Origin: Bacteroides sp.
GTDB taxonomy: Bacteria; Bacteroidota; Bacteroidia; Bacteroidales; Bacteroidaceae
Assembly: GCA_017471925.1 (NCBI GenBank)
Contig: JAFURM010000003.1
Span: forward strand, 34,156-98,155
Length of the DNA: 64,000 nucleotides
Reading direction: 5' to 3'
Shown here: in pieces, positions 1 through 64,000 of the stretch
Position numbering within the stretch: the stretch's first letter is position 1
Layout: the number at the start of each line of letters is the position of its first letter
Translations under genes and position numbers: made by a program
Notes under the pieces: generated by a model
What the model saw: only the letters and a program-made list of their open reading frames with translations
What the model was told of the DNA's origin: nothing
Database searches by the model: none

Positions 1-1921
1 TGTCGCGAACCAATGTGCTCTTTCCCGACCCGCTGACTCCGGTCACTACGGTCATCACATTGAGCGGAAAGCGGACATCCACCCCCTTCAGGTTGTTTTC
101 GCGTGCCCCCCTTATCTCAATGTAGTTGTTCCACGGACGACGCTGCTCCGGTATGGGGATGGTCTCTTCCCCCAGGAGATAGCGCACGGTATAGCTCTTG
201 TCGCTTTCAGGGCAGTTGCCCTTTCCCTTGCCCAGAATATCCTTCAGGTCGCCCTGATAGACCACTTCACCACCCAGCCGGCCTGCCTTGGGACCGATGT
301 CGATGATGTAGTCGGCAGCGCGGATAATCTCTTCGTCGTGTTCCACCACCACCACGGTGTTGCCCAACTGTTGCAGTTGTCTCAACACCTTGATGAGCTT
401 GTCGGTATCGCGGCTGTGCAGTCCGATGCTTGGCTCGTCCAGGATGTAGAGACTGCCCACCAGGCTGCTGCCGAGTGAGGTGGCCAGATTGATGCGTTGG
501 CTCTCGCCGCCCGACAGGGAGTTGCTGAGCCGGTTCAGGGTGAGATAGCCGAGACCTACGTCTAACAGAAACTGGAGACGGTTGTGAATTTCGATCAGGA
601 TGCGACGGGCCACTTCGGTATCGTGCTCGCTGAGTTTCAGCTTGTCGAAAAAGAGCTTCAGTTCGGTGACGGGCAGTTCCACCAGTTCGGAGATGCTGCG
701 TCCGCCCACCTTCACATAATTGGCTTCGGGCTTCAGGCGTGTGCCGTGGCATTTGGGGCAGGGCGTCTTGCCGCGATAGCGGGAGAGCATGACGCGGTAT
801 TGTATCTTGTATTGGTTCTCATGCAGCATCTGGAAGAAGGCGTTGATACCTTCAAAGTATTTGCAGCCTTCCCACAACATGCGGCGCTGCTCGTCGGTCA
901 GTTCATAGTAGGGAGTGAAGATGGGGAATCCTGCTTTCTCAGCACCGCGAATCACCATGTCGCGCCACTTGCCCATCGATTCGCCCCGCCAGCACACTAC
1001 GGCCCCTTCATAGACGGAAAGGGAGCGGTTGGGCACGACCAGATGCTCGTCTATACCGATGATGCGTCCGAACCCTTCGCACACCGGGCAGGCACCGATG
1101 GGGGAGTTGAAGGAAAACATCTGGTCGCTGGGTTCTTCAAAGGTGATACCGTCGGCCTCGAATTTGGTGCTGAAGCGATAGAGGCGGGTAGTGCCGTCAG
1201 ACAGGTAGAAGCGCAACATGCAGGCACCGTCGCCTTCATACATGGCCGTTTCGGCCGAGTCTATCAGGCGGCTGACGGCATCCTTCTCTGCAGAAACAGC
1301 CATACGGTCTATCAGCAGGAAGACGGTGTCGTCCTCCTGTGGGGTATATTCCTCAATGCGTACCATCTCGCCGTTCACTTCAATGCGGCTGAAACCCTGC
1401 TTGATGCCTATCTCTAACTGCTCTTTCAGCGTGCGTCCGTCGCGCAGGGCGATAGGGGCAAGAAGGGTGTAGCGGGTGCCTTCGGGATGCTCCAGCATAC
1501 AATTCACGATGTCTTCGGTGGAGTGCTTCTTCACCTCCTGCCCGCTGACGGGACTGTATGTCTTTCCCACACGGGCGTAGAGCAGACGCAGGTATTCATA
1601 GATTTCGGTGGAGGTGCCCACGGTGGAACGGGGATTGCGCGTAGAAACCTTCTGCTCAATGGCGATGGCCGGCGGAATACCCTTGATGAAGTCACACTCG
1701 GGCTTGCTCATGCGCCCCAGGAATTGGCGGGCATAACTGCTGAGGCTCTCCACGTAGCGGCGTTGTCCCTCGGCATAGAGGGTGTCGAAGGCCAGGGAGG
1801 ACTTGCCCGAACCGGAAAGACCGGTGATGACTACCAGCTTGTTGCGGGGAATGGTGATGTCGATGTTCTTCAGGTTGTTCACCCGTGCACCTTTTATAAT
1901 AATGTAATCGTTTGTTGCCAT
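1..1921 (-). CDS. uvrA: UvrA excinuclease ABC subunit A, N-terminal ~640 residues (runs off the window)
   Basis: UvrA is the ATP-dependent damage-recognition subunit of nucleotide excision repair. It works with UvrB and UvrC in the cytoplasm. The reading frame starts at 1921 with [20 protein letters not shown] and carries the first Walker A motif (GLSGSGKS) near residue 35. It also has zinc-module cysteine pairs ([16 protein letters not shown]), the ABC signature [11 protein letters not shown], and the start of the second ATPase with [13 protein letters not shown] at the window edge. The remaining C-terminal ~300 residues of a normal ~940-residue UvrA lie beyond base 1. A -7 box (TATCTTTG on the minus strand) at 1950-1957 supports this start. 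The assignment is secure. Confidence 0.97.
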
Positions 1922-1949
1922 ACCTAATCGTTGCCTGTTGAAATGGGGA

Positions 1950-1957
1950 CAAAGATA
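1950..1957 (-). promoter_or_regulatory. -7 promoter box of uvrA
   Basis: TATCTTTG on the minus strand matches the Bacteroidetes consensus TAnnTTTG. It lies 29 bases upstream of the uvrA start. No convincing -33 box was found. Confidence 0.6.
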
Positions 1958-2082
1958 CAACTTTACTTTCTGTTGCATTGCGTTGCATAGCAATTTTTAA
2001 ACAAAAGGTGAAAATAGCTTGGACAATTGGAAATAAATACGTTTCTTTGTACGATTTTTTAAATTCTACGATTCACTTTATT

Positions 2083-3171
2083 ATGAGAAAAGTTGCATTG
2101 ATTACCGGAATCACCGGACAAGATGGTTCCTATTTGGCTGAGTTCCTGATAGAAAAAGGCTATGAAGTTCATGGCATTCTCCGCCGCTCCTCTTCTTTCA
2201 ACACAGCTCGTATCGAGCACCTCTACCTGGACGAATGGGTGAGGGATATGAAGAAAAACCGACTGATAAACTTGCATTGGGGTGACATGACGGACAGCAG
2301 TTCGCTGATTCGCATCATCAGCGACGTGCATCCTACTGAAATATACAATCTGGCCGCACAGAGCCACGTGAAGGTCTCTTTCGATGTGCCCGAATACACA
2401 GCTGAAGCCGATGCTGTGGGTACTTTGCGCCTGTTGGAGGCTGTACGCATCTGCGGACTGGAACGTACCTGCCGCATCTATCAGGCCTCTACATCCGAGT
2501 TGTTCGGCAAGGTGCAGGAAGTTCCCCAAAAGGAAACCACTCCCTTTTATCCGCGCAGTCCCTATGGCGTGGCCAAGCAGTATGGCTTCTGGATTACCAA
2601 GAACTACAGGGAAAGCTATGGCATGTTTGCCGTGAACGGTATCCTGTTCAACCACGAGAGCGAGCGTCGCGGCGAGACCTTCGTGACCCGCAAGATTACT
2701 TTGGCTGCCGCACGCATCAAGCAGGGCTTCCAGGATAAACTCTATCTGGGCAACCTGGATTCTTTGCGTGACTGGGGTTATGCCAAGGACTACGTGGAGT
2801 GCATGTGGCTGATTCTGCAGCATGAGACTCCAGAGGACTTCGTTATCGCCACCGGCGAGATGCATACCGTGCGCGAGTTTGCCACGTTGGCCTTTGCCCA
2901 TCTTGGCATCGAACTGAAGTGGGAAGGCGCAGGCGTGAACGAAAGGGGTATTGATGCCGCTACCGGCCGTGTCCTGGTAGAGGTAGACCCCAAGTACTTC
3001 CGTCCATGCGAGGTAGACCAGTTGCTGGGCGATCCCACCAAGGCCAAGACACTCTTGGGATGGAACCCCACCAAGACTCCGTTTGAGCAGTTGGTGAAGA
3101 TTATGGTGGAACACGACATGAAGTTCGTGAAGAAACTCCACATGAAGGCCCAGTTGGACAAGGAAGCTTAG
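2083..3171 (+). CDS. gmd: GDP-mannose 4,6-dehydratase
   Basis: Converts GDP-D-mannose to GDP-4-keto-6-deoxy-D-mannose, the precursor of GDP-L-fucose and related sugars, in the cytoplasm. The 362-residue protein starts with the Rossmann motif [15 protein letters not shown] and contains the family hallmarks [17 protein letters not shown], the SDR catalytic region [15 protein letters not shown] (YxxxK) and [18 protein letters not shown]. The length is normal for Gmd. I chose the ATG at 2083 because conserved sequence begins there. An in-frame ATG at 1978 would add 35 residues unlike the family. GDP-fucose synthase (fcl) is not next door. A sugar-phosphate transferase gene follows on the same strand, suggesting surface-glycan synthesis. 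Confidence 0.96.
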
Positions 3172-3240
3172 TGCCGCGGGTGTCAGTATGACCCTTTTCC
3201 CTGTTTCGTTTGATTTTTAATAAGTTAATATAAGTTAATT

Positions 3241-3248
3241 GGGGGGGG
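3241..3248 (+). repeat. G8 homopolymer next to a promoter
   Basis: Eight consecutive G lie between an AT-rich leader and the ATTG (3251-3254) that could serve as the -33 box for the downstream transferase gene. Such tracts are prone to slippage. See findings. Confidence 0.7.
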
Positions 3249-3250
3249 TA

Positions 3251-3282
3251 ATTGAGCGATTGGAAAAATATGTATATGTTTG
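3251..3282 (+). promoter_or_regulatory. Promoter of the polyprenyl glycosylphosphotransferase gene
   Basis: The -7 box TATGTTTG (3275-3282) matches TAnnTTTG. ATTG at 3251-3254 lies 20 bases upstream as a plausible -33 box. The start codon at 3336 gives a leader of about 45 bases. Confidence 0.5.
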
Positions 3283-3335
3283 CAATCGTATAAGCAAAAA
3301 TATAGTAACCGACTAACGAATACCTCAAACTCCTC

Positions 3336-4703
3336 ATGGAACAATCTCCTTACGAAAAATCGGAAATGTTCAGAATGTCGGCCATCATTGGCGACTTCGT
3401 GCTGCTGAATCTTTGCATGACTGCGGCCTATTTCCTGGTGAACGCTTTCGAGCCTCGCGCGTTGGATGCCGTGCCTTTCCGGCTCTATGTGTTGCTATCC
3501 AATCTCTCCTATCTGCCCGGCATTTCGCTTATCGGCGTGGTGCTGCACCGTCGTGTGGTACGCCCCGAACAGATTGTCGGCCGCTTGGTGGGAGTGATTC
3601 TGCTTCATACCGTGGTGTTCTTCACCGCATTGGCTCTGATGAAGACGGTCTCCGTGTCGCGTACTTATCTGTTTGCTTTCTATGGTGTGTTCACCGTTTG
3701 CGTCATCACGTGGCGTCTGGTGCTCCGCCATTTGGTGAAGGCTTATCGCTGCAGCGGACGCAACCTGCGTCGGGTGGTTCTGATAGGCGGTGGCGAAAGC
3801 ATGGAAGAGTTGCAGCAGCTGATGAGGCGCAAGGACTATGGCTACAAGGTGGAAGGCGTCTTCGACTCTGCCCATGTGGGTGAAGTGCTGGAATGGATTG
3901 CCAAGAATCCGGTGGACGAGCTCTACTGTTCCCTCTCCACGGAGAAACATCGCGATAACGTGTTGGAACTCATCAACTATTGTGAGAACCATCTGATTCG
4001 TTTCTATATAGTGCCCTATGTGCGCAACTATGTGAAGCGTCAGTTGGAGCTCCAACTGTTGGGCGAAGTGCCCGTGTTGTCGCTGCATCACGAACCGTTG
4101 CAGAGGCCCGGCAACCGTTTCGTCAAGCGCACTTTCGACCTGCTCATATCCACCTTGTTCCTTTGCACGGTATTCCCCATCCTTTATATCATTGTGGGCA
4201 TTGCCATCAAGCTCTCGTCGCCCGGACCGATATTCTTCAAGCAGGCCCGTAATGGCGAGAACGGCAAGATATTCCAGTGCTATAAGTTCCGTTCCATGAA
4301 GCAGAACAAGGATGCCGACAAGCTGCAGGCCACGAAAGACGACCCGCGCAAGACCAAGGTGGGCAACTTCCTGCGCAAGAGCAATATTGACGAACTGCCC
4401 CAGTTCATCAATGTCTTCAAGGGCGAGATGTCCATCGTAGGTCCCCGTCCCCACATGCTGAAGCATACGGAGGAGTATTCGGCCCTGATCAACAAGTTCA
4501 TGATGCGCCACATGATTAAGCCCGGCATTACGGGATGGGCGCAGGTGACCGGCTTCCGTGGCGAGACCAAGGAACTTTCCCAAATGGAGGGTCGTGTGCG
4601 TCGCGACCTGTGGTACATCGAGAACTGGACCTTCCTCCTCGACTTGCGCATCATGGTGATGACGGTGACCAATATGTTCCGAGGCGAGAAGAATGCCTAT
4701 TGA
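3336..4703 (+). CDS. Polyprenyl (undecaprenyl-phosphate) glycosylphosphotransferase, WcaJ/PglC-type
   Basis: Integral inner-membrane enzyme that transfers a sugar-1-phosphate from a nucleotide sugar to undecaprenyl phosphate, the first membrane step of surface-glycan synthesis. The 455-residue protein has about four N-terminal hydrophobic segments (to ~residue 125), then a nucleotide-binding-like region (VVLIGGGESMEEL). A further membrane hairpin precedes the C-terminal bacterial sugar-transferase domain with SSPGPIFFKQARNGENGK, YKFRSM, NIDELPQFINVFKGEMSIVG and PRPHM. This is the full-length two-domain form. It sits alone after gmd with its own promoter. Sugar specificity (glucose, galactose or other) cannot be read from sequence. 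A second, different sugar transferase lies at 40868-42046. Confidence 0.92.
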   Translation: MEQSPYEKSEMFRMSAIIGDFVLLNLCMTAAYFLVNAFEPRALDAVPFRLYVLLSNLSYLPGISLIGVVLHRRVVRPEQIVGRLVGVILLHTVVFFTALALMKTVSVSRTYLFAFYGVFTVCVITWRLVLRHLVKAYRCSGRNLRRVVLIGGGESMEELQQLMRRKDYGYKVEGVFDSAHVGEVLEWIAKNPVDELYCSLSTEKHRDNVLELINYCENHLIRFYIVPYVRNYVKRQLELQLLGEVPVLSLHHEPLQRPGNRFVKRTFDLLISTLFLCTVFPILYIIVGIAIKLSSPGPIFFKQARNGENGKIFQCYKFRSMKQNKDADKLQATKDDPRKTKVGNFLRKSNIDELPQFINVFKGEMSIVGPRPHMLKHTEEYSALINKFMMRHMIKPGITGWAQVTGFRGETKELSQMEGRVRRDLWYIENWTFLLDLRIMVMTVTNMFRGEKNAY

Positions 4704-4718
4704 TTCTTTCCGACTTTT

Positions 4719-4775
4719 CTGCATGAAATGCGGTTTATCTGCATGAGGATGCGGTTATCAGCATAAAATAGCTTA
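4719..4775 (+). repeat. Three imperfect ~20-bp direct repeats upstream of the hydrolase promoter
   Basis: Units begin at 4719 (TCTGCATGAAATGCGGTTTA), 4739 (TCTGCATGAGGATGCGGTTA) and 4758 (TCAGCATAAAATAGCTTA). The spacing is about two helical turns and the array runs into the -7 box, as iterated activator or repressor sites would. Confidence 0.55.
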
Positions 4776-4822
4776 TCTTTGCGGCATATAAATGAATTAT
4801 ATAAGCAAAGATAAGCTATTTT
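4765..4822 (+). promoter_or_regulatory. Promoter inside a perfect 18-bp inverted repeat that abuts the start codon
   Basis: The left arm is 4765-4782 and the right arm 4805-4822, perfectly complementary with a 22-base spacer. The left arm contains the -7 box TATCTTTG (4774-4781). The right arm ends one base before the ATG at 4824. Transcripts starting at this promoter would lack the left arm. Read-through from upstream would carry both arms and could form a start-occluding hairpin. Confidence 0.7.
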
Positions 4823-4823
4823 T

Positions 4824-6338
4824 ATGAAGATAAAGCAACTCCTTTTCTCTCTCTTCACCCTCTTCCTGGTGATGGTGTCCTTGCAGGCACAGGAACTTCC
4901 CTCCTCTCTCTATCCCAAACGTGAATTTCGTGGAGCCTGGATTCAGGCCGTGAACGGACAGTTCCGTGGCAAGCCGGTCGAAGAGTTGAAGCAGACACTG
5001 ACCGGACAGTTAGACACCTTGCGACTGGCTGGCATCAATGCCATCATCTTTCAGGTGCGTCCCGAGGCCGATGCCCTCTACGCCTCCTCTTTGGAGCCCT
5101 GGAGCCGTTACCTCACGGGAGAGCAAGGACGTGCACCTTCACCCGATTGGGACCCCATGACCTTCATGATTGAGGAGTGCCACAAGCGTGGCATGGAGTT
5201 TCATGCCTGGATTAATCCCTATCGTGCCAAGACCTCCCTGGGTTATACCTCTGCCCCCAACCATGTCTGCACTTTACACCCCGAGTGGCTCGTCACCTAT
5301 GGCAACCAGCTCTACTTCGACCCTGCCCTGCCCGAAAGCCGCAGACACATCTGCATGGTGGTGAGCGACATTGTCTCCCGCTATGACATCGATGCCATCC
5401 ACATGGACGACTATTTCTATCCCTATCCCATCAAGGGAGTGGACTTTCCCGATGAGGCCAGCTTTGCCCGCTATGGAGGCGGGTTCGACAACAAGGCCGA
5501 CTGGCGGCGCAGCAATGTGAATGTTCTGATAAAGAAGATTCATGAGACGGTGCGTGGGCTGAAGCCGTGGGTGAAGTTCGGCATCTCCCCCTTCGGCATC
5601 TACCGCAACCAGCACAGTGACCCTTTGGGAAGCCGTACCAACGGCCTGCAAAACTATGACGACCTCTATGCCGATGTGCTGCTATGGGCACGGGAAGGAT
5701 GGATTGACTATACCATTCCGCAAATCTACTGGCATGCCGGACATCCCGCTGCCGACTATCCCACGTTGGTGGAGTGGTGGGCCAAGCATGCAGAGAACCG
5801 TCCGCTCTTCATCGGCCAGTCGGTGATGAATACCGTGCAGAATGCTGACCCCGAGAATCCCGCCATCCATCAGTTCCCTTTGAAGATGCGCCTGCAACGT
5901 TCCTATCAGACGATAGGCGGCAGCTGCCAGTGGCCCGCCTCCGACGTGGTGGAGAACAAGGGAGAGTATCGCGACCTGCTGATGTCCACCTATCACAAGT
6001 ATCCTGCCCTGCCTCCCGTCTTCGACTTCATGGACCATGAGGCTCCGGGAAAAGTGGGCAAGATGAAACCCCTCTGGATGCAGGATGGTTACGTCCTCTT
6101 CTGGACGGCACCCAAGTACAAGGACGAGATGAACCGGGCGGTGCAATACGTGGTCTACCGTTTCGATGCCAAGGAGAAGGTGAACCTTGAAGACCCGTCA
6201 CACATCGTGGCCATCACCCGCAACACTTTCTACAAGCTCCCCTATAAGGACGGAAAGACCAAGTACCGCTATGTCGTGACGGCACTCGACAGATTGCACA
6301 ACGAGTCACGCTCGGTGAGCAAAAAGGTCAAGCTCTGA
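4824..6338 (+). CDS. Secreted glycoside-hydrolase-like protein (DUF187 / GHL10, DigH/YddW family)
   Basis: The 504-residue exported protein has a signal peptide (MKIKQLLFSLFTLFLVMVSLQAQ). Its TIM-barrel-like hydrolase core shows the GHL10 hallmarks FRGAWIQAVN, AGINAIIFQVRPEADALY, WDPMTFMIEECHKRGMEFHAWINPYRAK, DAIHMDDYFYPYP and a late YTIPQIYWHAGH segment. A C-terminal FN3-like region (after ~residue 410) ends in ALDRLHNES. The E. coli relative DigH (YddW) hydrolyses denuded peptidoglycan strands at the divisome, so a cell-wall role is possible. Many Bacteroidetes paralogues lack a known substrate. It is monocistronic, with a terminator shared with the convergent surface operon. Confidence 0.85.
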   Translation: MKIKQLLFSLFTLFLVMVSLQAQELPSSLYPKREFRGAWIQAVNGQFRGKPVEELKQTLTGQLDTLRLAGINAIIFQVRPEADALYASSLEPWSRYLTGEQGRAPSPDWDPMTFMIEECHKRGMEFHAWINPYRAKTSLGYTSAPNHVCTLHPEWLVTYGNQLYFDPALPESRRHICMVVSDIVSRYDIDAIHMDDYFYPYPIKGVDFPDEASFARYGGGFDNKADWRRSNVNVLIKKIHETVRGLKPWVKFGISPFGIYRNQHSDPLGSRTNGLQNYDDLYADVLLWAREGWIDYTIPQIYWHAGHPAADYPTLVEWWAKHAENRPLFIGQSVMNTVQNADPENPAIHQFPLKMRLQRSYQTIGGSCQWPASDVVENKGEYRDLLMSTYHKYPALPPVFDFMDHEAPGKVGKMKPLWMQDGYVLFWTAPKYKDEMNRAVQYVVYRFDAKEKVNLEDPSHIVAITRNTFYKLPYKDGKTKYRYVVTALDRLHNESRSVSKKVKL

Positions 6339-6370
6339 CCGGCTAAGGGAAAAAGGACGCAAAAAAAGTA

Positions 6371-6446
6371 TCTTAAGATAAACGGCAAAGCATTCTAAGA
6401 TAAATGCCGGTTTATCCTAAAATAAATCGCCAACTATCCTAAGATG
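6371..6446. repeat. Four ~12-bp direct repeats with ~22-bp period
   Basis: Copies of TCCTAAGATAAA-like sequence begin at 6371, 6394, 6415 and 6437 (spacings 23, 21 and 22 bases) between two convergent genes. The phasing is two helical turns. The element around 6404-6420 shares AAATGC(C)GGTTTATC with repeats upstream of the hydrolase gene. Confidence 0.6.
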
Positions 6447-6465
6447 CCTGAAAACGGAGCTTAAA

Positions 6466-6499
6466 CATGAGGGCGTGCTGATGTTGGCACGCCCTCATG
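6466..6499. terminator. Bidirectional terminator hairpin between convergent genes
   Basis: A perfect 13-bp GC-rich stem (CATGAGGGCGTGC / GCACGCCCTCATG) with an 8-base loop lies between the hydrolase stop (6338) and the LRR-gene stop (6536). It has no long U tract. Confidence 0.75.
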
Positions 6500-6535
6500 G
6501 CAGTTGATTGTACGAACCCTAATGAAACTCTCGCT

Positions 6536-9500
6536 TTACATGTCGTCTATGCTGGGCACGGAGCCGAGCGTCTTGCTGCTGCGGGTGTTGCTTTCCGAAC
6601 CTATGCTGAGGCTAGTCGTGGTGCCGGCGCCTGCACCGATGTAGGCTTCGAAAGCCCAGCTGGGGCGCAGGTTGGAGATGAAACGGCTGCCCCAGTTGTA
6701 GCTGGAGTTTCCGCGTTCGCCTTGAGGATTGTTCACGTTATTATCTCCCCATCTCGGTGAATTGAGCATAAGCCTTGTTTGGGATTGGGACAACACGGCA
6801 TAGTTGCGCTTCATGGCGTAGAATCCGTGGTTGATGGCATACTCCTCCGTAGCGGGAATCTGAACTCTCTTGCCCTTAAAGGTAACCTCGCCCCAAACAT
6901 TGAACTGATCATCGTAGCTCTCACTGCATGGGAAGGCGATGATGTATGGTTCGCCGGCTTCTATCTTGGTCATGTTCTCCCAACTGCCGTCTACCGTCAT
7001 TCTCCTTAGCCAGAAAGGCTTGGCACCCTCCACTCCGGCATTGAACGGAGCAAAATTGCGGCCGTCCGAGGTGCTGATTTCCGTTACTTCAAAAGGCAGG
7101 GAGAGACCATACCAGTGGGAGGCTTCGCCCTTGGGCGCGTAAAGATTGTGTGTGTAAGAACCATTATATAGGTATTGGTTTCCTTGGTTGAATTGCTTTA
7201 CGAATGTCACCTGACCCGCTACGAATGCTTCCGGGCAGTGGAACGATGCCGTCTCCACCAACTGCAGCGAGACGCATACTCCATTGACCACTACATTATA
7301 AGAAGTGTTGCAGTTCTCGCTGTTGGTGTATATCAGGCAGTTAGACTTTCGTGAGGGACCGAAAATTTTCCCGACCGTGATGCTCTCTTTGCTTGGCAGG
7401 TAGATAGCAGTTATATCATTGTCATATAGCGCATAGTCTGCCAAGTAGGTCACCGTAGAGGGGAACTTCAGCACGCCATTTAGATTGCTGTTGTGGAAAG
7501 CATGTCCATATATGCTTTTCAGCCCTTCGGGGAGGAAGTCAATGGTCGTGATGCCTGTCTCTGCAAAACTGTATTCATCAATCTTGGTCAGGCTGCCGGG
7601 CAGGTGAATGCCGTTTTCGGTCAGCTTCCCGCATTTATAAAAGGCGTGTGAATCAATGCTGCTTATCCCTTCGGAGAGCGTGACGGAGGCAAGGTTGCTG
7701 CAGTCGTTGCAACAATATGACGGTACGGTGGCCAACGTGGAGGGAAAGATCAGTTCGGTCAGGGCATCACAGTTGTTGAAAGCCCCCGAGCCAATGCTGG
7801 TAATGCCCTCGGGCAGTTGGGCATCGAGAGTCATGGCATAACATTCGGCGAAAGCATCGCTTCCAATCGTTTTCAATGAGGCTGGAAACTTGGTGTACCC
7901 TAATTTCTCGCATTGATAGAATGCTCTGTTTCCAATACTTTCCAAAGACTCTGAGAGCGTGATGCTGGTCAGGGCAGTGCAACCATAAAAGGTATATTCT
8001 CCTATGCTGGTTACGGAATTGGGTAATGTGATGCTGGTCAGGGCAGTGCAATAACCAAAGGTATCGTTTCCTATGCTGGTTACGGAATTGGGCAACGTGA
8101 TGCTGCTCAGGGCAGTGCAGCGATAAAAGGTATCGTTTCCTATGCTGGTCACGGAATTGGGCAATGTGATGCTGGTCAGGGCAGTGCAGTCCATAAAGGC
8201 ATAGTTTCCTATGCTGGTTACGGAATTGGGCAACGTGATGCTGGTCAGGGCAGTGCAGCCATGAAAGGCATCGTTTCCTATGCTGGTTACGGTCTCGGGC
8301 AGTTTCACCGTTTGCAGGGAGCCACAACCGTAGAACATCGAGCTGTTGATGGTCGTTATCTGTGTGGGTATCTCAATGGATTGCAGGCCGGTATTTTGGA
8401 AAACTCCCTCTCCCAACTCCTTCAGGTTGTCGGGCAACTCAATGCTCTTCAGCAATGGGCAGTTGCTGAATGCTCTTGCGTTTATCGTGTGGATGTTTTC
8501 CGGCAGGGTTACAGAAGCCAGGCTTTGGCATTCATCAAACAGATTGTTGGGAATGATGCCATTCAGGCGGGGTAGTTTGGCCGAAGTCAGCGATGAACGG
8601 GCAAAAGCATACTCTCCCAAAGATTGCAGCGAGTCGGGCAGGAAGTCCAGGTTCTTGATGTCGGTGTTATAGAATGCAGAAGCACCGATTGTCTTCAGGC
8701 TATCAGGCAGGACAACACTGGATAATTTGTTGCAATTGGAGAAGGTGGATGCCGGTAGTTCGCGTATGCCCTTGGGTATTTCGATGGCGGTCAGCTTGTA
8801 TAAGCATCCACTGAAGGCTCCCTGTCCGATGTGCGTCACACTTTCGGGAATCTTGAAGTTCTCAAGCTGTGCGCAACTGTAAAATGCCTCTTGCCCAATC
8901 GTCTCCAGATTTTCCGGCAGAGCCAGTTTGGCCAGCTTGTCGCATCCCCTAAAGGCTTCATCGTTGATGCTCTTGGCGCTGGGAATCTCCAAGGTGGTCA
9001 GGGCGTCGCAATCCTCGAATGCCTCTTGCCCAATCGTCTCCAGATTATCAGGGAGTGTAACTTTGCTTAATGAGCTGTTATAGTAGAACGCACTATTCCC
9101 AATGCTTTTAGCACTCGGTATTTCGATGTTGCTCAGTTTATGGCAGTACTCAAAAGCACCTCGTCCTATTTCCTGAATGGACTTAGGTAGCTTGATTTCT
9201 GTGATGTTACTCCAATCGTAGAACATATATTCATTGATAATCCCTTTTTTCAGTGAATATGTGTTGCTGTTATTTTTGCTCTTGTATGTCGTGCTATTCT
9301 GCACAAACGTCACATCCGTCATGTCCAGCGCAAGCAGGTTCTTCATGCCTTGGATAACCGAAAAGTCGCTGGCATCTATCTTGCCGGAGATGATCAGCTT
9401 GTCGGCATTCAGACTGTCGCCCGTGAGCACTTGGCCCAGGGTGCCCTCTTCCTGGAGTTCGATGGTTATCACGTTGCTGTACACATATTCGGCCTTGGTT

Positions 9501-9652
9501 TGTTGTTCGTTGGCCGTCTCCTTTTGGGGAGTCTCCTCCTCTGTCTGGGTAGAGACAATTCGTTCATTGATGGCCTCTTCCATGTCACTGCAGGATGTAC
9601 CGAGGAACAGGGTAGCCATCATGGCTATCAGGTGATAATGTTTTATTTTCAT
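6536..9652 (-). CDS. BspA-like leucine-rich-repeat surface lipoprotein (LRR_5)
   Basis: The 1038-residue predicted lipoprotein has a lipobox at LGTSC (Cys21). After a short spacer come about two dozen LRR_5 (Treponema/BspA type) repeats of about 23 residues, roughly residues 130-770, of the form SIGxxAFxxCxxLxxIxLP. The C-terminal ~250-residue non-LRR region ends SVPSIDDM. BspA-type proteins are surface adhesins or host-protein binders. Five consecutive repeats are near-identical 69-bp DNA units (about 7945-8295), indicating recent tandem amplification. It is the third and last gene of an operon with 9682-13164 and 13219-14067 (29- and 54-base gaps). Ligand unknown. Confidence 0.9.
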   Translation of the reverse strand: MKIKHYHLIAMMATLFLGTSCSDMEEAINERIVSTQTEEETPQKETANEQQTKAEYVYSNVITIELQEEGTLGQVLTGDSLNADKLIISGKIDASDFSVIQGMKNLLALDMTDVTFVQNSTTYKSKNNSNTYSLKKGIINEYMFYDWSNITEIKLPKSIQEIGRGAFEYCHKLSNIEIPSAKSIGNSAFYYNSSLSKVTLPDNLETIGQEAFEDCDALTTLEIPSAKSINDEAFRGCDKLAKLALPENLETIGQEAFYSCAQLENFKIPESVTHIGQGAFSGCLYKLTAIEIPKGIRELPASTFSNCNKLSSVVLPDSLKTIGASAFYNTDIKNLDFLPDSLQSLGEYAFARSSLTSAKLPRLNGIIPNNLFDECQSLASVTLPENIHTINARAFSNCPLLKSIELPDNLKELGEGVFQNTGLQSIEIPTQITTINSSMFYGCGSLQTVKLPETVTSIGNDAFHGCTALTSITLPNSVTSIGNYAFMDCTALTSITLPNSVTSIGNDTFYRCTALSSITLPNSVTSIGNDTFGYCTALTSITLPNSVTSIGEYTFYGCTALTSITLSESLESIGNRAFYQCEKLGYTKFPASLKTIGSDAFAECYAMTLDAQLPEGITSIGSGAFNNCDALTELIFPSTLATVPSYCCNDCSNLASVTLSEGISSIDSHAFYKCGKLTENGIHLPGSLTKIDEYSFAETGITTIDFLPEGLKSIYGHAFHNSNLNGVLKFPSTVTYLADYALYDNDITAIYLPSKESITVGKIFGPSRKSNCLIYTNSENCNTSYNVVVNGVCVSLQLVETASFHCPEAFVAGQVTFVKQFNQGNQYLYNGSYTHNLYAPKGEASHWYGLSLPFEVTEISTSDGRNFAPFNAGVEGAKPFWLRRMTVDGSWENMTKIEAGEPYIIAFPCSESYDDQFNVWGEVTFKGKRVQIPATEEYAINHGFYAMKRNYAVLSQSQTRLMLNSPRWGDNNVNNPQGERGNSSYNWGSRFISNLRPSWAFEAYIGAGAGTTTSLSIGSESNTRSSKTLGSVPSIDDM
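7945..8295 (-). repeat. Five tandem near-identical 69-bp LRR-coding units
   Basis: Each unit encodes a variant of NSVTSIGN-x-x-F-x-x-CTALTSITLP. Identical blocks such as TATGCTGGTTACGGAATTGG recur every 69 bases. The unit is a multiple of 3, so copy-number change keeps the frame. Confidence 0.85.
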
Positions 9653-9681
9653 ATCCTCTTTTGTTTGTCGTTAAACTGTTG

Positions 9682-12600
9682 TTAATCAATATCCGGCGAC
9701 GGCTTGTCGTCTATGCTGGGTATGTTGGAGACGATGGTCTTGGCCGTTATCACATTGCTGTAACCAATCGTCAATGCGTTTCGGGCATAGGCGCGGATGT
9801 AGTAGGTGGTTTCGTCGTTCAGGTTGGAGAGCGTGCCTCCGAAGCTGCTGCCATCCACCTGGCAGGGCACCTTGGTGTCGGCCACGGTGGGCGTGCTGTT
9901 GGTGGTGCTGTAGACGAAGCCCACCTCCTGGATGGTGTCTCCCTCCTTACCTGCACTTTGAATCACGGCCGACAGGGTGATGAAGTTAGCCGAGACGCTG
10001 TCGGTCGCTACCGTCAGCTTGGGGGCAATCAGTTCGCTGGTCGTGAACGAGGTGTAGTCACTGCTGTAGCCCGTGCCGGCCTTGTTCACCGCGAAGGCAC
10101 GCACCTGATAGAGCGTGTTGCTGGAGAGGTTGCTCAGGGTGGTCTTGAAACTGTTGTCATTGCCCAGCTCCGTCAGGCTCAGGGGTACCTGTGTCTCCTG
10201 ACCGTTGGCCATCTTGTAGGCAAAGCCGATGGCTGTGGGGTTGTTGCCGCCGTTGTCGGTGATTTGTCCCTGTACCACGGCACTGTTCTCGGTGATTTCG
10301 CTCACGCTGACCAGCGAGAGGGTGGGAGCGGCGGAGCGGCTGGTTGTCACGGAGATGACCTCACTGTAGCCTGTCTGTGTCTCGTTCTTGGCATAGGCAC
10401 GGATGTAGTAGGTGGTGCTCTGCGTGAGGTTCTGCAAGAGGGTCTTGAAGTCACTCTCCGTCACCGTCACCTTGGTGTCGGCCAGGGTGGGCGGGTTGTT
10501 GGTGGTGCTGTAGACAAATCCCTTCTCCGTGATGGTGGCACTGGCGCTTCCATTGTTGGTGATGACGGCTGACAGAGCGATGCTGGTGGCAGTCGTCGTT
10601 TCCACGGTGGCTATTACGGTGGGAGCCTCCTGTGCCTTGGTGGTGGCCAGCAGGTATTCGCTGTAGCCCGTACCGATTTCGTTCTCGGCGAAGGCCCGGA
10701 TCTGATACTGGGAGGCGGGGGAGAGTCCGCCTACCGTGAACTGGTAGCTGCCGTCGTCGTTCAACTTGTCGAGGGCAATCTCTTCCCGGATCTCACTGGC
10801 ACCGCTGCTGAGTGACTGCATGTAATAGCCCAGTCGGGTGATGGCGTGTCCGCCATTGTCGCTCACTTGACCGGAGATGACCAGTGCCTTTTCCGTGGCG
10901 GTTACCAGAGTCAGGACACTCAGCGTGGGCTTGGCGGAACGGTTGGTCGTGACACTCTTCACGCCGCTGTAGCCTATCTTGGTGTCGTTCTTGGCATAGG
11001 CTCGGATGTAGTAGGTGGTGCCTTGATTGAGTTTTTCCAACATGGCGGCAAAATCCTCCTTGCCATCGGTCAGCGTTATCTTGCTTCCGGTTTCGAGTGT
11101 CGGCTCCTTGACGGTGGAACTGTAGACGAATCCGCTCTCCTTGAGCAGTGCCGACTCTCCTCCCTTGTCCGTCACCTTGCCGATGACCGATATGCTGGAG
11201 GAGGTGACTTCTCCGGTGGCCAGTGTCACTGTGGGCACCTGCTGCTCGGTGGTGGTAGCTGTCAGGTATTCACTGTAGCCCGTGCCTATCTGGTTGGTGG
11301 CATAGGTCCGCACCTGGTAAGTGGAGGAGGGATTCAGTCCGGTGATGGTGAACTGATAGTTGCCGTCATCGCTCAATCTGGACAGGCTGATTTCCCCCTT
11401 GGTCTCGTTACCGCTGTTGAGCAGCTGTACATAGTAACCCAGTTCGGTAATCTCATGTCCTCCGTTGTCGCTCACCTGTCCGGAGATGACCAGCGCCTTT
11501 TCGGCACCGGACACCAGGGTCAGGGCACTCATGGTGGGCTTGGTGGAACGTTCGGTGGTGACACTCTTCATCTCGCTGTAGCCGGTCTTGGTGTCGTTCT
11601 TGGCATAGGCACGGATGTAGTAGGTGGTGCCTTGGGTGAGTCTTTCCAATACGGCCATGAAATCCTCCTTGCCGTCGGTCAGCGTTATCTTGCTTGCGGT
11701 TTCAAGCGTCGGTTCTTGCGTGATGGCGCTGTAGACGAAACCGGTCTCCTTGACCAGGGCGGTCTCGCCTCCCTTGTCCGTCACTTTGCCGATGACCGAC
11801 ACGGTGGAGGAGGTGACCTCACCAGTGGTCAGTGTCACTGTGGGCACCTGCTGCTCGGTGGTGGTAGCCTGGATATATGCGCTGTGTGACGTACCCACCA
11901 GATTGACGGCATAGGCCCTGAGCCAGTAGGTCGTGTTGGGGGCAAGGTTGGCAACGGTGAATTCAAAACTGCCGTCGGCAGCCAGCTTCTCCTTGGAAAC
12001 TTCCGTAGTAGTGGCCTCTCCGTCCTCAGTGGTCTTCAGGTCATATCCGATGTGGGTGATGTCGTGGCCGCCGTTATGGCCAATCACAGCCTTCAGTGTG
12101 AGAGACTTCTCTGCCGTGGAGACCACTTTTATGTCGCCCATGACAGGTGCAGTGGATTCAGCTGTCGTGACACTCTTCACGTCACTGTAGCCGGTCACCG
12201 TCTGTTTGTTCACGGCATAGGCCTTGAGGTAGTAGACGGTGTTCTGCTCCAGGTCGTTGATGGTAGCTTCAAAGCTGCGCTCCTCTTTCTTCAGTTCGGC
12301 AATAACTTTCTTGCTTCCGTTAACGGGGACGTCGGCCTCCTTGCTCCAGTAGAAGCCCACCTCAGTGATGCTTTCCGTGAGGTCGTTCTCGTTGGTCAGT
12401 GAGGCTGTGATGTGGATGGACTTGTGGTCGGCGGTGAGGGTGCCGATGGCCACAACGGGTATTTCGGGGGGGCTTGTCGTGATGCCGATGACCTCACTGT
12501 AGCCCGGTTCGCTGTAGCGTTGGTTCCGGGCGTAGGCCCTTACTTCATATTCCGAACTGTCGTCCAGTCCTTCGATGGTCTGTGAGAAGTTGCCCTGTGC

Positions 12601-13164
12601 ATCCTTGTTGGTGGCTTCCACAATCCTCTCGGTCTCGTTGCTGTCCTTCTTCCGGTAGGCGAAGCCATAACTGGAAATCTGGCTTCCGCCCTCGTCCGTA
12701 ATCCGGCACTTCAGGGTGGCGCTGCTCTCCGTCACTTCCGTGCATGTCGTTTCGGTCAGGATGGGCGCGTCATAGTCCTTGGTCTTGAACGACTTGATGG
12801 CACTGGCCACCCTGTTCTGGCCGTTGGAGGCATAGAACTGGTAGTAGTAAGTGGTGCTGGGTACAAGTCCCTCCAGCTCCACCGTATAAGAGGTTTGGGA
12901 GGTTTTGTAAGCTAGCACTACCTCCTTGCACTCATCCTTGGGCATGGAGGAGACGGTGGAGTAGGTCAGTGCGTAGGTCTTGACGAATGAGGCATCACTC
13001 GTCTCGATAGTGCCTTTCACAGTTGCAGAGAGGCGGGTAATCTCTGTAGCCTCTTCTGCTCTTACAACCGGCGGAGTACTGTAAGGCGCGTCTTGCTCTG
13101 CACAGTTGGTCAGGCAGAGCATCAACAATGCCATTGCGTAAAATAGTAAATGGGTTCTTTTCAT
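9682..13164 (-). CDS. Surface lipoprotein with about 11 tandem fibronectin-type-III-like domains
   Basis: The 1160-residue predicted lipoprotein has a lipobox at CLTNC (Cys21). From residue ~35 to the end it consists of about eleven ~100-residue FN3-like domains, each ending in a YYIRAYAxN / GYS / V-TT pattern. A two-domain block (~residues 432-632 and 633-834) is duplicated with a DNA period of 609 bp, judged by recurrence of one segment at 11222 and 11831. The C-terminus SNIPSIDDKPSPDID resembles the tail of the adjacent LRR protein. No catalytic domain is visible. A rod-like, cell-surface adhesive or scaffold role is inferred. Middle gene of the surface operon. A C7 run in the coding strand (G7 at 12466-12472) is a possible slippage site. 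Confidence 0.87.
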   Translation of the reverse strand: MKRTHLLFYAMALLMLCLTNCAEQDAPYSTPPVVRAEEATEITRLSATVKGTIETSDASFVKTYALTYSTVSSMPKDECKEVVLAYKTSQTSYTVELEGLVPSTTYYYQFYASNGQNRVASAIKSFKTKDYDAPILTETTCTEVTESSATLKCRITDEGGSQISSYGFAYRKKDSNETERIVEATNKDAQGNFSQTIEGLDDSSEYEVRAYARNQRYSEPGYSEVIGITTSPPEIPVVAIGTLTADHKSIHITASLTNENDLTESITEVGFYWSKEADVPVNGSKKVIAELKKEERSFEATINDLEQNTVYYLKAYAVNKQTVTGYSDVKSVTTAESTAPVMGDIKVVSTAEKSLTLKAVIGHNGGHDITHIGYDLKTTEDGEATTTEVSKEKLAADGSFEFTVANLAPNTTYWLRAYAVNLVGTSHSAYIQATTTEQQVPTVTLTTGEVTSSTVSVIGKVTDKGGETALVKETGFVYSAITQEPTLETASKITLTDGKEDFMAVLERLTQGTTYYIRAYAKNDTKTGYSEMKSVTTERSTKPTMSALTLVSGAEKALVISGQVSDNGGHEITELGYYVQLLNSGNETKGEISLSRLSDDGNYQFTITGLNPSSTYQVRTYATNQIGTGYSEYLTATTTEQQVPTVTLATGEVTSSSISVIGKVTDKGGESALLKESGFVYSSTVKEPTLETGSKITLTDGKEDFAAMLEKLNQGTTYYIRAYAKNDTKIGYSGVKSVTTNRSAKPTLSVLTLVTATEKALVISGQVSDNGGHAITRLGYYMQSLSSGASEIREEIALDKLNDDGSYQFTVGGLSPASQYQIRAFAENEIGTGYSEYLLATTKAQEAPTVIATVETTTATSIALSAVITNNGSASATITEKGFVYSTTNNPPTLADTKVTVTESDFKTLLQNLTQSTTYYIRAYAKNETQTGYSEVISVTTSRSAAPTLSLVSVSEITENSAVVQGQITDNGGNNPTAIGFAYKMANGQETQVPLSLTELGNDNSFKTTLSNLSSNTLYQVRAFAVNKAGTGYSSDYTSFTTSELIAPKLTVATDSVSANFITLSAVIQSAGKEGDTIQEVGFVYSTTNSTPTVADTKVPCQVDGSSFGGTLSNLNDETTYYIRAYARNALTIGYSNVITAKTIVSNIPSIDDKPSPDID
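10660..11870 (-). repeat. Tandem duplication of a two-FN3-domain block, 609-bp period
   Basis: AGTGTCACTGTGGGCACCTG occurs at 11831 and again at 11222. The encoded segments (PTVTL-x-TGEVTSS... and ALVISGQVSDNGGH...) are nearly identical. The duplication is 203 codons, so it is in frame. Confidence 0.8.
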
Positions 13165-13218
13165 GATGGTACATTATTATATATAGATTGTTCACTAATC
13201 ATTAGCCGTCAGTCTTCG

Positions 13219-14067
13219 TCAGAACATGACGGCAATACCTACGGTCGCTTCCATATACTTGAACTGATTGGTTTGCAGACCGGCGGAAAGAGCGAAGTTC
13301 TTGAAGCGATAGATACCGCCCACTTCGGCCTCCAATCCCTTGGAGGTGTGTGCGTCGGCTTCGGCCCAATTGCCGTCCGCCATTTCCCAGGCACTCTTCT
13401 TGTAGCCATAGCCTATACCGGCATAGAGGTAGAGGGGGAGGATGACGCGATACATACCACCGGCGGTGATGGCCAGACGACTTGAAGCTTTCTCTCCGGT
13501 GAACCACAGTTTCTCTCCTGTGCCGTCCAGCAGATAACCGTCCTTGTCGCAGGATAAGGTAGTGGCCTGTCCGGTGAAACTGTATTTCACCTTGGCATAG
13601 CCTCCCCACTTCTTGACAATGCCGACCATCAGACCATAGGAAGTCACCTCGCCAATGCCCACTACCGGCATGACCAGTGTACGTGTCTTCTTGGCCTCAG
13701 AGACCTCCAGCTTCAGGGTCAGTTTGTAAACGACTTGTTTCTGGATTCTTTCCGGAAACTCATAGCTCATGGAACCGAACTTGTCACTGCTGATGCGTAT
13801 TTTACGGGTACCTGCCGTCAGATAGACCAATGCCTGACCGGATTCGTAAATAACATCTCCAATGATGTTTCCTGCGAACTTGAATGCTTTGGCGTTGGGT
13901 AAAGAAACCCGCAAAACGCCACATGGCTCATCATTCAAATCCACTCTTTCGTGGGTCCTGGCATATAGATCTCTCTCCAAACGCTGAAAGTTCACTACCT
14001 TCAATTCTTGAGCCTGTAAGAGCGACAAACATAGTATGCCTCCCAATAGTAATAGATATCTTTTCAT
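13219..14067 (-). CDS. Probable outer-membrane beta-barrel protein of the surface operon
   Basis: The 282-residue exported protein has a signal peptide (MKRYLLLLGGILCLSLLQAQ). The N-terminal ~110 residues look like a PEGA-type beta domain (GVLRVSLPNAKAFKF, ...YLTAGTRKIRISS). The C-terminal half is built of alternating amphipathic strands and ends in Phe (EATVGIAVMF), as in small outer-membrane beta-barrels. It is the first gene of the operon that continues with the FN3 and LRR lipoproteins, so it may anchor or present them. That link is inferred from position only. No named family recognised. Confidence 0.7.
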   Translation of the reverse strand: MKRYLLLLGGILCLSLLQAQELKVVNFQRLERDLYARTHERVDLNDEPCGVLRVSLPNAKAFKFAGNIIGDVIYESGQALVYLTAGTRKIRISSDKFGSMSYEFPERIQKQVVYKLTLKLEVSEAKKTRTLVMPVVGIGEVTSYGLMVGIVKKWGGYAKVKYSFTGQATTLSCDKDGYLLDGTGEKLWFTGEKASSRLAITAGGMYRVILPLYLYAGIGYGYKKSAWEMADGNWAEADAHTSKGLEAEVGGIYRFKNFALSAGLQTNQFKYMEATVGIAVMF

Positions 14068-14112
14068 CTGGATATAGTTTATTAGTCCACCCGTTCATTC
14101 GGATAGACCGGG

Positions 14113-14142
14113 CAAATATAATATAAAAATCTCATAAACAAA
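14113..14142 (-). promoter_or_regulatory. Promoter of the three-gene surface operon
   Basis: On the minus strand, -7 box TATATTTG (14113-14120) and -33 box TTTG (14139-14142) are separated by 18 bases. They lie 46 bases upstream of the ATG at 14067. Confidence 0.65.
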
Positions 14143-14267
14143 CTGTGTTTTTGCAGGAATCTTATAAATATTGTGCAATAATGGTAAAAAGGAAGAATGA
14201 GGAGGGAAGATAATGTTTGTTTTGCGTTTGTTTACACGGTATGGAGGCCCTATGGCAATCGCTCCGA

Positions 14268-14326
14268 TTCTCACTGGCAATCGGGGTGTTTCTCACTGGC
14301 AATCGGGTCGATTGCCAGTGAGAAAC
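14268..14326. repeat. Perfect 18-bp hairpin plus a direct copy of its arm
   Basis: 14288-14305 and 14309-14326 are perfect reverse complements around a 3-base loop (GTTTCTCACTGGCAATCG arm). A direct copy of TTCTCACTGGCAATCGG lies at 14268-14284, and a partial copy (GGCAATCG) lies just upstream. No U tract follows on either strand. Confidence 0.85.
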
Positions 14327-14465
14327 TGGACGATTACTTTAGGGGTGTTTTAATGCGTTGATAATCAAGATGCTGTAAATTTCTGTGGTTTTTATGAAAT
14401 AATGATACAAAATAAGGGGCTGGAGGAGGGAAAATATTGTGTATTTGTGTGTATTTATTATTTTG

Positions 14466-14529
14466 TGTTCAACGAACATAAGTTCAAGTGTCCACGAACA
14501 TATGTTCATTGCCCGCTGAACATATGTTC
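14466..14529. promoter_or_regulatory. Operator-like array: GAACATATGTTC palindromes at exact 22-bp period
   Basis: GAACATAAGTTC (14474-14485), GAACATATGTTC (14496-14507) and GAACATATGTTC (14518-14529) start exactly 22 bases apart. A further TGTTC-AAC-GAACA inverted pair spans 14466-14478. Two-helical-turn spacing of dyads suggests cooperative binding of a dimeric regulator on one DNA face. Confidence 0.7.
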
Positions 14530-14562
14530 CCTGTGAAAGCTCTTTTTGCAGACAAAATTGTT

Positions 14563-15747
14563 TCAAGCTTGCAGCGCAGCAGCCATGTCGCGGGCCAGGG
14601 CTTCGCACTGTTCGTAGATGGGGGTAGTCATGGCCTGCTTCATCTCTACAGGGGTGCCTATTTGTTGGAATTTGCTCTTTTCGGCAAACTCGGCGATGCG
14701 CTTCACGGCAGCACCGGCCCAGCAGAAGGAACCGAAATAGCCGAACAGGCGGCCTTTCACTTCGCGCAACAGAATCTTGGAGAGCAAAGCTTCGATTTCG
14801 GGATAGAGTTGGTTGCTGTAGGTGGGACTGCCGATGATGAGTCCACGATACTTGAAGATGTCGGCCAGAATGTAGGAGGGATGGCTGCGGCTGACGTTGT
14901 GAAGCACGATGTTGCGTACTCCTTGTGCAGAGAGTTCCTGGGCGATGGCCTCGGCCATCTGTTCGGTGTTGCCATACATGGTGCCATAGGCGATGACCAC
15001 ACCCTCTTCGGCTTCATAGCGGCTGAGACGGTCGTAGACATTCACCACGCGGGCTATCTGTTCGGTCCATACAGGTCCGTGAGTGGAGCAGATGGTGGTG
15101 ATGGGCAGTGACCCTAACTTCTGGAGTGCCTTCTGTACGGGAGAGCCGTATTTGCCTACGATGTTGGCATAGTAGCGCACCATCTCTTCCCAATAGCGGT
15201 CGGTATTGATGCGGTTGTCTAAGAATCCGCCGTCCAGGGTACCGAAGCAACCGAAGGCATCACCCGAGAAGAGCACCCCGTCGGTCTCGTCGAAGGTCAT
15301 CATCGTTTCGGGCCAATGCACCATGGGAGTGAGGTAGAAGCGCAGCCTGTGGTGGCCCAGGTTCAGAAGGTCTCCCTCTTTCACCACATATTGCTCACCG
15401 CTCACTCCATAAAAGCCCTGAATCATGCCGAAGGTCTGTTTGTTGCCCACGATGATGATGTCGGGATAGTGTTGCTTGATGAGTCGGATGGAGCCGGAGT
15501 GGTCGGGCTCCATGTGGTTGATGATGAGGTATTGTATGGGGCGTTCTCCGATGATGCCTTTAATCTTGCGCAGGAAAGGCTCGAAGTAGCAGGCATCCAC
15601 AGTGTCTACCAGGGCCACGATGTCGTCATCGATGAGGTAGGAGTTGTAGGACACGCCATAGGGGAGCGGCCACATGTTTTCAAACAGGGATTTGTTACGG
15701 TCGTTGACACCCACGTAGTGGATTTTTCCTTTGATAGAAGTCTTCAT
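14563..15747 (-). CDS. FprA-family A-type flavoprotein (flavodiiron protein)
   Basis: Flavodiiron proteins reduce O2 or NO to H2O or N2O, protecting anaerobes. The 394-residue protein has an N-terminal metallo-beta-lactamase-like diiron domain with ligands in NHMEPDHSGS (HxExDH), PMVHWPETM, FSGDAFG and CSTHGPVW. The C-terminal flavodoxin domain contains the FMN-binding loop AYGTMYGNTEQMAEAIA and GSPTYSNQLYPE. Length and domain order are canonical, without rubredoxin or reductase extensions. A -7 box lies at 15786-15793 (TATTTTTG on the minus strand). O2 versus NO preference cannot be decided from sequence. Confidence 0.95.
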   Translation of the reverse strand: MKTSIKGKIHYVGVNDRNKSLFENMWPLPYGVSYNSYLIDDDIVALVDTVDACYFEPFLRKIKGIIGERPIQYLIINHMEPDHSGSIRLIKQHYPDIIIVGNKQTFGMIQGFYGVSGEQYVVKEGDLLNLGHHRLRFYLTPMVHWPETMMTFDETDGVLFSGDAFGCFGTLDGGFLDNRINTDRYWEEMVRYYANIVGKYGSPVQKALQKLGSLPITTICSTHGPVWTEQIARVVNVYDRLSRYEAEEGVVIAYGTMYGNTEQMAEAIAQELSAQGVRNIVLHNVSRSHPSYILADIFKYRGLIIGSPTYSNQLYPEIEALLSKILLREVKGRLFGYFGSFCWAGAAVKRIAEFAEKSKFQQIGTPVEMKQAMTTPIYEQCEALARDMAAALQA

Positions 15748-15804
15748 GTTGTTTATCTTTTATCTATGGTTACGGTTACGGCCGACAAAAATAGTCTTTT
15801 TTTC

Positions 15805-16761
15805 TCACAAAACGTATTTGTCGCCCTGGCAAGCCCCTATTTCTTTCATTCTTTTTTGTATACGGTGGTTGAATTCATAGTTTTTCAGACCCCAATGGGG
15901 AGCAATTAACAGTTCTTGGGGGGACTGGGAGACAAAACGCTCCAGTACCAGGTCGGGACGCAGGTGGCGGATATACTCGATGACCAGTTCGGCATATTCG
16001 TCTGCTCCGAACAGGTGGAACTCTTCAGGGTGTCGTTCATACTCGGCGGCCATGCGCGTACCGCGAATCAGTTGCAGTTGGTGCATCTTCAGGGTATTCA
16101 AGGGGAGGCGTGAGAGGGCAATGGTCTGTGCCACTATCGCTTCGGGGCTTTCTCCGGGCAGTCCCAGGATGACGTGTCCGCCTGTGAGGAGTCCGCGGCC
16201 GGCCGTACGCTCCACGGTATCTATGGTGCATTGGAAAGTATGTCCACGGTTGATTCGTTTCAGGGTGGTGTCCAAGGTGCTCTCTATGCCATATTCCACG
16301 AGAAGAAACGTGTGGCGGTTCAGCTCTTCCAGATAGTTGAGCAGGGTGTCTGGCATGCAGTCGGGACGGGTGCCGATGACCAGTCCAACGATGTCTTTCA
16401 CAGCCAGGGCCTCCTCATACTTCCGTTTCAGTTCCTCCACTGCACCATAGGTGTTGGTATAGGCTTGGAAGTAGGCCAGGTATTTCATCTCCGGATATTT
16501 GTAGGCAAAGAACTCCTTGCCCTCTTCCAACTGTCGGGTGATGGACTTTTCCGTGCGGCAGTAGTCGGGGTTGAAGGTCTGGTTGTTGCAGTAGGTACAT
16601 CCGCCGTGGCCCACGCTACCGTCCCGATTGGGGCAGGTGAAGCCGGCATTCAGTGAAATCTTCTGCACCTTGTGAGGGAAGAAACGCTTCAGGAAAGTGG
16701 GGAAGTCGTTGTAGAGGGGCGTTTGCTGGTTCATGGGCATTATCCGCTGGTTGGGTGACAT
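15805..16761 (-). CDS. Radical SAM protein, TIGR01212/YhcC type
   Basis: Cytoplasmic [4Fe-4S] radical SAM enzyme of the YhcC (TIGR01212) family. The 318-residue frame shows the family-specific cluster motif CPNRDGSVGHGGCTYC (C-x12-C-x2-C), NNQTFNPDYC, YLAYFQAYTNTYG and the TIM-barrel segments IGTRPDCMPD and HVILGLPGE. Translation may start at 16761, or more likely at the internal ATG at 16734 (MNQQTPLYNDF), where family similarity begins. It is separated from the upstream Sua5/YciO gene by 7 bases, so the two are probably one operon. Confidence 0.9.
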   Translation of the reverse strand: MSPNQRIMPMNQQTPLYNDFPTFLKRFFPHKVQKISLNAGFTCPNRDGSVGHGGCTYCNNQTFNPDYCRTEKSITRQLEEGKEFFAYKYPEMKYLAYFQAYTNTYGAVEELKRKYEEALAVKDIVGLVIGTRPDCMPDTLLNYLEELNRHTFLLVEYGIESTLDTTLKRINRGHTFQCTIDTVERTAGRGLLTGGHVILGLPGESPEAIVAQTIALSRLPLNTLKMHQLQLIRGTRMAAEYERHPEEFHLFGADEYAELVIEYIRHLRPDLVLERFVSQSPQELLIAPHWGLKNYEFNHRIQKRMKEIGACQGDKYVL

Positions 16762-16768
16762 TATGGTT

Positions 16769-17383
16769 TCAGCTCTCCTCTAACCAGCCGCATCCTTGGC
16801 GCACGATGGCCGGCTCATCACCGGTGCAGTCCACGATGGTGGAAGGCTCCAAGCCTCCTATGCCTCCGTCTATGACGAGGTCTACCCGCTCGCCCCATTT
16901 CTCGTCAATCAGTTCGGGGTCGGTGGCATATTCCGTCTCCTCGCCTTCGTCTAATGGCAGGGTGGTGCTCATCAGCGGAGCGTCCAGCAATCGGGCAATC
17001 TCCTGGATGATGGAACAGTCGGGCATTCGGATGCCCACCTCCTTGCGGTTACGGAAAATCTTGGGCAGCCGTGTGGTACCGTTCAGGATGAAGGTGAAAG
17101 GTCCCGGGAGGTTGCGCTTCATCAGTTTGAAGGTGTTGTTGTCCATCTTGGCGTATTCGCTGATGCTGCTCAGGTCATAGCAGATGATGGAGAGGCTGTG
17201 CTTCTTGGGGTCGAGCCCCTTCAGTTGGCAGATGCGTTCAATGGCCCGCTCCTTCAGTCCGTGACAGCCGATGGCATACATCGTGTCGGTGGGAAAGATA
17301 ACCAGACCTCCGTCATTCAGCAGGTCGATGATGCGTTGCAGGTCTTGCGGCGCATTGTTCTTGTTATAGAGTTTCAGGCGCAT
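16769..17383 (-). CDS. Sua5/YciO/YrdC-family L-threonylcarbamoyladenylate synthase-like protein
   Basis: Family members make threonylcarbamoyl-AMP from threonine, bicarbonate and ATP for tRNA t6A37. The 204-residue length and sequence fit the YciO branch. Recognisable are LNDGGLVIFPTDTMYAIGCH, QLKGLDPKKHSLSII, NLPGPFTFILNGT, VGIRMPDC and the late STIVDCTGDEPAIVRQG. YciO proteins have weaker or uncertain TC-AMP activity than TsaC/Sua5, so the precise role is open. It has its own -7 box (TAAATTTG, minus strand, 17412-17419) and probably drives the radical SAM gene downstream. Confidence 0.9.
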   Translation of the reverse strand: MRLKLYNKNNAPQDLQRIIDLLNDGGLVIFPTDTMYAIGCHGLKERAIERICQLKGLDPKKHSLSIICYDLSSISEYAKMDNNTFKLMKRNLPGPFTFILNGTTRLPKIFRNRKEVGIRMPDCSIIQEIARLLDAPLMSTTLPLDEGEETEYATDPELIDEKWGERVDLVIDGGIGGLEPSTIVDCTGDEPAIVRQGCGWLEES

Positions 17384-17411
17384 AAGGCGTATGGTTTTGA
17401 AGACTTTGGGG

Positions 17412-17419
17412 CAAATTTA
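17412..17419 (-). promoter_or_regulatory. -7 promoter box of the Sua5/YciO-radical SAM pair
   Basis: TAAATTTG on the minus strand, 29 bases upstream of the start at 17383. No clear -33 box. Confidence 0.45.
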
Positions 17420-17449
17420 GATAAAATCGGTGAGATTCCCTTTCTTTCG

Positions 17450-19192
17450 TTACCCCTTTCTTCTCTTCTTCTCCAGTTTTTTGATTTTCTCCCAGGCTTC
17501 CTTGAACTTGGGGCAGAGTGTGACGGCCTTCTCATAGTTCTTCATGGCAGCCTCGGGCATATCATGTTTCAGACACTCATCGCCCAGGGTGATGTATTCA
17601 CGGGCATACTTCACGAGTGCCTTCTCTTTTTCTAATGCGGCCTCTTTCAGCTCTTTTACCTCCTGGCGCAGCAGGTTGATGCTGTTCAGCTTGCGACGGA
17701 TGAGACGTTGGGCGGCAGGCTTCTCAATGTCGTAGCGCGAGTGGATGGCCTTGAAGAAGTCGTTGAGAAAGAGGTCGAAGTCGCCCCGGTCGAATGCTCG
17801 GGTGGCCGAGTGGTAGAGCACATCAGCCTGTGCCTGCTTCAGGGCACGGTCTATGGCCTGACGGTTGTTGAACCGTCCGGCAAAGTTCACAATCTCCTGA
17901 CGCACGAAGACGTCGTTACGGTTCACGGGCTTCTTCAGGTAGATACCTTCCAGTGAGGTACAACGACTCAGGGCTACGTAAGCCTGTCCGCCGGCGAAGA
18001 CCCCGCCGCTGAAGTCTATCACGGCACGACTGAAGGTGAGCCCCTGGCTCTTGTGGACGGTGATGGCCCAAGCCAACTTCACGGGAAATTGCCTGAAGGT
18101 ACCCAACACTTCCTCTTCAATCTCCTTCTTCTCTTCGTTGTAGGTGTAGCGGATGTTCTGCCACAGTTCCTGCTTCACGTCGCATTCCCGTCCGTCATCG
18201 GTCATGATGTAGAGCACCTCTTCCATCGGGTCGAAGCCGGTTACGGTACCTATGGTGCCGTTTACCCATCGCTTCTCGAAGTCGTTCTTGATGAAGATGA
18301 CCTGTGCACCGGGCTTCAGTACCAGTTCTTCGGAGGTAGGCAGGCTGCTCAGGGGGAAGTCTCCCTCAATGAGCCCGTAGAAAGTGACCGGCTCTCCCGG
18401 CAGTTCGGCCAGCTTACGCTCGTTGATATGATCCACGTTGTCGCGCCGGGTGGCCAGTGTGATGAACATCTCTTTCTCGCTTGGTGAGGGAGTGGGACCA
18501 TAACGGGTGTTCAGCAGTTGCAGGTCGGTGGCGGCTATGCTGTTGTTGCGGATGCGGTCGAGCACTCCGATGAAGTTGGGGTCGCTCTGCCGGTAGACCT
18601 TCTGCAGTTCGATGGATACCAGGTCTATCTGGCTGAATACACGGGCCGAGAAGAAGTAGGGGGTGGGATAGAAGCGGTTCAGAATCTCCCGCTCATCGCC
18701 CTTCACCACCGGTTCCAATTGGAACACGTCGCCCACCAGCAACAACTGCTTGCCACCAAAAGGTTCGCGGAGGTTGCGCGAATAGACCCGAAGGATGCGG
18801 TCTACGGCATCAATGATGTCGGCTCTCACCATAGAAATCTCATCAATGATGACCAGTTCCAGCTCTTCCAACAGTTTGCGTTGAGGCTTGGTGTACTTGA
18901 AGAACTCATGGATGCGTCCCTTCTGCAGACTCAGGTTGGGGTCATCGGGCAACAGCGGATGGAAGGGCAGTTTGAAGAAGCTGTGCAGTGTGCTGCCTCT
19001 CGCATTGATGGCCGCGATGCCTGTGGGAGCCAGTACCACGTGCTTCTTCTTGGTGTTCTTGCAGATGTACCGCAGGAAGGTGGACTTGCCCGTGCCGGCC
19101 TTACCTGTCAGGAACAGGGACTGGCGGGTGTATTGGATGAGGCTCAGGGCATCCTGAAACTCCTTGTTGTTGGTGTCGGGGCTGAAAGACAT
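17450..19192 (-). CDS. PIF1/RecD-type superfamily 1B helicase with C-terminal TPR-like segment
   Basis: The 580-residue helicase has Walker A FLTGKAGTGKSTFL (~residue 30-43), PTGIAAINARGSTLHSFF, Walker B LVIIDEISMV, motif III VGDVFQLEPV and a C-terminal UvrD_C_2-type block with VHKSQGLTFSRAVIDF and AYVALSRCTSLEGIYL. This is the standard order for 5'-3' PIF1-like DNA helicases. The last ~80 residues are charged and helical with one TPR-like unit (AMKNYEKAVTLCPKFKEAWEKI), a common Bacteroidetes extension perhaps for protein contacts. It lies 37 bases downstream of the HAD gene, probably in one transcript. Confidence 0.92.
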   Translation of the reverse strand: MSFSPDTNNKEFQDALSLIQYTRQSLFLTGKAGTGKSTFLRYICKNTKKKHVVLAPTGIAAINARGSTLHSFFKLPFHPLLPDDPNLSLQKGRIHEFFKYTKPQRKLLEELELVIIDEISMVRADIIDAVDRILRVYSRNLREPFGGKQLLLVGDVFQLEPVVKGDEREILNRFYPTPYFFSARVFSQIDLVSIELQKVYRQSDPNFIGVLDRIRNNSIAATDLQLLNTRYGPTPSPSEKEMFITLATRRDNVDHINERKLAELPGEPVTFYGLIEGDFPLSSLPTSEELVLKPGAQVIFIKNDFEKRWVNGTIGTVTGFDPMEEVLYIMTDDGRECDVKQELWQNIRYTYNEEKKEIEEEVLGTFRQFPVKLAWAITVHKSQGLTFSRAVIDFSGGVFAGGQAYVALSRCTSLEGIYLKKPVNRNDVFVRQEIVNFAGRFNNRQAIDRALKQAQADVLYHSATRAFDRGDFDLFLNDFFKAIHSRYDIEKPAAQRLIRRKLNSINLLRQEVKELKEAALEKEKALVKYAREYITLGDECLKHDMPEAAMKNYEKAVTLCPKFKEAWEKIKKLEKKRRKG

Positions 19193-19229
19193 GGGGCGCA
19201 GGGTAGGGGAATGGTTGGGAAAACAGTTC

Positions 19230-20027
19230 TCATCCGGGCAATATTCCGAAGTGGTGCAGGGCGCGGGCTATGCCATCGTTGTCCACCGTGTCGGTCACAT
19301 AGTCGGCTTCGGCCTTCACGTTCTCCTGGGCGTTGCCCATCGCTATGCCTATGCCGGCATGGCGCAGCATGGGAATGTCGTTGCCTCCATCACCGAAGGC
19401 CATAGTCTCTTCCAGTTTCAGGCCGAAGTGGCTGATAATGGCATCCATGCCCCGTTGCTTGGTGTTGCCCTTGGCTGTTACGTCCACGAAAGCCGGATGC
19501 CAGCGGCCCACCTCGCAGCGCGAGAGATGAGGCCACAGTTCTGCCTCCTGCTCAGCATTCAGGAAGGGAGTAATCTGGAAAATCGGTCCGTTGCTCAGGG
19601 CCGTCTCTAACGGAGTGTCGGGGATGGGGGTAGTCACTTTCAGATGTTCATGGAAAATCTGCTGTATCATGTTGCCGGGATGGTTGGCATAGATGTCGTG
19701 CTCGGAAACCTCGATACAGGGAATCCTGCGCTCGGCGCAGTAGCCGGTGATGGCCTTCACCTCTTCCATGGGAATGCTGCTCTTGTGAATCACCTCATCG
19801 CCCACGAAACAGTAGGCCCCGTTCATGGTGATGTAGCCGTCTATCAGTCCCTGTTCCTGCAGACGGTCCAGGTTGTTGATGATGACCTTGGGGCGTCCCG
19901 TGGCGATGAACAGTTGCAGGCCTCGTGCCTTGGCTTCGGCCAGGGCGTGCAGGGTGGAGGCCGGTACTTCGTGGGTGTGGAAGCTGACGAGCGTTCCGTC
20001 TATGTCGAAAAAGAGAGCTTTAGTCAT
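19230..20027 (-). CDS. Cof-type HAD-superfamily hydrolase
   Basis: The 265-residue HAD hydrolase begins with catalytic motif I FFDIDGTLVSF. It also shows motif II FIATGRP, the C2-type cap, motif III Lys in AKGNTKQRGMDAI, and motif IV MAFGDGGNDIPML, followed by GIAMGNAQENVKAEADYVT. This pattern is the Cof/YidA group of sugar-phosphate or cofactor phosphatases. The substrate cannot be read from sequence. First gene of a likely operon with the PIF1-type helicase, driven from 20048-20079. Confidence 0.93.
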   Translation of the reverse strand: MTKALFFDIDGTLVSFHTHEVPASTLHALAEAKARGLQLFIATGRPKVIINNLDRLQEQGLIDGYITMNGAYCFVGDEVIHKSSIPMEEVKAITGYCAERRIPCIEVSEHDIYANHPGNMIQQIFHEHLKVTTPIPDTPLETALSNGPIFQITPFLNAEQEAELWPHLSRCEVGRWHPAFVDVTAKGNTKQRGMDAIISHFGLKLEETMAFGDGGNDIPMLRHAGIGIAMGNAQENVKAEADYVTDTVDNDGIARALHHFGILPG

Positions 20028-20047
20028 GAATGATGTATTTCAGTGCA

Positions 20048-20079
20048 CAAAAATAGGTAAAAGTGGAGATTCTGACAAA
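20048..20079 (-). promoter_or_regulatory. Promoter of the HAD-helicase operon
   Basis: Minus-strand -7 box TATTTTTG (20048-20055) and -33 box TTTG (20076-20079) are 20 bases apart, 21 bases upstream of the ATG. Confidence 0.7.
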
Positions 20080-20171
20080 ATATTCCGCTATTTCCGACTT
20101 TTTGTACGTAATTACATGCAAAAGTCCAATATCTCCATCCGTTCTTGCTTCGCTGTTTTGAAAAGAAAACA

Positions 20172-20179
20172 TATATTTG
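20172..20179 (+). promoter_or_regulatory. -7 promoter box of the carbohydrate locus
   Basis: TATATTTG, 30 bases upstream of the ATG at 20210. The -33 position is ambiguous (TTTG at 20157-20160 is too close). Confidence 0.55.
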
Positions 20180-20209
20180 CACAGTTTTATTTTATATAAT
20201 ATATGTATC

Positions 20210-21559
20210 ATGAAGAATCAGACAGCAAAACAAACAAGGTTAGGAATTGGAATGAAAAGAATGTTAGGAATGCTCGTGTGCATAATGGGCGGTATCCTGC
20301 TGGCACATGCCGACGGAAAGTTCCCTGACGGGACACCCATACCGGCATGGTTCAGTGAGACGATGGAGGTCAACATAGAAACACTGGGCCGGAAGTATAA
20401 CATCGTGGAGCATGGCGTGGCAAACGACAGCACGCTGCTGCAGACCGAACAGATACAAGCCGTGATAGACAAGGCTGCCGGAGAGGGTGGAGGCGTTATC
20501 ATTATCCCCAAGGGGACATTTCTCAGCGGTGCGCTCTTTTTCAAGAAGGGAACCCACCTGCATCTGCAGGAAGGGGCCGTGTTGAAGGGCAGTGACGACA
20601 TCAGCAACTTCCCCGTATTGGACACCCGCATGGAGGGACAGAACCTGAAATACTTTGCCGCATTGGTCAACGTGAACCGTGTAGACGGCTTCACGCTCTC
20701 GGGAAAGGGCACCATCGACGGCAATGGCCTACGCTATTGGAAGTCCTTCTGGCTGCGCAGGGCCGTGAATCCCAAGTGTACCAATCTGGAAGAGTTGCGT
20801 CCGCGTCTGCTGTTGGTCACCTATAGCAAAGATGTGCAGATTTCCGGTGTGACGTTGCAGAACTCCCCCTTCTGGACCAGCCATTACTATCAGTGCCAGC
20901 GCGTGAAGCTGCTGAACCTGCGCATCCTCTCGCCGGCAGCTCCGGTGAAGGCTCCCAGTACGGATGCTGTGGACATTGACGTCTGCACCGACTTCCTGAT
21001 CAAGAACTGCTACATGTCGGTGAACGACGATGCCGTGGCACTGAAGGGAGGCAAGGGACCTTGGGCCGATACCGATCCCAATAACGGTGGCAACTCCAAC
21101 ATCATCATCGAAGACTGTACCTATGGCTTCTGCCACGGCGCATTGACCTGTGGCAGCGAGTCCATCCATAACCGCAACATCATCCTGCGTCGCTGTACCA
21201 TCACTAAGGCCAACCGTCTCTTGTGGCTGAAGATGCGCCCCGACACACCCCAGAAGTATGAGTACATCCTGGTGGAAGACATCAAGGGCGACGTGGATCA
21301 TGTACTCTACGTGAAGCCCTGGACGCAGTTCTTCGACCTGAAAGGACGCAAGGACATACCGAAGTCCTACTCCAACAACGTGACCATGCGCAACATCAAC
21401 ATGGAATGCAAGAACTTCTTCAGCGTGCAGCAGGCCGATGAGCAGTATGAACTTTCGGACTTCACCTTTGAGAAGCTGCAGATTAAGGCTGTGAACCCGG
21501 CCTATGACGAGCAGCTGATTCGCAACTCCGTGTGGAAAAAAGTCAATGTGAAACCTTGA
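20210..21559 (+). CDS. GH28-family polygalacturonase-like hydrolase
   Basis: Exported pectin-type hydrolase cleaving alpha-galacturonosyl (or related) linkages. The 449-residue protein has a signal peptide ending around LLAHADG. It then folds as a right-handed beta-helix with the GH28 markers VIDKAAGEGGGVIIIPKGTF, STDAVDIDV (usual NTD), MSVNDDAVALKGG (catalytic DD pair), FCHGALTCGSE (GHG variant) and LLWLKMRPD (RIK variant). I take the ATG at 20210 because the promoter box ends at 20179. An earlier ATG at 20177 overlaps that box. First gene of a five-gene carbohydrate locus, followed 10 bases later by a GH106 gene. Confidence 0.9.
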   Translation: MKNQTAKQTRLGIGMKRMLGMLVCIMGGILLAHADGKFPDGTPIPAWFSETMEVNIETLGRKYNIVEHGVANDSTLLQTEQIQAVIDKAAGEGGGVIIIPKGTFLSGALFFKKGTHLHLQEGAVLKGSDDISNFPVLDTRMEGQNLKYFAALVNVNRVDGFTLSGKGTIDGNGLRYWKSFWLRRAVNPKCTNLEELRPRLLLVTYSKDVQISGVTLQNSPFWTSHYYQCQRVKLLNLRILSPAAPVKAPSTDAVDIDVCTDFLIKNCYMSVNDDAVALKGGKGPWADTDPNNGGNSNIIIEDCTYGFCHGALTCGSESIHNRNIILRRCTITKANRLLWLKMRPDTPQKYEYILVEDIKGDVDHVLYVKPWTQFFDLKGRKDIPKSYSNNVTMRNINMECKNFFSVQQADEQYELSDFTFEKLQIKAVNPAYDEQLIRNSVWKKVNVKP

Positions 21560-21569
21560 ACAGTTACCG

Positions 21570-24320
21570 ATGAAAAGATTAGCAAGCACACTCCTCGGGT
21601 GTGCCCTGTTGTCCGTTGCCTCGGCCCAGGAGATTGCCTGGCCCGAAGTGACAACGGAAGCCAAGCCTGCCGCCCGCTGGTGGTGGTTGGGCAGTGCGGT
21701 AGATAAAGAGAACCTGAGTCATAACCTCTCCCTCTATGCGGCTGCGGGCATGGGCAGTCTGGAAATCACGCCCATTTATGGCGTGCAGGGCAATGATGCC
21801 AACGACATTCCCTTCCTCTCGCCCCGCTGGATGGAGATGTTGCGTCACACGCAGGACGAAGCCCGTCGCTTAGGGATGCAGATAGACATGAATACCGGTA
21901 CGGGATGGCCTTTCGGCGGACCGGAAGTGTCAGTAGAGGAGGCCGCCAGTCGGCTGTTGATAACCGAGTATCGCCTGAAACGTGGCGAAAGGTTGCAGCA
22001 ACGGATAGAGGTGGGCGACAAGAGACAACAGCCCCATGCCCGACTGGAGCGCCTGATGGCCTTTGACGAGAGCAAGCCCGGCCGTTGCCTGGACCTTACG
22101 GACAAGGTGAAGGAGGGCGAACTGGACTGGACGGCTCCCAAGGGAGAGTGGCGTCTGATTGCCGCCTTCTGTGGAAAGACCCTACAAAAGGTGAAGCGTG
22201 CCGCACCCGGTGGTGAAGGCTATGTGATGGATCATTTCTCGGCGCAGGCCGTGAAGAACTATCTGGGACGCTTCGACCGTGCCTTTGCCGAGGCGCAGGC
22301 CGCTGCCCCCCACAACTTCTTCAACGACTCCTATGAAGTGTATGGAGCCGACTGGACAGAGGGACTTTTTGACCACTTCCTGCAGCGCAGGGGCTATAAG
22401 CTGGAAGAATATCTGCCCCAGTTCTTGGCCGACACCCTGCAGAACGACGAGGTGCGCCGTCTGGTTTCCGACTATCGGGAGACGCTGGCCGACCTGTTGC
22501 AGGAGAACTTCACCCGCCAATGGACCGAGTGGGCACATGCCCAAGGCTCCAAGACCCGCAATCAGGCACACGGTTCCCCAGGCAATCTGATAGACCTTTA
22601 CGCCACGGTGGACGTGCCCGAGTGTGAAGGTTTCGGCCTCTCCGACTTCGGCATACGGGGCTTGCGCAAGGACTCCCTGACGCGTCCCAACGATTCCGAA
22701 CTCTCCATGCTGAAGTATGCTTCGTCGGCCGCACACATTGCCGGCAAGCCCTACACCACTTCGGAGACCTTTACCTGGCTGACCGAACATTTCCGCACTT
22801 CGCTCTCCCAATGCAAGCCCGATCTCGACCTGATGTTCGTCTCCGGTGTGAACCACACCTACTTCCACGGCACCACCTATTCGCCTGTCCGTGCCGAGTG
22901 GCCGGGATGGAAGTTCTATGCTTCGGTGGACATGAGTCCCACGAACAGCATCTGGCGCGATGCGCCCGCCTTCTTCGACTACATTGCCCGCTGCCAGAGT
23001 TTCCTGCAGATGGGCAAGCCCGATAACGATTTTCTCCTCTACCTGCCCGTCTACGACATGTGGTACGAGCAGCCCGGGCGTCTGCTGATGTTTGACATCC
23101 ATAAGATGGCCCGCCGTGCGCCCCGTTTCATCAAGGCCGTACACCGTATATATAATGCGGGCTACGACATGGATTATATCTCCGACAACTTCATCCGTAC
23201 CTCCACTTGCGAAGAGGGGACCATCGTGACCTCGGGTGGTGCGGCCTATAAGGCTATCCTCATCCCAGGGGCCCGCCTGATGCCGCTCGATGTACTGGAA
23301 AAACTGTTGGAGATGGCTGAACAGGGAGCCAAGGTCGTTTTCCTGGAGCAATACCCGGAGGATGTACCCGGTGGCGGAAAAATAGAGCGACAGCGCAAAG
23401 CTTTCCGTCGCGTGATGGAGCGGTTGAAGCGTTGTCCGCAGGTGAGCTTCGGTACGGACTATGCCACCACGCTGGCCGCTACGGGCGTTACGCCCGAGAC
23501 GTTGAAGACCGTCTCCGGCTTGAGTTACATCCGCCGCACACACGATGCCGGCCACCACTACTTCATCTCCGCCCTGACCGACAAGGATACCGAAGGATGG
23601 ATTCCCTTAGCCGTGAACGCCCGCTCGGCCATGCTCTACAATCCTATGGACGGCACCAGCGGCAAGGCCCGCCTGCGCCAGAAGGAGGGACGCACAGAGG
23701 TCTACCTGCAGTTGGCCTCCGGTGAATCGGTCATCCTGAAGACCTTTGCCACGGCAGATGTCACGGCTGAAGCCTGGCGTTATCACTCTCCGGCCGGGGA
23801 GGGGGGCGTGCTTCCTGCTGATGCGTGGGCTTTCCGCTTCGTGGAGAGTGCCCCGGCAGTGGCCCAAGTGCCCGACAGCGTGCAGCTCGGCTCCTGGACA
23901 GACCTTCCCTTCGAGGGAGCCACGACCACGATGGGCACCGCCTGCTATACCACTACCGTCACCCTGCCCGAGGGCGTGAAGGCTGATGACTGGATGCTCT
24001 CCTTAGGCGATGTGCGCGAGAGTGCCCGTGTGCGAATCAACGGACAAGAGGTCGCTACGTTGTGGACCGTGCCCTACCGTTGTCTGATAGGCCGTTACCT
24101 GCGCCCCGGTGCCAATACCATAGAGGTGGAGGTGACTAACCTGCCGGCCAACCGTGTGGCCGACCTCGACCGTCGCGGTGTGCAGTGGCGTATCTTCAAG
24201 GAAATCAACCTGGTGGACTTGAACTATAAGAAGACCGGATATGGTCATTGGCAGCCCGTTGCCAGCGGACTGATAGGGCCTGTCCGCATCACTCCTGTCA
24301 CATTACATTATTCATATTAA
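21570..24320 (+). CDS. GH106-type alpha-L-rhamnosidase
   Basis: The 916-residue exported enzyme is predicted to release terminal L-rhamnose. After a signal peptide (MKRLASTLLGCALLSVASAQ) come the GH106 signatures RWWWLGSAVDKENL, GMGSLEITPIYG, IPFLSPRWMEMLRHTQDEA, GMQIDMNTGTGWPFGGPEV, FNDSYEVYGADWTEGLFDHF, and YTTSETFTWLTEHF with FVSGVNHTYFHG. A C-terminal beta-sandwich (after ~residue 780) contains DVRESARVRINGQEVATLWTV. Length and layout match Bacteroides GH106 enzymes. It lies between GH28 and mannonate dehydratase genes, so rhamnogalacturonan or rhamnose-capped arabinogalactan/glucuronan is a likely substrate. Confidence 0.9.
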   Translation: MKRLASTLLGCALLSVASAQEIAWPEVTTEAKPAARWWWLGSAVDKENLSHNLSLYAAAGMGSLEITPIYGVQGNDANDIPFLSPRWMEMLRHTQDEARRLGMQIDMNTGTGWPFGGPEVSVEEAASRLLITEYRLKRGERLQQRIEVGDKRQQPHARLERLMAFDESKPGRCLDLTDKVKEGELDWTAPKGEWRLIAAFCGKTLQKVKRAAPGGEGYVMDHFSAQAVKNYLGRFDRAFAEAQAAAPHNFFNDSYEVYGADWTEGLFDHFLQRRGYKLEEYLPQFLADTLQNDEVRRLVSDYRETLADLLQENFTRQWTEWAHAQGSKTRNQAHGSPGNLIDLYATVDVPECEGFGLSDFGIRGLRKDSLTRPNDSELSMLKYASSAAHIAGKPYTTSETFTWLTEHFRTSLSQCKPDLDLMFVSGVNHTYFHGTTYSPVRAEWPGWKFYASVDMSPTNSIWRDAPAFFDYIARCQSFLQMGKPDNDFLLYLPVYDMWYEQPGRLLMFDIHKMARRAPRFIKAVHRIYNAGYDMDYISDNFIRTSTCEEGTIVTSGGAAYKAILIPGARLMPLDVLEKLLEMAEQGAKVVFLEQYPEDVPGGGKIERQRKAFRRVMERLKRCPQVSFGTDYATTLAATGVTPETLKTVSGLSYIRRTHDAGHHYFISALTDKDTEGWIPLAVNARSAMLYNPMDGTSGKARLRQKEGRTEVYLQLASGESVILKTFATADVTAEAWRYHSPAGEGGVLPADAWAFRFVESAPAVAQVPDSVQLGSWTDLPFEGATTTMGTACYTTTVTLPEGVKADDWMLSLGDVRESARVRINGQEVATLWTVPYRCLIGRYLRPGANTIEVEVTNLPANRVADLDRRGVQWRIFKEINLVDLNYKKTGYGHWQPVASGLIGPVRITPVTLHYSY

Positions 24321-24375
24321 CCACAGTCGGCTTGCCGCAGACATCGGCACACCGACCCTTAAACAAATCAAACAA

Positions 24376-25566
24376 ATGGAAAAAACTTGGAGATGGTTTG
24401 GAAAGAAAGACAAGATTACTCTTTCCATGCTGAAACAGATTGGTGTAGAGGGAATCGTTACCGCCCTCCACGATGTTCCCAACGGTGACGTATGGACATT
24501 GGAAGCCATCAACGACCTGAAAGATTACATTGAAAGCTACGGCCTGCGCTGGTCGGTGGTAGAGAGTCTGCCCGTGTGCGAGGCCATCAAGTATGCCGGT
24601 CCCGAGCGTGATGCCCTCATCGAGAACTACAAGGTTAGCCTGGCCAATCTGGGCAAGGCCGGTGTGAAGACCGTGTGCTACAACTTCATGCCCGTGATAG
24701 ACTGGGTGCGCACCGATTTGCAGCATCCCTGGGCGGACGGCAGTTCGTCGCTCTACTTCGACCGCATCCGCTTCGCCTACTTTGACGTGAAGATTCTGCA
24801 GCGCGAGGGCGCTGTCCGTGACTACACCGAGGAGGAGTTGCAGAAGGTGGAAGAACTGGATAAGGTCATCACCGAGGCCGAGAAGGACGAGCTGGTAGAC
24901 GCCATCATCGTGAAGACGCAGGGCTTCGTGAACGGCAATATACGCGAGGGCGACAAGAACCCCGTACAGATATTCAAGAAACTGCTGGCCCTCTATGACG
25001 GCATTGACCGTAATCGCTTGCGCGAGAACATGCGCTACTTCTTGGCGGCCATCATGCCCGTGTGCGAGGAGTGGGGGGTGAACATGTGTGTACACCCCGA
25101 CGACCCACCCTTCCAAATACTGGGCTTGCCGCGCATCGTGACCGATGAGGCCGACATCGCCTGGTTCCTGAACGCCGTGGACAATCCCCACAACGGACTC
25201 ACCTTCTGCGCCGGTTCGCTCAGTGCGGGTGAGCACAACGACACGCGTGAACTGGCCCGCAAGTTTGCCGCTCGCACCCACTTCGTACACCTGCGCAGCA
25301 CCAAGGCCATGCCCGGCGGCAACTTCATCGAAAGTTCCCACTTGGAGGGACGTGGCCATCTGATAGACCTCATCCGCATTTTTGAACGGGAGAATCCCGG
25401 CCTGCCCATGCGTGTGGATCATGGCCGCACCATGCTGGGCGACGAGGACAAGGGCTATAACGCCGGCTACTCCTTCCATGGCCGTATGCTGGCCTTGGCA
25501 CAAGTGGAAGGCATGATGGCGGTGGTGAAGGACGAGCTGCAACGTAATCCCGCCTGCTGCCTATGA
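24376..25566 (+). CDS. uxuA: Mannonate dehydratase
   Basis: Cytoplasmic enzyme converting D-mannonate to 2-keto-3-deoxygluconate in the glucuronate branch of hexuronate catabolism. The 396-residue protein shows UxuA features: MEKTWRWFGKKDKITLSML, GVEGIVTALHDVPNGDVW, ENYKVSLANLGKAGVKTVCYNFMPV, the metal-site regions MCVHPDDPP, LTFCAGSLSAGEHND and HFVHLRST, and MRVDHGRTMLGD. It overlaps the GH115 start by ATGA (25563-25566), giving coupled translation. A cytosolic glucuronate enzyme placed between secreted hydrolases, beside an alpha-glucuronidase, indicates that the locus harvests glucuronic acid. Confidence 0.95.
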   Translation: MEKTWRWFGKKDKITLSMLKQIGVEGIVTALHDVPNGDVWTLEAINDLKDYIESYGLRWSVVESLPVCEAIKYAGPERDALIENYKVSLANLGKAGVKTVCYNFMPVIDWVRTDLQHPWADGSSSLYFDRIRFAYFDVKILQREGAVRDYTEEELQKVEELDKVITEAEKDELVDAIIVKTQGFVNGNIREGDKNPVQIFKKLLALYDGIDRNRLRENMRYFLAAIMPVCEEWGVNMCVHPDDPPFQILGLPRIVTDEADIAWFLNAVDNPHNGLTFCAGSLSAGEHNDTRELARKFAARTHFVHLRSTKAMPGGNFIESSHLEGRGHLIDLIRIFERENPGLPMRVDHGRTMLGDEDKGYNAGYSFHGRMLALAQVEGMMAVVKDELQRNPACCL

Positions 25567-27911
25567 AACGTCTGTTCCTGATAGTCTGTGTAGCCCTGCT
25601 GACGGCGTGCCACTCTTCGGCCGACGTGGTGTTCAGCAACAAGAGTGACCTGACGGTCTCTTTGCCTCAAGGTGAAGCAGAGGTGGTGCGCACAGCACTC
25701 GACATCTTCAAGCAAGACTACTGGAAGGTCTTCGGCCGCGACGTGCTGGAGGCCTCTCAGGCTACCCTTTGTGTGGGGACACTGGGCTTAGGCAGTCCTG
25801 CCGAACAGGTCATGAACCCACGCATGATGGAAGAGTTGAAGCTGCATCCCGAGGCGTTTGCCCTGTGGGTAAGTGAGGGTAAACTCTACCTGCTGGGCAG
25901 CGACAAGCGCGGCACGGCCTACGGACTGATGGAGTTGTCACGCCTGATTGGCGTGTCGCCCTGGGAGTGGTGGGCCGACTCCAAGGTGGAACGGCGGAAG
26001 AGCCTGCGGCTGACTGAGGGCTTCAAGCGCATGGAGCACCCCTCTGTGCGCCATCGCGGCATCTTCCTGAACGATGAAGACTGGGGACTGATGCCTTGGA
26101 GCTGTCAGACGCACGACCCTTCGGACGTGAAAGGGCGCATCGGCCCGAAGACCCACGCCCGCATCTTCGAACTCCTGCTCCGCCTGCGGGCTAATACCTT
26201 CTGGCCGGCCATGCACGACTGCTCGGTGGCCTTCTATCTGGTGCCGGGCAATAAGGAGACGGCCGACAAGTATGGCATCTACGTGGGCACGTCCCACTGC
26301 GAGCCGATGGTGCGCAACACGAATGCCGAGTGGCGCACGGCCGGCGTGGGAGCCTATGACTACGTACACAACCGCGAGAACGTGCTGGCCTTTTGGGAAG
26401 AGCGCGTGAAGCAGCTGGCCGGCTCGGACAATATCTACACCCTGGGCATACGTGGCGTTCACGACAGCGGCATGCTGGGGGCCAAGGGGGTACAGGAGCA
26501 GAAGGAGGCCATGATACGCGTGCTGAAGGACCAGCGCGAGATGATAGCCCGCCACGTGAATCCCCGCGTAGAGGAGGTGTCGCAGGTGTTCATCCCCTAC
26601 AAGGAGGTACTGGACATCTATAATCAGGGACTGGAGGTGCCCGAGGACGTGATGCTGATGTGGTGTGACGACAATTACGGATACATCCGCCACTTTCCCG
26701 ACGCTGCCGAGCGTGCCCGCAAGGGAGGTAACGGCGTCTACTACCACGTCTCCTACTGGGGGCGTCCGCACGACTACCTGTGGCTGGCCACCAACCATCC
26801 CGCACAGCTCTACACGCAGATGAAGTTGGCCTATGACAAGGGAGCGAAGGACTATTGGATACTGAACGTGGGCGACATCAAGCCTGCCGAATATCTGACA
26901 GAGCTGTTCCTGGACATGGCCTGGAACATGGAGCGGATTGAGAACAGTGCCGAGGGACTGGAAAAGCATCTGCACGACTGGATGGCCCGCGAGTTTGGTA
27001 AGAAGTATGCCGACGAACTGACGGACATCATGAACGAATACTACCGACTGGCCTATATCCGCAAGCCCGAGTTCATGGGCAACACACGCACCGAGGAGAA
27101 AGACCCCGCCTACAAGGTGGTGAAGGACCTGCCCTGGAGCAAGAGTTTCATGGAGCGTCGCCTGGCCGACTATGAGCGGTTAGAAGAGCGCGTGCTGGCC
27201 CTTGCCCCCCGCATCCCCCGCGAGAAGGCCGAGCCCTGGTTCCAGTTGGTGGAATATCCCGTGCGTGGTGCGGCCCGCATGAATGCCAAGCACCTTTATG
27301 CTTCGCTGGCCCGCCACGGCTATGCCGACTGGGCGGTGAGTGATGCTGCACACGATACCATCGTGGCACTGACGGAACGCTATGCCGCCTTGAGCGACGG
27401 CAAGTGGCGGGGCATCATGGATCATCGTCCGCGTCGCCTGGCTGTCTTCGACAAGGTGCCTCACACGGAGCCTGCCGCCCCGCTGCCCCTTGATGAACGG
27501 CCGCTCTTCCTCCTTGATGGCAAGGAGTATGCCGACAGTCAGGGCGCGAAGCCCTTGGCTCACGGACTGGGCTATCGGCGCGGTGCCATCAGTCTGCCTC
27601 GTGACACGCGGGTGGCCTATGACTTCGCTTGGGAAGGAAGTGACTCCATCACTGTGGAGGTGCGCCTGGCACCCAATCATCCCGTGGAGGGCGGACAGTT
27701 GCGCTTCGCCATCGCCTTAGAGGGTGGTGAGGAGCAGGTGGTGCCTTTCCATACACAGGGCCGTAGCGAGGAGTGGAAAGAGAACAATCTGCGCAACCAG
27801 GCCATTCGTCGCGTGACGCTGTTGCCCCGTGCGGGCAAGAAGCAACGTCTCTGGCTGCGTGCCTTGGACGAAGGCGTAGTACTGGATCAGGTGGCACTGC
27901 ACGCTAATTGA
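25563..27911 (+). CDS. GH115-family alpha-glucuronidase, lipoprotein
   Basis: GH115 enzymes remove (4-O-methyl)glucuronic acid from xylan or arabinogalactan side chains. The 782-residue protein begins with a lipoprotein signal (MKRLFLIVCVALLTAC, Cys16). Family-typical stretches include YGLMELSRLIGVSPWEWWAD, SVRHRGIFLNDEDWGLMPW, LRANTFWPAMHDC, YGIYVGTSHCEPM, YTLGIRGVHDSGM, MLMWCDDNYGYIRHFP and YWILNVGDIKPAEY. The C-terminal ~150 residues form a probable beta-rich accessory domain. Its start overlaps uxuA by four bases. Predicted to sit on the periplasmic or outer membrane face. Confidence 0.93.
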   Translation: MKRLFLIVCVALLTACHSSADVVFSNKSDLTVSLPQGEAEVVRTALDIFKQDYWKVFGRDVLEASQATLCVGTLGLGSPAEQVMNPRMMEELKLHPEAFALWVSEGKLYLLGSDKRGTAYGLMELSRLIGVSPWEWWADSKVERRKSLRLTEGFKRMEHPSVRHRGIFLNDEDWGLMPWSCQTHDPSDVKGRIGPKTHARIFELLLRLRANTFWPAMHDCSVAFYLVPGNKETADKYGIYVGTSHCEPMVRNTNAEWRTAGVGAYDYVHNRENVLAFWEERVKQLAGSDNIYTLGIRGVHDSGMLGAKGVQEQKEAMIRVLKDQREMIARHVNPRVEEVSQVFIPYKEVLDIYNQGLEVPEDVMLMWCDDNYGYIRHFPDAAERARKGGNGVYYHVSYWGRPHDYLWLATNHPAQLYTQMKLAYDKGAKDYWILNVGDIKPAEYLTELFLDMAWNMERIENSAEGLEKHLHDWMAREFGKKYADELTDIMNEYYRLAYIRKPEFMGNTRTEEKDPAYKVVKDLPWSKSFMERRLADYERLEERVLALAPRIPREKAEPWFQLVEYPVRGAARMNAKHLYASLARHGYADWAVSDAAHDTIVALTERYAALSDGKWRGIMDHRPRRLAVFDKVPHTEPAAPLPLDERPLFLLDGKEYADSQGAKPLAHGLGYRRGAISLPRDTRVAYDFAWEGSDSITVEVRLAPNHPVEGGQLRFAIALEGGEEQVVPFHTQGRSEEWKENNLRNQAIRRVTLLPRAGKKQRLWLRALDEGVVLDQVALHAN

Positions 27912-27999
27912 TAATTTGTAATTGATAGACTCTCAATATATTCTCTGCAAAAATCCGCGTTAATCCGCATCTCATTCCTTCGTTCTTAAGTTTATTCAC

Positions 28000-28007
28000 T
28001 ATATTTG
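28000..28007 (+). promoter_or_regulatory. -7 promoter box of the GH51 gene
   Basis: TATATTTG, 53 bases upstream of the ATG at 28061, in a 149-base gap after GH115. GH51 can therefore be transcribed separately. Confidence 0.55.
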
Positions 28008-28060
28008 TAGCGCGAACGATGACCAATCATTATTCACCATAAACAGACATTTTTTGAACG

Positions 28061-30040
28061 ATGAAAACCTACAAAGCACTATGTGCAGCCGTGGCCCTAT
28101 CGGCGGGTCTCGCGCTGCAAGCACAAGAGAACCAGCTGGTGGTGCAGACCAAGAAGATGGGGGCAGAGATTCAACCCACTATGTATGGTCTGTTCTTCGA
28201 AGACATCAACTATGCCGCTGATGGCGGACTCTATGCAGAGTTAGTGAAGAACCGCTCCTTCGAGTTTCCGCAACATTTCATGGGATGGAACACCTTCGGA
28301 CTGGTGGAGCTGAAGGACGACGGACCCTTTGAACGAAATCCTCACTACGTGCGACTGTCCTACTCCGGACACGGCCACAAGCACACGGGACTGGACAACA
28401 CCGGATTCTTCGGCATCGGTGTCAGGCAGGGAGAAGAATACCGCTTCTCCGTGTGGGCCCGAGTGCCGCAGGGAGGGGAAGCGGCCAAGCTGCGTGTGGA
28501 GCTGGTGGATACCAAAAGTATGGGCGAACGACAGGCCATAGCCTCGCAACGCCTGACTGTGGACGGTAAGGAGTGGAAGAAGTATCAGCTCGTTCTGAAG
28601 CCCACGGCCACCAACCCAAAGGCCACCCTGCGTATCTTCTTAGAAGGCAAGCAGACGGTGGATCTGGAACACGTCTCCCTCTTCCCCACAGACACCTGGA
28701 AAGGACATGAAAACGGACTGCGCAAAGACCTCATGCAGCTACTGGCCGACCTGAAGCCCGGTGTCTTCCGATTCCCCGGAGGATGCATCGTGGAAGGCAC
28801 TGATCTGGAGACACGATACAACTGGAAGAACACCGTGGGACCCGTGGAAAACCGTCCGCTCAATGAAAACCGCTGGCAATACACCTTCACCCATCGATTC
28901 TTCCCCGACTACTTCCAGAGCTACGGATTGGGATTCTACGAATACTTCCTCCTTTCCGAGGAAATAGGAGCCGAACCCCTGCCCGTGCTGAACTGCGGAC
29001 TGGCCTGCCAGTATCAAAACAACAACCCCGAGGCACACGTCGCCCTCTGCGACCTGGACAGCTACATTCAGGACGCCCTGGACCTCATTGAGTTTGCCAA
29101 CGGAGCAACGGACACCAAGTGGGGCAAGCTGAGGGCCGACATGGGACACCCCGAACCCTTCCACCTGAAGGTCATCGGTATAGGCAACGAACAGTGGGGA
29201 CCCGAATATCCCGTCCGACTGGAACCTTTCATCAAGGCCATTCGTCAGGCACATCCCGACATCAAGGTGGTGGGCAGCTCAGGACCTAACTCCGAAGGCG
29301 AACAGTTTGACTACCTGTGGCCCGAAATGAAAAGGTTGAAGGCCGACCTCGTGGACGAGCACTTCTACCGACCCGAAAAGTGGTTCCTCGCACAGGGCGC
29401 ACGCTATGACAATTACGACCGCAAGGGACCCAAGGTCTTTGCCGGAGAATATGCCTGCCACGGCAAAGGAAAGAAGTGGAACCACTTCCATGCCGCCCTT
29501 CTGGAAGCTGCCTTCATGACCGGCTTGGAACGCAACGCCGACATCGTGCACATGGCTACTTACGCACCCCTTTTCGCACACGTGGAGGGATGGCAGTGGA
29601 GACCCGACCTCATTTGGTATGACAACATGAACTCTGTGCGCACTGTGAGCTACTATGTGCAGCAACTCTATGCCCACTACAAAGGAACGAACGTCCTCAA
29701 CCTGACTATGGATAAGCGTCCCGTTACGGGAGCTGAGGGACAGAACGGACTCTTTGCCAGCGCCGTCTGTGACAAGAATACGGGCGAATACATCGTCAAG
29801 GTGGCCAACACCTCCGACAAGCCCCAAAAACTGAACATCACCTTCGCCGGCATGAAGAAGAAGGAAAGCTTGGCCTCTGCACGCTGCATCAAGCTGCAGA
29901 CACCTTACTTAGATAAGGACAATACTGTGGAGCAGCCCAACCTCATCACTCCGCAGGAGACCACCCTCCACGTTGCAGGACAGGCCCTCAGTACCGAACT
30001 TGAACCCTACACCTTCGCTGTGTATATCCTGAAGAAGTAA
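28061..30040 (+). CDS. GH51 alpha-L-arabinofuranosidase
   Basis: Exported exo-enzyme releasing L-arabinofuranose from arabinan, arabinoxylan or arabinogalactan. The 659-residue protein has a signal peptide (ending ALQAQ), then MYGLFFEDINYAADGGLYAE. A carbohydrate-binding-like insertion follows (around residues 75-215, GEEYRFSVWARVP), then the catalytic barrel with FRFPGGCIVEG, acid/base Glu in IGIGNEQWGPEYP and nucleophile Glu in FAGEYACHG. A C-terminal beta-sandwich follows. This is the usual Bacteroides CBM-GH51 layout. It closes the carbohydrate locus and is followed by an AT-rich inverted repeat. Confidence 0.95.
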   Translation: MKTYKALCAAVALSAGLALQAQENQLVVQTKKMGAEIQPTMYGLFFEDINYAADGGLYAELVKNRSFEFPQHFMGWNTFGLVELKDDGPFERNPHYVRLSYSGHGHKHTGLDNTGFFGIGVRQGEEYRFSVWARVPQGGEAAKLRVELVDTKSMGERQAIASQRLTVDGKEWKKYQLVLKPTATNPKATLRIFLEGKQTVDLEHVSLFPTDTWKGHENGLRKDLMQLLADLKPGVFRFPGGCIVEGTDLETRYNWKNTVGPVENRPLNENRWQYTFTHRFFPDYFQSYGLGFYEYFLLSEEIGAEPLPVLNCGLACQYQNNNPEAHVALCDLDSYIQDALDLIEFANGATDTKWGKLRADMGHPEPFHLKVIGIGNEQWGPEYPVRLEPFIKAIRQAHPDIKVVGSSGPNSEGEQFDYLWPEMKRLKADLVDEHFYRPEKWFLAQGARYDNYDRKGPKVFAGEYACHGKGKKWNHFHAALLEAAFMTGLERNADIVHMATYAPLFAHVEGWQWRPDLIWYDNMNSVRTVSYYVQQLYAHYKGTNVLNLTMDKRPVTGAEGQNGLFASAVCDKNTGEYIVKVANTSDKPQKLNITFAGMKKKESLASARCIKLQTPYLDKDNTVEQPNLITPQETTLHVAGQALSTELEPYTFAVYILKK

Positions 30041-30046
30041 TCTTCT

Positions 30047-30123
30047 ATAATTGATAGTTGATAATTGATAGTGATAGTTAGATAGCTTTCTTATTGACTA
30101 AATAATTATCAACTATCAATTAT
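30047..30123. terminator. 20-bp perfect AT-rich inverted repeat between convergent genes
   Basis: 30047-30066 and 30104-30123 are perfect reverse complements (arm ATAATTGATAGTTGATAATT) around a 37-base spacer. The right arm touches the stop codon of the WecB-like gene. It could terminate both transcripts, though the stem has almost no GC. Confidence 0.5.
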
Positions 30124-31214
30124 CAATTATTATTAAGCAGTGTCTGCACGATGCGCTCGGCCGCGCGTCCGTCCCAGCGGTCGGGCAGGGAGGCATGTTT
30201 CCATTCACCCTTCAGAAGTTTCTCTAACAGAGCCGATAGCAGGATTGGGTCTTCACCCGCCAGTTCATTGCTGCCCACACGCCAGGTCTCGGGATGCTCG
30301 GCATACGTGTTCAGCGTGATGCAGGGCACATCCAGGAAGGTGGCCTCCTCGGCAATGTTGCCCGAGTCGGTCACGATGCCCCGCGCCTGACTGATGAGGT
30401 AGGCGAAATGCAGGTAGCTCTGAGGCGGCAGCAGATGCAGGGAGTCGCAAGGCAGCTGCAGTGACTGTAGAGCCCGGGCCACGTAGGGATGCACAGGTGC
30501 TACGATGGGCAGACCGTCTGCCTGCCTCAGAAGACTTTCCATCAAGGCCTGCAACGTGGTTTGCCTGGCCAGCAGGTCGCGGCGGTTCAGCGTCAGTAAC
30601 AGGTAGCCACGCGGCTCCACGTGGAGTGCCGACAGCCAGAAAGGCTTCAGCAGACGGTGGCGGCAGTAGCGGATGTTGTCTATCAGCACATTGCCCACGT
30701 GGTGTACCTCCTTGCGTTCGCCTCCCTCTTGACTCAGATTTCTGCTGGCCACCATGCCTGCCGTGAACAGGTAGTCCGAGATGGCATCCACGATGGTGCG
30801 GTTCACCTCGCGCGGCATGCTCAGGTCATACGAACGCGTGCCGGCAATGACGTGTGCCACCTTCACCCCCCGTTTCTTGGCCACGATGGCACAGCTCATG
30901 GTGGCCGTGAGGTCGTCCACCACCAGCACAATGTGGGCAGGATGGTGCTCCAACTCCTCCTCGAAGGCTGTCATGATGGCTCCCGTGACCCGTGCGTGGC
31001 TCTCCTCGCACACACCCAGGCAGGCGTCAGGGTGCGGCAGACCGAGGTCGGAAAAGAGTGAGGCTTCCAAACTACCGTCGTCGGCCCTGCCCGTATAGAC
31101 CAGCCGGAAGGCGATGGCCTTGCCGTGGCTCTGTGCCTGCGTGATGGCCCGGCAGATGGGTGCAATCTTCATGAAGTTGGGGCGTGCTCCCGATACAATC
31201 GTAATCTTCAACAT
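30123..31214 (-). CDS. Divergent WecB-like UDP-GlcNAc 2-epimerase family protein
   Basis: The 363-residue cytoplasmic protein has the GT-B-like WecB fold: SGARPNFMKIAPICRAI at the N-terminus, HIVLVVDDLTATMSCAIVAK, MPREVNRTIVDAISDYLF, HHVGNVLIDN and NIAEEATFLDVPCITL with EHPETW. Several signature residues of true non-hydrolysing epimerases are changed. The HxEAGLRS motif reads HVIAGTRS (Glu to Ile123). The catalytic HRREN region reads NRRDL (His to Asn210). The TGQH motif reads TGRA. Asp101 and Glu136 remain. It may act on another nucleotide sugar or be non-catalytic. Start at 31214 was chosen over 31241 because the -7 box occupies 31239-31246. Confidence 0.8.
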   Translation of the reverse strand: MLKITIVSGARPNFMKIAPICRAITQAQSHGKAIAFRLVYTGRADDGSLEASLFSDLGLPHPDACLGVCEESHARVTGAIMTAFEEELEHHPAHIVLVVDDLTATMSCAIVAKKRGVKVAHVIAGTRSYDLSMPREVNRTIVDAISDYLFTAGMVASRNLSQEGGERKEVHHVGNVLIDNIRYCRHRLLKPFWLSALHVEPRGYLLLTLNRRDLLARQTTLQALMESLLRQADGLPIVAPVHPYVARALQSLQLPCDSLHLLPPQSYLHFAYLISQARGIVTDSGNIAEEATFLDVPCITLNTYAEHPETWRVGSNELAGEDPILLSALLEKLLKGEWKHASLPDRWDGRAAERIVQTLLNNN

Positions 31215-31238
31215 GGCGTGTATCAAAAAAGTTTGGAG

Positions 31239-31246
31239 CAAAAATA
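31239..31246 (-). promoter_or_regulatory. -7 promoter box of the WecB-like gene
   Basis: TATTTTTG on the minus strand, 24 bases upstream of ATG 31214. It rules out translation from 31241. Confidence 0.55.
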
Positions 31247-31294
31247 CATCATCTTAGGGAATTTATTCGTTACTTTGCCGAAAAAATCAGCCAT

Positions 31295-31918
31295 ATGCCC
31301 ACTTTTGTACAGATACTCGACTTTATAGGAACCTTTGCCTTTGCCATCAGTGGCATTCGCCTGGCATCGGCCAAGCGTTTCGACTGGTTCGGTGCCTACG
31401 TCGTAGGCTTCGTGACGGCCATCGGTGGAGGTACTATCCGCGACCTGCTCCTGGACGTGACACCGGGCTGGATGACCGACCCCATCTATCTGATATGTAC
31501 CGGCTTGGCCCTGCTGTGGGTCATTTGCTTCGGCAAGCACTTGATTCACCTGCACAACACCTTCTTCATCTTCGACAGTATTGGCCTGGCCCTCTTCACC
31601 GTTGTCGGCGTGGGCAAGAGCATCGCCTTGGGCTATCCTTATTGGGTGGCCATTATCATGGGCAGCATCACGGGTGCGGCGGGCGGCGTGATTCGTGACG
31701 TCTTCATCAATGAGATACCCCTGATTTTCCGTAAGGAGATTTATGCTATGGCCTGCGTGGTGGGCGGCATTGTCTATTGGGTCTGCGACTTTCTGGCCAT
31801 GCAACCCTACCTCTGTCAGATTTCAGCAGGCCTGGCCGTGTTCATCACCCGCATCCTGGCTGTGAAATACAGGATCTGTCTCCCCATCCTCTCGGGCGAG
31901 GGCAATGCGGAAGGGTAG
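31295..31918 (+). CDS. Trimeric intracellular cation (TRIC) channel / UPF0126 family membrane protein
   Basis: The 207-residue inner-membrane protein has about seven hydrophobic segments and two internal repeats, each with the family motif: AIGGGTIRDLLLDV and GAAGGVIRDVFINEIPLIF. The family (YadS/YicG type) includes prokaryotic homologues of trimeric intracellular cation channels, and the repeats coordinate the ion path. Length is typical. It stands alone, divergent from the WecB-like gene and convergent with the exopolysaccharide operon (8 bases between stops). A near-consensus TACTTTG at 31271-31277 may be its -7 box. Confidence 0.9.
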   Translation: MPTFVQILDFIGTFAFAISGIRLASAKRFDWFGAYVVGFVTAIGGGTIRDLLLDVTPGWMTDPIYLICTGLALLWVICFGKHLIHLHNTFFIFDSIGLALFTVVGVGKSIALGYPYWVAIIMGSITGAAGGVIRDVFINEIPLIFRKEIYAMACVVGGIVYWVCDFLAMQPYLCQISAGLAVFITRILAVKYRICLPILSGEGNAEG

Positions 31919-31926
31919 TAGGAAGA

Positions 31927-32871
31927 CTATCTGAGGAGGCTCCTGACCTTGTTCTTCATGAATATCAGAAACCTTATCATCCAGGGAAACGTCTGCCCCG
32001 ACCGTACTCTATAGGAGAAGGAACTGCGCTCTGAGACTATCTGGAAGTCTTCGGTGCAGAGAACCGGTTTCCCCGTTATGCGGTTTATTTCTATGGCCTG
32101 TTTCCGCGAACTTTCCACGAAGAGCAGGTTGTTTATGGAACGACTGTACTCCTGGGCCTTGAATGAGGCGTGGCAGTTAGCCCGCCTGCGTGCTTCCATG
32201 TCGGGCAAATCCAGCATCACCAGCTTTTGGTATCTGACGTTGTGTTGAGCCAGCCAACTTTCCGTCTCGGGTCTGTATTTCTCCAACCTGGAGGTGACCA
32301 AGGTACCTACCTCTACGCGTGGCAGGAACAGCGGCTGTGCATGTAGCAGGAAGTAGCGGTATTTGTCACCGTCATCATTTTCCTCCTCGGTGGGGTCGGC
32401 ACACAACACGCCATCGATATCCATGCAGGATTTCTTAAGGATGCTGTGATTGAGTATATTCCACTGAAAATAGCGAGGATAGTTCACCACCTCGAAATAG
32501 TAGTCCACCTTCTGTCGGCTCTCTTCCACGGCATAGATGGCACAAGTGCTGATGGCATATCGGGAGCGGAGGCCGGATAGCTGCGCCATTGCTTTCTGCA
32601 GCGCCTTGCCCGAGCCTATACTGTCATCTACGAGCAGGACGTTGTGTATCTCACTGAGGTCAAGCTCCTTGCCCCGCTCGCCCGACTGGTATATATGTCC
32701 GTTACAGAACGAACTGAGGTCGGTGAAGGGCAGGTTGAGGTAGAGGGCAATGAGGTTGGCAGGAAACATGCCGCTGCGCGGAATGCCTACAATGAGTTGG
32801 AAGTTGCGTGGAAGGATATGGATGTGCTGCAGTATGCAGCGGTTCATATCGTCGATATTGCGATAGTTCAT
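31927..32871 (-). CDS. Phosphoribosyltransferase-HAD fusion protein of the exopolysaccharide operon
   Basis: The 314-residue fusion has an N-terminal type I phosphoribosyltransferase domain (residues ~1-135), with IVGIPRSGM near residue 28 and the PRPP loop NVLLVDDSIGSGKAL at residues 77-91. A HAD-like domain follows, with motif I MDIDGVLCADP (Asp151, Asp153), motif II LVTSR and a candidate motif III Lys238. The motif IV region reads FVESS. No membrane segment. It is the last gene of the nine-gene operon and overlaps the preceding glycosyltransferase stop by ATGA. A two-step addition of ribofuranose, PRPP-dependent transfer followed by 5-phosphate removal, is known for some Gram-negative polysaccharides. 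This fusion could do both steps, but that is inference. Confidence 0.8.
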   Translation of the reverse strand: MNYRNIDDMNRCILQHIHILPRNFQLIVGIPRSGMFPANLIALYLNLPFTDLSSFCNGHIYQSGERGKELDLSEIHNVLLVDDSIGSGKALQKAMAQLSGLRSRYAISTCAIYAVEESRQKVDYYFEVVNYPRYFQWNILNHSILKKSCMDIDGVLCADPTEEENDDGDKYRYFLLHAQPLFLPRVEVGTLVTSRLEKYRPETESWLAQHNVRYQKLVMLDLPDMEARRRANCHASFKAQEYSRSINNLLFVESSRKQAIEINRITGKPVLCTEDFQIVSERSSFSYRVRSGQTFPWMIRFLIFMKNKVRSLLR

Positions 32872-34034
32872 ATTTTGCCTTTTAGGGTTAGTTCAATGGA
32901 TTCATATATAGTCTTCACGCTGTTTTCCCAGCTGTGGGTGTGGGCAAAAGCAATCCGCTCCTGTGCTTTCGCTTTGTCGCCAGCCTTGAGCAGTGCTTGC
33001 TGCAGGGCATCCATATATTCCTCCGGGCTTTCAGGAAGGAAGACGTGGTTGCGGAAGACATCTTGCATGGTGTGGGTGCTTGTAGCCACTACAGGCTTTC
33101 CCATGGCCAGATATTCATCAATCTTCAGCGGATAATTTCCGTAGGTCATGTCGTTCACGGTTTGCGGATTGATGCAAACGTCGAAAGCCTGTATGTAAGC
33201 CGGCAGTTGGCTTACTGCTTTCTTACCCAGGAAATGGACGTTGGGTAACCTTCTCAGCGGGTGCTTCTCGAAAACCGCATCCCACGGCCCTACGAACACA
33301 AAGCTGGCTTGTGGCATCCGGCAGGCGATGCCGAATAGCATCTCCGTGTCCAGTCGCATGGAATTCAGTGTACCCATGTAGCCGATGATGGGTCGGGGTA
33401 TCGGGAGAATGTCCGTGGGGGGCTGATGGCTCTTCCCGGCATCATAGAGAGACAGGTCTACACCGGTGTTTACGACGAAGGTGCAGGGATTGTATTGCCT
33501 GAACCTATCGGCGAACAGCGAGGAGTTGGCCAGCACCATGTCAGCCTTTGTGGCTATCAGCGGTTCCAGTCTCGTGCCGTTTTTCCTCCAGTATTTCTCG
33601 CCGATGACATAGTCGCGGCAATAGTAGACGGAGAGGGACGGACATAGTAACTCCTTCAGGTATTGGCTGCGGTAGATATCGGTGTCGATGAGGTGAATGT
33701 AGTCTTTGAACTCCAACTTGCGGGCTATATCGGTGATTTCACGGGCAATCTTCTTGTTGTTGGCATAGTTGACCTTGTCGAACAGCCATTTCCAGGGGAT
33801 CCTGTTCAGCGGATAGATGGGTGAAGAGAGATAGGCCACCCACATGTTTTCGTTAATCTGCACTATCCCTTTCTTTCTCCGGGCAAAGGGATACCTGACC
33901 CAATCCATATAGGTGGGAGGGGTGTTGATATACAGTACCCTATGCTGCTTGGAAATTTCCAGGGCAGTATTCTTGATGGTACTGCCAATCTTGATGTCCC
34001 ACGACTGCAAACTTGTGATGATGAAATCTCTCAT
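32868..34034 (-). CDS. Glycosyltransferase (GT4-like, GT-B fold)
   Basis: The 388-residue cytoplasmic or peripheral glycosyltransferase has an N-terminal half with YINTPP and DYIHLIDTDIYRSQYL, and a central VVNTGVDLSLYD. The C-terminal nucleotide-sugar domain carries IGYMGTLNSMRLDTEML, FVFVGPWD, NVHFLGKKAVSQLPAYIQAFDVCINP and PLKIDEYLAMGKPVVATS, the GT4 E-x7-E-like region. Donor and acceptor unknown. It overlaps both neighbours by ATGA, so translation of this block is coupled. Confidence 0.88.
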   Translation of the reverse strand: MRDFIITSLQSWDIKIGSTIKNTALEISKQHRVLYINTPPTYMDWVRYPFARRKKGIVQINENMWVAYLSSPIYPLNRIPWKWLFDKVNYANNKKIAREITDIARKLEFKDYIHLIDTDIYRSQYLKELLCPSLSVYYCRDYVIGEKYWRKNGTRLEPLIATKADMVLANSSLFADRFRQYNPCTFVVNTGVDLSLYDAGKSHQPPTDILPIPRPIIGYMGTLNSMRLDTEMLFGIACRMPQASFVFVGPWDAVFEKHPLRRLPNVHFLGKKAVSQLPAYIQAFDVCINPQTVNDMTYGNYPLKIDEYLAMGKPVVATSTHTMQDVFRNHVFLPESPEEYMDALQQALLKAGDKAKAQERIAFAHTHSWENSVKTIYESIELTLKGKI

Positions 34035-35152
34035 AAGACCTCCTTGTATATTTGGCTGTAGGCTTCGGCGGTGTGTCTCCAGGAGAACTGCTTTACGTGC
34101 TCCAGTCCATAGGCCGCCAGTTGTCGGCAGAGGGTGTCGTCATGCTCCAGGCGGAGCAGGGCGGAGGCAATCTCTTCGCTGTCGTGCGGATTGACGAGCA
34201 GGGCATCCGTACCAGCCACTTCGGGCAGTGAGGAGCAGTTGCTCGTGATAACAGGGGTGCCGCAGGCCATGGCTTCCAGTACCGGTATGCCAAAACCCTC
34301 TTGCAGCGAGGGAAACAGGAAGACGCGGGCACCGTTGTAGAGGGCGGGAAGGTCCTCTCCAGGGACGTAGCCCGGAAACACCAGTTGTCCCGCCTCCACC
34401 TCAATGTCGTGGGCCTTCATCAGCTCCTCGGCATACTCTCGCCGGAGACCGGTGATGACCAGCCTGAGTCTCTCCGAGGAGTGCTTCAGATAGCTTTGAT
34501 AGGCACGCAATATGCCGCACACGTTCTTGCGGGGATCCGTATTGCCCAAGCAGAGCAGGTAGTGCGCCTCGGGCAGGTATTTCAGGGTGCGCTGTACGGT
34601 CTCTGACGAAGGCAGGGGACGATAGCAGTCGCTGTAGCCGTTGTGCACGACGGAAAGCCGTCCCTCCAACTGGGGGAAACGTTGCACGATGTGGCCATGT
34701 TCCGTCCGGGAAACGGTGATGATACGCTTGCAGCGGTTGATGACCCGAGGCACATTCCAACGTCGGTAGTACCACCCCATCTGCTGGTAGGCCGACATGC
34801 CCCGGGGCTTCTCAGCCTGCAGGAAGATGATGTCATGCAGGGTCAGTACCAGGGAAACCGGACAGTACAGGGGAGCCGTGTTGGAGGTGCAGTGCAGCAG
34901 GTCGACACCCGTGCGCCGCACGGCACGCGGCAGTGCCCATTGTTCCCACAGAGGGTAGGTGGGGCATTTCACCTCCACCACGTGAAGGTGTTCGGAATCG
35001 GACAGACAACGATTCTCTCCGGGAGCGACGAACACGTAATACTCATGGCCGTCGTTCTGGCACTGCAGACGGCGCAACACCTCCAGTATCACGAAATCCA
35101 TGCCGTGCTTGTCGGGACGGAAAATCCGTTGGGCTTCAATTCCTATCTTCAT
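34031..35152 (-). CDS. Glycosyltransferase family 4 protein
   Basis: The 373-residue GT-B enzyme has the N-terminal MKIGIEAQRIFRPDKHGMDF, VHNGYSDCY in the linker and the C-terminal donor domain LCLGNTDPRKNVCGIL, LVFPGYVPGEDLPALYNGA, FLFPSLQEGFGIPVLEAMA (the EGFGxPxLE motif) and CGTPVITSN. The ATG at 35152 is chosen because it overlaps the preceding gene's TGA as ATGA and matches the family N-terminus. Extending to 35503 would run through the upstream gene. Sugar specificity is unknown. Mannosyl- or rhamnosyl-type donors are common for such enzymes. Confidence 0.92.
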   Translation of the reverse strand: MKIGIEAQRIFRPDKHGMDFVILEVLRRLQCQNDGHEYYVFVAPGENRCLSDSEHLHVVEVKCPTYPLWEQWALPRAVRRTGVDLLHCTSNTAPLYCPVSLVLTLHDIIFLQAEKPRGMSAYQQMGWYYRRWNVPRVINRCKRIITVSRTEHGHIVQRFPQLEGRLSVVHNGYSDCYRPLPSSETVQRTLKYLPEAHYLLCLGNTDPRKNVCGILRAYQSYLKHSSERLRLVITGLRREYAEELMKAHDIEVEAGQLVFPGYVPGEDLPALYNGARVFLFPSLQEGFGIPVLEAMACGTPVITSNCSSLPEVAGTDALLVNPHDSEEIASALLRLEHDDTLCRQLAAYGLEHVKQFSWRHTAEAYSQIYKEVL

Positions 35153-36342
35153 CTCGGGTCGCTTTTCTTGCCGAAGCCCAGGATGTGGCTGAAGGCGGTC
35201 GTGAAGATGAGTACAGGCAGCGACCATATGGCCCGGCGGAACTTGTGGGCAATCTCGCCTTCGGGCATGGCCAGCAGGAAGGCCAGCAGCAAAGCGAACA
35301 GCAGGCCATACCATTTGAGTGCCAGAGGCCAGTTGAGTAGCGTCATGGCCACCGTACAGATGACGATATAGGCAATCAGCAGGAATCGGGAGGGCAGCAG
35401 CCATTGGAACAGCTTCTCGCACAAGTCCCATTTGCCCTGCAGGAAGGCTATGGGGAGTTGCGTCAGTGCCTGTAGCGTGCTGCGGTATTGGGCACCCAGC
35501 CAACGCTGGCGTTCCTTGCTGTAGCCGGCGGCATCTTCGCTCTTCTTGCAGTAGCAGGTCACCTCTTCCAGGTATTCTACATAGATGTTCTCCTTCAGAA
35601 GCTCCAACTCCATTGCCGTGGTCAGATCACTGCCCTTTAGTTTTGGGACAATTCGGCGGAACATCTCGAAGTCGAACAGCATGCCCGAGCTGATGAGTGC
35701 CGACGAGAAGCCGAGTGCCGTGTGCCCCTTGCGGAAGAGGTGGTTGTTGATTTCCTCACTGGTGGCATTCAGTACAGCGATGCTGGTGTCCAGATTTTCC
35801 GTGATGCGGTGGCCCTGAATGGCATCGCATCCCGTGTAGTAGGCATTGTTGAACAGTTCAAGAGCATTGGGCACCACCTTGTTGTCCGAGTTGAAGACAA
35901 TCACGGCATCATACTCATACTCGGAATAGTGGGACATGACCTGTTGTATGGCATAAATCTTGCTGCACTCCTCCTTGTCGGGTATCACGATGTTCACGGG
36001 CATCTGTGCCAGCGTGTCCAGGTCGACCTCGGCCAGTTGGGTGGCTGCGACGACGATGTCATACCTGTCGCGCGGGTATTGCTGGGTGTTGAGGAAATGC
36101 TCAACGGACTCAATGACCTCCCTGCCGTTTTTCAGCACCACGAAAAGCACCAGGAAGCGTTGAGGCTTGGGTGCAGGCGGATAGGGATTCCTGTACTTCT
36201 TCAGTGAAGCCAGTGCATAGATCAGCAGATAGGCTACGGGAATGGCCAGTAACAGGAATACGATGGCATCCGTCATCTGCAATGCATTGTTGTTCTCGTT
36301 CATCCACCAGTCGGGATTGAATATCTGAAAAATTCCGTCCAT
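35149..36342 (-). CDS. Membrane-bound family 2 glycosyltransferase
   Basis: The 397-residue inner-membrane GT2 has an N-terminal membrane segment (~residues 22-46). The GT-A domain contains PQRFLVLFVVLKNG, VVAATQLAEVD, the acidic motif VIVFNSDNKVVP, and the late catalytic block YSKERQRWLGAQYRST (Q/R-x-x-R-W type). Two or three C-terminal hydrophobic segments follow. This layout resembles processive or polyprenyl-linked GT2 enzymes. It is third in the glycosyltransferase block and couples by ATGA to the GT4 gene downstream. Confidence 0.9.
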   Translation of the reverse strand: MDGIFQIFNPDWWMNENNNALQMTDAIVFLLLAIPVAYLLIYALASLKKYRNPYPPAPKPQRFLVLFVVLKNGREVIESVEHFLNTQQYPRDRYDIVVAATQLAEVDLDTLAQMPVNIVIPDKEECSKIYAIQQVMSHYSEYEYDAVIVFNSDNKVVPNALELFNNAYYTGCDAIQGHRITENLDTSIAVLNATSEEINNHLFRKGHTALGFSSALISSGMLFDFEMFRRIVPKLKGSDLTTAMELELLKENIYVEYLEEVTCYCKKSEDAAGYSKERQRWLGAQYRSTLQALTQLPIAFLQGKWDLCEKLFQWLLPSRFLLIAYIVICTVAMTLLNWPLALKWYGLLFALLLAFLLAMPEGEIAHKFRRAIWSLPVLIFTTAFSHILGFGKKSDPR

Positions 36343-36370
36343 ATATCGTTTGTTTTATATGTTTCCAATA

Positions 36371-37828
36371 TTATAAAATCTTCTCTTCGGGCTTCAGCTG
36401 CCGGTCAATGTAAGGGCCATTCAGCACAAAAGACAGGAAAACGGCAATCAGGAAACTGCTGGGCTGGAAGCCCATGCCCCTGCCCACATAGCCGTTGAGC
36501 CATATGCCGAAGACGCCACACAGCAAAGCCGACAGGATGAGCATCAGCTGCTTGTTCTTTATCTTGAACATCAGGATATAGCAACATCGCAATAGGATGA
36601 GTACTTGCAACGTGATGTACAGGCACAGCCCCACAATGCCGCCTTCTACCCATATGCCTACATAGTAGGAGTCTGTGGGAATAAACTCCTCGTTCAGTTT
36701 CATAAGTTCTTCCGTGTCCACAATCGTACCTCCCACGCCCACACCAAACGGTTTGTCCTTCAGGTAATAGGCAAAACGCTTCTGGTTGCCTAACCTGACA
36801 TTGAAGGAAGCGTCCTCAGTGGGGCGGAAGGCTGTCCTCATGCGGCGGATGAAGGGATTACCGTTTCCCATATCCGTGAAATAGAAAAAGCAGAAAATCA
36901 AGGTACCGATGACAGCACTTATCGTGATAATCTTTACGCTCTTGGACAGAAGCAGGAAGAGGACCAGTCCACCTAAGGGTACCACCATGGCACCGCGTGT
37001 ACCGGAAAGCATCATGCAAATGCATGCAACAATAGCGATGGCACCATAAAAAATGATGGCTCGTTTCCTGCGGGCTGTTGCTGCAATGATAGCAAAGACG
37101 ATGGTCAGCATGCCCATGCACGAACCGAAATTGCCGGCATCTGTGAAAAAGGAAAAGTATCGGATTCCTGAACGCAGTAAGTGGGTATGCCAGGCCCCTT
37201 GGATGAGCCAGGCCCTTTCCGCATAGTCGAAGCCATGTGTCTTCTGCCAATAAACCTTGATGAAGGCTGTGATGGCAAACAGGGCGATGAGAAAGAGGGT
37301 CATACGCAGCTTCTTCTTGCTACACAGCAGGATACCGGAGATGAAGTAGGTGAGTGGCAGCGTGATGAATACGGAACGGTTGCCAATCAGGTTCTCCATC
37401 TTGGCCTGCGGGGTGAGTAGTATGAAGAAACAATAGCATACCCAAACTATTTGGGTCAGGGTCAATATGTTGAAGCCGTTTTTCCATAGGAAACTTTCGC
37501 GGTTGGCTATTACGTTGATTATGATAGTCGTGAGGCAGAATGCCAGCGAACAATCCAACAATACGCTGAGACCTTCAATGCTCGCATAGCGGTATATCGC
37601 AGAGAAATAGCCGGTGGTGACGGAAAACAGAATGAAACTGAACAGGGGCTTCTCTATGGCATAGAGCAGGATAAGCAATGCGACAGGAGAGAGCACGATG
37701 AAACTGAAAATCTCAATCCTTTGCGTGATGATGCAACCAGCCATCGCCAACAGCCCCATCAGCAATAACATATACATTATGCCTGATGAAGAAAGCTTCA
37801 ACTCTGTATGTAGGAAGGGTAGTTGCAT
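36371..37828 (-). CDS. O-antigen ligase/polymerase (Wzy/WaaL-like) family membrane protein
   Basis: The 485-residue polytopic inner-membrane protein has about 10-12 hydrophobic segments. The large periplasmic loop typical of Wzy_C proteins lies roughly at residues 320-400, containing GNPFIRRMRTAF, NVRLGNQKRFAYYLKDKPFGVGVG and TDSYYVGIWVEGGIVGL. The conserved Arg and loop Gly pattern fits the O-antigen ligase family. In this operon, between the Wzc-like gene and glycosyltransferases, it is most likely the repeat-unit polymerase. No Wzx flippase gene is visible in the window. Confidence 0.85.
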   Translation of the reverse strand: MQLPFLHTELKLSSSGIMYMLLLMGLLAMAGCIITQRIEIFSFIVLSPVALLILLYAIEKPLFSFILFSVTTGYFSAIYRYASIEGLSVLLDCSLAFCLTTIIINVIANRESFLWKNGFNILTLTQIVWVCYCFFILLTPQAKMENLIGNRSVFITLPLTYFISGILLCSKKKLRMTLFLIALFAITAFIKVYWQKTHGFDYAERAWLIQGAWHTHLLRSGIRYFSFFTDAGNFGSCMGMLTIVFAIIAATARRKRAIIFYGAIAIVACICMMLSGTRGAMVVPLGGLVLFLLLSKSVKIITISAVIGTLIFCFFYFTDMGNGNPFIRRMRTAFRPTEDASFNVRLGNQKRFAYYLKDKPFGVGVGGTIVDTEELMKLNEEFIPTDSYYVGIWVEGGIVGLCLYITLQVLILLRCCYILMFKIKNKQLMLILSALLCGVFGIWLNGYVGRGMGFQPSSFLIAVFLSFVLNGPYIDRQLKPEEKIL

Positions 37829-37838
37829 GATACTCTTT

Positions 37839-40010
37839 TTATTTGACTGCTACCTCTTTGGAGGTTAAACCTAACTGTGCCAATCTGCTCAGGAAGGAAT
37901 GACTCATTGTCTGCGGAGGCAGACTTCCCGTGAATGACTCCACGACATCACGGTCGGCATTGTTCAGATAGAGGAAGAGGGGGGCTCCTGCATTTTCCAA
38001 TGCGGTCTTTATGGGAGTCATGGTTGTGTCATCACTGGTTCTCCACAGACGGCAGGCATTGGCCACCAGCACGTTGACATCGGATTGCTGCAGTACGGAC
38101 AAGGGGATGCTGGCCGTGTTGATGGCAGGATATTCTATCAGGATGATGTCCGGCTCCTCCTCACCTGCGGCGGGCGTCCAAAAGTCAGAAACCTGACGTG
38201 CGTTGACGTAGGCATGTGAATAGGCTTCATAATCCATGCCAGCCTTTACTGTGCGTACAGTAAGTCCCTCAGTCTCCCAATAGTCTGCGAAATATTTGGC
38301 CAGATAGCTCTTGCCCTCACGTGGCTCCATGCTGAGCAGGCCAATGACTGTGGAACGGCTGGGCTGCAGGTAATTGTTCAACCTGCGGCAACTGTAGGCT
38401 GCAGCCAAGCGGTTGCATGCTTTCAGGAAACCACGGTACTTCAGGTTGCTGACACCGTTGAAAGCCGCGATGACGGAAAGCCCCGTGAGGCGTTTGCTGC
38501 GGATGGGGTCGCGCAGGGTGCGGTCAAGCAACTCGATGAGTAGGAAGTAGGCTGCGATGAAGACAAGGCTTCCTACAAAAGCTATCAATATGTACAGCAA
38601 ACGTTTGCGTCCGTTGTCATTCAGCGGGAATTCAGGCTCTGCCACATCGCGCAGGTTGCTTGTGTTCATTTCGATGTTGCGCTTGCGCAGGTTGGCCTCG
38701 GCCAGACCACGAATCTGGTTGCGGTAGTTGTCTTCGGCAATGCCGATGGCACGCTCTTTGCGGGTGACCTGTGTGCCTACAGGCGACATCTTGCTGTATT
38801 GGTCGAAGATTTCTTGTTGGCGTGCTTTGAGCACTTTGAGTTCGGCTGCGGCTTTGGATTCTGCCACCAATGCATTCAGCCATTCCAAGACCATCTCCTG
38901 TATGCCTACACCCTCCTTGCTGAAATTGAACTCATTAAGGTTGTCCGAGATGTTACTGATGTTCTGTTCGGCCTTTTTCAACGCTTCGCGTTTCTTGCGC
39001 AAGCGTTCACTGGTGTTGCTGGTAGCTTCGGATACGAATATCTCCTGCTCCATGATGTTCTGGTTCAGTTCGCTGACTTTGTTCAGCTCCTGTAGCAGGT
39101 TGGTGTTGTTGCGTATAATCTGGGCACGGGTATCCATCTTCTCGTCCAGCATTTCACGAAGGGCCGCCGCACCTTCATATTCCCTCATGGCTTGTTCCAA
39201 ACGGTCATCCACCTGATACCTGGTGTGGCTGAGCGCTTCTGTCTCTTCGCCATAATTGATGACACGCTCCTGTACGCAATAACGCATCAAGTCGTCTTCC
39301 TCTTCGTTCAACCTGATTTTGGCCAGTCGCACCTGCTCCTCGAAGTAGGCGATAACGTCGTTCGTCGCGCTGAATCGCAACTCTTCATACGCCTTCTTAA
39401 GTTCGTCTATCAGGATGATGATGGTCTGTTGTGTGATGCCGGGGTCGGCAGAGGTGTATTCCAGGTTGAGAATGTCACTGGTGTCCACACGCTTGACGAT
39501 AATCTCATCCAGTGCACGGAAACTGTAGAAGGGACCTGCCTGGTTGAACGTGGTATAGACAAAGTTGTTGCGGCTTTTCTTCCTGTAGTCGAAAAGCGCA
39601 GCCGCCGTCTTGTTGACATCATGGCGATCCACTAACTCCAACACTTCTTTGGGAGTGACTTCCAACAGTTGGCGATAGTGCTTGGCCTGTATGTATTGGT
39701 TGTCCTTCCATTCTTCGCCGTAAGTCAGCGAATTGGCCAACAGGCGTACAGATACTTTTTGCAGGGTGCCTTGAGACTTGGCTATGCCGATGAGGTTGTC
39801 GAATGTACTGTTTATGGCATTGGCGGTAATGCGTGAGCCGTCAATGGAAATCTCATTGGTAACGCCTGCATACAGGCTTCCCTCCACCGTATAGCTATAG
39901 GGGAGAAACTGGGTGAAGTAGATGACCAGTGCGGTTACCAATAGGCTTCCCCACAGTAACCAATAGCGGATTCGGTATAAAAACTGGGCAACAAATTGAC
40001 TGATATCCAT
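37839..40010 (-). CDS. Wzc-like polysaccharide co-polymerase with degenerate BY-kinase domain
   Basis: The 723-residue inner-membrane protein has a first membrane helix at residues ~14-35, a Wzz-like periplasmic region with long coiled coils (~residues 215-480), the second helix near 505-525 (LYILIAFVGSLVFIAAYFLL), and a cytoplasmic CpsD-like domain. Chain-length co-polymerases of this type control exopolysaccharide length. The kinase domain is degenerate: Walker A reads EPREGKSYLA (~562-571), Walker A' is not recognisable, Walker B is reduced to DIILIEYP, and there is no C-terminal tyrosine cluster (tail ...SKEVAVK). It is probably a pseudokinase. Gaps to its neighbours are 4 and 10 bases. 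Confidence 0.87.
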   Translation of the reverse strand: MDISQFVAQFLYRIRYWLLWGSLLVTALVIYFTQFLPYSYTVEGSLYAGVTNEISIDGSRITANAINSTFDNLIGIAKSQGTLQKVSVRLLANSLTYGEEWKDNQYIQAKHYRQLLEVTPKEVLELVDRHDVNKTAAALFDYRKKSRNNFVYTTFNQAGPFYSFRALDEIIVKRVDTSDILNLEYTSADPGITQQTIIILIDELKKAYEELRFSATNDVIAYFEEQVRLAKIRLNEEEDDLMRYCVQERVINYGEETEALSHTRYQVDDRLEQAMREYEGAAALREMLDEKMDTRAQIIRNNTNLLQELNKVSELNQNIMEQEIFVSEATSNTSERLRKKREALKKAEQNISNISDNLNEFNFSKEGVGIQEMVLEWLNALVAESKAAAELKVLKARQQEIFDQYSKMSPVGTQVTRKERAIGIAEDNYRNQIRGLAEANLRKRNIEMNTSNLRDVAEPEFPLNDNGRKRLLYILIAFVGSLVFIAAYFLLIELLDRTLRDPIRSKRLTGLSVIAAFNGVSNLKYRGFLKACNRLAAAYSCRRLNNYLQPSRSTVIGLLSMEPREGKSYLAKYFADYWETEGLTVRTVKAGMDYEAYSHAYVNARQVSDFWTPAAGEEEPDIILIEYPAINTASIPLSVLQQSDVNVLVANACRLWRTSDDTTMTPIKTALENAGAPLFLYLNNADRDVVESFTGSLPPQTMSHSFLSRLAQLGLTSKEVAVK

Positions 40011-40014
40011 AATC

Positions 40015-40845
40015 TTACTCCTTAATGACCTTTACGTTAGTTAGCATTTCCAATAGTGTGATGGCATTGTGTAGGGATACGCGGGCCTGCTCATAGTTGA
40101 CGATGGCCCCGGAGCGGCGGCCACGCTCCAATGACAGCGTGATAATGTCAATCTTTCCTTGGATGAAATTATGCTCGGAAATCTTCATTTGGGCATTGTA
40201 TAGGGCAGCACTTTCTGCTTTGGCCTTGATGGTGGCCAACTCTGCCGTTACGGCATTGTAGGCTTCCAGTACAAGGAGCTTGCGCTCTTCTATCATCTCT
40301 TCCTGCGTATATTTCAGCTGCTCCACATTATTCCTGTACTTTTTCATTTTCAGCTTGCGGTTGGTGAATTCGCCTAAGGGGACGGTGACGCTGGCGCCGA
40401 CGTGGAAGTTGTGTTGGGCACTGGACATCGTGGTCTGATACATGGGGGTGTATTCGTCGCTGGCGTTGCTCATGATGTTGTAGCGGCCATAGGAGTACAT
40501 GCCGTTCAGCTTGAAGTAGTTCCACCAGTCGCGCTTCTGCAGCCGGTATTCGATTTCGGCCTGTTCCACCTGAGCCTGGGCACGCTTTACGGTGGCGTTC
40601 TCTACCACGGCATCCAGGAAGACGGAGAGGGGCGGCAATTCCAGCTTTCCCAGATCCACGGGCAACTCCTTGGATACCTGTGCCAGGGTGCTCTCTTCCC
40701 ATTGGGTGTCTTCCAGTTTCAGCTTTTCCAGCGCCTTGATGCGCTCTTCGCGTGTCATTTCCTGGGCATGGAGAGCGGGGGTGAGTGTCATCCAAAGCCC
40801 CGACAGGAGGATGGCTTGGAGTATATGTCTGACTTGTTTGTTCAT
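40015..40845 (-). CDS. Half-length TolC-like outer-membrane efflux protein
   Basis: The 276-residue exported protein has signal MNKQVRHILQAILLSGLWMT ending near ALHAQ. One TolC-type repeat follows, with helix-rich VENATVKRAQAQVEQAEIEY, a strand pair YSYGRYNIMSN...NFHVGASVTVPLGEF, and helices to the end. Normal TolC proteins (~430-480 residues) have two such repeats, so this is half-size. A trimer would then have too few strands, so a hexamer or a periplasmic role is possible. I prefer the ATG at 40845. A frame start at 40875 overlaps the upstream stop by 8 bases. Its place next to the Wzc-like gene suggests it takes the part of Wza in export. Confidence 0.75.
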   Translation of the reverse strand: MNKQVRHILQAILLSGLWMTLTPALHAQEMTREERIKALEKLKLEDTQWEESTLAQVSKELPVDLGKLELPPLSVFLDAVVENATVKRAQAQVEQAEIEYRLQKRDWWNYFKLNGMYSYGRYNIMSNASDEYTPMYQTTMSSAQHNFHVGASVTVPLGEFTNRKLKMKKYRNNVEQLKYTQEEMIEERKLLVLEAYNAVTAELATIKAKAESAALYNAQMKISEHNFIQGKIDIITLSLERGRRSGAIVNYEQARVSLHNAITLLEMLTNVKVIKE

Positions 40846-40867
40846 GTGTAGAGGAATTTTTATTCGG

Positions 40868-42046
40868 TTAAACATCTTCTTTCTGTATAAAGGCGGTAAT
40901 CGTGCGCAGCAGGATTTTCATGTCCATGAGGAACGAGAAGTTCTTGGCATACGTGATGTCGAGCATTTTGCGCTCTTCGGCAGACATCTTTCCCGAGTCG
41001 CCTCGTTTCTCCACTTGCCACAGTCCCGTCAATCCGGAGGGGGCCATGAAGCGGTCTATATAGTCGTCGCTGGTCAACAGCTCGGCTTCGTACAGGGGTA
41101 GGGGACGGTTGCCCACGATGCTCATGTCGCCCTTCAGGACGTTGATGAGCTGGGGAAGCTCGTCTATGCTGTATTTACGGATGACGCGCCCCACGCGGGT
41201 GACTCGCGGGTCGTGGGCTATCTTCACAAATACGTTGCTCTTCATCTTGCTCCGCTGGTGCTGGAAGTCGGCTTCGGACATGATATAGTCATCGTCCACC
41301 AGCAGGTTGCCGTCGGCGTCTATGACGTTAATCTCTTCTTCCTTCGTCTCGGTTGTCTGCGCTTGATTGGCGGCATCCGTGTTGTTCGTTTCGTCGTTGT
41401 ATTGGTTCATGGCGTTCAGCTCCTTCAGGCGTTTGTCGGCATTGCTGTACATGGATCTGAATTTCAGGAAGTCGAACACCTTGTAGTTGCTGCCCACGCG
41501 CTTGGACTTGTAGATGATGTTTCCTTTGCTTTCTATGCGGATGGCGATGGCTGTGGCTATCAGCAGGGGCGAGAGCACCAGGAGGGCACAGCTGGCAAAG
41601 GCAATGTCGAATATTCTTTTCCAAAGGGGCAGGTGGAAGGTGCGCGGCACTTCGCGATGGGCGTTGCTGAACTCCTCCAGCTTCTGCTCTTTGCGCAGGT
41701 GGAGGAACTTGGTCATCAGGTTGATGGTGGTGGCTGTGGCGTTGGGAGCCAGCGTGTTGTTCACGCCTGCTGCCAGATAGCGCTTGCGGTCTTCCGTGGT
41801 GACGTGACCGCTTACGAGGATGATGTATATCCGTGGGAACCGCTTGCGCAGGAAGTCTATTTCGCGGCAGTCAAGCTCGGTGTCGTTCTGTTCATAGAAT
41901 ACGGAGGTGTTATATCTTTCGCGGATGCCCTCTATGACTTTCAGGGCTTTGCTGCATGAGGGTAGAGCCACAAACATGCCGTTGGTCACTTGGCTGAGGT
42001 GCTTAATGGTCTCATGGTCATTTCCTATGTAGATGTAATATAGCAT
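40868..42046 (-). CDS. Pseudo-receiver / bacterial sugar transferase fusion
   Basis: The 392-residue protein has residues 1-~115 resembling a response-regulator receiver (YYIYIGND at strand 1, [28 protein letters not shown] at strands 4-5). The phospho-acceptor Asp position reads FYEQ and the conserved Lys is replaced (LAPN). After one membrane segment (~150-172) comes the sugar-transferase domain with [57 protein letters not shown] and [13 protein letters not shown]. An acidic, Asn/Gln-rich insertion of ~60 residues (~205-265) splits the domain. It probably starts glycan synthesis on undecaprenyl phosphate under allosteric control. It follows a stand-alone response regulator by 29 bases. Confidence 0.87.
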
Positions 42047-42075
42047 ACCTGCGTAGTGTGTTGGAGGAGATGGGG

Positions 42076-42435
42076 TTATAGGAGTCTCTTGACTCGGGCT
42101 TTCAGTTCGGTGGGGTTGAAAGGCTTCAGAATATAGTCATCGGCACCGGCCTCCAGCATCTGCTGTCGTTCAGTGCTGCTTTCCTCGCTGGAGAGCATGA
42201 TGACCGGTATGTTGCTCCACAGTTCGTTACCTTTCAGGTAGAGCAGAAATTCGTCTCCGGTCATTTTGGGCATACGGATGTCCGAGATGATGAGATCTGG
42301 CTCGTTGCCATCATATAGCCAGTCTATGGCTTTGATAGGGTCTTCACAGTATGTCAGTTCACATTCGTTTTTCAGGTAAACTGAAAGTACCTTGAAAATG
42401 GAAGCTTTGTCATCTACTACTAATACTTTCTTCAT
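42076..42435 (-). CDS. Stand-alone response-regulator receiver protein
   Basis: The 119-residue single-domain receiver has an acidic pair in LVVDDKAS, phospho-acceptor Asp in DLIISDIRMPKMTGDEF, Ser/Thr in VIMLSSEES and Lys in DDYILKPFNP. All functional residues are present, so it should be phosphorylatable. No output domain. It is the first gene of the exopolysaccharide operon and precedes a pseudo-receiver/sugar-transferase fusion, so it likely acts by protein contact. No histidine kinase lies in the window. Confidence 0.93.
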   Translation of the reverse strand: MKKVLVVDDKASIFKVLSVYLKNECELTYCEDPIKAIDWLYDGNEPDLIISDIRMPKMTGDEFLLYLKGNELWSNIPVIMLSSEESSTERQQMLEAGADDYILKPFNPTELKARVKRLL

Positions 42436-42515
42436 TGTTCTGATGTGTTGAGTTCTTAGCGACTCAAGGTTTTATAGAGGGTTAACTGTTGTTCCTAACG
42501 GTTCATGTTTGCAAG

Positions 42516-42523
42516 CAAAATTA
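42516..42523 (-). promoter_or_regulatory. -7 promoter box of the nine-gene exopolysaccharide operon
   Basis: TAATTTTG on the minus strand, about 80 bases upstream of the receiver gene start. The nine genes to 31927 have gaps of at most 29 bases, consistent with one transcript. -33 box unclear. Confidence 0.5.
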
Positions 42524-42600
42524 CATTTATTTATGCTAATAATACCTATGTTAGCGGTATAAAAGTGCATATATTAACACTTTTTGCATGATGGGGTATA

Positions 42601-42637
42601 AAAAAGGGAAGCATGAAGTCACACTTCCCTTCTTTTT
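42601..42637 (-). terminator. Rho-independent terminator after the aquaporin gene
   Basis: Minus strand: stem GAAGGGAAG / CTTCCCTTTT with a ~12-base loop, followed by a run of T. It sits 16 bases past the aquaporin stop. The flanking A/T runs on both sides make it potentially bidirectional. Confidence 0.8.
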
Positions 42638-42652
42638 GTCGTTGGAGTTTCC

Positions 42653-43327
42653 TTATTTGCCTATGGCCTTCCAGGTCACTGCGCTGAGGGCTGCACCCAC
42701 AAACGGTGCTACGATGAAGAGCCACAGCTGTGACAATGCCACGCCTCCGTCAAAGAGGGCCGGGCCGATGCTGCGTGCCGGATTCACCGAGGTGCCGGTG
42801 ATGGGGATGCAGACGATATGTACCAGTACCAGGGTCAGACCGATAGCCAATCCGGCCAAGGCACCTGCACCCTTCTTGGAGTCGGTAGAGCCGAGTACCA
42901 CCAGCACGAAGATAAAGGTGAATACGGCCTCTGCAATGAATGCCTGCAGCATTTCGCCTTCACCGAAGCTGTTGGAACCCGTGAGTGTGGGACCATCGTG
43001 GGCACCGGTGGACACCAGTGCATAGAGGATGGCCGAACCGATGATGGCTCCTACAACCTGGAACACCATGTACATTGCAGCATCCTTGCCTGTCATGCGT
43101 CCGCTAAGGAGCACGCCCAGCGTGATGGCGGGATTAATATGGCATCCCGAAATTCCGCCTATGGCATATGCCATGGCGACTACGGAGAGACCGAAGGCCA
43201 ATGCCACGCCGATTGTTCCTACACCTGCGCCTACTGTGCCTGCCACACTGCCGGCAAAGACTGCGCTACCACATCCCATGAGAACGAGAACCATCGTTCC
43301 AATCATTTCTGCAATGTACTTTTTCAT
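42653..43327 (-). CDS. aqpZ: Aquaporin / MIP-family channel (AqpZ-like)
   Basis: The 224-residue inner-membrane channel for water (possibly glycerol) has six membrane helices and two half-helices with both NPA motifs: SGCHINPAITLGVLLSG and TGTSVNPARSIGPALFDGG. The selectivity-filter context (His-bearing helix 5 region, Cys/Thr before the second NPA, and Arg after it) favours AqpZ-type water channels over glycerol facilitators. Monocistronic, with a terminator at 42601-42637. Confidence 0.95.
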   Translation of the reverse strand: MKKYIAEMIGTMVLVLMGCGSAVFAGSVAGTVGAGVGTIGVALAFGLSVVAMAYAIGGISGCHINPAITLGVLLSGRMTGKDAAMYMVFQVVGAIIGSAILYALVSTGAHDGPTLTGSNSFGEGEMLQAFIAEAVFTFIFVLVVLGSTDSKKGAGALAGLAIGLTLVLVHIVCIPITGTSVNPARSIGPALFDGGVALSQLWLFIVAPFVGAALSAVTWKAIGK

Positions 43328-43392
43328 GATAATATAAAATTAAAATTTTCTGCAAGTATAATACAAATGAGGGAATTATCCAAATTCTCTTG

Positions 43393-45519
43393 TTACTTTT
43401 GCAAGTACCAGTCGGTATTCTTGGTTACATCTCCTGCCCAAGTCTCAAATTTGCTGTAGGCTGTGGATACCTTGACGTTCTCTTGCGGATATTCCCAATC
43501 CACAGGCACCAGGATGGCGTAAGGCACATCGCCTTTTTGGAATCCGTTGGTAAATGCGGGAATGTGAATCTTGTTCTCCTTGTCCTTGATATAGAAGTTT
43601 CCATGCTCCTTGTAGCTGAAGCCTTCGCCAACTTCAATCGTTTCGCTAATCACCTCGGCAGTGACCTCACGACCGGTGTTGACAACCGCCCCTGCTGCTA
43701 CTCCTAATGCTTCATGGATTTCCTTGCCACCGAAGAGGGCAATGTCTGTTCCTTTCTGCTTGTTGTTGAAATGAACGGTAAGGTCTTTCATCGCACCGGC
43801 TGCTGCCAGAGATACGGTAATCTTGCCGTCCTGAACGATAGAGCATTTCAGTACAACGTCGTTCATGTCGTAGTCGCCACCCGCCTTGTCCATATCTTCA
43901 TATGCGTAAGTATAGATAGTAGGTTCGATGTCTTCGGGCACTTCTTCTACCGGTGTGTTGCCGTTTCCTACGCATTCTGCTTTGGAGAGGTCATCTCCCT
44001 TGTAGGAGGGGACGATGTAGATCGGAGCTTCTCCCACCTTTGTCAGGGCATAGCCGTTGGCGGTAGTGGCCTCCATGATGGTTGTCTCGAATGCAGGCTG
44101 TTCATAAGTATCGGCTTCGAAATAGATTCTGCCGCTAATCTTGAAACAGTCACCGCCTACGTTGACGTAGCCAATGTGTTTGGCTGATATGAGTGCCGCA
44201 CCGTTTGCGTCGCCAACATATTTAATGTCATTGTAGTGTCCACCCGTATTACTGGGGTCGTTGAGCAGACTGGTTCTCAGAATACAGTTTTCACGCAGGG
44301 TGACTTCGCACACTTTTATCTTCTCGCATTCAAGGGCGGTATTGGCAGCCTGGTTCAGGTAGAGCACGTTGATTTCTTCCTTGACGCGCAGCAGGCAACC
44401 GTTGTTGATGGTGCCTTGGCTACCGTTGCCTACAATCTTGTTGACCTCCATCTTGCCCCAGTTGGTGATAACAGAGTTTTCGTTCTGCAAAGAGATGGCT
44501 TCTGCCGTGAAGATGGCATCGTGAGCGTTGTAGAATGAGCCGCTATTCTGCAGGAACCATTTGATGTTCATGGTTCCGCCATTATATATGTATGAAGTTG
44601 CGTCGTTGTTGTTGATATGGGGAGTCCATTCGTTTTCGGAAGTGTTGTTGTCAATGACTGTTGCGCCCGGCATGACGATGAGGCGTGAGTTCATGCCCAT
44701 GTTCAGTTGGCAGTCAGTCAGATCAAGCGTACCCCCTTCGGCAATGATGAGATCCACATTTTGGGGGATGGTGGTATCTGCCAGCTTGTAGGTACCGGTC
44801 ACGATGATTTGATAGGTTGTCGTCGTCTCGTTCTGTATGTAGAATCTGGTGTTGTAGTCACCCTTGATGACGATGGATGTCTTGTTCACCAGGCCGAGGT
44901 CATTGATGTTGTTGGAACTCAAATCATCGGCCGCTGGATTCCAAGGGTTGGGATACCAAATGTAATCAGTCAGTTCATAAGCGTTGGCAATCAACTCGTT
45001 CACTTCATCTGTAGTGTAGGGACACTCCATGGTAGGGAGTTCGCCTGATGTGATGGCGGCGCGTGTCTGACTGGCTTTTGCTGTGCCGAAGTCCACGTTG
45101 ATGGCATCATTGCTGATTTTGGCCACCTTTACCAGTCGGCGACCCTTGCTGTCCACACGAGCTACATATACATAATTTAAATAAGAGGGGAGATCGAAGG
45201 TCAGGCCGACGGATGCCTTTCCTTTATTGTCAGTGCTTATCTTCTGTTCAGCCAACAGTGTCGCCGTGGTTTTCTCTGAGAGCGGATTGTTGGTGTAAAT
45301 GCGGAATGTGTAATCTGTTAGCGCGTCTTCCTGAATGGTGATATTGGCAGAGACTACATTCAGCATGTTCCAATCCTGCTCAGGATCCACTTCCATTCCG
45401 AAAGCCTGCTCGGCTTTTTCACGTACTGCTTCCGGATTGTACAAATCTTCGCTGCTACATCCGGCCAATGCACCGGACATGCCACCGGCGAGCATCATTG
45501 TTCTGAATAGTTTTTTCAT
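43393..45519 (-). CDS. LruC-domain surface lipoprotein (DUF4842)
   Basis: The 708-residue predicted lipoprotein has a lipobox at ALAGC (Cys21). The middle region (~200-480) is beta-helix-like and Asn/Thr rich. The C-terminal LruC/DUF4842-type domain (~545-705) has the hallmark YAYEDMDKAGGDYDMNDVVL, an acidic calcium-binding-like motif, and ends in the usual tryptophan/tyrosine-rich tail. Such proteins are surface-exposed in Bacteroidetes and of unknown function. It has its own promoter (TACCTTTG, minus strand, 45578-45585). Confidence 0.88.
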   Translation of the reverse strand: MKKLFRTMMLAGGMSGALAGCSSEDLYNPEAVREKAEQAFGMEVDPEQDWNMLNVVSANITIQEDALTDYTFRIYTNNPLSEKTTATLLAEQKISTDNKGKASVGLTFDLPSYLNYVYVARVDSKGRRLVKVAKISNDAINVDFGTAKASQTRAAITSGELPTMECPYTTDEVNELIANAYELTDYIWYPNPWNPAADDLSSNNINDLGLVNKTSIVIKGDYNTRFYIQNETTTTYQIIVTGTYKLADTTIPQNVDLIIAEGGTLDLTDCQLNMGMNSRLIVMPGATVIDNNTSENEWTPHINNNDATSYIYNGGTMNIKWFLQNSGSFYNAHDAIFTAEAISLQNENSVITNWGKMEVNKIVGNGSQGTINNGCLLRVKEEINVLYLNQAANTALECEKIKVCEVTLRENCILRTSLLNDPSNTGGHYNDIKYVGDANGAALISAKHIGYVNVGGDCFKISGRIYFEADTYEQPAFETTIMEATTANGYALTKVGEAPIYIVPSYKGDDLSKAECVGNGNTPVEEVPEDIEPTIYTYAYEDMDKAGGDYDMNDVVLKCSIVQDGKITVSLAAAGAMKDLTVHFNNKQKGTDIALFGGKEIHEALGVAAGAVVNTGREVTAEVISETIEVGEGFSYKEHGNFYIKDKENKIHIPAFTNGFQKGDVPYAILVPVDWEYPQENVKVSTAYSKFETWAGDVTKNTDWYLQK

Positions 45520-45577
45520 TTGGGTATGATTTATTTGTTGTTTTTTTCCTTTCGTATTAGACGAATGATTCCGAAGG

Positions 45578-45585
45578 CAAAGGTA
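45578..45585 (-). promoter_or_regulatory. -7 promoter box of the LruC gene
   Basis: TACCTTTG on the minus strand, 58 bases upstream of the start. The rest of the AT-rich 262-base gap 45520-45781 shows nothing else convincing. Confidence 0.55.
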
Positions 45586-45781
45586 GGGGAATTATTGGAA
45601 AATAGTGTTGAAGATTTTATCTTTTGATGGTATAAATTGAATAATCAAGGGGTATCAAATGTTATAAAACTGCTATTGATGGATTAAAAATTACGATAAA
45701 AGTTCAATTTTTACCCATGTTTGCTTGCTATCTATCTGTGTAATGCCTCTTTCTGCTGACGTGCCTGCCGGGCGAGGGCTC

Positions 45782-46822
45782 TTATTCCTTGGTGATTTCG
45801 CCGGCCATGTCGGAGTTCATCTTGTAGCGGATTTCCGGCAGGCTGAGCCCGTGTCCCAGGAGGAACATCAGCTTGGTGATGGCACACTCCGGCGTGCTGT
45901 CGTAGCCACTGATGACGCCGGCCTGAAGCAGCTGCAAGCCCGTCTCATAGCGTCCCATCTCCACGGCACCGCTCTGGCATTGGGTGATGTTCACGATGAT
46001 GATGCCCCGCTCGGTGGCCTCCTTCAGCTGGCGGATGAGCCACTCCTTCTGGGGTGCGTTGCCCGAGCCGAAGGTCTTCAGCACCACGGCTCTCAGGCCG
46101 GGGGTGTGGAGCACGGAGTCGATGATGTTCTCCTGTATGCCCGGGAAGAGGGTCAGGATGACCACGTTGGTGTCGAACAGGTAGTGGGGCTTCATGGGGC
46201 GTGTGGGGTCAGGACGGCGGATGCGGTGTTCGCTGTAGCGGATGTGTATGCCGGCCTTGCCTAACGGGGGATAGTTGAACGAGCGGAAGGCGTTGAAGTT
46301 CTCGGCATTGATTTTCGTTGTGCGGTTGCCGCGCATCAGTTCGTTTTCGAAGAAGATGCACACTTCGGGCACCACGGGTGTGCCGTCGGCATGTTTGGCC
46401 GCTGCTATTTCGATGGCCGTGATGAGGTTTTCCTTGCCGTCGGTGCGCAGGGTGCCGATGGGCAGCTGCGAGCCGGTGAGGATGACGGGTTTCCCCAGAT
46501 TCTCCAGCATGAAGCTGAGGGCCGAGGCGGTATAGGCCATGGTGTCCGTGCCGTGCAGGATGACGAAGCCGTCGAAGTAGTCATAGTTGTAGTTGATGAT
46601 TTTGACGAGCTTGGCCCAGAAGGAGGGTTCCATGTCCGATGAATCGATGGGCGGGTCGAACTGGTAGGAGGAGATGCGGTAGTTGAAGCGTTTCAGCTCG
46701 GGCACATGCTTCAGCAGCTGGTCGAAGTTGAACGTTTCCAAGGCACCGGTCTCCGGATTCTCTATCATGCCAATGGTTCCACCGGTATATATCAGGAGGA
46801 CAGAAGGGTATTTCTCTATCAT
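45782..46822 (-). CDS. ansA: Type I (cytoplasmic) L-asparaginase
   Basis: Hydrolyses L-asparagine to aspartate and ammonia. The 346-residue protein lacks a signal peptide. It has the first catalytic Thr in LLIYTGGTIGMI, the second in FVILHGTDTMAYTASALSFM, and the conserved LGKPVILTGSQLPIG block, plus ITQCQSGAVEMGRYETG in the C-terminal domain. I use the ATG at 46822 (MIEKYPSVLLIYTGG). A frame start at 46852 coincides with the -7 box (46852-46859) and would be outside the transcript. Monocistronic. Confidence 0.95.
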   Translation of the reverse strand: MIEKYPSVLLIYTGGTIGMIENPETGALETFNFDQLLKHVPELKRFNYRISSYQFDPPIDSSDMEPSFWAKLVKIINYNYDYFDGFVILHGTDTMAYTASALSFMLENLGKPVILTGSQLPIGTLRTDGKENLITAIEIAAAKHADGTPVVPEVCIFFENELMRGNRTTKINAENFNAFRSFNYPPLGKAGIHIRYSEHRIRRPDPTRPMKPHYLFDTNVVILTLFPGIQENIIDSVLHTPGLRAVVLKTFGSGNAPQKEWLIRQLKEATERGIIIVNITQCQSGAVEMGRYETGLQLLQAGVISGYDSTPECAITKLMFLLGHGLSLPEIRYKMNSDMAGEITKE

Positions 46823-46851
46823 AAATCTTTTGGTCTGACGGTTTACGGGCA

Positions 46852-46910
46852 CAAAGGTAAGACTTTTGCCGTATATGGCATAAGTTTATGCCGTATATTT
46901 GTAGACAAAT
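46852..46910 (-). promoter_or_regulatory. Asparaginase promoter with a nearby palindrome and GCCGTATAT repeat
   Basis: -7 box TACCTTTG (minus strand) at 46852-46859. Upstream, GCCGTATAT occurs twice (46868 and 46890), and ATTTGTAGACAAAT at 46897-46910 is a near-perfect palindrome. Together these are a possible regulator site. Confidence 0.45.
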
Positions 46911-46939
46911 GATAGTTTTCTCCTTCCGGGTCATGCTTC

Positions 46940-48388
46940 TCAGGGCCGACAGGCTATGCCCAATGCCCGTGCCACGCCTTCGCCATACTTGGGGTCGGCC
47001 TTGTAGCAGTTCCTCACGTGGCGTTCCTTGATGAAGAGTTCGGCATCGCCCATGGCGCGTGCCGTGTTCTCAAAGAGCAGTTGCTGTTCTTCGGGCGGCA
47101 TCAGGCGGAACAGGGCACCGGGCTGGCTGTAATAGTCGTCGTCATACTCCCGCTCGTCATAGTTGTAGACATCGCCTTGGAGGGAGAGCGGCGGTTCCTT
47201 GAGCCGGGGCGTGTCCTGCCATTCGCCGTAGCTGTTGGGCTCATAGCCCTTGGCCGGGCCGTAGTTGCCGTCTACACGCATGGCACCGTCGCGATGGTAG
47301 GCATGGAAGGGGCAGCGCGGACGGTTCACGGGTATCTGCTCCAGGTTCACACCGAGTCGGTAGCGTTGCGCGTCTCCATAGGAGAAGAGGCGACCCTGCA
47401 GCATCTTGTCGGGCGAGAAGCCTATGCCGTCTATCACGTTGATGGGGTTGAAGGCCGACTGCTCCACCTCGGCAAAGTAGTTCTCCGGATTGCGGTTCAG
47501 CTCCAGTATGCCCACATCGTGCAGGGGAAAGTCGGCGTGAGGCCACACCTTGGTCAGGTCGAAGGGATTGATGGGGTAGTGACGTGCCTCCTCTTCGGTC
47601 ATCAGCTGCACCTGGAAGAGCCAGCGCGGATAGTCGCCACGCTCGATGCTCTCATAGAGGTCGCGCTGGTGGGACTCGCGGTCGTGGGCAATGATGTCGG
47701 CGGCCTCCTGGTCGGTGAGACACTTGATGCCCTGCAGGGTGCGCAGGTGGAACTTCACCCATGTGCGCTTGTTCTCGGCGTTGATGAAGCTGTAGGTGTG
47801 GCTGCCGAATCCGTGCATGTGGCGGTAGGAGTAGGGGATGCCGCGCGGACTCATGGTGATGGTGACCTGATGGAGCGCTTCGGGCAGCAGGGTCCAGAAG
47901 TCCCAGTTGTTGGAGGCACTGCGCATGTTGGTCTTAGGGTCGCGCTTGATGGCATGGTTCAGGTCGGGGAACTTCAGCGGGTCGCGCAGGAAGAAGACGG
48001 GCGTGTTGTTGCCCACGAGGTCCCAGTTGCCGGCATCGGTATAGAACTTCATGGCAAAGCCACGGATGTCTCTTTCGGCATCGGCGGCCCCGCGCTCGCC
48101 GGCCACGGTGGAGAAGCGTACGAAGCATTCGGTCTGCTTGCCTATTTCGTTGAACAGGGAGGCACGGGTGTAGGGGGTGATGTCGTGGGTCACGGTGAAC
48201 GTGCCGTAGGCTCCCGACCCCTTGGCGTGCATCCTGCGCTCGGGGATGACTTCGCGGTCAAAGTGGGCCAGCTTCTCTATGAGCCAGGGGTCCTGCAGGG
48301 TGACGGGGCCGCGCAGGCCGGCCGTCTGCGTGTTCTGGTTGTCGGCGATGGGGCGGCCGTTGGCCGCGGTGAGTTGTTTCTTTTCCAT
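46940..48388 (-). CDS. Monofunctional haem catalase
   Basis: Decomposes hydrogen peroxide. The 482-residue clade-3-size catalase has the catalytic His in [15 protein letters not shown], the Asn in [16 protein letters not shown], and the haem-ligand Tyr in [14 protein letters not shown], plus the NADPH-region [11 protein letters not shown]. The start at 48388 ([19 protein letters not shown]) matches typical Bacteroides catalases. A frame extension to 48433 adds unrelated residues. Cytoplasmic. It belongs with the ferritin and flavodiiron genes as oxidative-stress protection in an anaerobe. No promoter was clear in the 89-base gap upstream. Confidence 0.97.
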
Positions 48389-48477
48389 AACGATGTAGGG
48401 TTTAAGAGTTCTTGTTGATGGAAGGAAGAACAACCGTGCGGCCCGTTTGGTTCACGCATGGTGATGTGCTGCTTTGC

Positions 48478-49119
48478 CTATGGGCATATCCGGGTCAGCC
48501 GGGCGAAGTCGTCGATGATGTAGTCGGCACCGGCCTTTTCCAGTTCCTGCTGTGTGCCGTTGCCATAGGTCACGCCGCAGGTCTTGGCTCCGGCGCGCCT
48601 TCCCATGAGGATGTCGAAGGTCATGTCGCCCACCACCAGTGCCTCCTCGGGCGGACAGCCGAAGTGGGCCAGCGTCTTCAGCACCGGCTCGGGATGGGGC
48701 TTGGCCTGTGCCGTGTCGTTGGCGCTCAGCACATAGGTGATGATGTGGTCCAGTTTCATGGCCTTCACGAACTCCAGCAGGGTGTCGCGTCCGCGACTGC
48801 TGGCTATGGTCAGGGTGTAGCCGCGCCGATGCAGCTCTTCGATGGTCTCTATGACGTGCGGAAAGGTGGGTACGGCTCCGGGGCGGTTGTTCTCGAAGAA
48901 GAGGCGGGTGTAGACCGCCGCACAGCGTTCACCCTCTTCGTCGCTCAGGGGCAGGAGGGTGGTGAAACACTGTTTCAGGGGCAGGCCTATGGTGGAGGCG
49001 CACTGGCTGTCGCTGCAGGCGGGCAGTCCCAGTTCCTGCAGGGTCTGCTGCATGGTGCGCACGATGAGGCTTCGGGTGTCGCCCATCGTGCCGTCGAAGT
49101 CAAGGATGATGAGTCTCAT
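48478..49119 (-). CDS. Phosphoglycolate-phosphatase-like HAD hydrolase
   Basis: The 213-residue HAD hydrolase has motif I MRLIILDFDGTMGDTRSL, a helical C1 cap, motif II TIASSRGRDTLLEF, motif III Lys near AKPHPEPVLKTL and motif IV ALVVGDMTFDILMGRRAGAK. These match the Gph/PgmB-like branch. ATG 49119 is chosen because motif I normally follows the start directly. A longer start at 49176 would overlap the upstream gene. It lies 5 bases after the upstream TorF-like gene, so the two are probably co-transcribed. Confidence 0.9.
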   Translation of the reverse strand: MRLIILDFDGTMGDTRSLIVRTMQQTLQELGLPACSDSQCASTIGLPLKQCFTTLLPLSDEEGERCAAVYTRLFFENNRPGAVPTFPHVIETIEELHRRGYTLTIASSRGRDTLLEFVKAMKLDHIITYVLSANDTAQAKPHPEPVLKTLAHFGCPPEEALVVGDMTFDILMGRRAGAKTCGVTYGNGTQQELEKAGADYIIDDFARLTRICP

Positions 49120-49124
49120 GGGGC

Positions 49125-49829
49125 TCAGAAGCTCATGCCCACGGCAAAGTAGGCTCCTTCGGTACGGGGATTCCACGTGACTTTGGCGAAGAGGGGGAAG
49201 CTGAAGCTGTCGGTCAGTTTCACCTCTTTCTCTGCCCCTACGCTGATGTCCACCACGGCAAAGCCGTTGGCTTCATAGTAGTCGTTGGCCCAGGGGGTGG
49301 CTCCTATCTCGGCCGTCCACTCCAGGCCGCCTAGGCTGAAGGGTGCTGCCAGGGAGAGGTAGGAGGAGTAGGCGCGGTTGCCCTTATTGTTCACGCCGTC
49401 GGCTCCGGCGAAGTTGGTGTACCAGTTCACGGCCAATGGTCCGAAGTCATAGCCCACCTGTGCCTCGAGGACGTGGTTGGTGTCGTGGGCTTTGTAGTGG
49501 AAGTAGCCGGGACCGCCGGTAAACCAGTAGTCCGTGACGGAGACGCTGAAGCCTCCTGTGCTGTAGCCCAACGTCAGGTCCAGCTCCTTGTCGTCGCTGC
49601 TTTCCAGGCCCACGGAACCCCATGCCGTGAGTTCCCATCCTTTATAGCTCAGGGTCAGCGAGGGCTGCACGCTGACTCCGCCCAGCTCCTGGCCACGCCA
49701 GATGTAACTGCTCACCACGTCGGCGCCCACCGATGCCTCCACCTTGTCCTGGGCATTGGCCTTTGTAAAGGGTATTGCCGTCATGACCGTCAGGGCCATC
49801 AATCCAATCTTTAGACTTTTTGTTTTCAT
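49125..49829 (-). CDS. TorF-like putative outer-membrane porin
   Basis: The 234-residue exported protein has signal MKTKSLKIGLMALTVMTAIP ending at ANAQ. An all-beta pattern follows, with SSYIWRGQELGGVSVQPSLT (the SxYxWRGxxxS/G motif of TorF/Gcw_chp proteins), GYSTGGFSVSVTDYWFTGG and a C-terminal Phe (YFAVGMSF) for outer-membrane insertion. Function unknown. -7 box TATTTTTG (minus strand) at 49870-49877. Confidence 0.82.
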   Translation of the reverse strand: MKTKSLKIGLMALTVMTAIPFTKANAQDKVEASVGADVVSSYIWRGQELGGVSVQPSLTLSYKGWELTAWGSVGLESSDDKELDLTLGYSTGGFSVSVTDYWFTGGPGYFHYKAHDTNHVLEAQVGYDFGPLAVNWYTNFAGADGVNNKGNRAYSSYLSLAAPFSLGGLEWTAEIGATPWANDYYEANGFAVVDISVGAEKEVKLTDSFSFPLFAKVTWNPRTEGAYFAVGMSF

Positions 49830-49869
49830 ACGTTCTTACCTTTAGTGTTACATATTCTGTTTTAAGCCG

Positions 49870-49877
49870 CAAAAATA
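49870..49877 (-). promoter_or_regulatory. -7 promoter box of the TorF-like/HAD pair
   Basis: TATTTTTG on the minus strand, 40 bases upstream of the start. The rest of the 297-base divergent gap to ferritin shows no clear plus-strand box. Confidence 0.5.
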
Positions 49878-50126
49878 CCTATTACTTTCTTTATTTGGCC
49901 TATTATTCCTCGAAACTTTTCATTTATCTTTCATCCAGTAGCCATTTCCGGGCGTTTTGCCTGCGTGGGGAAATGTTGCTTATGGGAAGGCAATTTGTAA
50001 GAACAGGCTCGAACATAATCCCCCTGTGGCTGTTCTTAGAGGCAGACCGGCCGGATGCTTCTCTCCCTCATGCGGACATAGAGTGTGGTGCCGGCAGATG
50101 TATAACCCCTTAAAACAATAAAGATT

Positions 50127-50609
50127 ATGGTGACAGAGAAACTTCTGAAAGCGATTAACGGGCAGATTACTGCCGAAATGTGGTCAGCCAATCTCTATCT
50201 GGCCATGTCCTTCCATGCGGCTCACAAAGGATGGCCGGGGATGGCCCATTGGTTGGAGCGGCAGTGGCGCGAAGAGAACGGTCATGCCTGCCGGCTGGCG
50301 GCCTACCTGTTGCAGCGTGGAGCCAAACCCGTGGTGGACAAGGTGGACGTGGTGCCCAATGACTTCGGCACTCCCTTGGAGATGTTCACCCAGGTGTACA
50401 GGCATGAGTGCCGCGTCTCCAAGATGATAGAGGCGTTGGTGGAGTTGGCGGCCGAAGAGAAAGACCTGCCCACGCAGGACTTCCTTTGGGGATTCGTGCG
50501 TGAGCAGGTCGAAGAAGAGGCGGCGGCCATGGGCATCATGGAACTGATGGCGCATGCCGGCGAGAGCGGACTGCTCTATGCCGATGCCCGGTTGGGCAAG
50601 CGGGAATAG
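50127..50609 (+). CDS. ftnA: Ferritin, ferroxidase-type
   Basis: Iron-storage protein forming a 24-subunit shell that oxidises Fe2+. The 160-residue four-helix subunit keeps all ferroxidase residues at canonical positions: Glu17, Glu50, His53, Glu94, Gln127 and Glu130, plus Tyr24. Between them are motifs such as QVYRHECRVSKMIEAL and FVREQVEEEAAAMGIM. Cytoplasmic, single-gene unit, convergent with addB (9 bases between stops). Confidence 0.97.
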   Translation: MVTEKLLKAINGQITAEMWSANLYLAMSFHAAHKGWPGMAHWLERQWREENGHACRLAAYLLQRGAKPVVDKVDVVPNDFGTPLEMFTQVYRHECRVSKMIEALVELAAEEKDLPTQDFLWGFVREQVEEEAAAMGIMELMAHAGESGLLYADARLGKRE

Positions 50610-50618
50610 GGACTGGGG

Positions 50619-53528
50619 CTACTTCTTGCACAGGCAGCGGTAGTCGCAGTATTCGCAGGCTTTGGCCGACTCCGTCTGGTCGAAGGGCACCTCCTGGTCA
50701 AAGAGCTCTTCCAGCAACTGCTGCAGCCGCTCCCTGAACTCGTCTTCATAGAAGGCAAAGTTGGTGACGGGCATCTTGGGCTGGCGGGGCTCTCCCATCT
50801 CGATGACGGGTGAGTAGGCCTCGTTGGCCGCCCGGTGGATGTAGAGCAGGGCGGGTGCCACTTTCTGCGGTTGTTTCCTGCTCATGATGCTGGCATAGAG
50901 AAAAGTCTGGAAGACATAGTTGGGCCGGTCGTCACCCGGCGTGAAGAGGTGGGCGATGTGGTGAGGCGTCTTGGGACTGCCGCCCGTCTTGTAGTCCACG
51001 ATGCGCAGGGTGTCTCCCTGACTGTCCATGCGGTCTATGGTGCCTCCCACCTGCAGCTTCAGCGGGCCGAGAGGGGTCTTCACCTCCATCACCTCGGACA
51101 CTCTCTTTTCCATCCCCTCCATGCGGAAGGGGGCGTGAATCATGTCGTTGCGCAGCAGTTGGCGCAGGTAGGAGAGGATGACCCTTGAGTGTATCAGCTG
51201 GGTACCGTTGTACTCGGCTTTTTCGTTTTCCTTGATGTGGAAGAAGTGTTGCTTGAAGGCCCTGTCCACGAACTCCTGCAGCAGGTGTTCCTCTTTCAGC
51301 AGCCGCTTCAGGTCTTCCTCGCGGATGTCCTGTCCGTTCTGCATCAGGTGACGGTAGGTGTTCTCGGCCGCCTGGTGGAAGATGGTGCCGAACAGGGCCG
51401 AGTCAATCTCTGCCGTCACTTCGTCGGGGGCCTTCAGGCGGGCGATGTAGCGGTAGTAGAACTTCAGCCGGCAGTCCAGGTAGGTGTTCAGTGCCGATGG
51501 CGAGAGCAGGCTCTTGGGATGCTTCTCCACGTCGAAGAGGTGGCACATCTTCGCGACGAGGGCCTTGTCCTTGCGGATGCAGCTGGTGCGTCTCTCCTGC
51601 ACGGCCTGTCCGGCTTCGAGATACTCTTTCTCTATCTCGTGGGGAGCCTCTATCTGGTATTGCAGCATGAAACGTGACATCTCTCCCCGGTTCAGGCCGT
51701 CGGAGGAGGTGTTGTAGGCCAGGGTAATGTTCTCTGCCCGCTGTATGAGGCGGTAGAAGTAGTAGGCATAGACGGAGTTCTTGTGCTCGATGGTGGTCAT
51801 GCCGAAGGCTTTGCGCAGGTTGTAGGGGATGAAGGATGACTCGCCTTCGTTCTTGGGCAGTTGTCCCTCGTTCAGCGAAAGGATGAGGAGGTTGCGGAAG
51901 TCCAGGTTGCGTGTCTCCAGCACACCCATGATTTGCATGCCTATGGCCGGCTCTCCGTGGAAGGGGATGTTGGCGGCCGTGAGCAGGCGGTTCAGCAGGC
52001 GACGGAAAGTGTCGGTGGTGACACTGCCCAGTGCATTCTCCTCCACGAGGCTCTGCAGACGGCCGACGAGGGTGTAGGCTTTGAAGAGCGATTCGCGGTA
52101 GAGCTGGTTGAAGACATCCTCCCGTCCGTTCTCTTTCTCCGCATCCTCCTGATGGTACAGGGCGGCGGCACGGCGTATGCTTTCCGTCAGGTAACGGCAG
52201 AGGTTGGCCGCTCCCGGAGCGGGGGTGAAGAAGTGCTCCAGTGCTTCGTCCTGCTTCAGTTCCGAGGGATAGGGATAGAAGCGGTTGTTTCGCTTCAGTT
52301 CTTCTTCCAGCGTTTCGGCCCTGGCCGAGAGGCGTTGCATGTAGGGATGGTGCAGCAGGCCGATGACGCTTTGGTGGCTGTATCGTCCGCTGTCGGCATG
52401 ATAGCCTATGGTCTGCAGTTCCACCAGGGCATTGATGAAGCTGTAGACCGGTGTCTGCGCCAGCGGGAAACCCATGGTGATGTTCACGTTCTGCACCTCT
52501 GCCGGGATGGCATGGAGCAGGGGCAGCAACAGGCTTTCGTTGCAGAGCACCACGGCATTCTCCTTCTCCACCAGTCCCTCGGGGCTTTCGCGTTGCATCT
52601 CCTTCACCCACTGGGGCAGGTAGCGGGCCTGTGCGTTCTCGGTGGGGGCGGAGAGGAAACGTACTTTCTTGGGACGGCGCAGGGTGTCGAAGCACTCCTC
52701 GGACAGTTGGTTGGGAAACTCCTTGAGGTTGCGCAGGATGAACTCACCGGCTTCGTGGGTGAAGGGAGGCTTCTGTTGGCGGGGCAGTCGGGTGTAGAAG
52801 AGGTCATAGTCCCAGTAGAACAGAGCCTTTCCGGCACGTTGCAGCTGCTTGAAGAAGGTGATTTCCACCTTGTTCAGCACGTTGAAGCCCACGAAGACAT
52901 AGTGCTCGTGGGGCAGGGTGGCACAGTCCGTATGCTCCACCACGTCGCGGTACATCATGCCTTCATAGGCAATGCCCAGTCTTCGCAATCTCTCCCGATA
53001 GGCTTCATAGATGCCGCCCAGCTTGTCCCACAGATGGATGAAACGCTCTTTCAGTTGGGTGCGTTTCTCGATGGAGAAGTTCTGGAAGAACTGTCGGATG
53101 GCCTCTTCCTGTTCGGGGGTCAGGAAGTCCTGGTTGTCCATGATGCTCTTCAGGTCGTTCAGGTTGCTGAAGAGGCGTGAGGCGTCCACGCAGTTCTTGT
53201 CCACGTCGTCAAAGTCACTGATGAGCAGTTCGCCCCAGAAGTAGAAGTCGTCCAGCGTCTCTTCGCTGCCGGTGGCTTGCGTGAACACCTGGTAGAGCTC
53301 GCAGACCAGGCGTATGGGGTCGCCCTTCTGCAGGGTGGAGAGTTGTCCCAGCAGTTCGCTGATGCTGAGGCAGGCCGGTGACCAGATGGGACGTTGGGAC
53401 TGGCGGGCCAGGTGTTCGTTGAAGAACAGGCTGGCACGCTTGTTGGGAAAGACGATGGCGGTATGGGAAAGGTCGTTCCCCAGTTTCTTATAGAGGTCTT
53501 CTGCTACGAGTTGAAGAAATGAAGTCAT
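50619..53528 (-). CDS. addB: AddB-like helicase-nuclease subunit
   Basis: Part of the AddAB complex that resects double-strand breaks for RecA loading. The 969-residue protein begins IVFPNKRASLFFNEHL, an inactivated helicase-like N-terminus without Walker A. It ends in a RecB-like PD-(D/E)xK nuclease with LSPSALNTYLDCRLKFYYRY, VGGTIDRMDSQ and IVDYKTGGSPK, then a cysteine cluster (ACEYCDYRCLC) fitting the Fe-S cluster of AddB. Divergent from Bacillus AddB but typical of Bacteroidetes. Second gene of the pair, 18 bases after addA. Confidence 0.92.
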   Translation of the reverse strand: MTSFLQLVAEDLYKKLGNDLSHTAIVFPNKRASLFFNEHLARQSQRPIWSPACLSISELLGQLSTLQKGDPIRLVCELYQVFTQATGSEETLDDFYFWGELLISDFDDVDKNCVDASRLFSNLNDLKSIMDNQDFLTPEQEEAIRQFFQNFSIEKRTQLKERFIHLWDKLGGIYEAYRERLRRLGIAYEGMMYRDVVEHTDCATLPHEHYVFVGFNVLNKVEITFFKQLQRAGKALFYWDYDLFYTRLPRQQKPPFTHEAGEFILRNLKEFPNQLSEECFDTLRRPKKVRFLSAPTENAQARYLPQWVKEMQRESPEGLVEKENAVVLCNESLLLPLLHAIPAEVQNVNITMGFPLAQTPVYSFINALVELQTIGYHADSGRYSHQSVIGLLHHPYMQRLSARAETLEEELKRNNRFYPYPSELKQDEALEHFFTPAPGAANLCRYLTESIRRAAALYHQEDAEKENGREDVFNQLYRESLFKAYTLVGRLQSLVEENALGSVTTDTFRRLLNRLLTAANIPFHGEPAIGMQIMGVLETRNLDFRNLLILSLNEGQLPKNEGESSFIPYNLRKAFGMTTIEHKNSVYAYYFYRLIQRAENITLAYNTSSDGLNRGEMSRFMLQYQIEAPHEIEKEYLEAGQAVQERRTSCIRKDKALVAKMCHLFDVEKHPKSLLSPSALNTYLDCRLKFYYRYIARLKAPDEVTAEIDSALFGTIFHQAAENTYRHLMQNGQDIREEDLKRLLKEEHLLQEFVDRAFKQHFFHIKENEKAEYNGTQLIHSRVILSYLRQLLRNDMIHAPFRMEGMEKRVSEVMEVKTPLGPLKLQVGGTIDRMDSQGDTLRIVDYKTGGSPKTPHHIAHLFTPGDDRPNYVFQTFLYASIMSRKQPQKVAPALLYIHRAANEAYSPVIEMGEPRQPKMPVTNFAFYEDEFRERLQQLLEELFDQEVPFDQTESAKACEYCDYRCLCKK

Positions 53529-53546
53529 GATTTCCGGTATTTACTG

Positions 53547-56500
53547 TTATGATTCTACTTGTTCCACATTGTCTTCATCCACGTACCACAGGTAGCCGTG
53601 AATCTCTTCCTTGGGATAGCCCATGCTGCTCAGGAGGTCAATGTAGTCTTTCACTTGTTTGTTGTAGCGCCGGTTGGGCTTGCCGAACTTGAAGTCCAGC
53701 ACCACAATCTGCCCTTCCTTCATCATGACGCGGTCGGGGCGGCGGTTGTGCAGCTGTCCGTTCTCCATCCAGATGATGTCACACTCGTTGAAGAGCCTCC
53801 ATGAGCCGTCATACCATTGCTGTACCAGGGGGTGGGTGAAGGCCCTTCGGGTGAGCTGTCTCACCTCCTCCTCCTCTCCGCTGTCGGTAATGACCCCTTC
53901 GAACACCAGCCGGTCTATGGCCTGTTCCGCGTCGTCCCGGGTGCGTATGGAGGAGAAGAGCGTGTGCAGCAGGCAGCCCCGGTTGATGAAGCGTTGCCAG
54001 GAGTCGCCTTCATCCCTGCCGGCTATGAAGTCGGCCGAGCGGTTGGACTGCCTGAACGTGATGTCGGGCCTTCTGCTCTCCATCTGCACCGGCCGTCTTC
54101 CGGCCTTCTGCGTCAGGCGGTTCCTGAAGGCCGGTTCCCCTTGTTCCTCCGGCTGTCGGGCCGCTGCTTTTTTGGAGGGACAGAGGGTGCCCGATTCGAA
54201 GAGGCCCTCCTCCTCGTCCCAGTAGTCGCCGTTCTCCGTGGCTATCCGTGGCAGGATGTCGGCAAAGAGGTCGCTCACGCTGTTCTTCTCCTTCTTGCTG
54301 CTCCACAGGATGAGGTTCTTCCCCGCACGGGTGAAGGCCACGTAGAGCAGGTTCAGGTTGTCCACCCACAGCTGCAGCCGCTCGTGCAGGTACTCCTTGC
54401 GGTAGATGGACTCGGCCATGAGCGGAGAGTAGGTCACGGGCACCAGGTTCAGGGCGTTGTAGGGAGCCGTGGGAGGCACGCACCACACCATCTGCCGGCG
54501 GGTTTCGTCCTCCAGCTTCCAGTCGCAGAAAGGTATCAGTACCGTGTGGAATTCCAGTCCTTTGGACTTGTGGATGGAGAAGATGCGTATGCCCTCCATT
54601 TCACCGCCCGGGATGGTCTTGCTGCAGAGCTTCTCGTCCCAGTGACGGATGAAGAGGTTCAGGTCGGAAGGATTGTTCTGCAGATACTCCGTAACGGTGT
54701 CCATGAAGGAGAAGAGGTAGGCCTCCTGCTTTTCTATCCGTTGCAGGCCAAGCAGCGTGTAGAGTTCCTCTAACAGTTCGTGAAGCGGCATGAGGCGCAG
54801 TTCCTCCCGTCGTTCCGTGAAGGCTGCGGGCAGGGCATCCTCCAGTTCGTTCCATGCCGTTGTCTCGTCGGCAGGCTCTCCGCCCATCTGTTTCAGGTTC
54901 ATCAGCAGGGAGGCGCGGGCTATCTTCTCTTCGGGTTCGGCTAAGCATCGCAGGGCATCTATCAGCATGCAGACGGCTTGTGAGGCATCCAACCGGAATG
55001 CCTCGTTGGAGACGATGGGGATGTGCAGCTCCTTGTCGAAGTAGTCGGCAATGGCCGGTATCACCTTGTTCTTGCGCACCAGTATGGCCATGTCGTTCAG
55101 CTCCACCCCGGCTTGTCTCAGCCTGAGCACCTCGTTGCCCAGGGCGTTCAGGGTCATCTCGGCATAGCTGTGCTCCTTGTCGGGCTGCAGGATGGCGGCC
55201 TTCACGTAGCCCCTCTGTTCGCTCTTGGGCGATTCCTGCACCACGTCGGCATAGGCGTTTTTCAGGGGGAAGCACTCCTCCATCAGCTCGCTCAGGTGCA
55301 GCCCGTTCAGGTAGTCCACGGCCTGCGTGAAGAAGCGGTTGTTGAAGCCGATGATGTTGGCCTCGCTGCGGCGGTTGGTCTTCAGGGTCTCCACACGGAT
55401 GGGGTAGGGGAAGGGCGTGCGTTTCGTGCTGTCCGTCCCGTTGGCGGGCTGTTGGGCGGTAAGTCCCTCCAGAATGCCCCAGTCGCCGTTGCGCCAGCGG
55501 TAGATGGACTGTTTCACGTCGCCCACTATCAGGCTGTCGGCTCCCTGGGAGAGCCCTTCTAATAGCAACAGGCGGAAGTTGTCCCACTGCATGCGGCTGG
55601 TGTCCTGGAATTCGTCTATCATCACGTTGCGTATGTTGGCACCGATTTTCTCGAAGACGAAGGAGGAGTCGCCCTCGCTCACCAGTCCGTGGAGCAGGGC
55701 ATTGGTGTCGGAGAGCAGGAAGCGGTTGTGCTCCCTGTTCTGCAGCCTCACCTCCTCGTCGATGTGGTTCAGCAGCTGCAGCTTGTTGAGGTGTTGCAGG
55801 GAGAGGGTGCAGCTGTTGATGTCGCTGTTGCGCTGCGGACGTTCCTGCTCGGCAGCCCGCAGGAGGGGCAGCAGGCTCTTTTCGGCCAGGGCTATGATTT
55901 CGTTCTTGCGGGCGGAGGTCTTCGTGGCCCAGTTCTTGGCGTCGGTCAGGCAGGCCTCCACCGTCTTGTTGTAGGCCTCCTTCTGGCTCAACTTGCCGTC
56001 GCGCAGCTTGCGGAAGTAGCTGCCTATGCTCCTGTCTCCGCCCTTCAGGTCGGCAGGGGTCAGGTCGTGGTTGGTCAGTTCCTCCATGAAGAGGTCGTGA
56101 TAGCGTTTCATGCTCTTCCGGGCCTCGCCCTCTATTTCGCGCAGCACGGCTTTGTAGAGCTTCAGGGTGTCATGGCTGCGCAGCTTCTCGCGCAGTTCCC
56201 TGCCGCGTTCAATGTAGCTCTCGTCAAAGATGTAGTGGCCGAAGCTCTTCACCTCGTCCGATACGTTCCACCGCTTGTCGTTGGCTATGCGTTCGTTGAT
56301 GTAGTCCAGCAGCCAGGCCAGCACTTGTGAGGTGGGCGACAGTTTCTCTATCAGGCTGTCCACGGCATCGTTCAGCACCTCGCTGTTGTTCAGCTCGATG
56401 TTCAGGTTGGGGGCCAGCTCCAGTTCGCGTGCCAGGTTGCGCATCACCGACTGGAAGAAAGAGTCGATGGTCTCCACCCGGAAGTTGTTATAGTCGTGCA

Positions 56501-56816
56501 GCATGTAGGTCAGGGCCTGTCCTGCGCGTTGCCGCAGCTCTTCGTCGGTCATTCCGTGCCTGTCGTTGCCGGCGGCTTCCTGCAGTCGTTGCCGGATGCA
56601 GGCCAGGTAGACATCCGATGCGGGGTCGCCCTTCCAGATGCCATAGAGCTGTTGCAGGATGCGCTCCTTCATTTCGGCCGTGGCCTTGTTGGTGAAGGTG
56701 ACGGCCAGTATCTGCCGATAGGCAAGCGGGTTCAGTATCAGGTGCTTGATGTACTCTACCGCCAGGGTAAAGGTCTTTCCGGCACCGGCCGAGGCTTTAT
56801 ATACCAGTAGTTCCAT
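53547..56816 (-). CDS. addA: AddA-like UvrD-family helicase-nuclease
   Basis: The 1089-residue motor subunit of AddAB has Walker A YKASAGAGKTFTLAVEYI at the N-terminus, motif Ia AVTFTNKATAEMKERIL, motif II/III NVMIDEFQDTSRMQW and LIVGDVKQSIYRWRNGD, motif V/VI IFSIHKSKGLEFHTVLIP and LLYVAFTRAGKNL. A C-terminal nuclease follows with RPDRVMMKEGQIVVLDFKFG. Both nuclease sites of the pair thus look intact. Promoter at 56916-56923. Confidence 0.95.
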   Translation of the reverse strand: MELLVYKASAGAGKTFTLAVEYIKHLILNPLAYRQILAVTFTNKATAEMKERILQQLYGIWKGDPASDVYLACIRQRLQEAAGNDRHGMTDEELRQRAGQALTYMLHDYNNFRVETIDSFFQSVMRNLARELELAPNLNIELNNSEVLNDAVDSLIEKLSPTSQVLAWLLDYINERIANDKRWNVSDEVKSFGHYIFDESYIERGRELREKLRSHDTLKLYKAVLREIEGEARKSMKRYHDLFMEELTNHDLTPADLKGGDRSIGSYFRKLRDGKLSQKEAYNKTVEACLTDAKNWATKTSARKNEIIALAEKSLLPLLRAAEQERPQRNSDINSCTLSLQHLNKLQLLNHIDEEVRLQNREHNRFLLSDTNALLHGLVSEGDSSFVFEKIGANIRNVMIDEFQDTSRMQWDNFRLLLLEGLSQGADSLIVGDVKQSIYRWRNGDWGILEGLTAQQPANGTDSTKRTPFPYPIRVETLKTNRRSEANIIGFNNRFFTQAVDYLNGLHLSELMEECFPLKNAYADVVQESPKSEQRGYVKAAILQPDKEHSYAEMTLNALGNEVLRLRQAGVELNDMAILVRKNKVIPAIADYFDKELHIPIVSNEAFRLDASQAVCMLIDALRCLAEPEEKIARASLLMNLKQMGGEPADETTAWNELEDALPAAFTERREELRLMPLHELLEELYTLLGLQRIEKQEAYLFSFMDTVTEYLQNNPSDLNLFIRHWDEKLCSKTIPGGEMEGIRIFSIHKSKGLEFHTVLIPFCDWKLEDETRRQMVWCVPPTAPYNALNLVPVTYSPLMAESIYRKEYLHERLQLWVDNLNLLYVAFTRAGKNLILWSSKKEKNSVSDLFADILPRIATENGDYWDEEEGLFESGTLCPSKKAAARQPEEQGEPAFRNRLTQKAGRRPVQMESRRPDITFRQSNRSADFIAGRDEGDSWQRFINRGCLLHTLFSSIRTRDDAEQAIDRLVFEGVITDSGEEEEVRQLTRRAFTHPLVQQWYDGSWRLFNECDIIWMENGQLHNRRPDRVMMKEGQIVVLDFKFGKPNRRYNKQVKDYIDLLSSMGYPKEEIHGYLWYVDEDNVEQVES

Positions 56817-56915
56817 GTTATGCTCGTTTTGATGGTCAGTGCGAAGTCTGATGGTGTCGGGATGGAAGATGGCTTGCCATCTCTCCCGGATAATTATAGT
56901 CTTTTATTTATTTCA

Positions 56916-56923
56916 CAAAGATA
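56916..56923 (-). promoter_or_regulatory. -7 promoter box of addAB
   Basis: TATCTTTG on the minus strand, 99 bases upstream of the addA start. Confidence 0.55.
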
Positions 56924-57006
56924 AGTGTTTTCATTGAGAAGGAAAAAGAATGCAGGGACTTTCTTACTGCCCGTATTGCAAAAAGATGATAAAAAAGAGA
57001 AGGCTG

Positions 57007-57038
57007 CTTGCTTTTCTCATTTCAATGGCTTACATTTG
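57007..57038 (+). promoter_or_regulatory. Promoter of the 57147 gene
   Basis: -7 box TACATTTG (57031-57038) with CTTG (57007-57010) 20 bases upstream. It predicts a ~100-base leader. Confidence 0.6.
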
Positions 57039-57146
57039 CGCTATCACTATAAATAGGCACTGATTAAAGGCGATAGTCCCCAAAAAGGGGTCATCCTTTT
57101 GCTCGTGAAAGATAGTGAGGTGTTGCATTCAAAACGATGAAGAAGC

Positions 57147-58757
57147 ATGGAATTCCGAGTATTGAATAGCATTATCAGTGGTGTGCTTTCGCCGGCCAAC
57201 CTGTCCGATGACTGCATCCACAACAATCGCTTCAGGCAAGATGCCCGGCGGTTGAGAAGATACTCTTATGCTTTTACGGAAATGCAAAACCTCCTCTCTA
57301 CCGTCTTGCAGGAGTGGGGCGAGGCTCCTCCCGACTATCCCGACCTCTCCGTCACTCCGGATCTGCAGAGCCGTCCCGATGACATGATGAACTACATCCA
57401 TCACCTGCGTATGGAAGAGTTTGACCATGTGCTCACTTCGCCCGACTGCCTGCAACTCTCTTCGCCTCTCTTTGACTTCTATGATGCCTTGCTGGCACTG
57501 GAATTCCACACACTGAATCTCCATATTGCGGAGATGCTGCTTCGGCTGCGTTCCCGGACGGATGCCCGCACACTGATTATCGGGGTGCTGGACGACATCT
57601 ATGTCATGGCGGCAAAACTCTATGAAAATGGTTGCTGCCACCTGTCTCCCTCCTTGTGCCGTCATCTCCGGGGAACTTTGGCCTGTTTCTATCTGGAGCT
57701 GAGCGGCCGATACTGTGACCTCCTGGAGAGTGAGGATTATTGCGACTATCATCAGCTGTTGGCTGATCCTCTCTTTGACTTTCCCTTTTCCGAGACGGAG
57801 AAACGGAAGTATGAAATCCTGTGCCTGAACGCCAAAGTGAGGCATCTGTTGGTCTCCTGGAGTATGTCTGTACGCGACAAGTCGGAGGATGGAACCCCCA
57901 AATATAAAGAGTTGGGCAGGGCATACTATGCCTCGTTGTGTGGACTGCTCGAAGGCTTGGCCGACAGTCGTCAGCAGTCTCCTGTTTCTTGGAAGGAACT
58001 GCCAGCCGTTTTGTGGCAGGGAGTGTTGGCGTTAGAGAATTTCCTTTACTGTCTCTACAGCAAACAGTCCACAGACAAATTCCTTTCCTATGTTCTGGTT
58101 ACTGACTCCGGTTGGATGGCTACCCAAATCAGCCATTTCTACAGCTGGGAATTCGATAAGGAGAAAGTCTTTGATGAAGCCCGCAGCATTTGTCATGACA
58201 TCCGCCTCCGACTGATGGAGGAATGCTTCACTTTCTTTGATACCCGACTTCCTGCTTTGAACAGTCTGCCCCGCCGGATATATCTCTATCTGCAACAGCA
58301 ACTGAACCTCTACGAAAACAACTATGATGGCAGGTTCGTTGTCATCAGGGTGGTTCGTGACGAGGATATACCCGATATGCCGGTCACTGTGGCCGATGGT
58401 CCGGACATGGAGGCCATCAGGAAGATATTCGATTTCCTTACCAATGCACGTAGCAAGCATGGCTACAGAATCATGCAGGCCAACGAGGTGGATTTCCTGC
58501 GCCGTCAGTTCCTCTGTTTCGTCAGCAACAAGGGGATTCCGCAGGTGAAGCAGGAGCAGCGTGTAAGGGTGACGGATGGCACGATGGGAGTGGTGCTGGG
58601 ACTCTTTTTCCACTACTGTGCGATTTACAAGCAGGACAAGGAGAAGTATGCCCGTTTCCTTTATGAACACATTGCCAACGACTGCAAGAATTGGAAAGTC
58701 TTCCGCAACAATGCCGCCCATTATCGCAAGGCTTATACTGCGTTCCTGGCTTCATGA
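57147..58757 (+). CDS. Hypothetical 536-residue protein upstream of the VirE/DUF3987/Argonaute-like genes
   Basis: I do not recognise the family. The protein is 536 residues, predicted soluble, without signal peptide or membrane helices, rich in Leu, Cys and aromatic residues, and apparently almost all helical. The last ~80 residues (from VDFLRRQFLCFVSNKG through ...NAAHYRKAYTAFLAS) look like a distinct small domain that could bind nucleic acid or protein, but no motif proves this. Codon use matches the neighbours. It has its own promoter and terminator, so it is not co-transcribed with the HTH gene 266 bases downstream. I considered RteC-type regulators but the conserved RteC C-terminus is not evident. 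Confidence 0.75.
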   Translation: MEFRVLNSIISGVLSPANLSDDCIHNNRFRQDARRLRRYSYAFTEMQNLLSTVLQEWGEAPPDYPDLSVTPDLQSRPDDMMNYIHHLRMEEFDHVLTSPDCLQLSSPLFDFYDALLALEFHTLNLHIAEMLLRLRSRTDARTLIIGVLDDIYVMAAKLYENGCCHLSPSLCRHLRGTLACFYLELSGRYCDLLESEDYCDYHQLLADPLFDFPFSETEKRKYEILCLNAKVRHLLVSWSMSVRDKSEDGTPKYKELGRAYYASLCGLLEGLADSRQQSPVSWKELPAVLWQGVLALENFLYCLYSKQSTDKFLSYVLVTDSGWMATQISHFYSWEFDKEKVFDEARSICHDIRLRLMEECFTFFDTRLPALNSLPRRIYLYLQQQLNLYENNYDGRFVVIRVVRDEDIPDMPVTVADGPDMEAIRKIFDFLTNARSKHGYRIMQANEVDFLRRQFLCFVSNKGIPQVKQEQRVRVTDGTMGVVLGLFFHYCAIYKQDKEKYARFLYEHIANDCKNWKVFRNNAAHYRKAYTAFLAS

Positions 58758-58796
58758 GGCAGAGCGGGTCGGCATATCCCGGCAGTTGTCGCTACG

Positions 58797-58834
58797 AATC
58801 CCTTACGAGCTCTCTTCGTAAAGGGATTTTTTTT
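58797..58834 (+). terminator. Rho-independent terminator of the 57147 gene
   Basis: Stem AATCCCTTACGA / TCGTAAAGGGATT (one bulge) with a short loop, followed by T8, about 40 bases after the stop. Confidence 0.85.
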
Positions 58835-59023
58835 GCATGTTTCTGTAGGGACATAATCGCGTCAGTGAACGGTGGAAAGCTCTGTTAACCAGCGGAAATC
58901 TGTGTTAATACGCATTTGGCCTTTTGCGGATAAAATCGGCATTCTTCCTCTCGTAAAGTGTCGTTTGCAACACGTAAGATACTCGTACCCTTTCTTCGCT
59001 TCCGAACTTTAAAGACAAAGCGT

Positions 59024-59365
59024 ATGAAACAAGAGTATTTTCCATGGTACAGGCTGGAACAGCTGCGCAATGAGCTGGCCGGCATGGCCCGTCTGCTGGA
59101 GCGGGCCGGTGTGAAACCTGCAATTCCCGTAGCCGAGGGATGGGTGGACGGACAGGAAGTGATGAATGCCCTGCACATCAGTGCACGCACCTTGAGCGAC
59201 CTTCGTGCAAAGAGGGTCATCGGCTACACCCGCCTGGGGCGGAAGTTCTATTACAAGTGCAAGGAGATAGACGACATTTTGCAGGACAATTATGTGATGT
59301 ACAACCTGAAGCAGCGCAAGGGCGGGACAGACCCGGCCGACGGCGAGGAAGGAGGCCGCTCATGA
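59024..59365 (+). CDS. Helix-turn-helix DNA-binding protein (excisionase/MerR-like HTH_17)
   Basis: The 113-residue protein has a short helical N-terminus (residues ~8-32). The winged HTH follows with GWVDGQEVMNALHISARTLS, DLRAKRVIGYTRLGRKFYYK and EIDDILQDNYV, the layout of the helix-turn-helix domain 17 family common in Bacteroidales mobile elements. It likely regulates the operon or guides a replication or excision step. It overlaps the next gene by ATGA (59362-59365). Start at 59024 was chosen because the conserved segment follows and an earlier ATG (58958) adds unrelated residues. A weak TACCCTTT box at ~58987-58994, with TTTG about 20 bases upstream, may be its promoter. Confidence 0.88.
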   Translation: MKQEYFPWYRLEQLRNELAGMARLLERAGVKPAIPVAEGWVDGQEVMNALHISARTLSDLRAKRVIGYTRLGRKFYYKCKEIDDILQDNYVMYNLKQRKGGTDPADGEEGGRS

Positions 59366-59970
59366 GCATCATCAACTATTATGACGTGCCTACGCCCCAC
59401 CGTTTCAGCTTCTTCCGTGCTCCCGTGCGCAACACGACTCCCTACAAGAGTGTCTCCGTGCGCCAAATCTACAATGTGGTTACCGGTGACTACTATCGTG
59501 AGACCACCCTGCATCTGCGCAATCTTTGCCGCCTCATGAAGGAGGGGAAGGCCACGAAGCGCGATGTGCAGCGTTTCAAGAGCGAACATTTCGACTATGC
59601 CACCTTCAGCGGTGTCTTTTCGTGCCGCCGCAACGATGCCCTGCTGCAACACAGCGGCCTCCTTTGCTTGGACTTTGACCATCTGGCACAGTGGCGCGAA
59701 AGTCCGTCGGTGGGTGGTGTCTATGGCCTGCGCTACCTCCTGATGAACGACACGGCCGTGGACTCGCGCCTCATTCTGCGTAGCCCCGGTGGCGAGGGAT
59801 TGAAGTGGGTCGTGGCCATAGACCCTTCACAGGCCACTCATGGTGAGTGGTTCGATGCCCTTTCGTTCTATGTAGAGCGCAACTATGGCGTTCAGGCCGA
59901 CCCCTCGGGCCGCGACGTGTCGCGGGCCTGCTATCTGCCGTGGGATCCCGATGCCGTCATCTTTGAATAA
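59362..59970 (+). CDS. BT4734/BF3469-family protein (VirE N-terminal-like domain)
   Basis: The 202-residue protein matches the BT4734-like (PF08800, VirE_N) family: VSVRQIYNVVTGDYYRETT, LCRLMKEGKATKRDVQRFKS, the core GLLCLDFDHLAQW, and the late RSPGGEGLKWVVAID and DPSGRDVSRACYLPWDPDAV. In Bacteroidales this family is regularly paired with DUF3987 proteins and is thought to derive from plasmid or phage primase-replication proteins. No enzymatic activity has been shown to my knowledge. Coupled to the HTH gene by ATGA and 22 bases before the DUF3987 gene. Confidence 0.92.
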   Translation: MSIINYYDVPTPHRFSFFRAPVRNTTPYKSVSVRQIYNVVTGDYYRETTLHLRNLCRLMKEGKATKRDVQRFKSEHFDYATFSGVFSCRRNDALLQHSGLLCLDFDHLAQWRESPSVGGVYGLRYLLMNDTAVDSRLILRSPGGEGLKWVVAIDPSQATHGEWFDALSFYVERNYGVQADPSGRDVSRACYLPWDPDAVIFE

Positions 59971-59992
59971 TCCATTTTAATAAACGACTGTC

Positions 59993-61798
59993 ATGACCAA
60001 CAAGAAATTCAACGTCAACCAGTGGCTGCATCCGTCGGCCACACCGCAAGAACAGGTGGAAACCGTCACCCGTCGCATTGAGCAGGCCGGCATAGACATT
60101 GCCCCGACCTACAAGGAGTGGTGCGACTTGGGCTTTGCCCTGGCTCATGGGTTGGGCGAAGCGGGACGCACCTATTTCCATCGCCTGAGCCGCTACTATG
60201 CCTCCTACAAGCCGCGTGAAGCGGACAAACAGTTCACCGCCTGCCTCACCTCCCGCGGGCAGGGCATCACGCTGAACACCTTCTTCCACCTGGCACGCCG
60301 GGCGGGAGTGGACATTTCCCTGCCCGTTCCGCCATTCCGCCATTCCGCCAATCCGCCAACGGGGGGGCATGATAAAAAACGAAAGGAGCAGCCGCCCCGA
60401 CCGTCACCTTCCGTCCCTGAAGGCGACAGCACTCCGGAGCCATTGCCTGCCTTCCCTCCCCAGGTCTACGACTCCTTGCCAGGCCTGCTGAGTGAGGTGG
60501 TGGGCTATGGCCTCTCGCCCGAAGATACCGACATGCTCCTGTTGGGCAGCCTGACGGTCTTGTCGGCCTGCCTTACGCAGGTGTCGGGCATCTATGGGCA
60601 GCGTCAGGTCTTTCCCAACCTTTATCTCTTTGTCAATGCCCGGGCCGCTACCGGAAAGGGAAGGCTCACCCTGTGCCGTCACCTAGTGGACATTGTACAT
60701 GCCGAACTGCGTCGCCTGAACAAGGCCGAATGGGAGGAGTATCGTCGCCTGAAGTCCGAGTATGATCAGAACAAACGCAAGACAGGCGGTGAGGAACCCC
60801 AGCCGCCTCCGGTAAGGATGCTTTTCGTCCCGGCCAACAGTACGGCAACGGCTCTGTTCCAGACGCTGAGCGAGAACAAGGGGCAGGCTCTGATGATGGA
60901 GACCGAGGGCGACACCCTGAGTACCACCCTGAGCAGTGAGCACGGCAATTACAGCGATGGCTTCCGCAAGGCTTTCCACCATGAGTCCATAGCCTATAAC
61001 CGTAGGAAAGACAGGGAGTATGTGGAGATAGGAACCCCTTGTCTCTCCGTGCTGCTCAGTGGAACGCCGCGCCAGATATCCACCCTTATCCCCGATGCCG
61101 AGAACGGACTGTTCTCCCGTTTCCTCTTCTACACTCTCCCGTTGCGTCCTGTGTGGAACGATGTCTTTGCCGGTTGCGACGAGGATACCCTGGACCTCCG
61201 CTTCTGGCGGTTGGGTGGTCGTTTCCACCGTTTTTATGTGCGCTTGCAACAGGCACGCCCCATAACCTTCACGCTGACCGTGGAGCAGCAGTGCGAGTTC
61301 AATGCCCGCTTCGAAGCCTTGCAGGAGCAGGGACTGGACGAGTATGGACCGGACCTCCTGCCTACCATGCGTCGTCTGGGCCTTTCCGCTTTCCGCATCT
61401 GCATGGTGCTGTCTGTCCTGCGCCTGATGGATGGTGAGGGCGACAAGCCCTTGCCTGAAGTACTGGCCTGCAGGGACGAGGATTTCCGTACGGCCATGCT
61501 CATGGTGCCCGTGCTCTTGCGCCATGCCGGAGAGGTGTATCGCCTGCTGTGTCAGGCGGTGTTGGCCTCCTCCCAACGCCAGCCCCATCCTGTAGATGAA
61601 GGACACCAGCAGCGCATGAAGGCCCTGCTGCAGGCACTGCCCGACCGCTTCTCGCGTGCCGAGTGCATAGAGGCCGCTGCAGGGATGGGCATCACCTTGC
61701 GCTCGGCCGAGCGTTACCTGAGTGAGTACTGTGCTGCGGATTTGGTACTGAAAGACGGACGCGGTGTCTATCTGAAGGCTTCTGCTGTTGTCAAATGA
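59993..61798 (+). CDS. PriCT_2-DUF3987 replication-protein-like ATPase
   Basis: The 601-residue protein has a PriCT_2-type segment in residues ~18-105 (EWCDLGFALAHGLGEAGRTYF, SRYYASYKPREADKQFTACL) like primase C-terminal domains. Residues ~106-155 are a Pro-rich linker carrying a four-copy octamer repeat (FRHSANPPTGG). Residues ~155-600 form the DUF3987 core with a P-loop-like NARAATGKGRLTLC (~216-229), ALMMETEGDTLS and CLSVLLSGTPRQISTLI, ending in a winged-helix-like tail. Such proteins resemble phage/plasmid helicase-primases. Third gene of the HTH operon. The octamer array and an adjacent G7 run at 60361-60367 could shift the frame between the two domains. Confidence 0.9.
   Translation: MTNKKFNVNQWLHPSATPQEQVETVTRRIEQAGIDIAPTYKEWCDLGFALAHGLGEAGRTYFHRLSRYYASYKPREADKQFTACLTSRGQGITLNTFFHLARRAGVDISLPVPPFRHSANPPTGGHDKKRKEQPPRPSPSVPEGDSTPEPLPAFPPQVYDSLPGLLSEVVGYGLSPEDTDMLLLGSLTVLSACLTQVSGIYGQRQVFPNLYLFVNARAATGKGRLTLCRHLVDIVHAELRRLNKAEWEEYRRLKSEYDQNKRKTGGEEPQPPPVRMLFVPANSTATALFQTLSENKGQALMMETEGDTLSTTLSSEHGNYSDGFRKAFHHESIAYNRRKDREYVEIGTPCLSVLLSGTPRQISTLIPDAENGLFSRFLFYTLPLRPVWNDVFAGCDEDTLDLRFWRLGGRFHRFYVRLQQARPITFTLTVEQQCEFNARFEALQEQGLDEYGPDLLPTMRRLGLSAFRICMVLSVLRLMDGEGDKPLPEVLACRDEDFRTAMLMVPVLLRHAGEVYRLLCQAVLASSQRQPHPVDEGHQQRMKALLQALPDRFSRAECIEAAAGMGITLRSAERYLSEYCAADLVLKDGRGVYLKASAVVK
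60327..60358 (+). repeat. Four-copy 8-bp tandem repeat inside the DUF3987 gene
   Basis: Three units TTCCGCCA plus ATCCGCCA (60327-60358), followed by ACGGGGGGG (G7 at 60361-60367). The array encodes RHSANPP in the linker between two domains. The inverse-oriented copy is at 63806-63837. Confidence 0.9.
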
Positions 61799-61801
61799 GA
61801 A

Positions 61802-61819
61802 CCTGTTTTTGAAAACAGG
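61802..61819 (+). terminator. Possible terminator/inverted repeat after the DUF3987 gene
   Basis: CCTGTTTT-TG-AAAACAGG forms a perfect 8-bp inverted repeat 3 bases past the stop. The loop is very short and no U tract follows, so its termination strength is uncertain. Confidence 0.45.
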
Positions 61820-61823
61820 CCCG

Positions 61824-61859
61824 GGACTTGCAAAAGTCCGTCCATTATCGTTATCTTTG
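61824..61859 (+). promoter_or_regulatory. Promoter of the Argonaute-like gene with an overlapping dyad
   Basis: -7 box TATCTTTG (61852-61859) and -33-like CTTG (61827-61830), 21 bases apart, 33 bases before ATG 61893. GGACTT-GCAA-AAGTCC (61824-61839) is a perfect inverted repeat overlapping the -33 box, a likely operator. Confidence 0.7.
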
Positions 61860-61892
61860 TGGCACGACTTGCAACCAACCATAGAAACGATC

Positions 61893-63269
61893 ATGAAAAC
61901 ACTGCTGCTCCACGCCCTTCTGCCCGCTTCGTGTCGGGACACTGCTCCGTCGGCTCTCTGCCGTCAACTGGCCCGCCTGGCCCTGCTTCCTGCCGAGTCC
62001 GGAGGCGGGGCTGCTCCCCGGCGTCTGTTGCGCTATACCGGAGAGGGTGGGGTGGAGGTGTGGCTCCGTGAGCCGGAACAGGCGGCCGATGCTCCCTATT
62101 GCAGCTATCGCCCGTTGCTGTTCCGCCCCTCAGTGGACGGGACGGGAGGGAGCACGGACGGGAAAAGGAGGGTGAAGGTGGCCTTCTGCATCCTGCCTCA
62201 CCGCTATCTCTATGTGGGGCAGAGTGTACTCCGTCTGCACCATGCCGGGGCTTCTCCCGACCTGGTTGCTATAGACGGAGAACTGTTCTCCTATGCCGCC
62301 CTTTCTCTTGCACAGCGCAGGAGACTCGCTGCAGCCTATGCCGTCTATCATCCCTCCTTGAAGGAACTCTTTCCCGGGTCACCCTCCTCCTGCAGCGATG
62401 CCGTGCTCCACCTCAACCGCTATGCCGAAGTGGCACATAGGGTGGAGGAACTGTTGCACTGTTGCTTCCCCGAAGGCGGCCGGCGGGAAGGCGTGCCAAT
62501 GACACTCAGCCTGGAACTGCAGGATGTGCCCGAAGAAGAGGTGAAACACTGTGCGCCCTCACTCTCCTTCAAACGCTTCGGCGAGTCGGGAAAGGGGGTG
62601 GAACCACGTCAGGGACTGGATACCTATGGGGCCTACCGGATGGAGGGTATGCCCGATGTGCCGGTATTGATGGTCTATCCGCAGGGACAGCTCGAGACGG
62701 TGCGCCGCCTGTTCACGCTGTTCGACAGTTTCGTGGAGCGTTACGGTCTGTTGCTGCTGGGCGATGAGAGCGAGTGGATTGCCTATGAGCCTGGTGAAGG
62801 AGTGCTGCAACAGCTGCTCACAGCCGTGACCACCTTTGCACACACCCGTCCCGACCATTCGGCCTATCACCTTTGCTACATGCCTCCCGTGGGTGAAGAA
62901 GCAGTGAAGGTGGCTCCCTATCAGCCGGGCATCTACCTTCGCTCCCTCTGCCACAACTATGGCCTGCACTTCATGGAAGCCTTCTCTGCAGAGCATGTGG
63001 ACACGAGCGAGTTCCGTCGTCGCCTGTCCGACGTGGCTTCGCGCCTGATACTTTCCCTGAAAGGAACTCCCTGGACACTGGCCGACACGGTGAGCCATGA
63101 GGGTGATGTCATAGCCGGTTGTGCCTGGCTGGAGCGAAGAGGCAGGCTGCGTCCGTTGGTGGGCATCACCTTCAGCCATCATCCGCAGCCGGGAACGGAT
63201 ACTGACATTTGCCAGGACTCACCGCGGTTCATTCCTTTCTTTGTACGCAAGTGCAAGGAGATGATGTAG
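61893..63269 (+). CDS. Prokaryotic Argonaute-like protein, N-terminal through early PIWI, ending at an in-frame amber codon
   Basis: 458 residues before TAG (63267-63269). Residues 1-240 form an N-terminal region without recognised motifs. Residues ~240-385 look like a pAgo MID domain (GLDTYGAYRM start, FDSFVERYGLLLLG, and the basic stretch SEFRRRLSDVASRLILSL). At 390-396 comes the widely conserved pAgo motif KGTPWTL, then the first PIWI strands (GDVIAGCAWLERRG, LVGITFSHH) and the helix VRKCKEMM, which is cut by the stop. The first catalytic Asp, expected after IxG, is not there (GCAW). The start at 61893 is set by the promoter at 61824-61859. The frame also opens at 61788, inside the preceding gene. 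MID-PIWI identity is by eye from motif order and comparison with remembered Thermus Argonaute sequence. The rest of PIWI follows in the same frame. Confidence 0.75.
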   Translation: MKTLLLHALLPASCRDTAPSALCRQLARLALLPAESGGGAAPRRLLRYTGEGGVEVWLREPEQAADAPYCSYRPLLFRPSVDGTGGSTDGKRRVKVAFCILPHRYLYVGQSVLRLHHAGASPDLVAIDGELFSYAALSLAQRRRLAAAYAVYHPSLKELFPGSPSSCSDAVLHLNRYAEVAHRVEELLHCCFPEGGRREGVPMTLSLELQDVPEEEVKHCAPSLSFKRFGESGKGVEPRQGLDTYGAYRMEGMPDVPVLMVYPQGQLETVRRLFTLFDSFVERYGLLLLGDESEWIAYEPGEGVLQQLLTAVTTFAHTRPDHSAYHLCYMPPVGEEAVKVAPYQPGIYLRSLCHNYGLHFMEAFSAEHVDTSEFRRRLSDVASRLILSLKGTPWTLADTVSHEGDVIAGCAWLERRGRLRPLVGITFSHHPQPGTDTDICQDSPRFIPFFVRKCKEMM

Positions 63270-63899
63270 GCCTATGCCGATGCCCACAGGGGAGCCTTGC
63301 CCCGTCGCATAGTGCTCTATTGTCGGGAAGGCTTCCCGATGGAGATACTCTGCCGCCTTCGCCGGTGTCTCTACGAGAATGGGGTGGACTGTCCTTTCAT
63401 CCTCATGCTTTTGGGATTGCCCGATGGCGTGTGGCCCACGCTGTTCGACCCCTCCTCTCCCTGCTTCATGCCGCCCGACGGCACCTATGTCCGTCTGTCA
63501 CCCGCCAGCTTCCTCCTTTTCAGCAACGAGTGCAGACCTTCCTATCCGTCACCTCCGAGACGCTATCCGCTGCCCTTGCGTGTCTCTCCGCTCCTCATGG
63601 ACGAACAGGGAAACACGACACCCCTCCCGTCCGACGAGGCCGACCGCATCATGCGCCAGGCCTATCAGCAGACCTGTGTGGACATGGAGAACCTGGACCG
63701 CCCGCTATTGCCGGCCGTGGCCATCCATGCCGCCCGGATAGTGCGCCGTTGCCACAACGATGAAGCCGTCCGTCGGCAAAGCTGGCAATACCTTTCCCAA
63801 AACATTGGCGGGATGGCGGATTGGCGGAATGGCGGAAACTCTCCCGTGGAGCAACAGCAGCCTTCGGACGATGAACCGACCCCTCCGACAGCCTCTTAA
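63270..63899 (+). pseudogene. C-terminal PIWI half of the Argonaute-like protein, in the same frame after the amber codon
   Basis: 209 codons continue directly after the TAG with no other stop until TAA 63897-63899. They read AYADAHRGALPRRIVLYCRE (compare P-x-R-hhhh-RDG of PIWI; here the Asp is Glu479), GFPMEILCRLRRCLYENG, then PDGTYVRLSPASFLLFSNE. The conserved RYPLPLRVSP (pAgo T/P-x-P-L-x-h) is next. The final helix is LPAVAIHAARIVRRC, where catalytic Asp/His would be expected and Arg/Ala stand. A Pro/Gln-rich tail carries an octamer-repeat peptide (GGMADWRNGGN). All catalytic acids thus appear lost. The break could be a recent CAG to TAG mutation, a sequencing error, readthrough, or a split gene re-initiating at TTG 63297. 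Confidence 0.7.
63806..63837 (+). repeat. Four-copy 8-bp tandem repeat near the end of the Argonaute-like gene
   Basis: TGGCGGGA, TGGCGGAT, TGGCGGAA, TGGCGGAA at 63806-63837. This is the reverse complement of the octamer array at 60327-60358, with the same unit and copy number. Confidence 0.9.
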
Positions 63900-63958
63900 G
63901 AGCAGTCTTGAAATTCCAAACATGCAATTCGCTGCAAAACGTTGCAGTCCATACACGA

Positions 63959-63992
63959 TTTGAAAACGCTGTAGTATTCTTCCCTACCTTTG
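63959..63992 (+). promoter_or_regulatory. Promoter reading out of the window
   Basis: -33 TTTG (63959-63962) and -7 TACCTTTG (63985-63992), 22 bases apart, in the 101-base region after the Argonaute-like gene. The gene it drives lies beyond 64000. Confidence 0.65.
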
Positions 63993-64000
63993 TCACACCA

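Follow-up and report, generated by a model that had tools for sequence, protein, structure and literature searches.

The window analysed here, a 64,000-nucleotide stretch of a contig from a gut Bacteroides, carries close to its 3' end a gene whose reading frame is interrupted once by TAG and whose joined translation is, by sequence, a prokaryotic Argonaute (pAgo). The reading that we favor, and hold to be probable with real room for doubt, is that this is a long-B pAgo of the og_54 kind from a clade lacking both the slicer site and the guide pocket, that it was left behind by a decayed element, and that in the window it has suffered a recent nonsense change.

The interrupted frame and its protein family

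The gene is made up of the following parts:

61893..63266, + strand: 5' part of the Argonaute gene, 458 codons (N-terminal part, MID and first part of PIWI), collinear with relatives
63267..63269, + strand: in-frame TAG, codon 459, between PIWI motifs 1 and 3
63270..63899, + strand: 3' part of the Argonaute gene, 209 codons and TAA (remaining PIWI and a repeat-derived tail), with coding signal

An earlier note on this DNA had described 458 codons, a TAG and 209 codons in one frame, and this layout was confirmed: frame 1 of 61893-63899 holds only the TAG at 63267 and the TAA at 63897, against 7 to 35 stops in each of the other five. A codon-usage signal trained on 25 hand-picked long open reading frames (ORFs) of the window amounts to 0.167 bits per codon before the TAG and 0.162 after it and is negative in the other frames on both sides, which suggests that the 3' part lost its coding role only recently. 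The last 30 codons of the frame score -0.159, as non-coding sequence does, and the contig ends 101 bases past the TAA, where the view of 3' genes stops.

The MID-PIWI assignment made in the earlier note is borne out by profile comparisons. The joined protein matches pAgo models of PADLOC with E 8.7e-16 and 3e-14, and each half does so alone (5' half to PDLC02385, E 3e-10; 3' half to PDLC02436, E 1.4e-8). A clade-only profile, A2, built from the window protein and six genus relatives, has a PADLOC pAgo match in all seven rows and aligns by hhalign over 535 columns (99.7 per cent probability, E 3e-27) with 16 order relatives (one belongs to the genus) whose guide pocket is intact. The note had also pointed to the Pfam Piwi model, and there the expectation failed: the only Pfam result was a chance-level one (E 0.33) to an unrelated model. 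Searches of the protein in Pfam, NCBIfam and PHROGs returned no Argonaute family, and a single-protein PDB search returned no match. A mixed profile, A1, found the structure AfAgo (1w9h and others) as its best PDB match with E 6e-11; because A1 contains a pocket-intact relative (L018), the comparison was repeated with A2, which omits it, and significance was then lost, AfAgo coming second with E 2.4 and no PDB structure being significant.

Distribution, phylogeny and selection

Matches to pAgo occur in 12 of 158 genomes of the genus, 6 of 349 in the family sample and 22 of 344 in the order sample, the window's own genome being included each time; G122, also of the genus, has a further pAgo fragment at a contig end, and a scan of genome contigs gave three loci in named Bacteroides records. 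In a tree whose relatives all come from the window's order, ten rows form a Bacteroides clade with support of 100/100 on a branch of length 2.09, the window being its first branch, and the tree tool warned at this clade of long branches meeting and of skewed composition.

Five close clade members (89–95 per cent DNA identity) show signs of purifying selection, with dN/dS (NG86) of 0.22–0.34 over the whole gene in their ten pairs and 0.10–0.23 after about codon 458, the latter part being the lower in 10 of 10 pairs. These ratios suggest that the intact protein does something.

Several relatives are irregular in their own right. The pAgo at L035:6755-8365 (G077) is broken by two in-frame TAGs, has lost its end and carries a deletion across PIWI motif 1; DUF6266 still follows it, and it would seem to be an independent second case of loss. 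A clade member at L033:128-1432 (G084) consists of the MID-PIWI part only (435 aa) and lies near a contig end, with a promoter-like TACATTTGC directly before it. In the relative from G048 (L015 / L020), query residues 188-264 are matched in another frame, as if two frameshifts compensate, and a weak match in the order, from G580, also runs across stops.

Loss of the slicer site and the guide pocket

The first catalytic motif of the window protein reads AGCAWL, with its acid missing, and since the Asp of motif 1 is absent from all 30 aligned rows that cover it, this loss is not particular to the interrupted copy. Motif 3 has Glu in the window and Asp in some clade rows. The protein thus has no complete catalytic tetrad, as the earlier note had proposed, and the lack of a full DEDX is shared with long-B pAgos, all of which are without the tetrad according to PMC6299218.

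The same source describes long-B proteins as having almost exclusively a YK-type pocket for the guide 5'-phosphate and reports that substitutions of pocket residues disrupt guide binding (PMC6299218). This near-universal feature is absent from the window protein and its clade. The pocket positions are G, R, E and S in the window; Y, Q and the final K are kept in 0 of 10 clade rows, and the second position is R in all ten. Relatives outside the clade have Y, K, Q and K in 19 of 20 cases, the exception (L054) being R, A, H and K; the decayed copy L035 (Y, E, M, K) was counted apart, and the site lies outside the span of the G122 fragment. The long branch, the skewed composition and the warning attached to them mean that the residue-level alignment of MID could be off.

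The earlier note expected a protein that binds guides without slicing. With the pocket residues gone from the window protein and from the whole clade, guide binding appears doubtful. The clade may be among the 75 uncharacterised MID* proteins counted in PMC6299218; it shares an altered 5'-end pocket with the MID* and MID-OH pAgos described there, and differs from the MID-OH group, which is long-A and CRISPR-linked, in being long-B-like and placed beside a primase-type block.

The in-frame stop

There is reason to think that TAG is an ordinary stop in this genome, as the earlier note held, given that it terminates 3 of the 25 long window ORFs. No tRNA gene with the CUA anticodon that reads UAG was found among the 49 host tRNA genes (the genome is 89 per cent complete), and code reassignment, already thought unlikely in the note, was rejected on these two grounds. 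The note had left a recent change, readthrough and an error side by side; the codon signal and the open relatives uphold the first and the last. A recent nonsense change is the most likely origin of the stop, and an assembly or draft error comes next.

At the TAG column all 29 aligned relatives that span it are open, a result favored by the choice of these rows as open frames. Six clade relatives have Glu there and the other 23 have many residues; Gln, which the note thought would fit by way of CAG, occurs in none of the 29, and with the column so variable that suggestion finds no support. Of the clade-invariant columns, the window keeps 30 of 45 before the stop and 18 of 26 after it. In six of eight comparisons with relatives its identity drops past the stop (with L009, 0.28 after and 0.33 before), and the trend is the opposite in 7 of 7 relatives compared with L014, a pattern that would fit an older loss.

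It is possible, if on balance unlikely, that the TAG is an artefact of sequencing or assembly and the organism itself has an unbroken gene. The frame stays open and the codon signal equal after the stop, the genome is a draft of 59 contigs with the incompleteness given above, and no close second copy of the window Argonaute gene was found for comparison. An artefact of this sort would, however, have to coexist with another irregularity of this gene, a tail made from a repeat that replaces the end seen in relatives:

63794..63844, + strand: interspersed repeat copy, part of the tail past the end of relatives; other host copies have 91-98 per cent identity
60327..60359, - strand: inverted copy of the same repeat, inside the PriCT_2/DUF3987 gene

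The two window copies, 3.4 kb from each other and each in a different gene, encode the peptides FRHSANPP and MADWRNGG, and the repeat occurs in inverted pairs at four other places in the host genome. Together with the decayed pAgo of another species (G077), the repeat-made tail suggests that the loss is real.

We think it improbable that the 458-aa product works as a truncated Argonaute or that the gene is split, with its 3' part translated on its own. Size does vary in the clade, given the MID-PIWI-only member at L033:128-1432, but there it is the N part that is missing and PIWI that remains, opposite to the window, and the gene begins near a contig end; moreover the TAG cuts PIWI between motifs 1 and 3, and it is the part after the stop that has the lower dN/dS in every pair of close relatives. 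Least credible of all is a programmed or suppressed amber yielding the full protein by readthrough, which the open frame on either side and the G077 relative, whose two in-frame stops are both TAG, might seem to favor, and which has against it the absent CUA tRNA, the use of TAG as a terminator, the relatives that are open at this column (rows chosen as open frames), an unremarkable RNA fold after the stop (z -1.72), the deletion and lost end of the G077 copy, whose TAGs lie at other columns, and the base rate: of the 215 single-step changes that would create a stop in this gene, 99 give TAG, which makes three TAGs (window and G077) little cause for surprise.

If the stop is a recent nonsense change, translation ending at codon 459 is expected to give a product without most of PIWI, which is probably inactive.

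The gene block and its possible mobile-element origin

Upstream of the Argonaute gene on the same strand lies a compact set of genes:

57008..57038, + strand: promoter-like site, Bacteroides-type, before c3
57147..58757, + strand: c3, a 536-aa protein without known family, Argonaute companion; no Pfam and no PDB match
58958..59365, + strand: HTH_17 gene (PF12728, E 1.6e-6)
59362..59970, + strand: BT4734-like_N gene (PF08800, E 6e-13), overlapping the end of the HTH gene
59993..61798, + strand: PriCT_2 and DUF3987 primase/helicase-like gene (PF08707, E 6e-17; PF13148, E 3e-57)
61828..61859, + strand: promoter-like site, Bacteroides-type, TTGC-N20-TATCTTTG, before the Argonaute ATG

The promoter-like sites are predictions from what we take to be the Bacteroides-type promoter consensus, and the window has 6 of them where 0.76 would be expected. 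Rfam gave no match on 57000-64000. The upstream flank is present in 151 of 158 genus genomes.

BT4734-like_N (PF08800, presumably the family formerly named VirE_N) and DUF3987 are found ahead of pAgo in 8 of 10 clade loci, and the remaining two loci begin at contig ends; neither domain was matched at the two non-clade Bacteroides loci, L034 and L035. Two more BT4734-like_N genes lie on other contigs of the window's own genome, so this gene is not tied to pAgo. The former locus, L034:9212-17943 (G055), has c3, HTH, a HipA-type gene, a pocket-intact pAgo and DUF6266, the HipA gene replacing the primase-type genes.

The distribution of c3 is narrower. It was found in 8 of 158 genus genomes, all eight with pAgo, by a search that did not pick up a more distant c3 relative in G055 (recovered by clustering), and in 2 of 344 genomes of the order sample, its own and G490, both with pAgo; hypergeometric values for such counts ignore the kinship of the genomes. 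The c3 relative in G643, which the order search did not list, is a biased match, since the search for it covered ORFs close to the retrieved loci alone. In G490 and G643, which belong to two other families, a tyrosine integrase is followed on the same strand by c3, HTH and primase-type genes, with pAgo further downstream, and in G157 an integrase stands beside c3 and away from pAgo. A role for c3 as effector was considered and dropped; its place beside integrases in other genomes makes a gene of the element core more likely.

The locus in G490 (L173:1034-18441) carries on one strand an integrase, c3, HTH, a BT4734-like_N/DUF3987 gene, type I restriction genes and pAgo, the restriction system lying between the primase-type genes and pAgo, and by gene content it resembles a defence block of mobile-element type. 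No integrase was found by tblastn with two integrase queries in the window or in the 12 Bacteroides pAgo loci, its own included. In Bacteroides a mobile-element origin of the block would be suggested by its likeness to these other loci. A present-day copy on a phage or plasmid was rejected, the joined protein being unmatched in phages and plasmids; peptide patterns of the Argonaute and of c3 gave nothing in viral contigs, and an exact DNA pattern across the stop had no match.

DUF6266 accompanies pAgo on its 3' side. Of 158 genus genomes, 39 have a DUF6266 gene, and so do all but one of the 12 with pAgo; nine of these eleven have it after pAgo on the same strand at a distance of ~170-340 bases, G157 has it at 1.9 kb, and in G048 it lies on other contigs than pAgo. 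None was found in the window's own genome. Its case as the defining partner is weaker, given how widespread it is: 19 of 20 places hand-picked as not beside a known pAgo have no pAgo or primase-type match, and at the remaining one a contig end carries part of a pAgo.

Relation to known systems and possible role

PMC10620215 describes a distinct long-B subclade associated with og_54 VirE-N genes, which are mostly the second to eighth gene upstream of pAgo, and leaves the function of these pAgos to future studies. The window locus fits this description: its PIWI is inactive by motif, and the PF08800 gene is the second upstream. It differs in its pocket, since the clade lacks the YK..Q..K arrangement to which long-B proteins almost exclusively conform (PMC6299218, as above). 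The main text of PMC10620215 makes no mention of an integrase, and none of DUF6266 was found in the papers searched. The BPAN, BPAS and BPAM systems, also described in PMC10620215, likewise pair an inactive long-B pAgo with partner genes on which it relies, but there the pAgo is upstream of its partner, whereas the most conserved partners in the window are upstream of pAgo, and a Pfam scan of the four genes ahead of the window pAgo shows neither a nuclease nor a SIR2 domain.

On this evidence a long-B Argonaute without slicing or the canonical anchoring of a 5'-phosphate guide was probably left behind by a decayed integrative element (c3, HTH, BT4734-like_N, PriCT_2/DUF3987, pAgo, DUF6266), and its MID-PIWI scaffold would have been retained by selection as a binding partner of its neighbors, with the window gene then stopped at codon 459. 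The clade protein would most likely act as a nucleic-acid or protein sensor, or as a partner for neighboring genes, independently of the usual 5'-phosphate-anchored guide. A stronger version, which we put forward tentatively and would not expect to hold in full, is that Bacteroides keeps a domesticated Argonaute scaffold, guide-free or differently guided, together with DUF6266 and an element-derived c3-HTH-primase block, the window being a natural loss-of-function allele.

A clade that is without slicer and pocket, with purifying selection among close members, and set among recurrent neighbors offers a test of Argonaute function without a canonical guide, and c3 and DUF6266 are candidate partners for it. 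At two further loci (L028:7188-8219 and L029:7129-8139) a gene of ~340 aa stands between the primase-type gene and pAgo; Pfam gave no match over its cut-off for the L028 copy, and to our eye the gene looks Rpn/YhgA-type.
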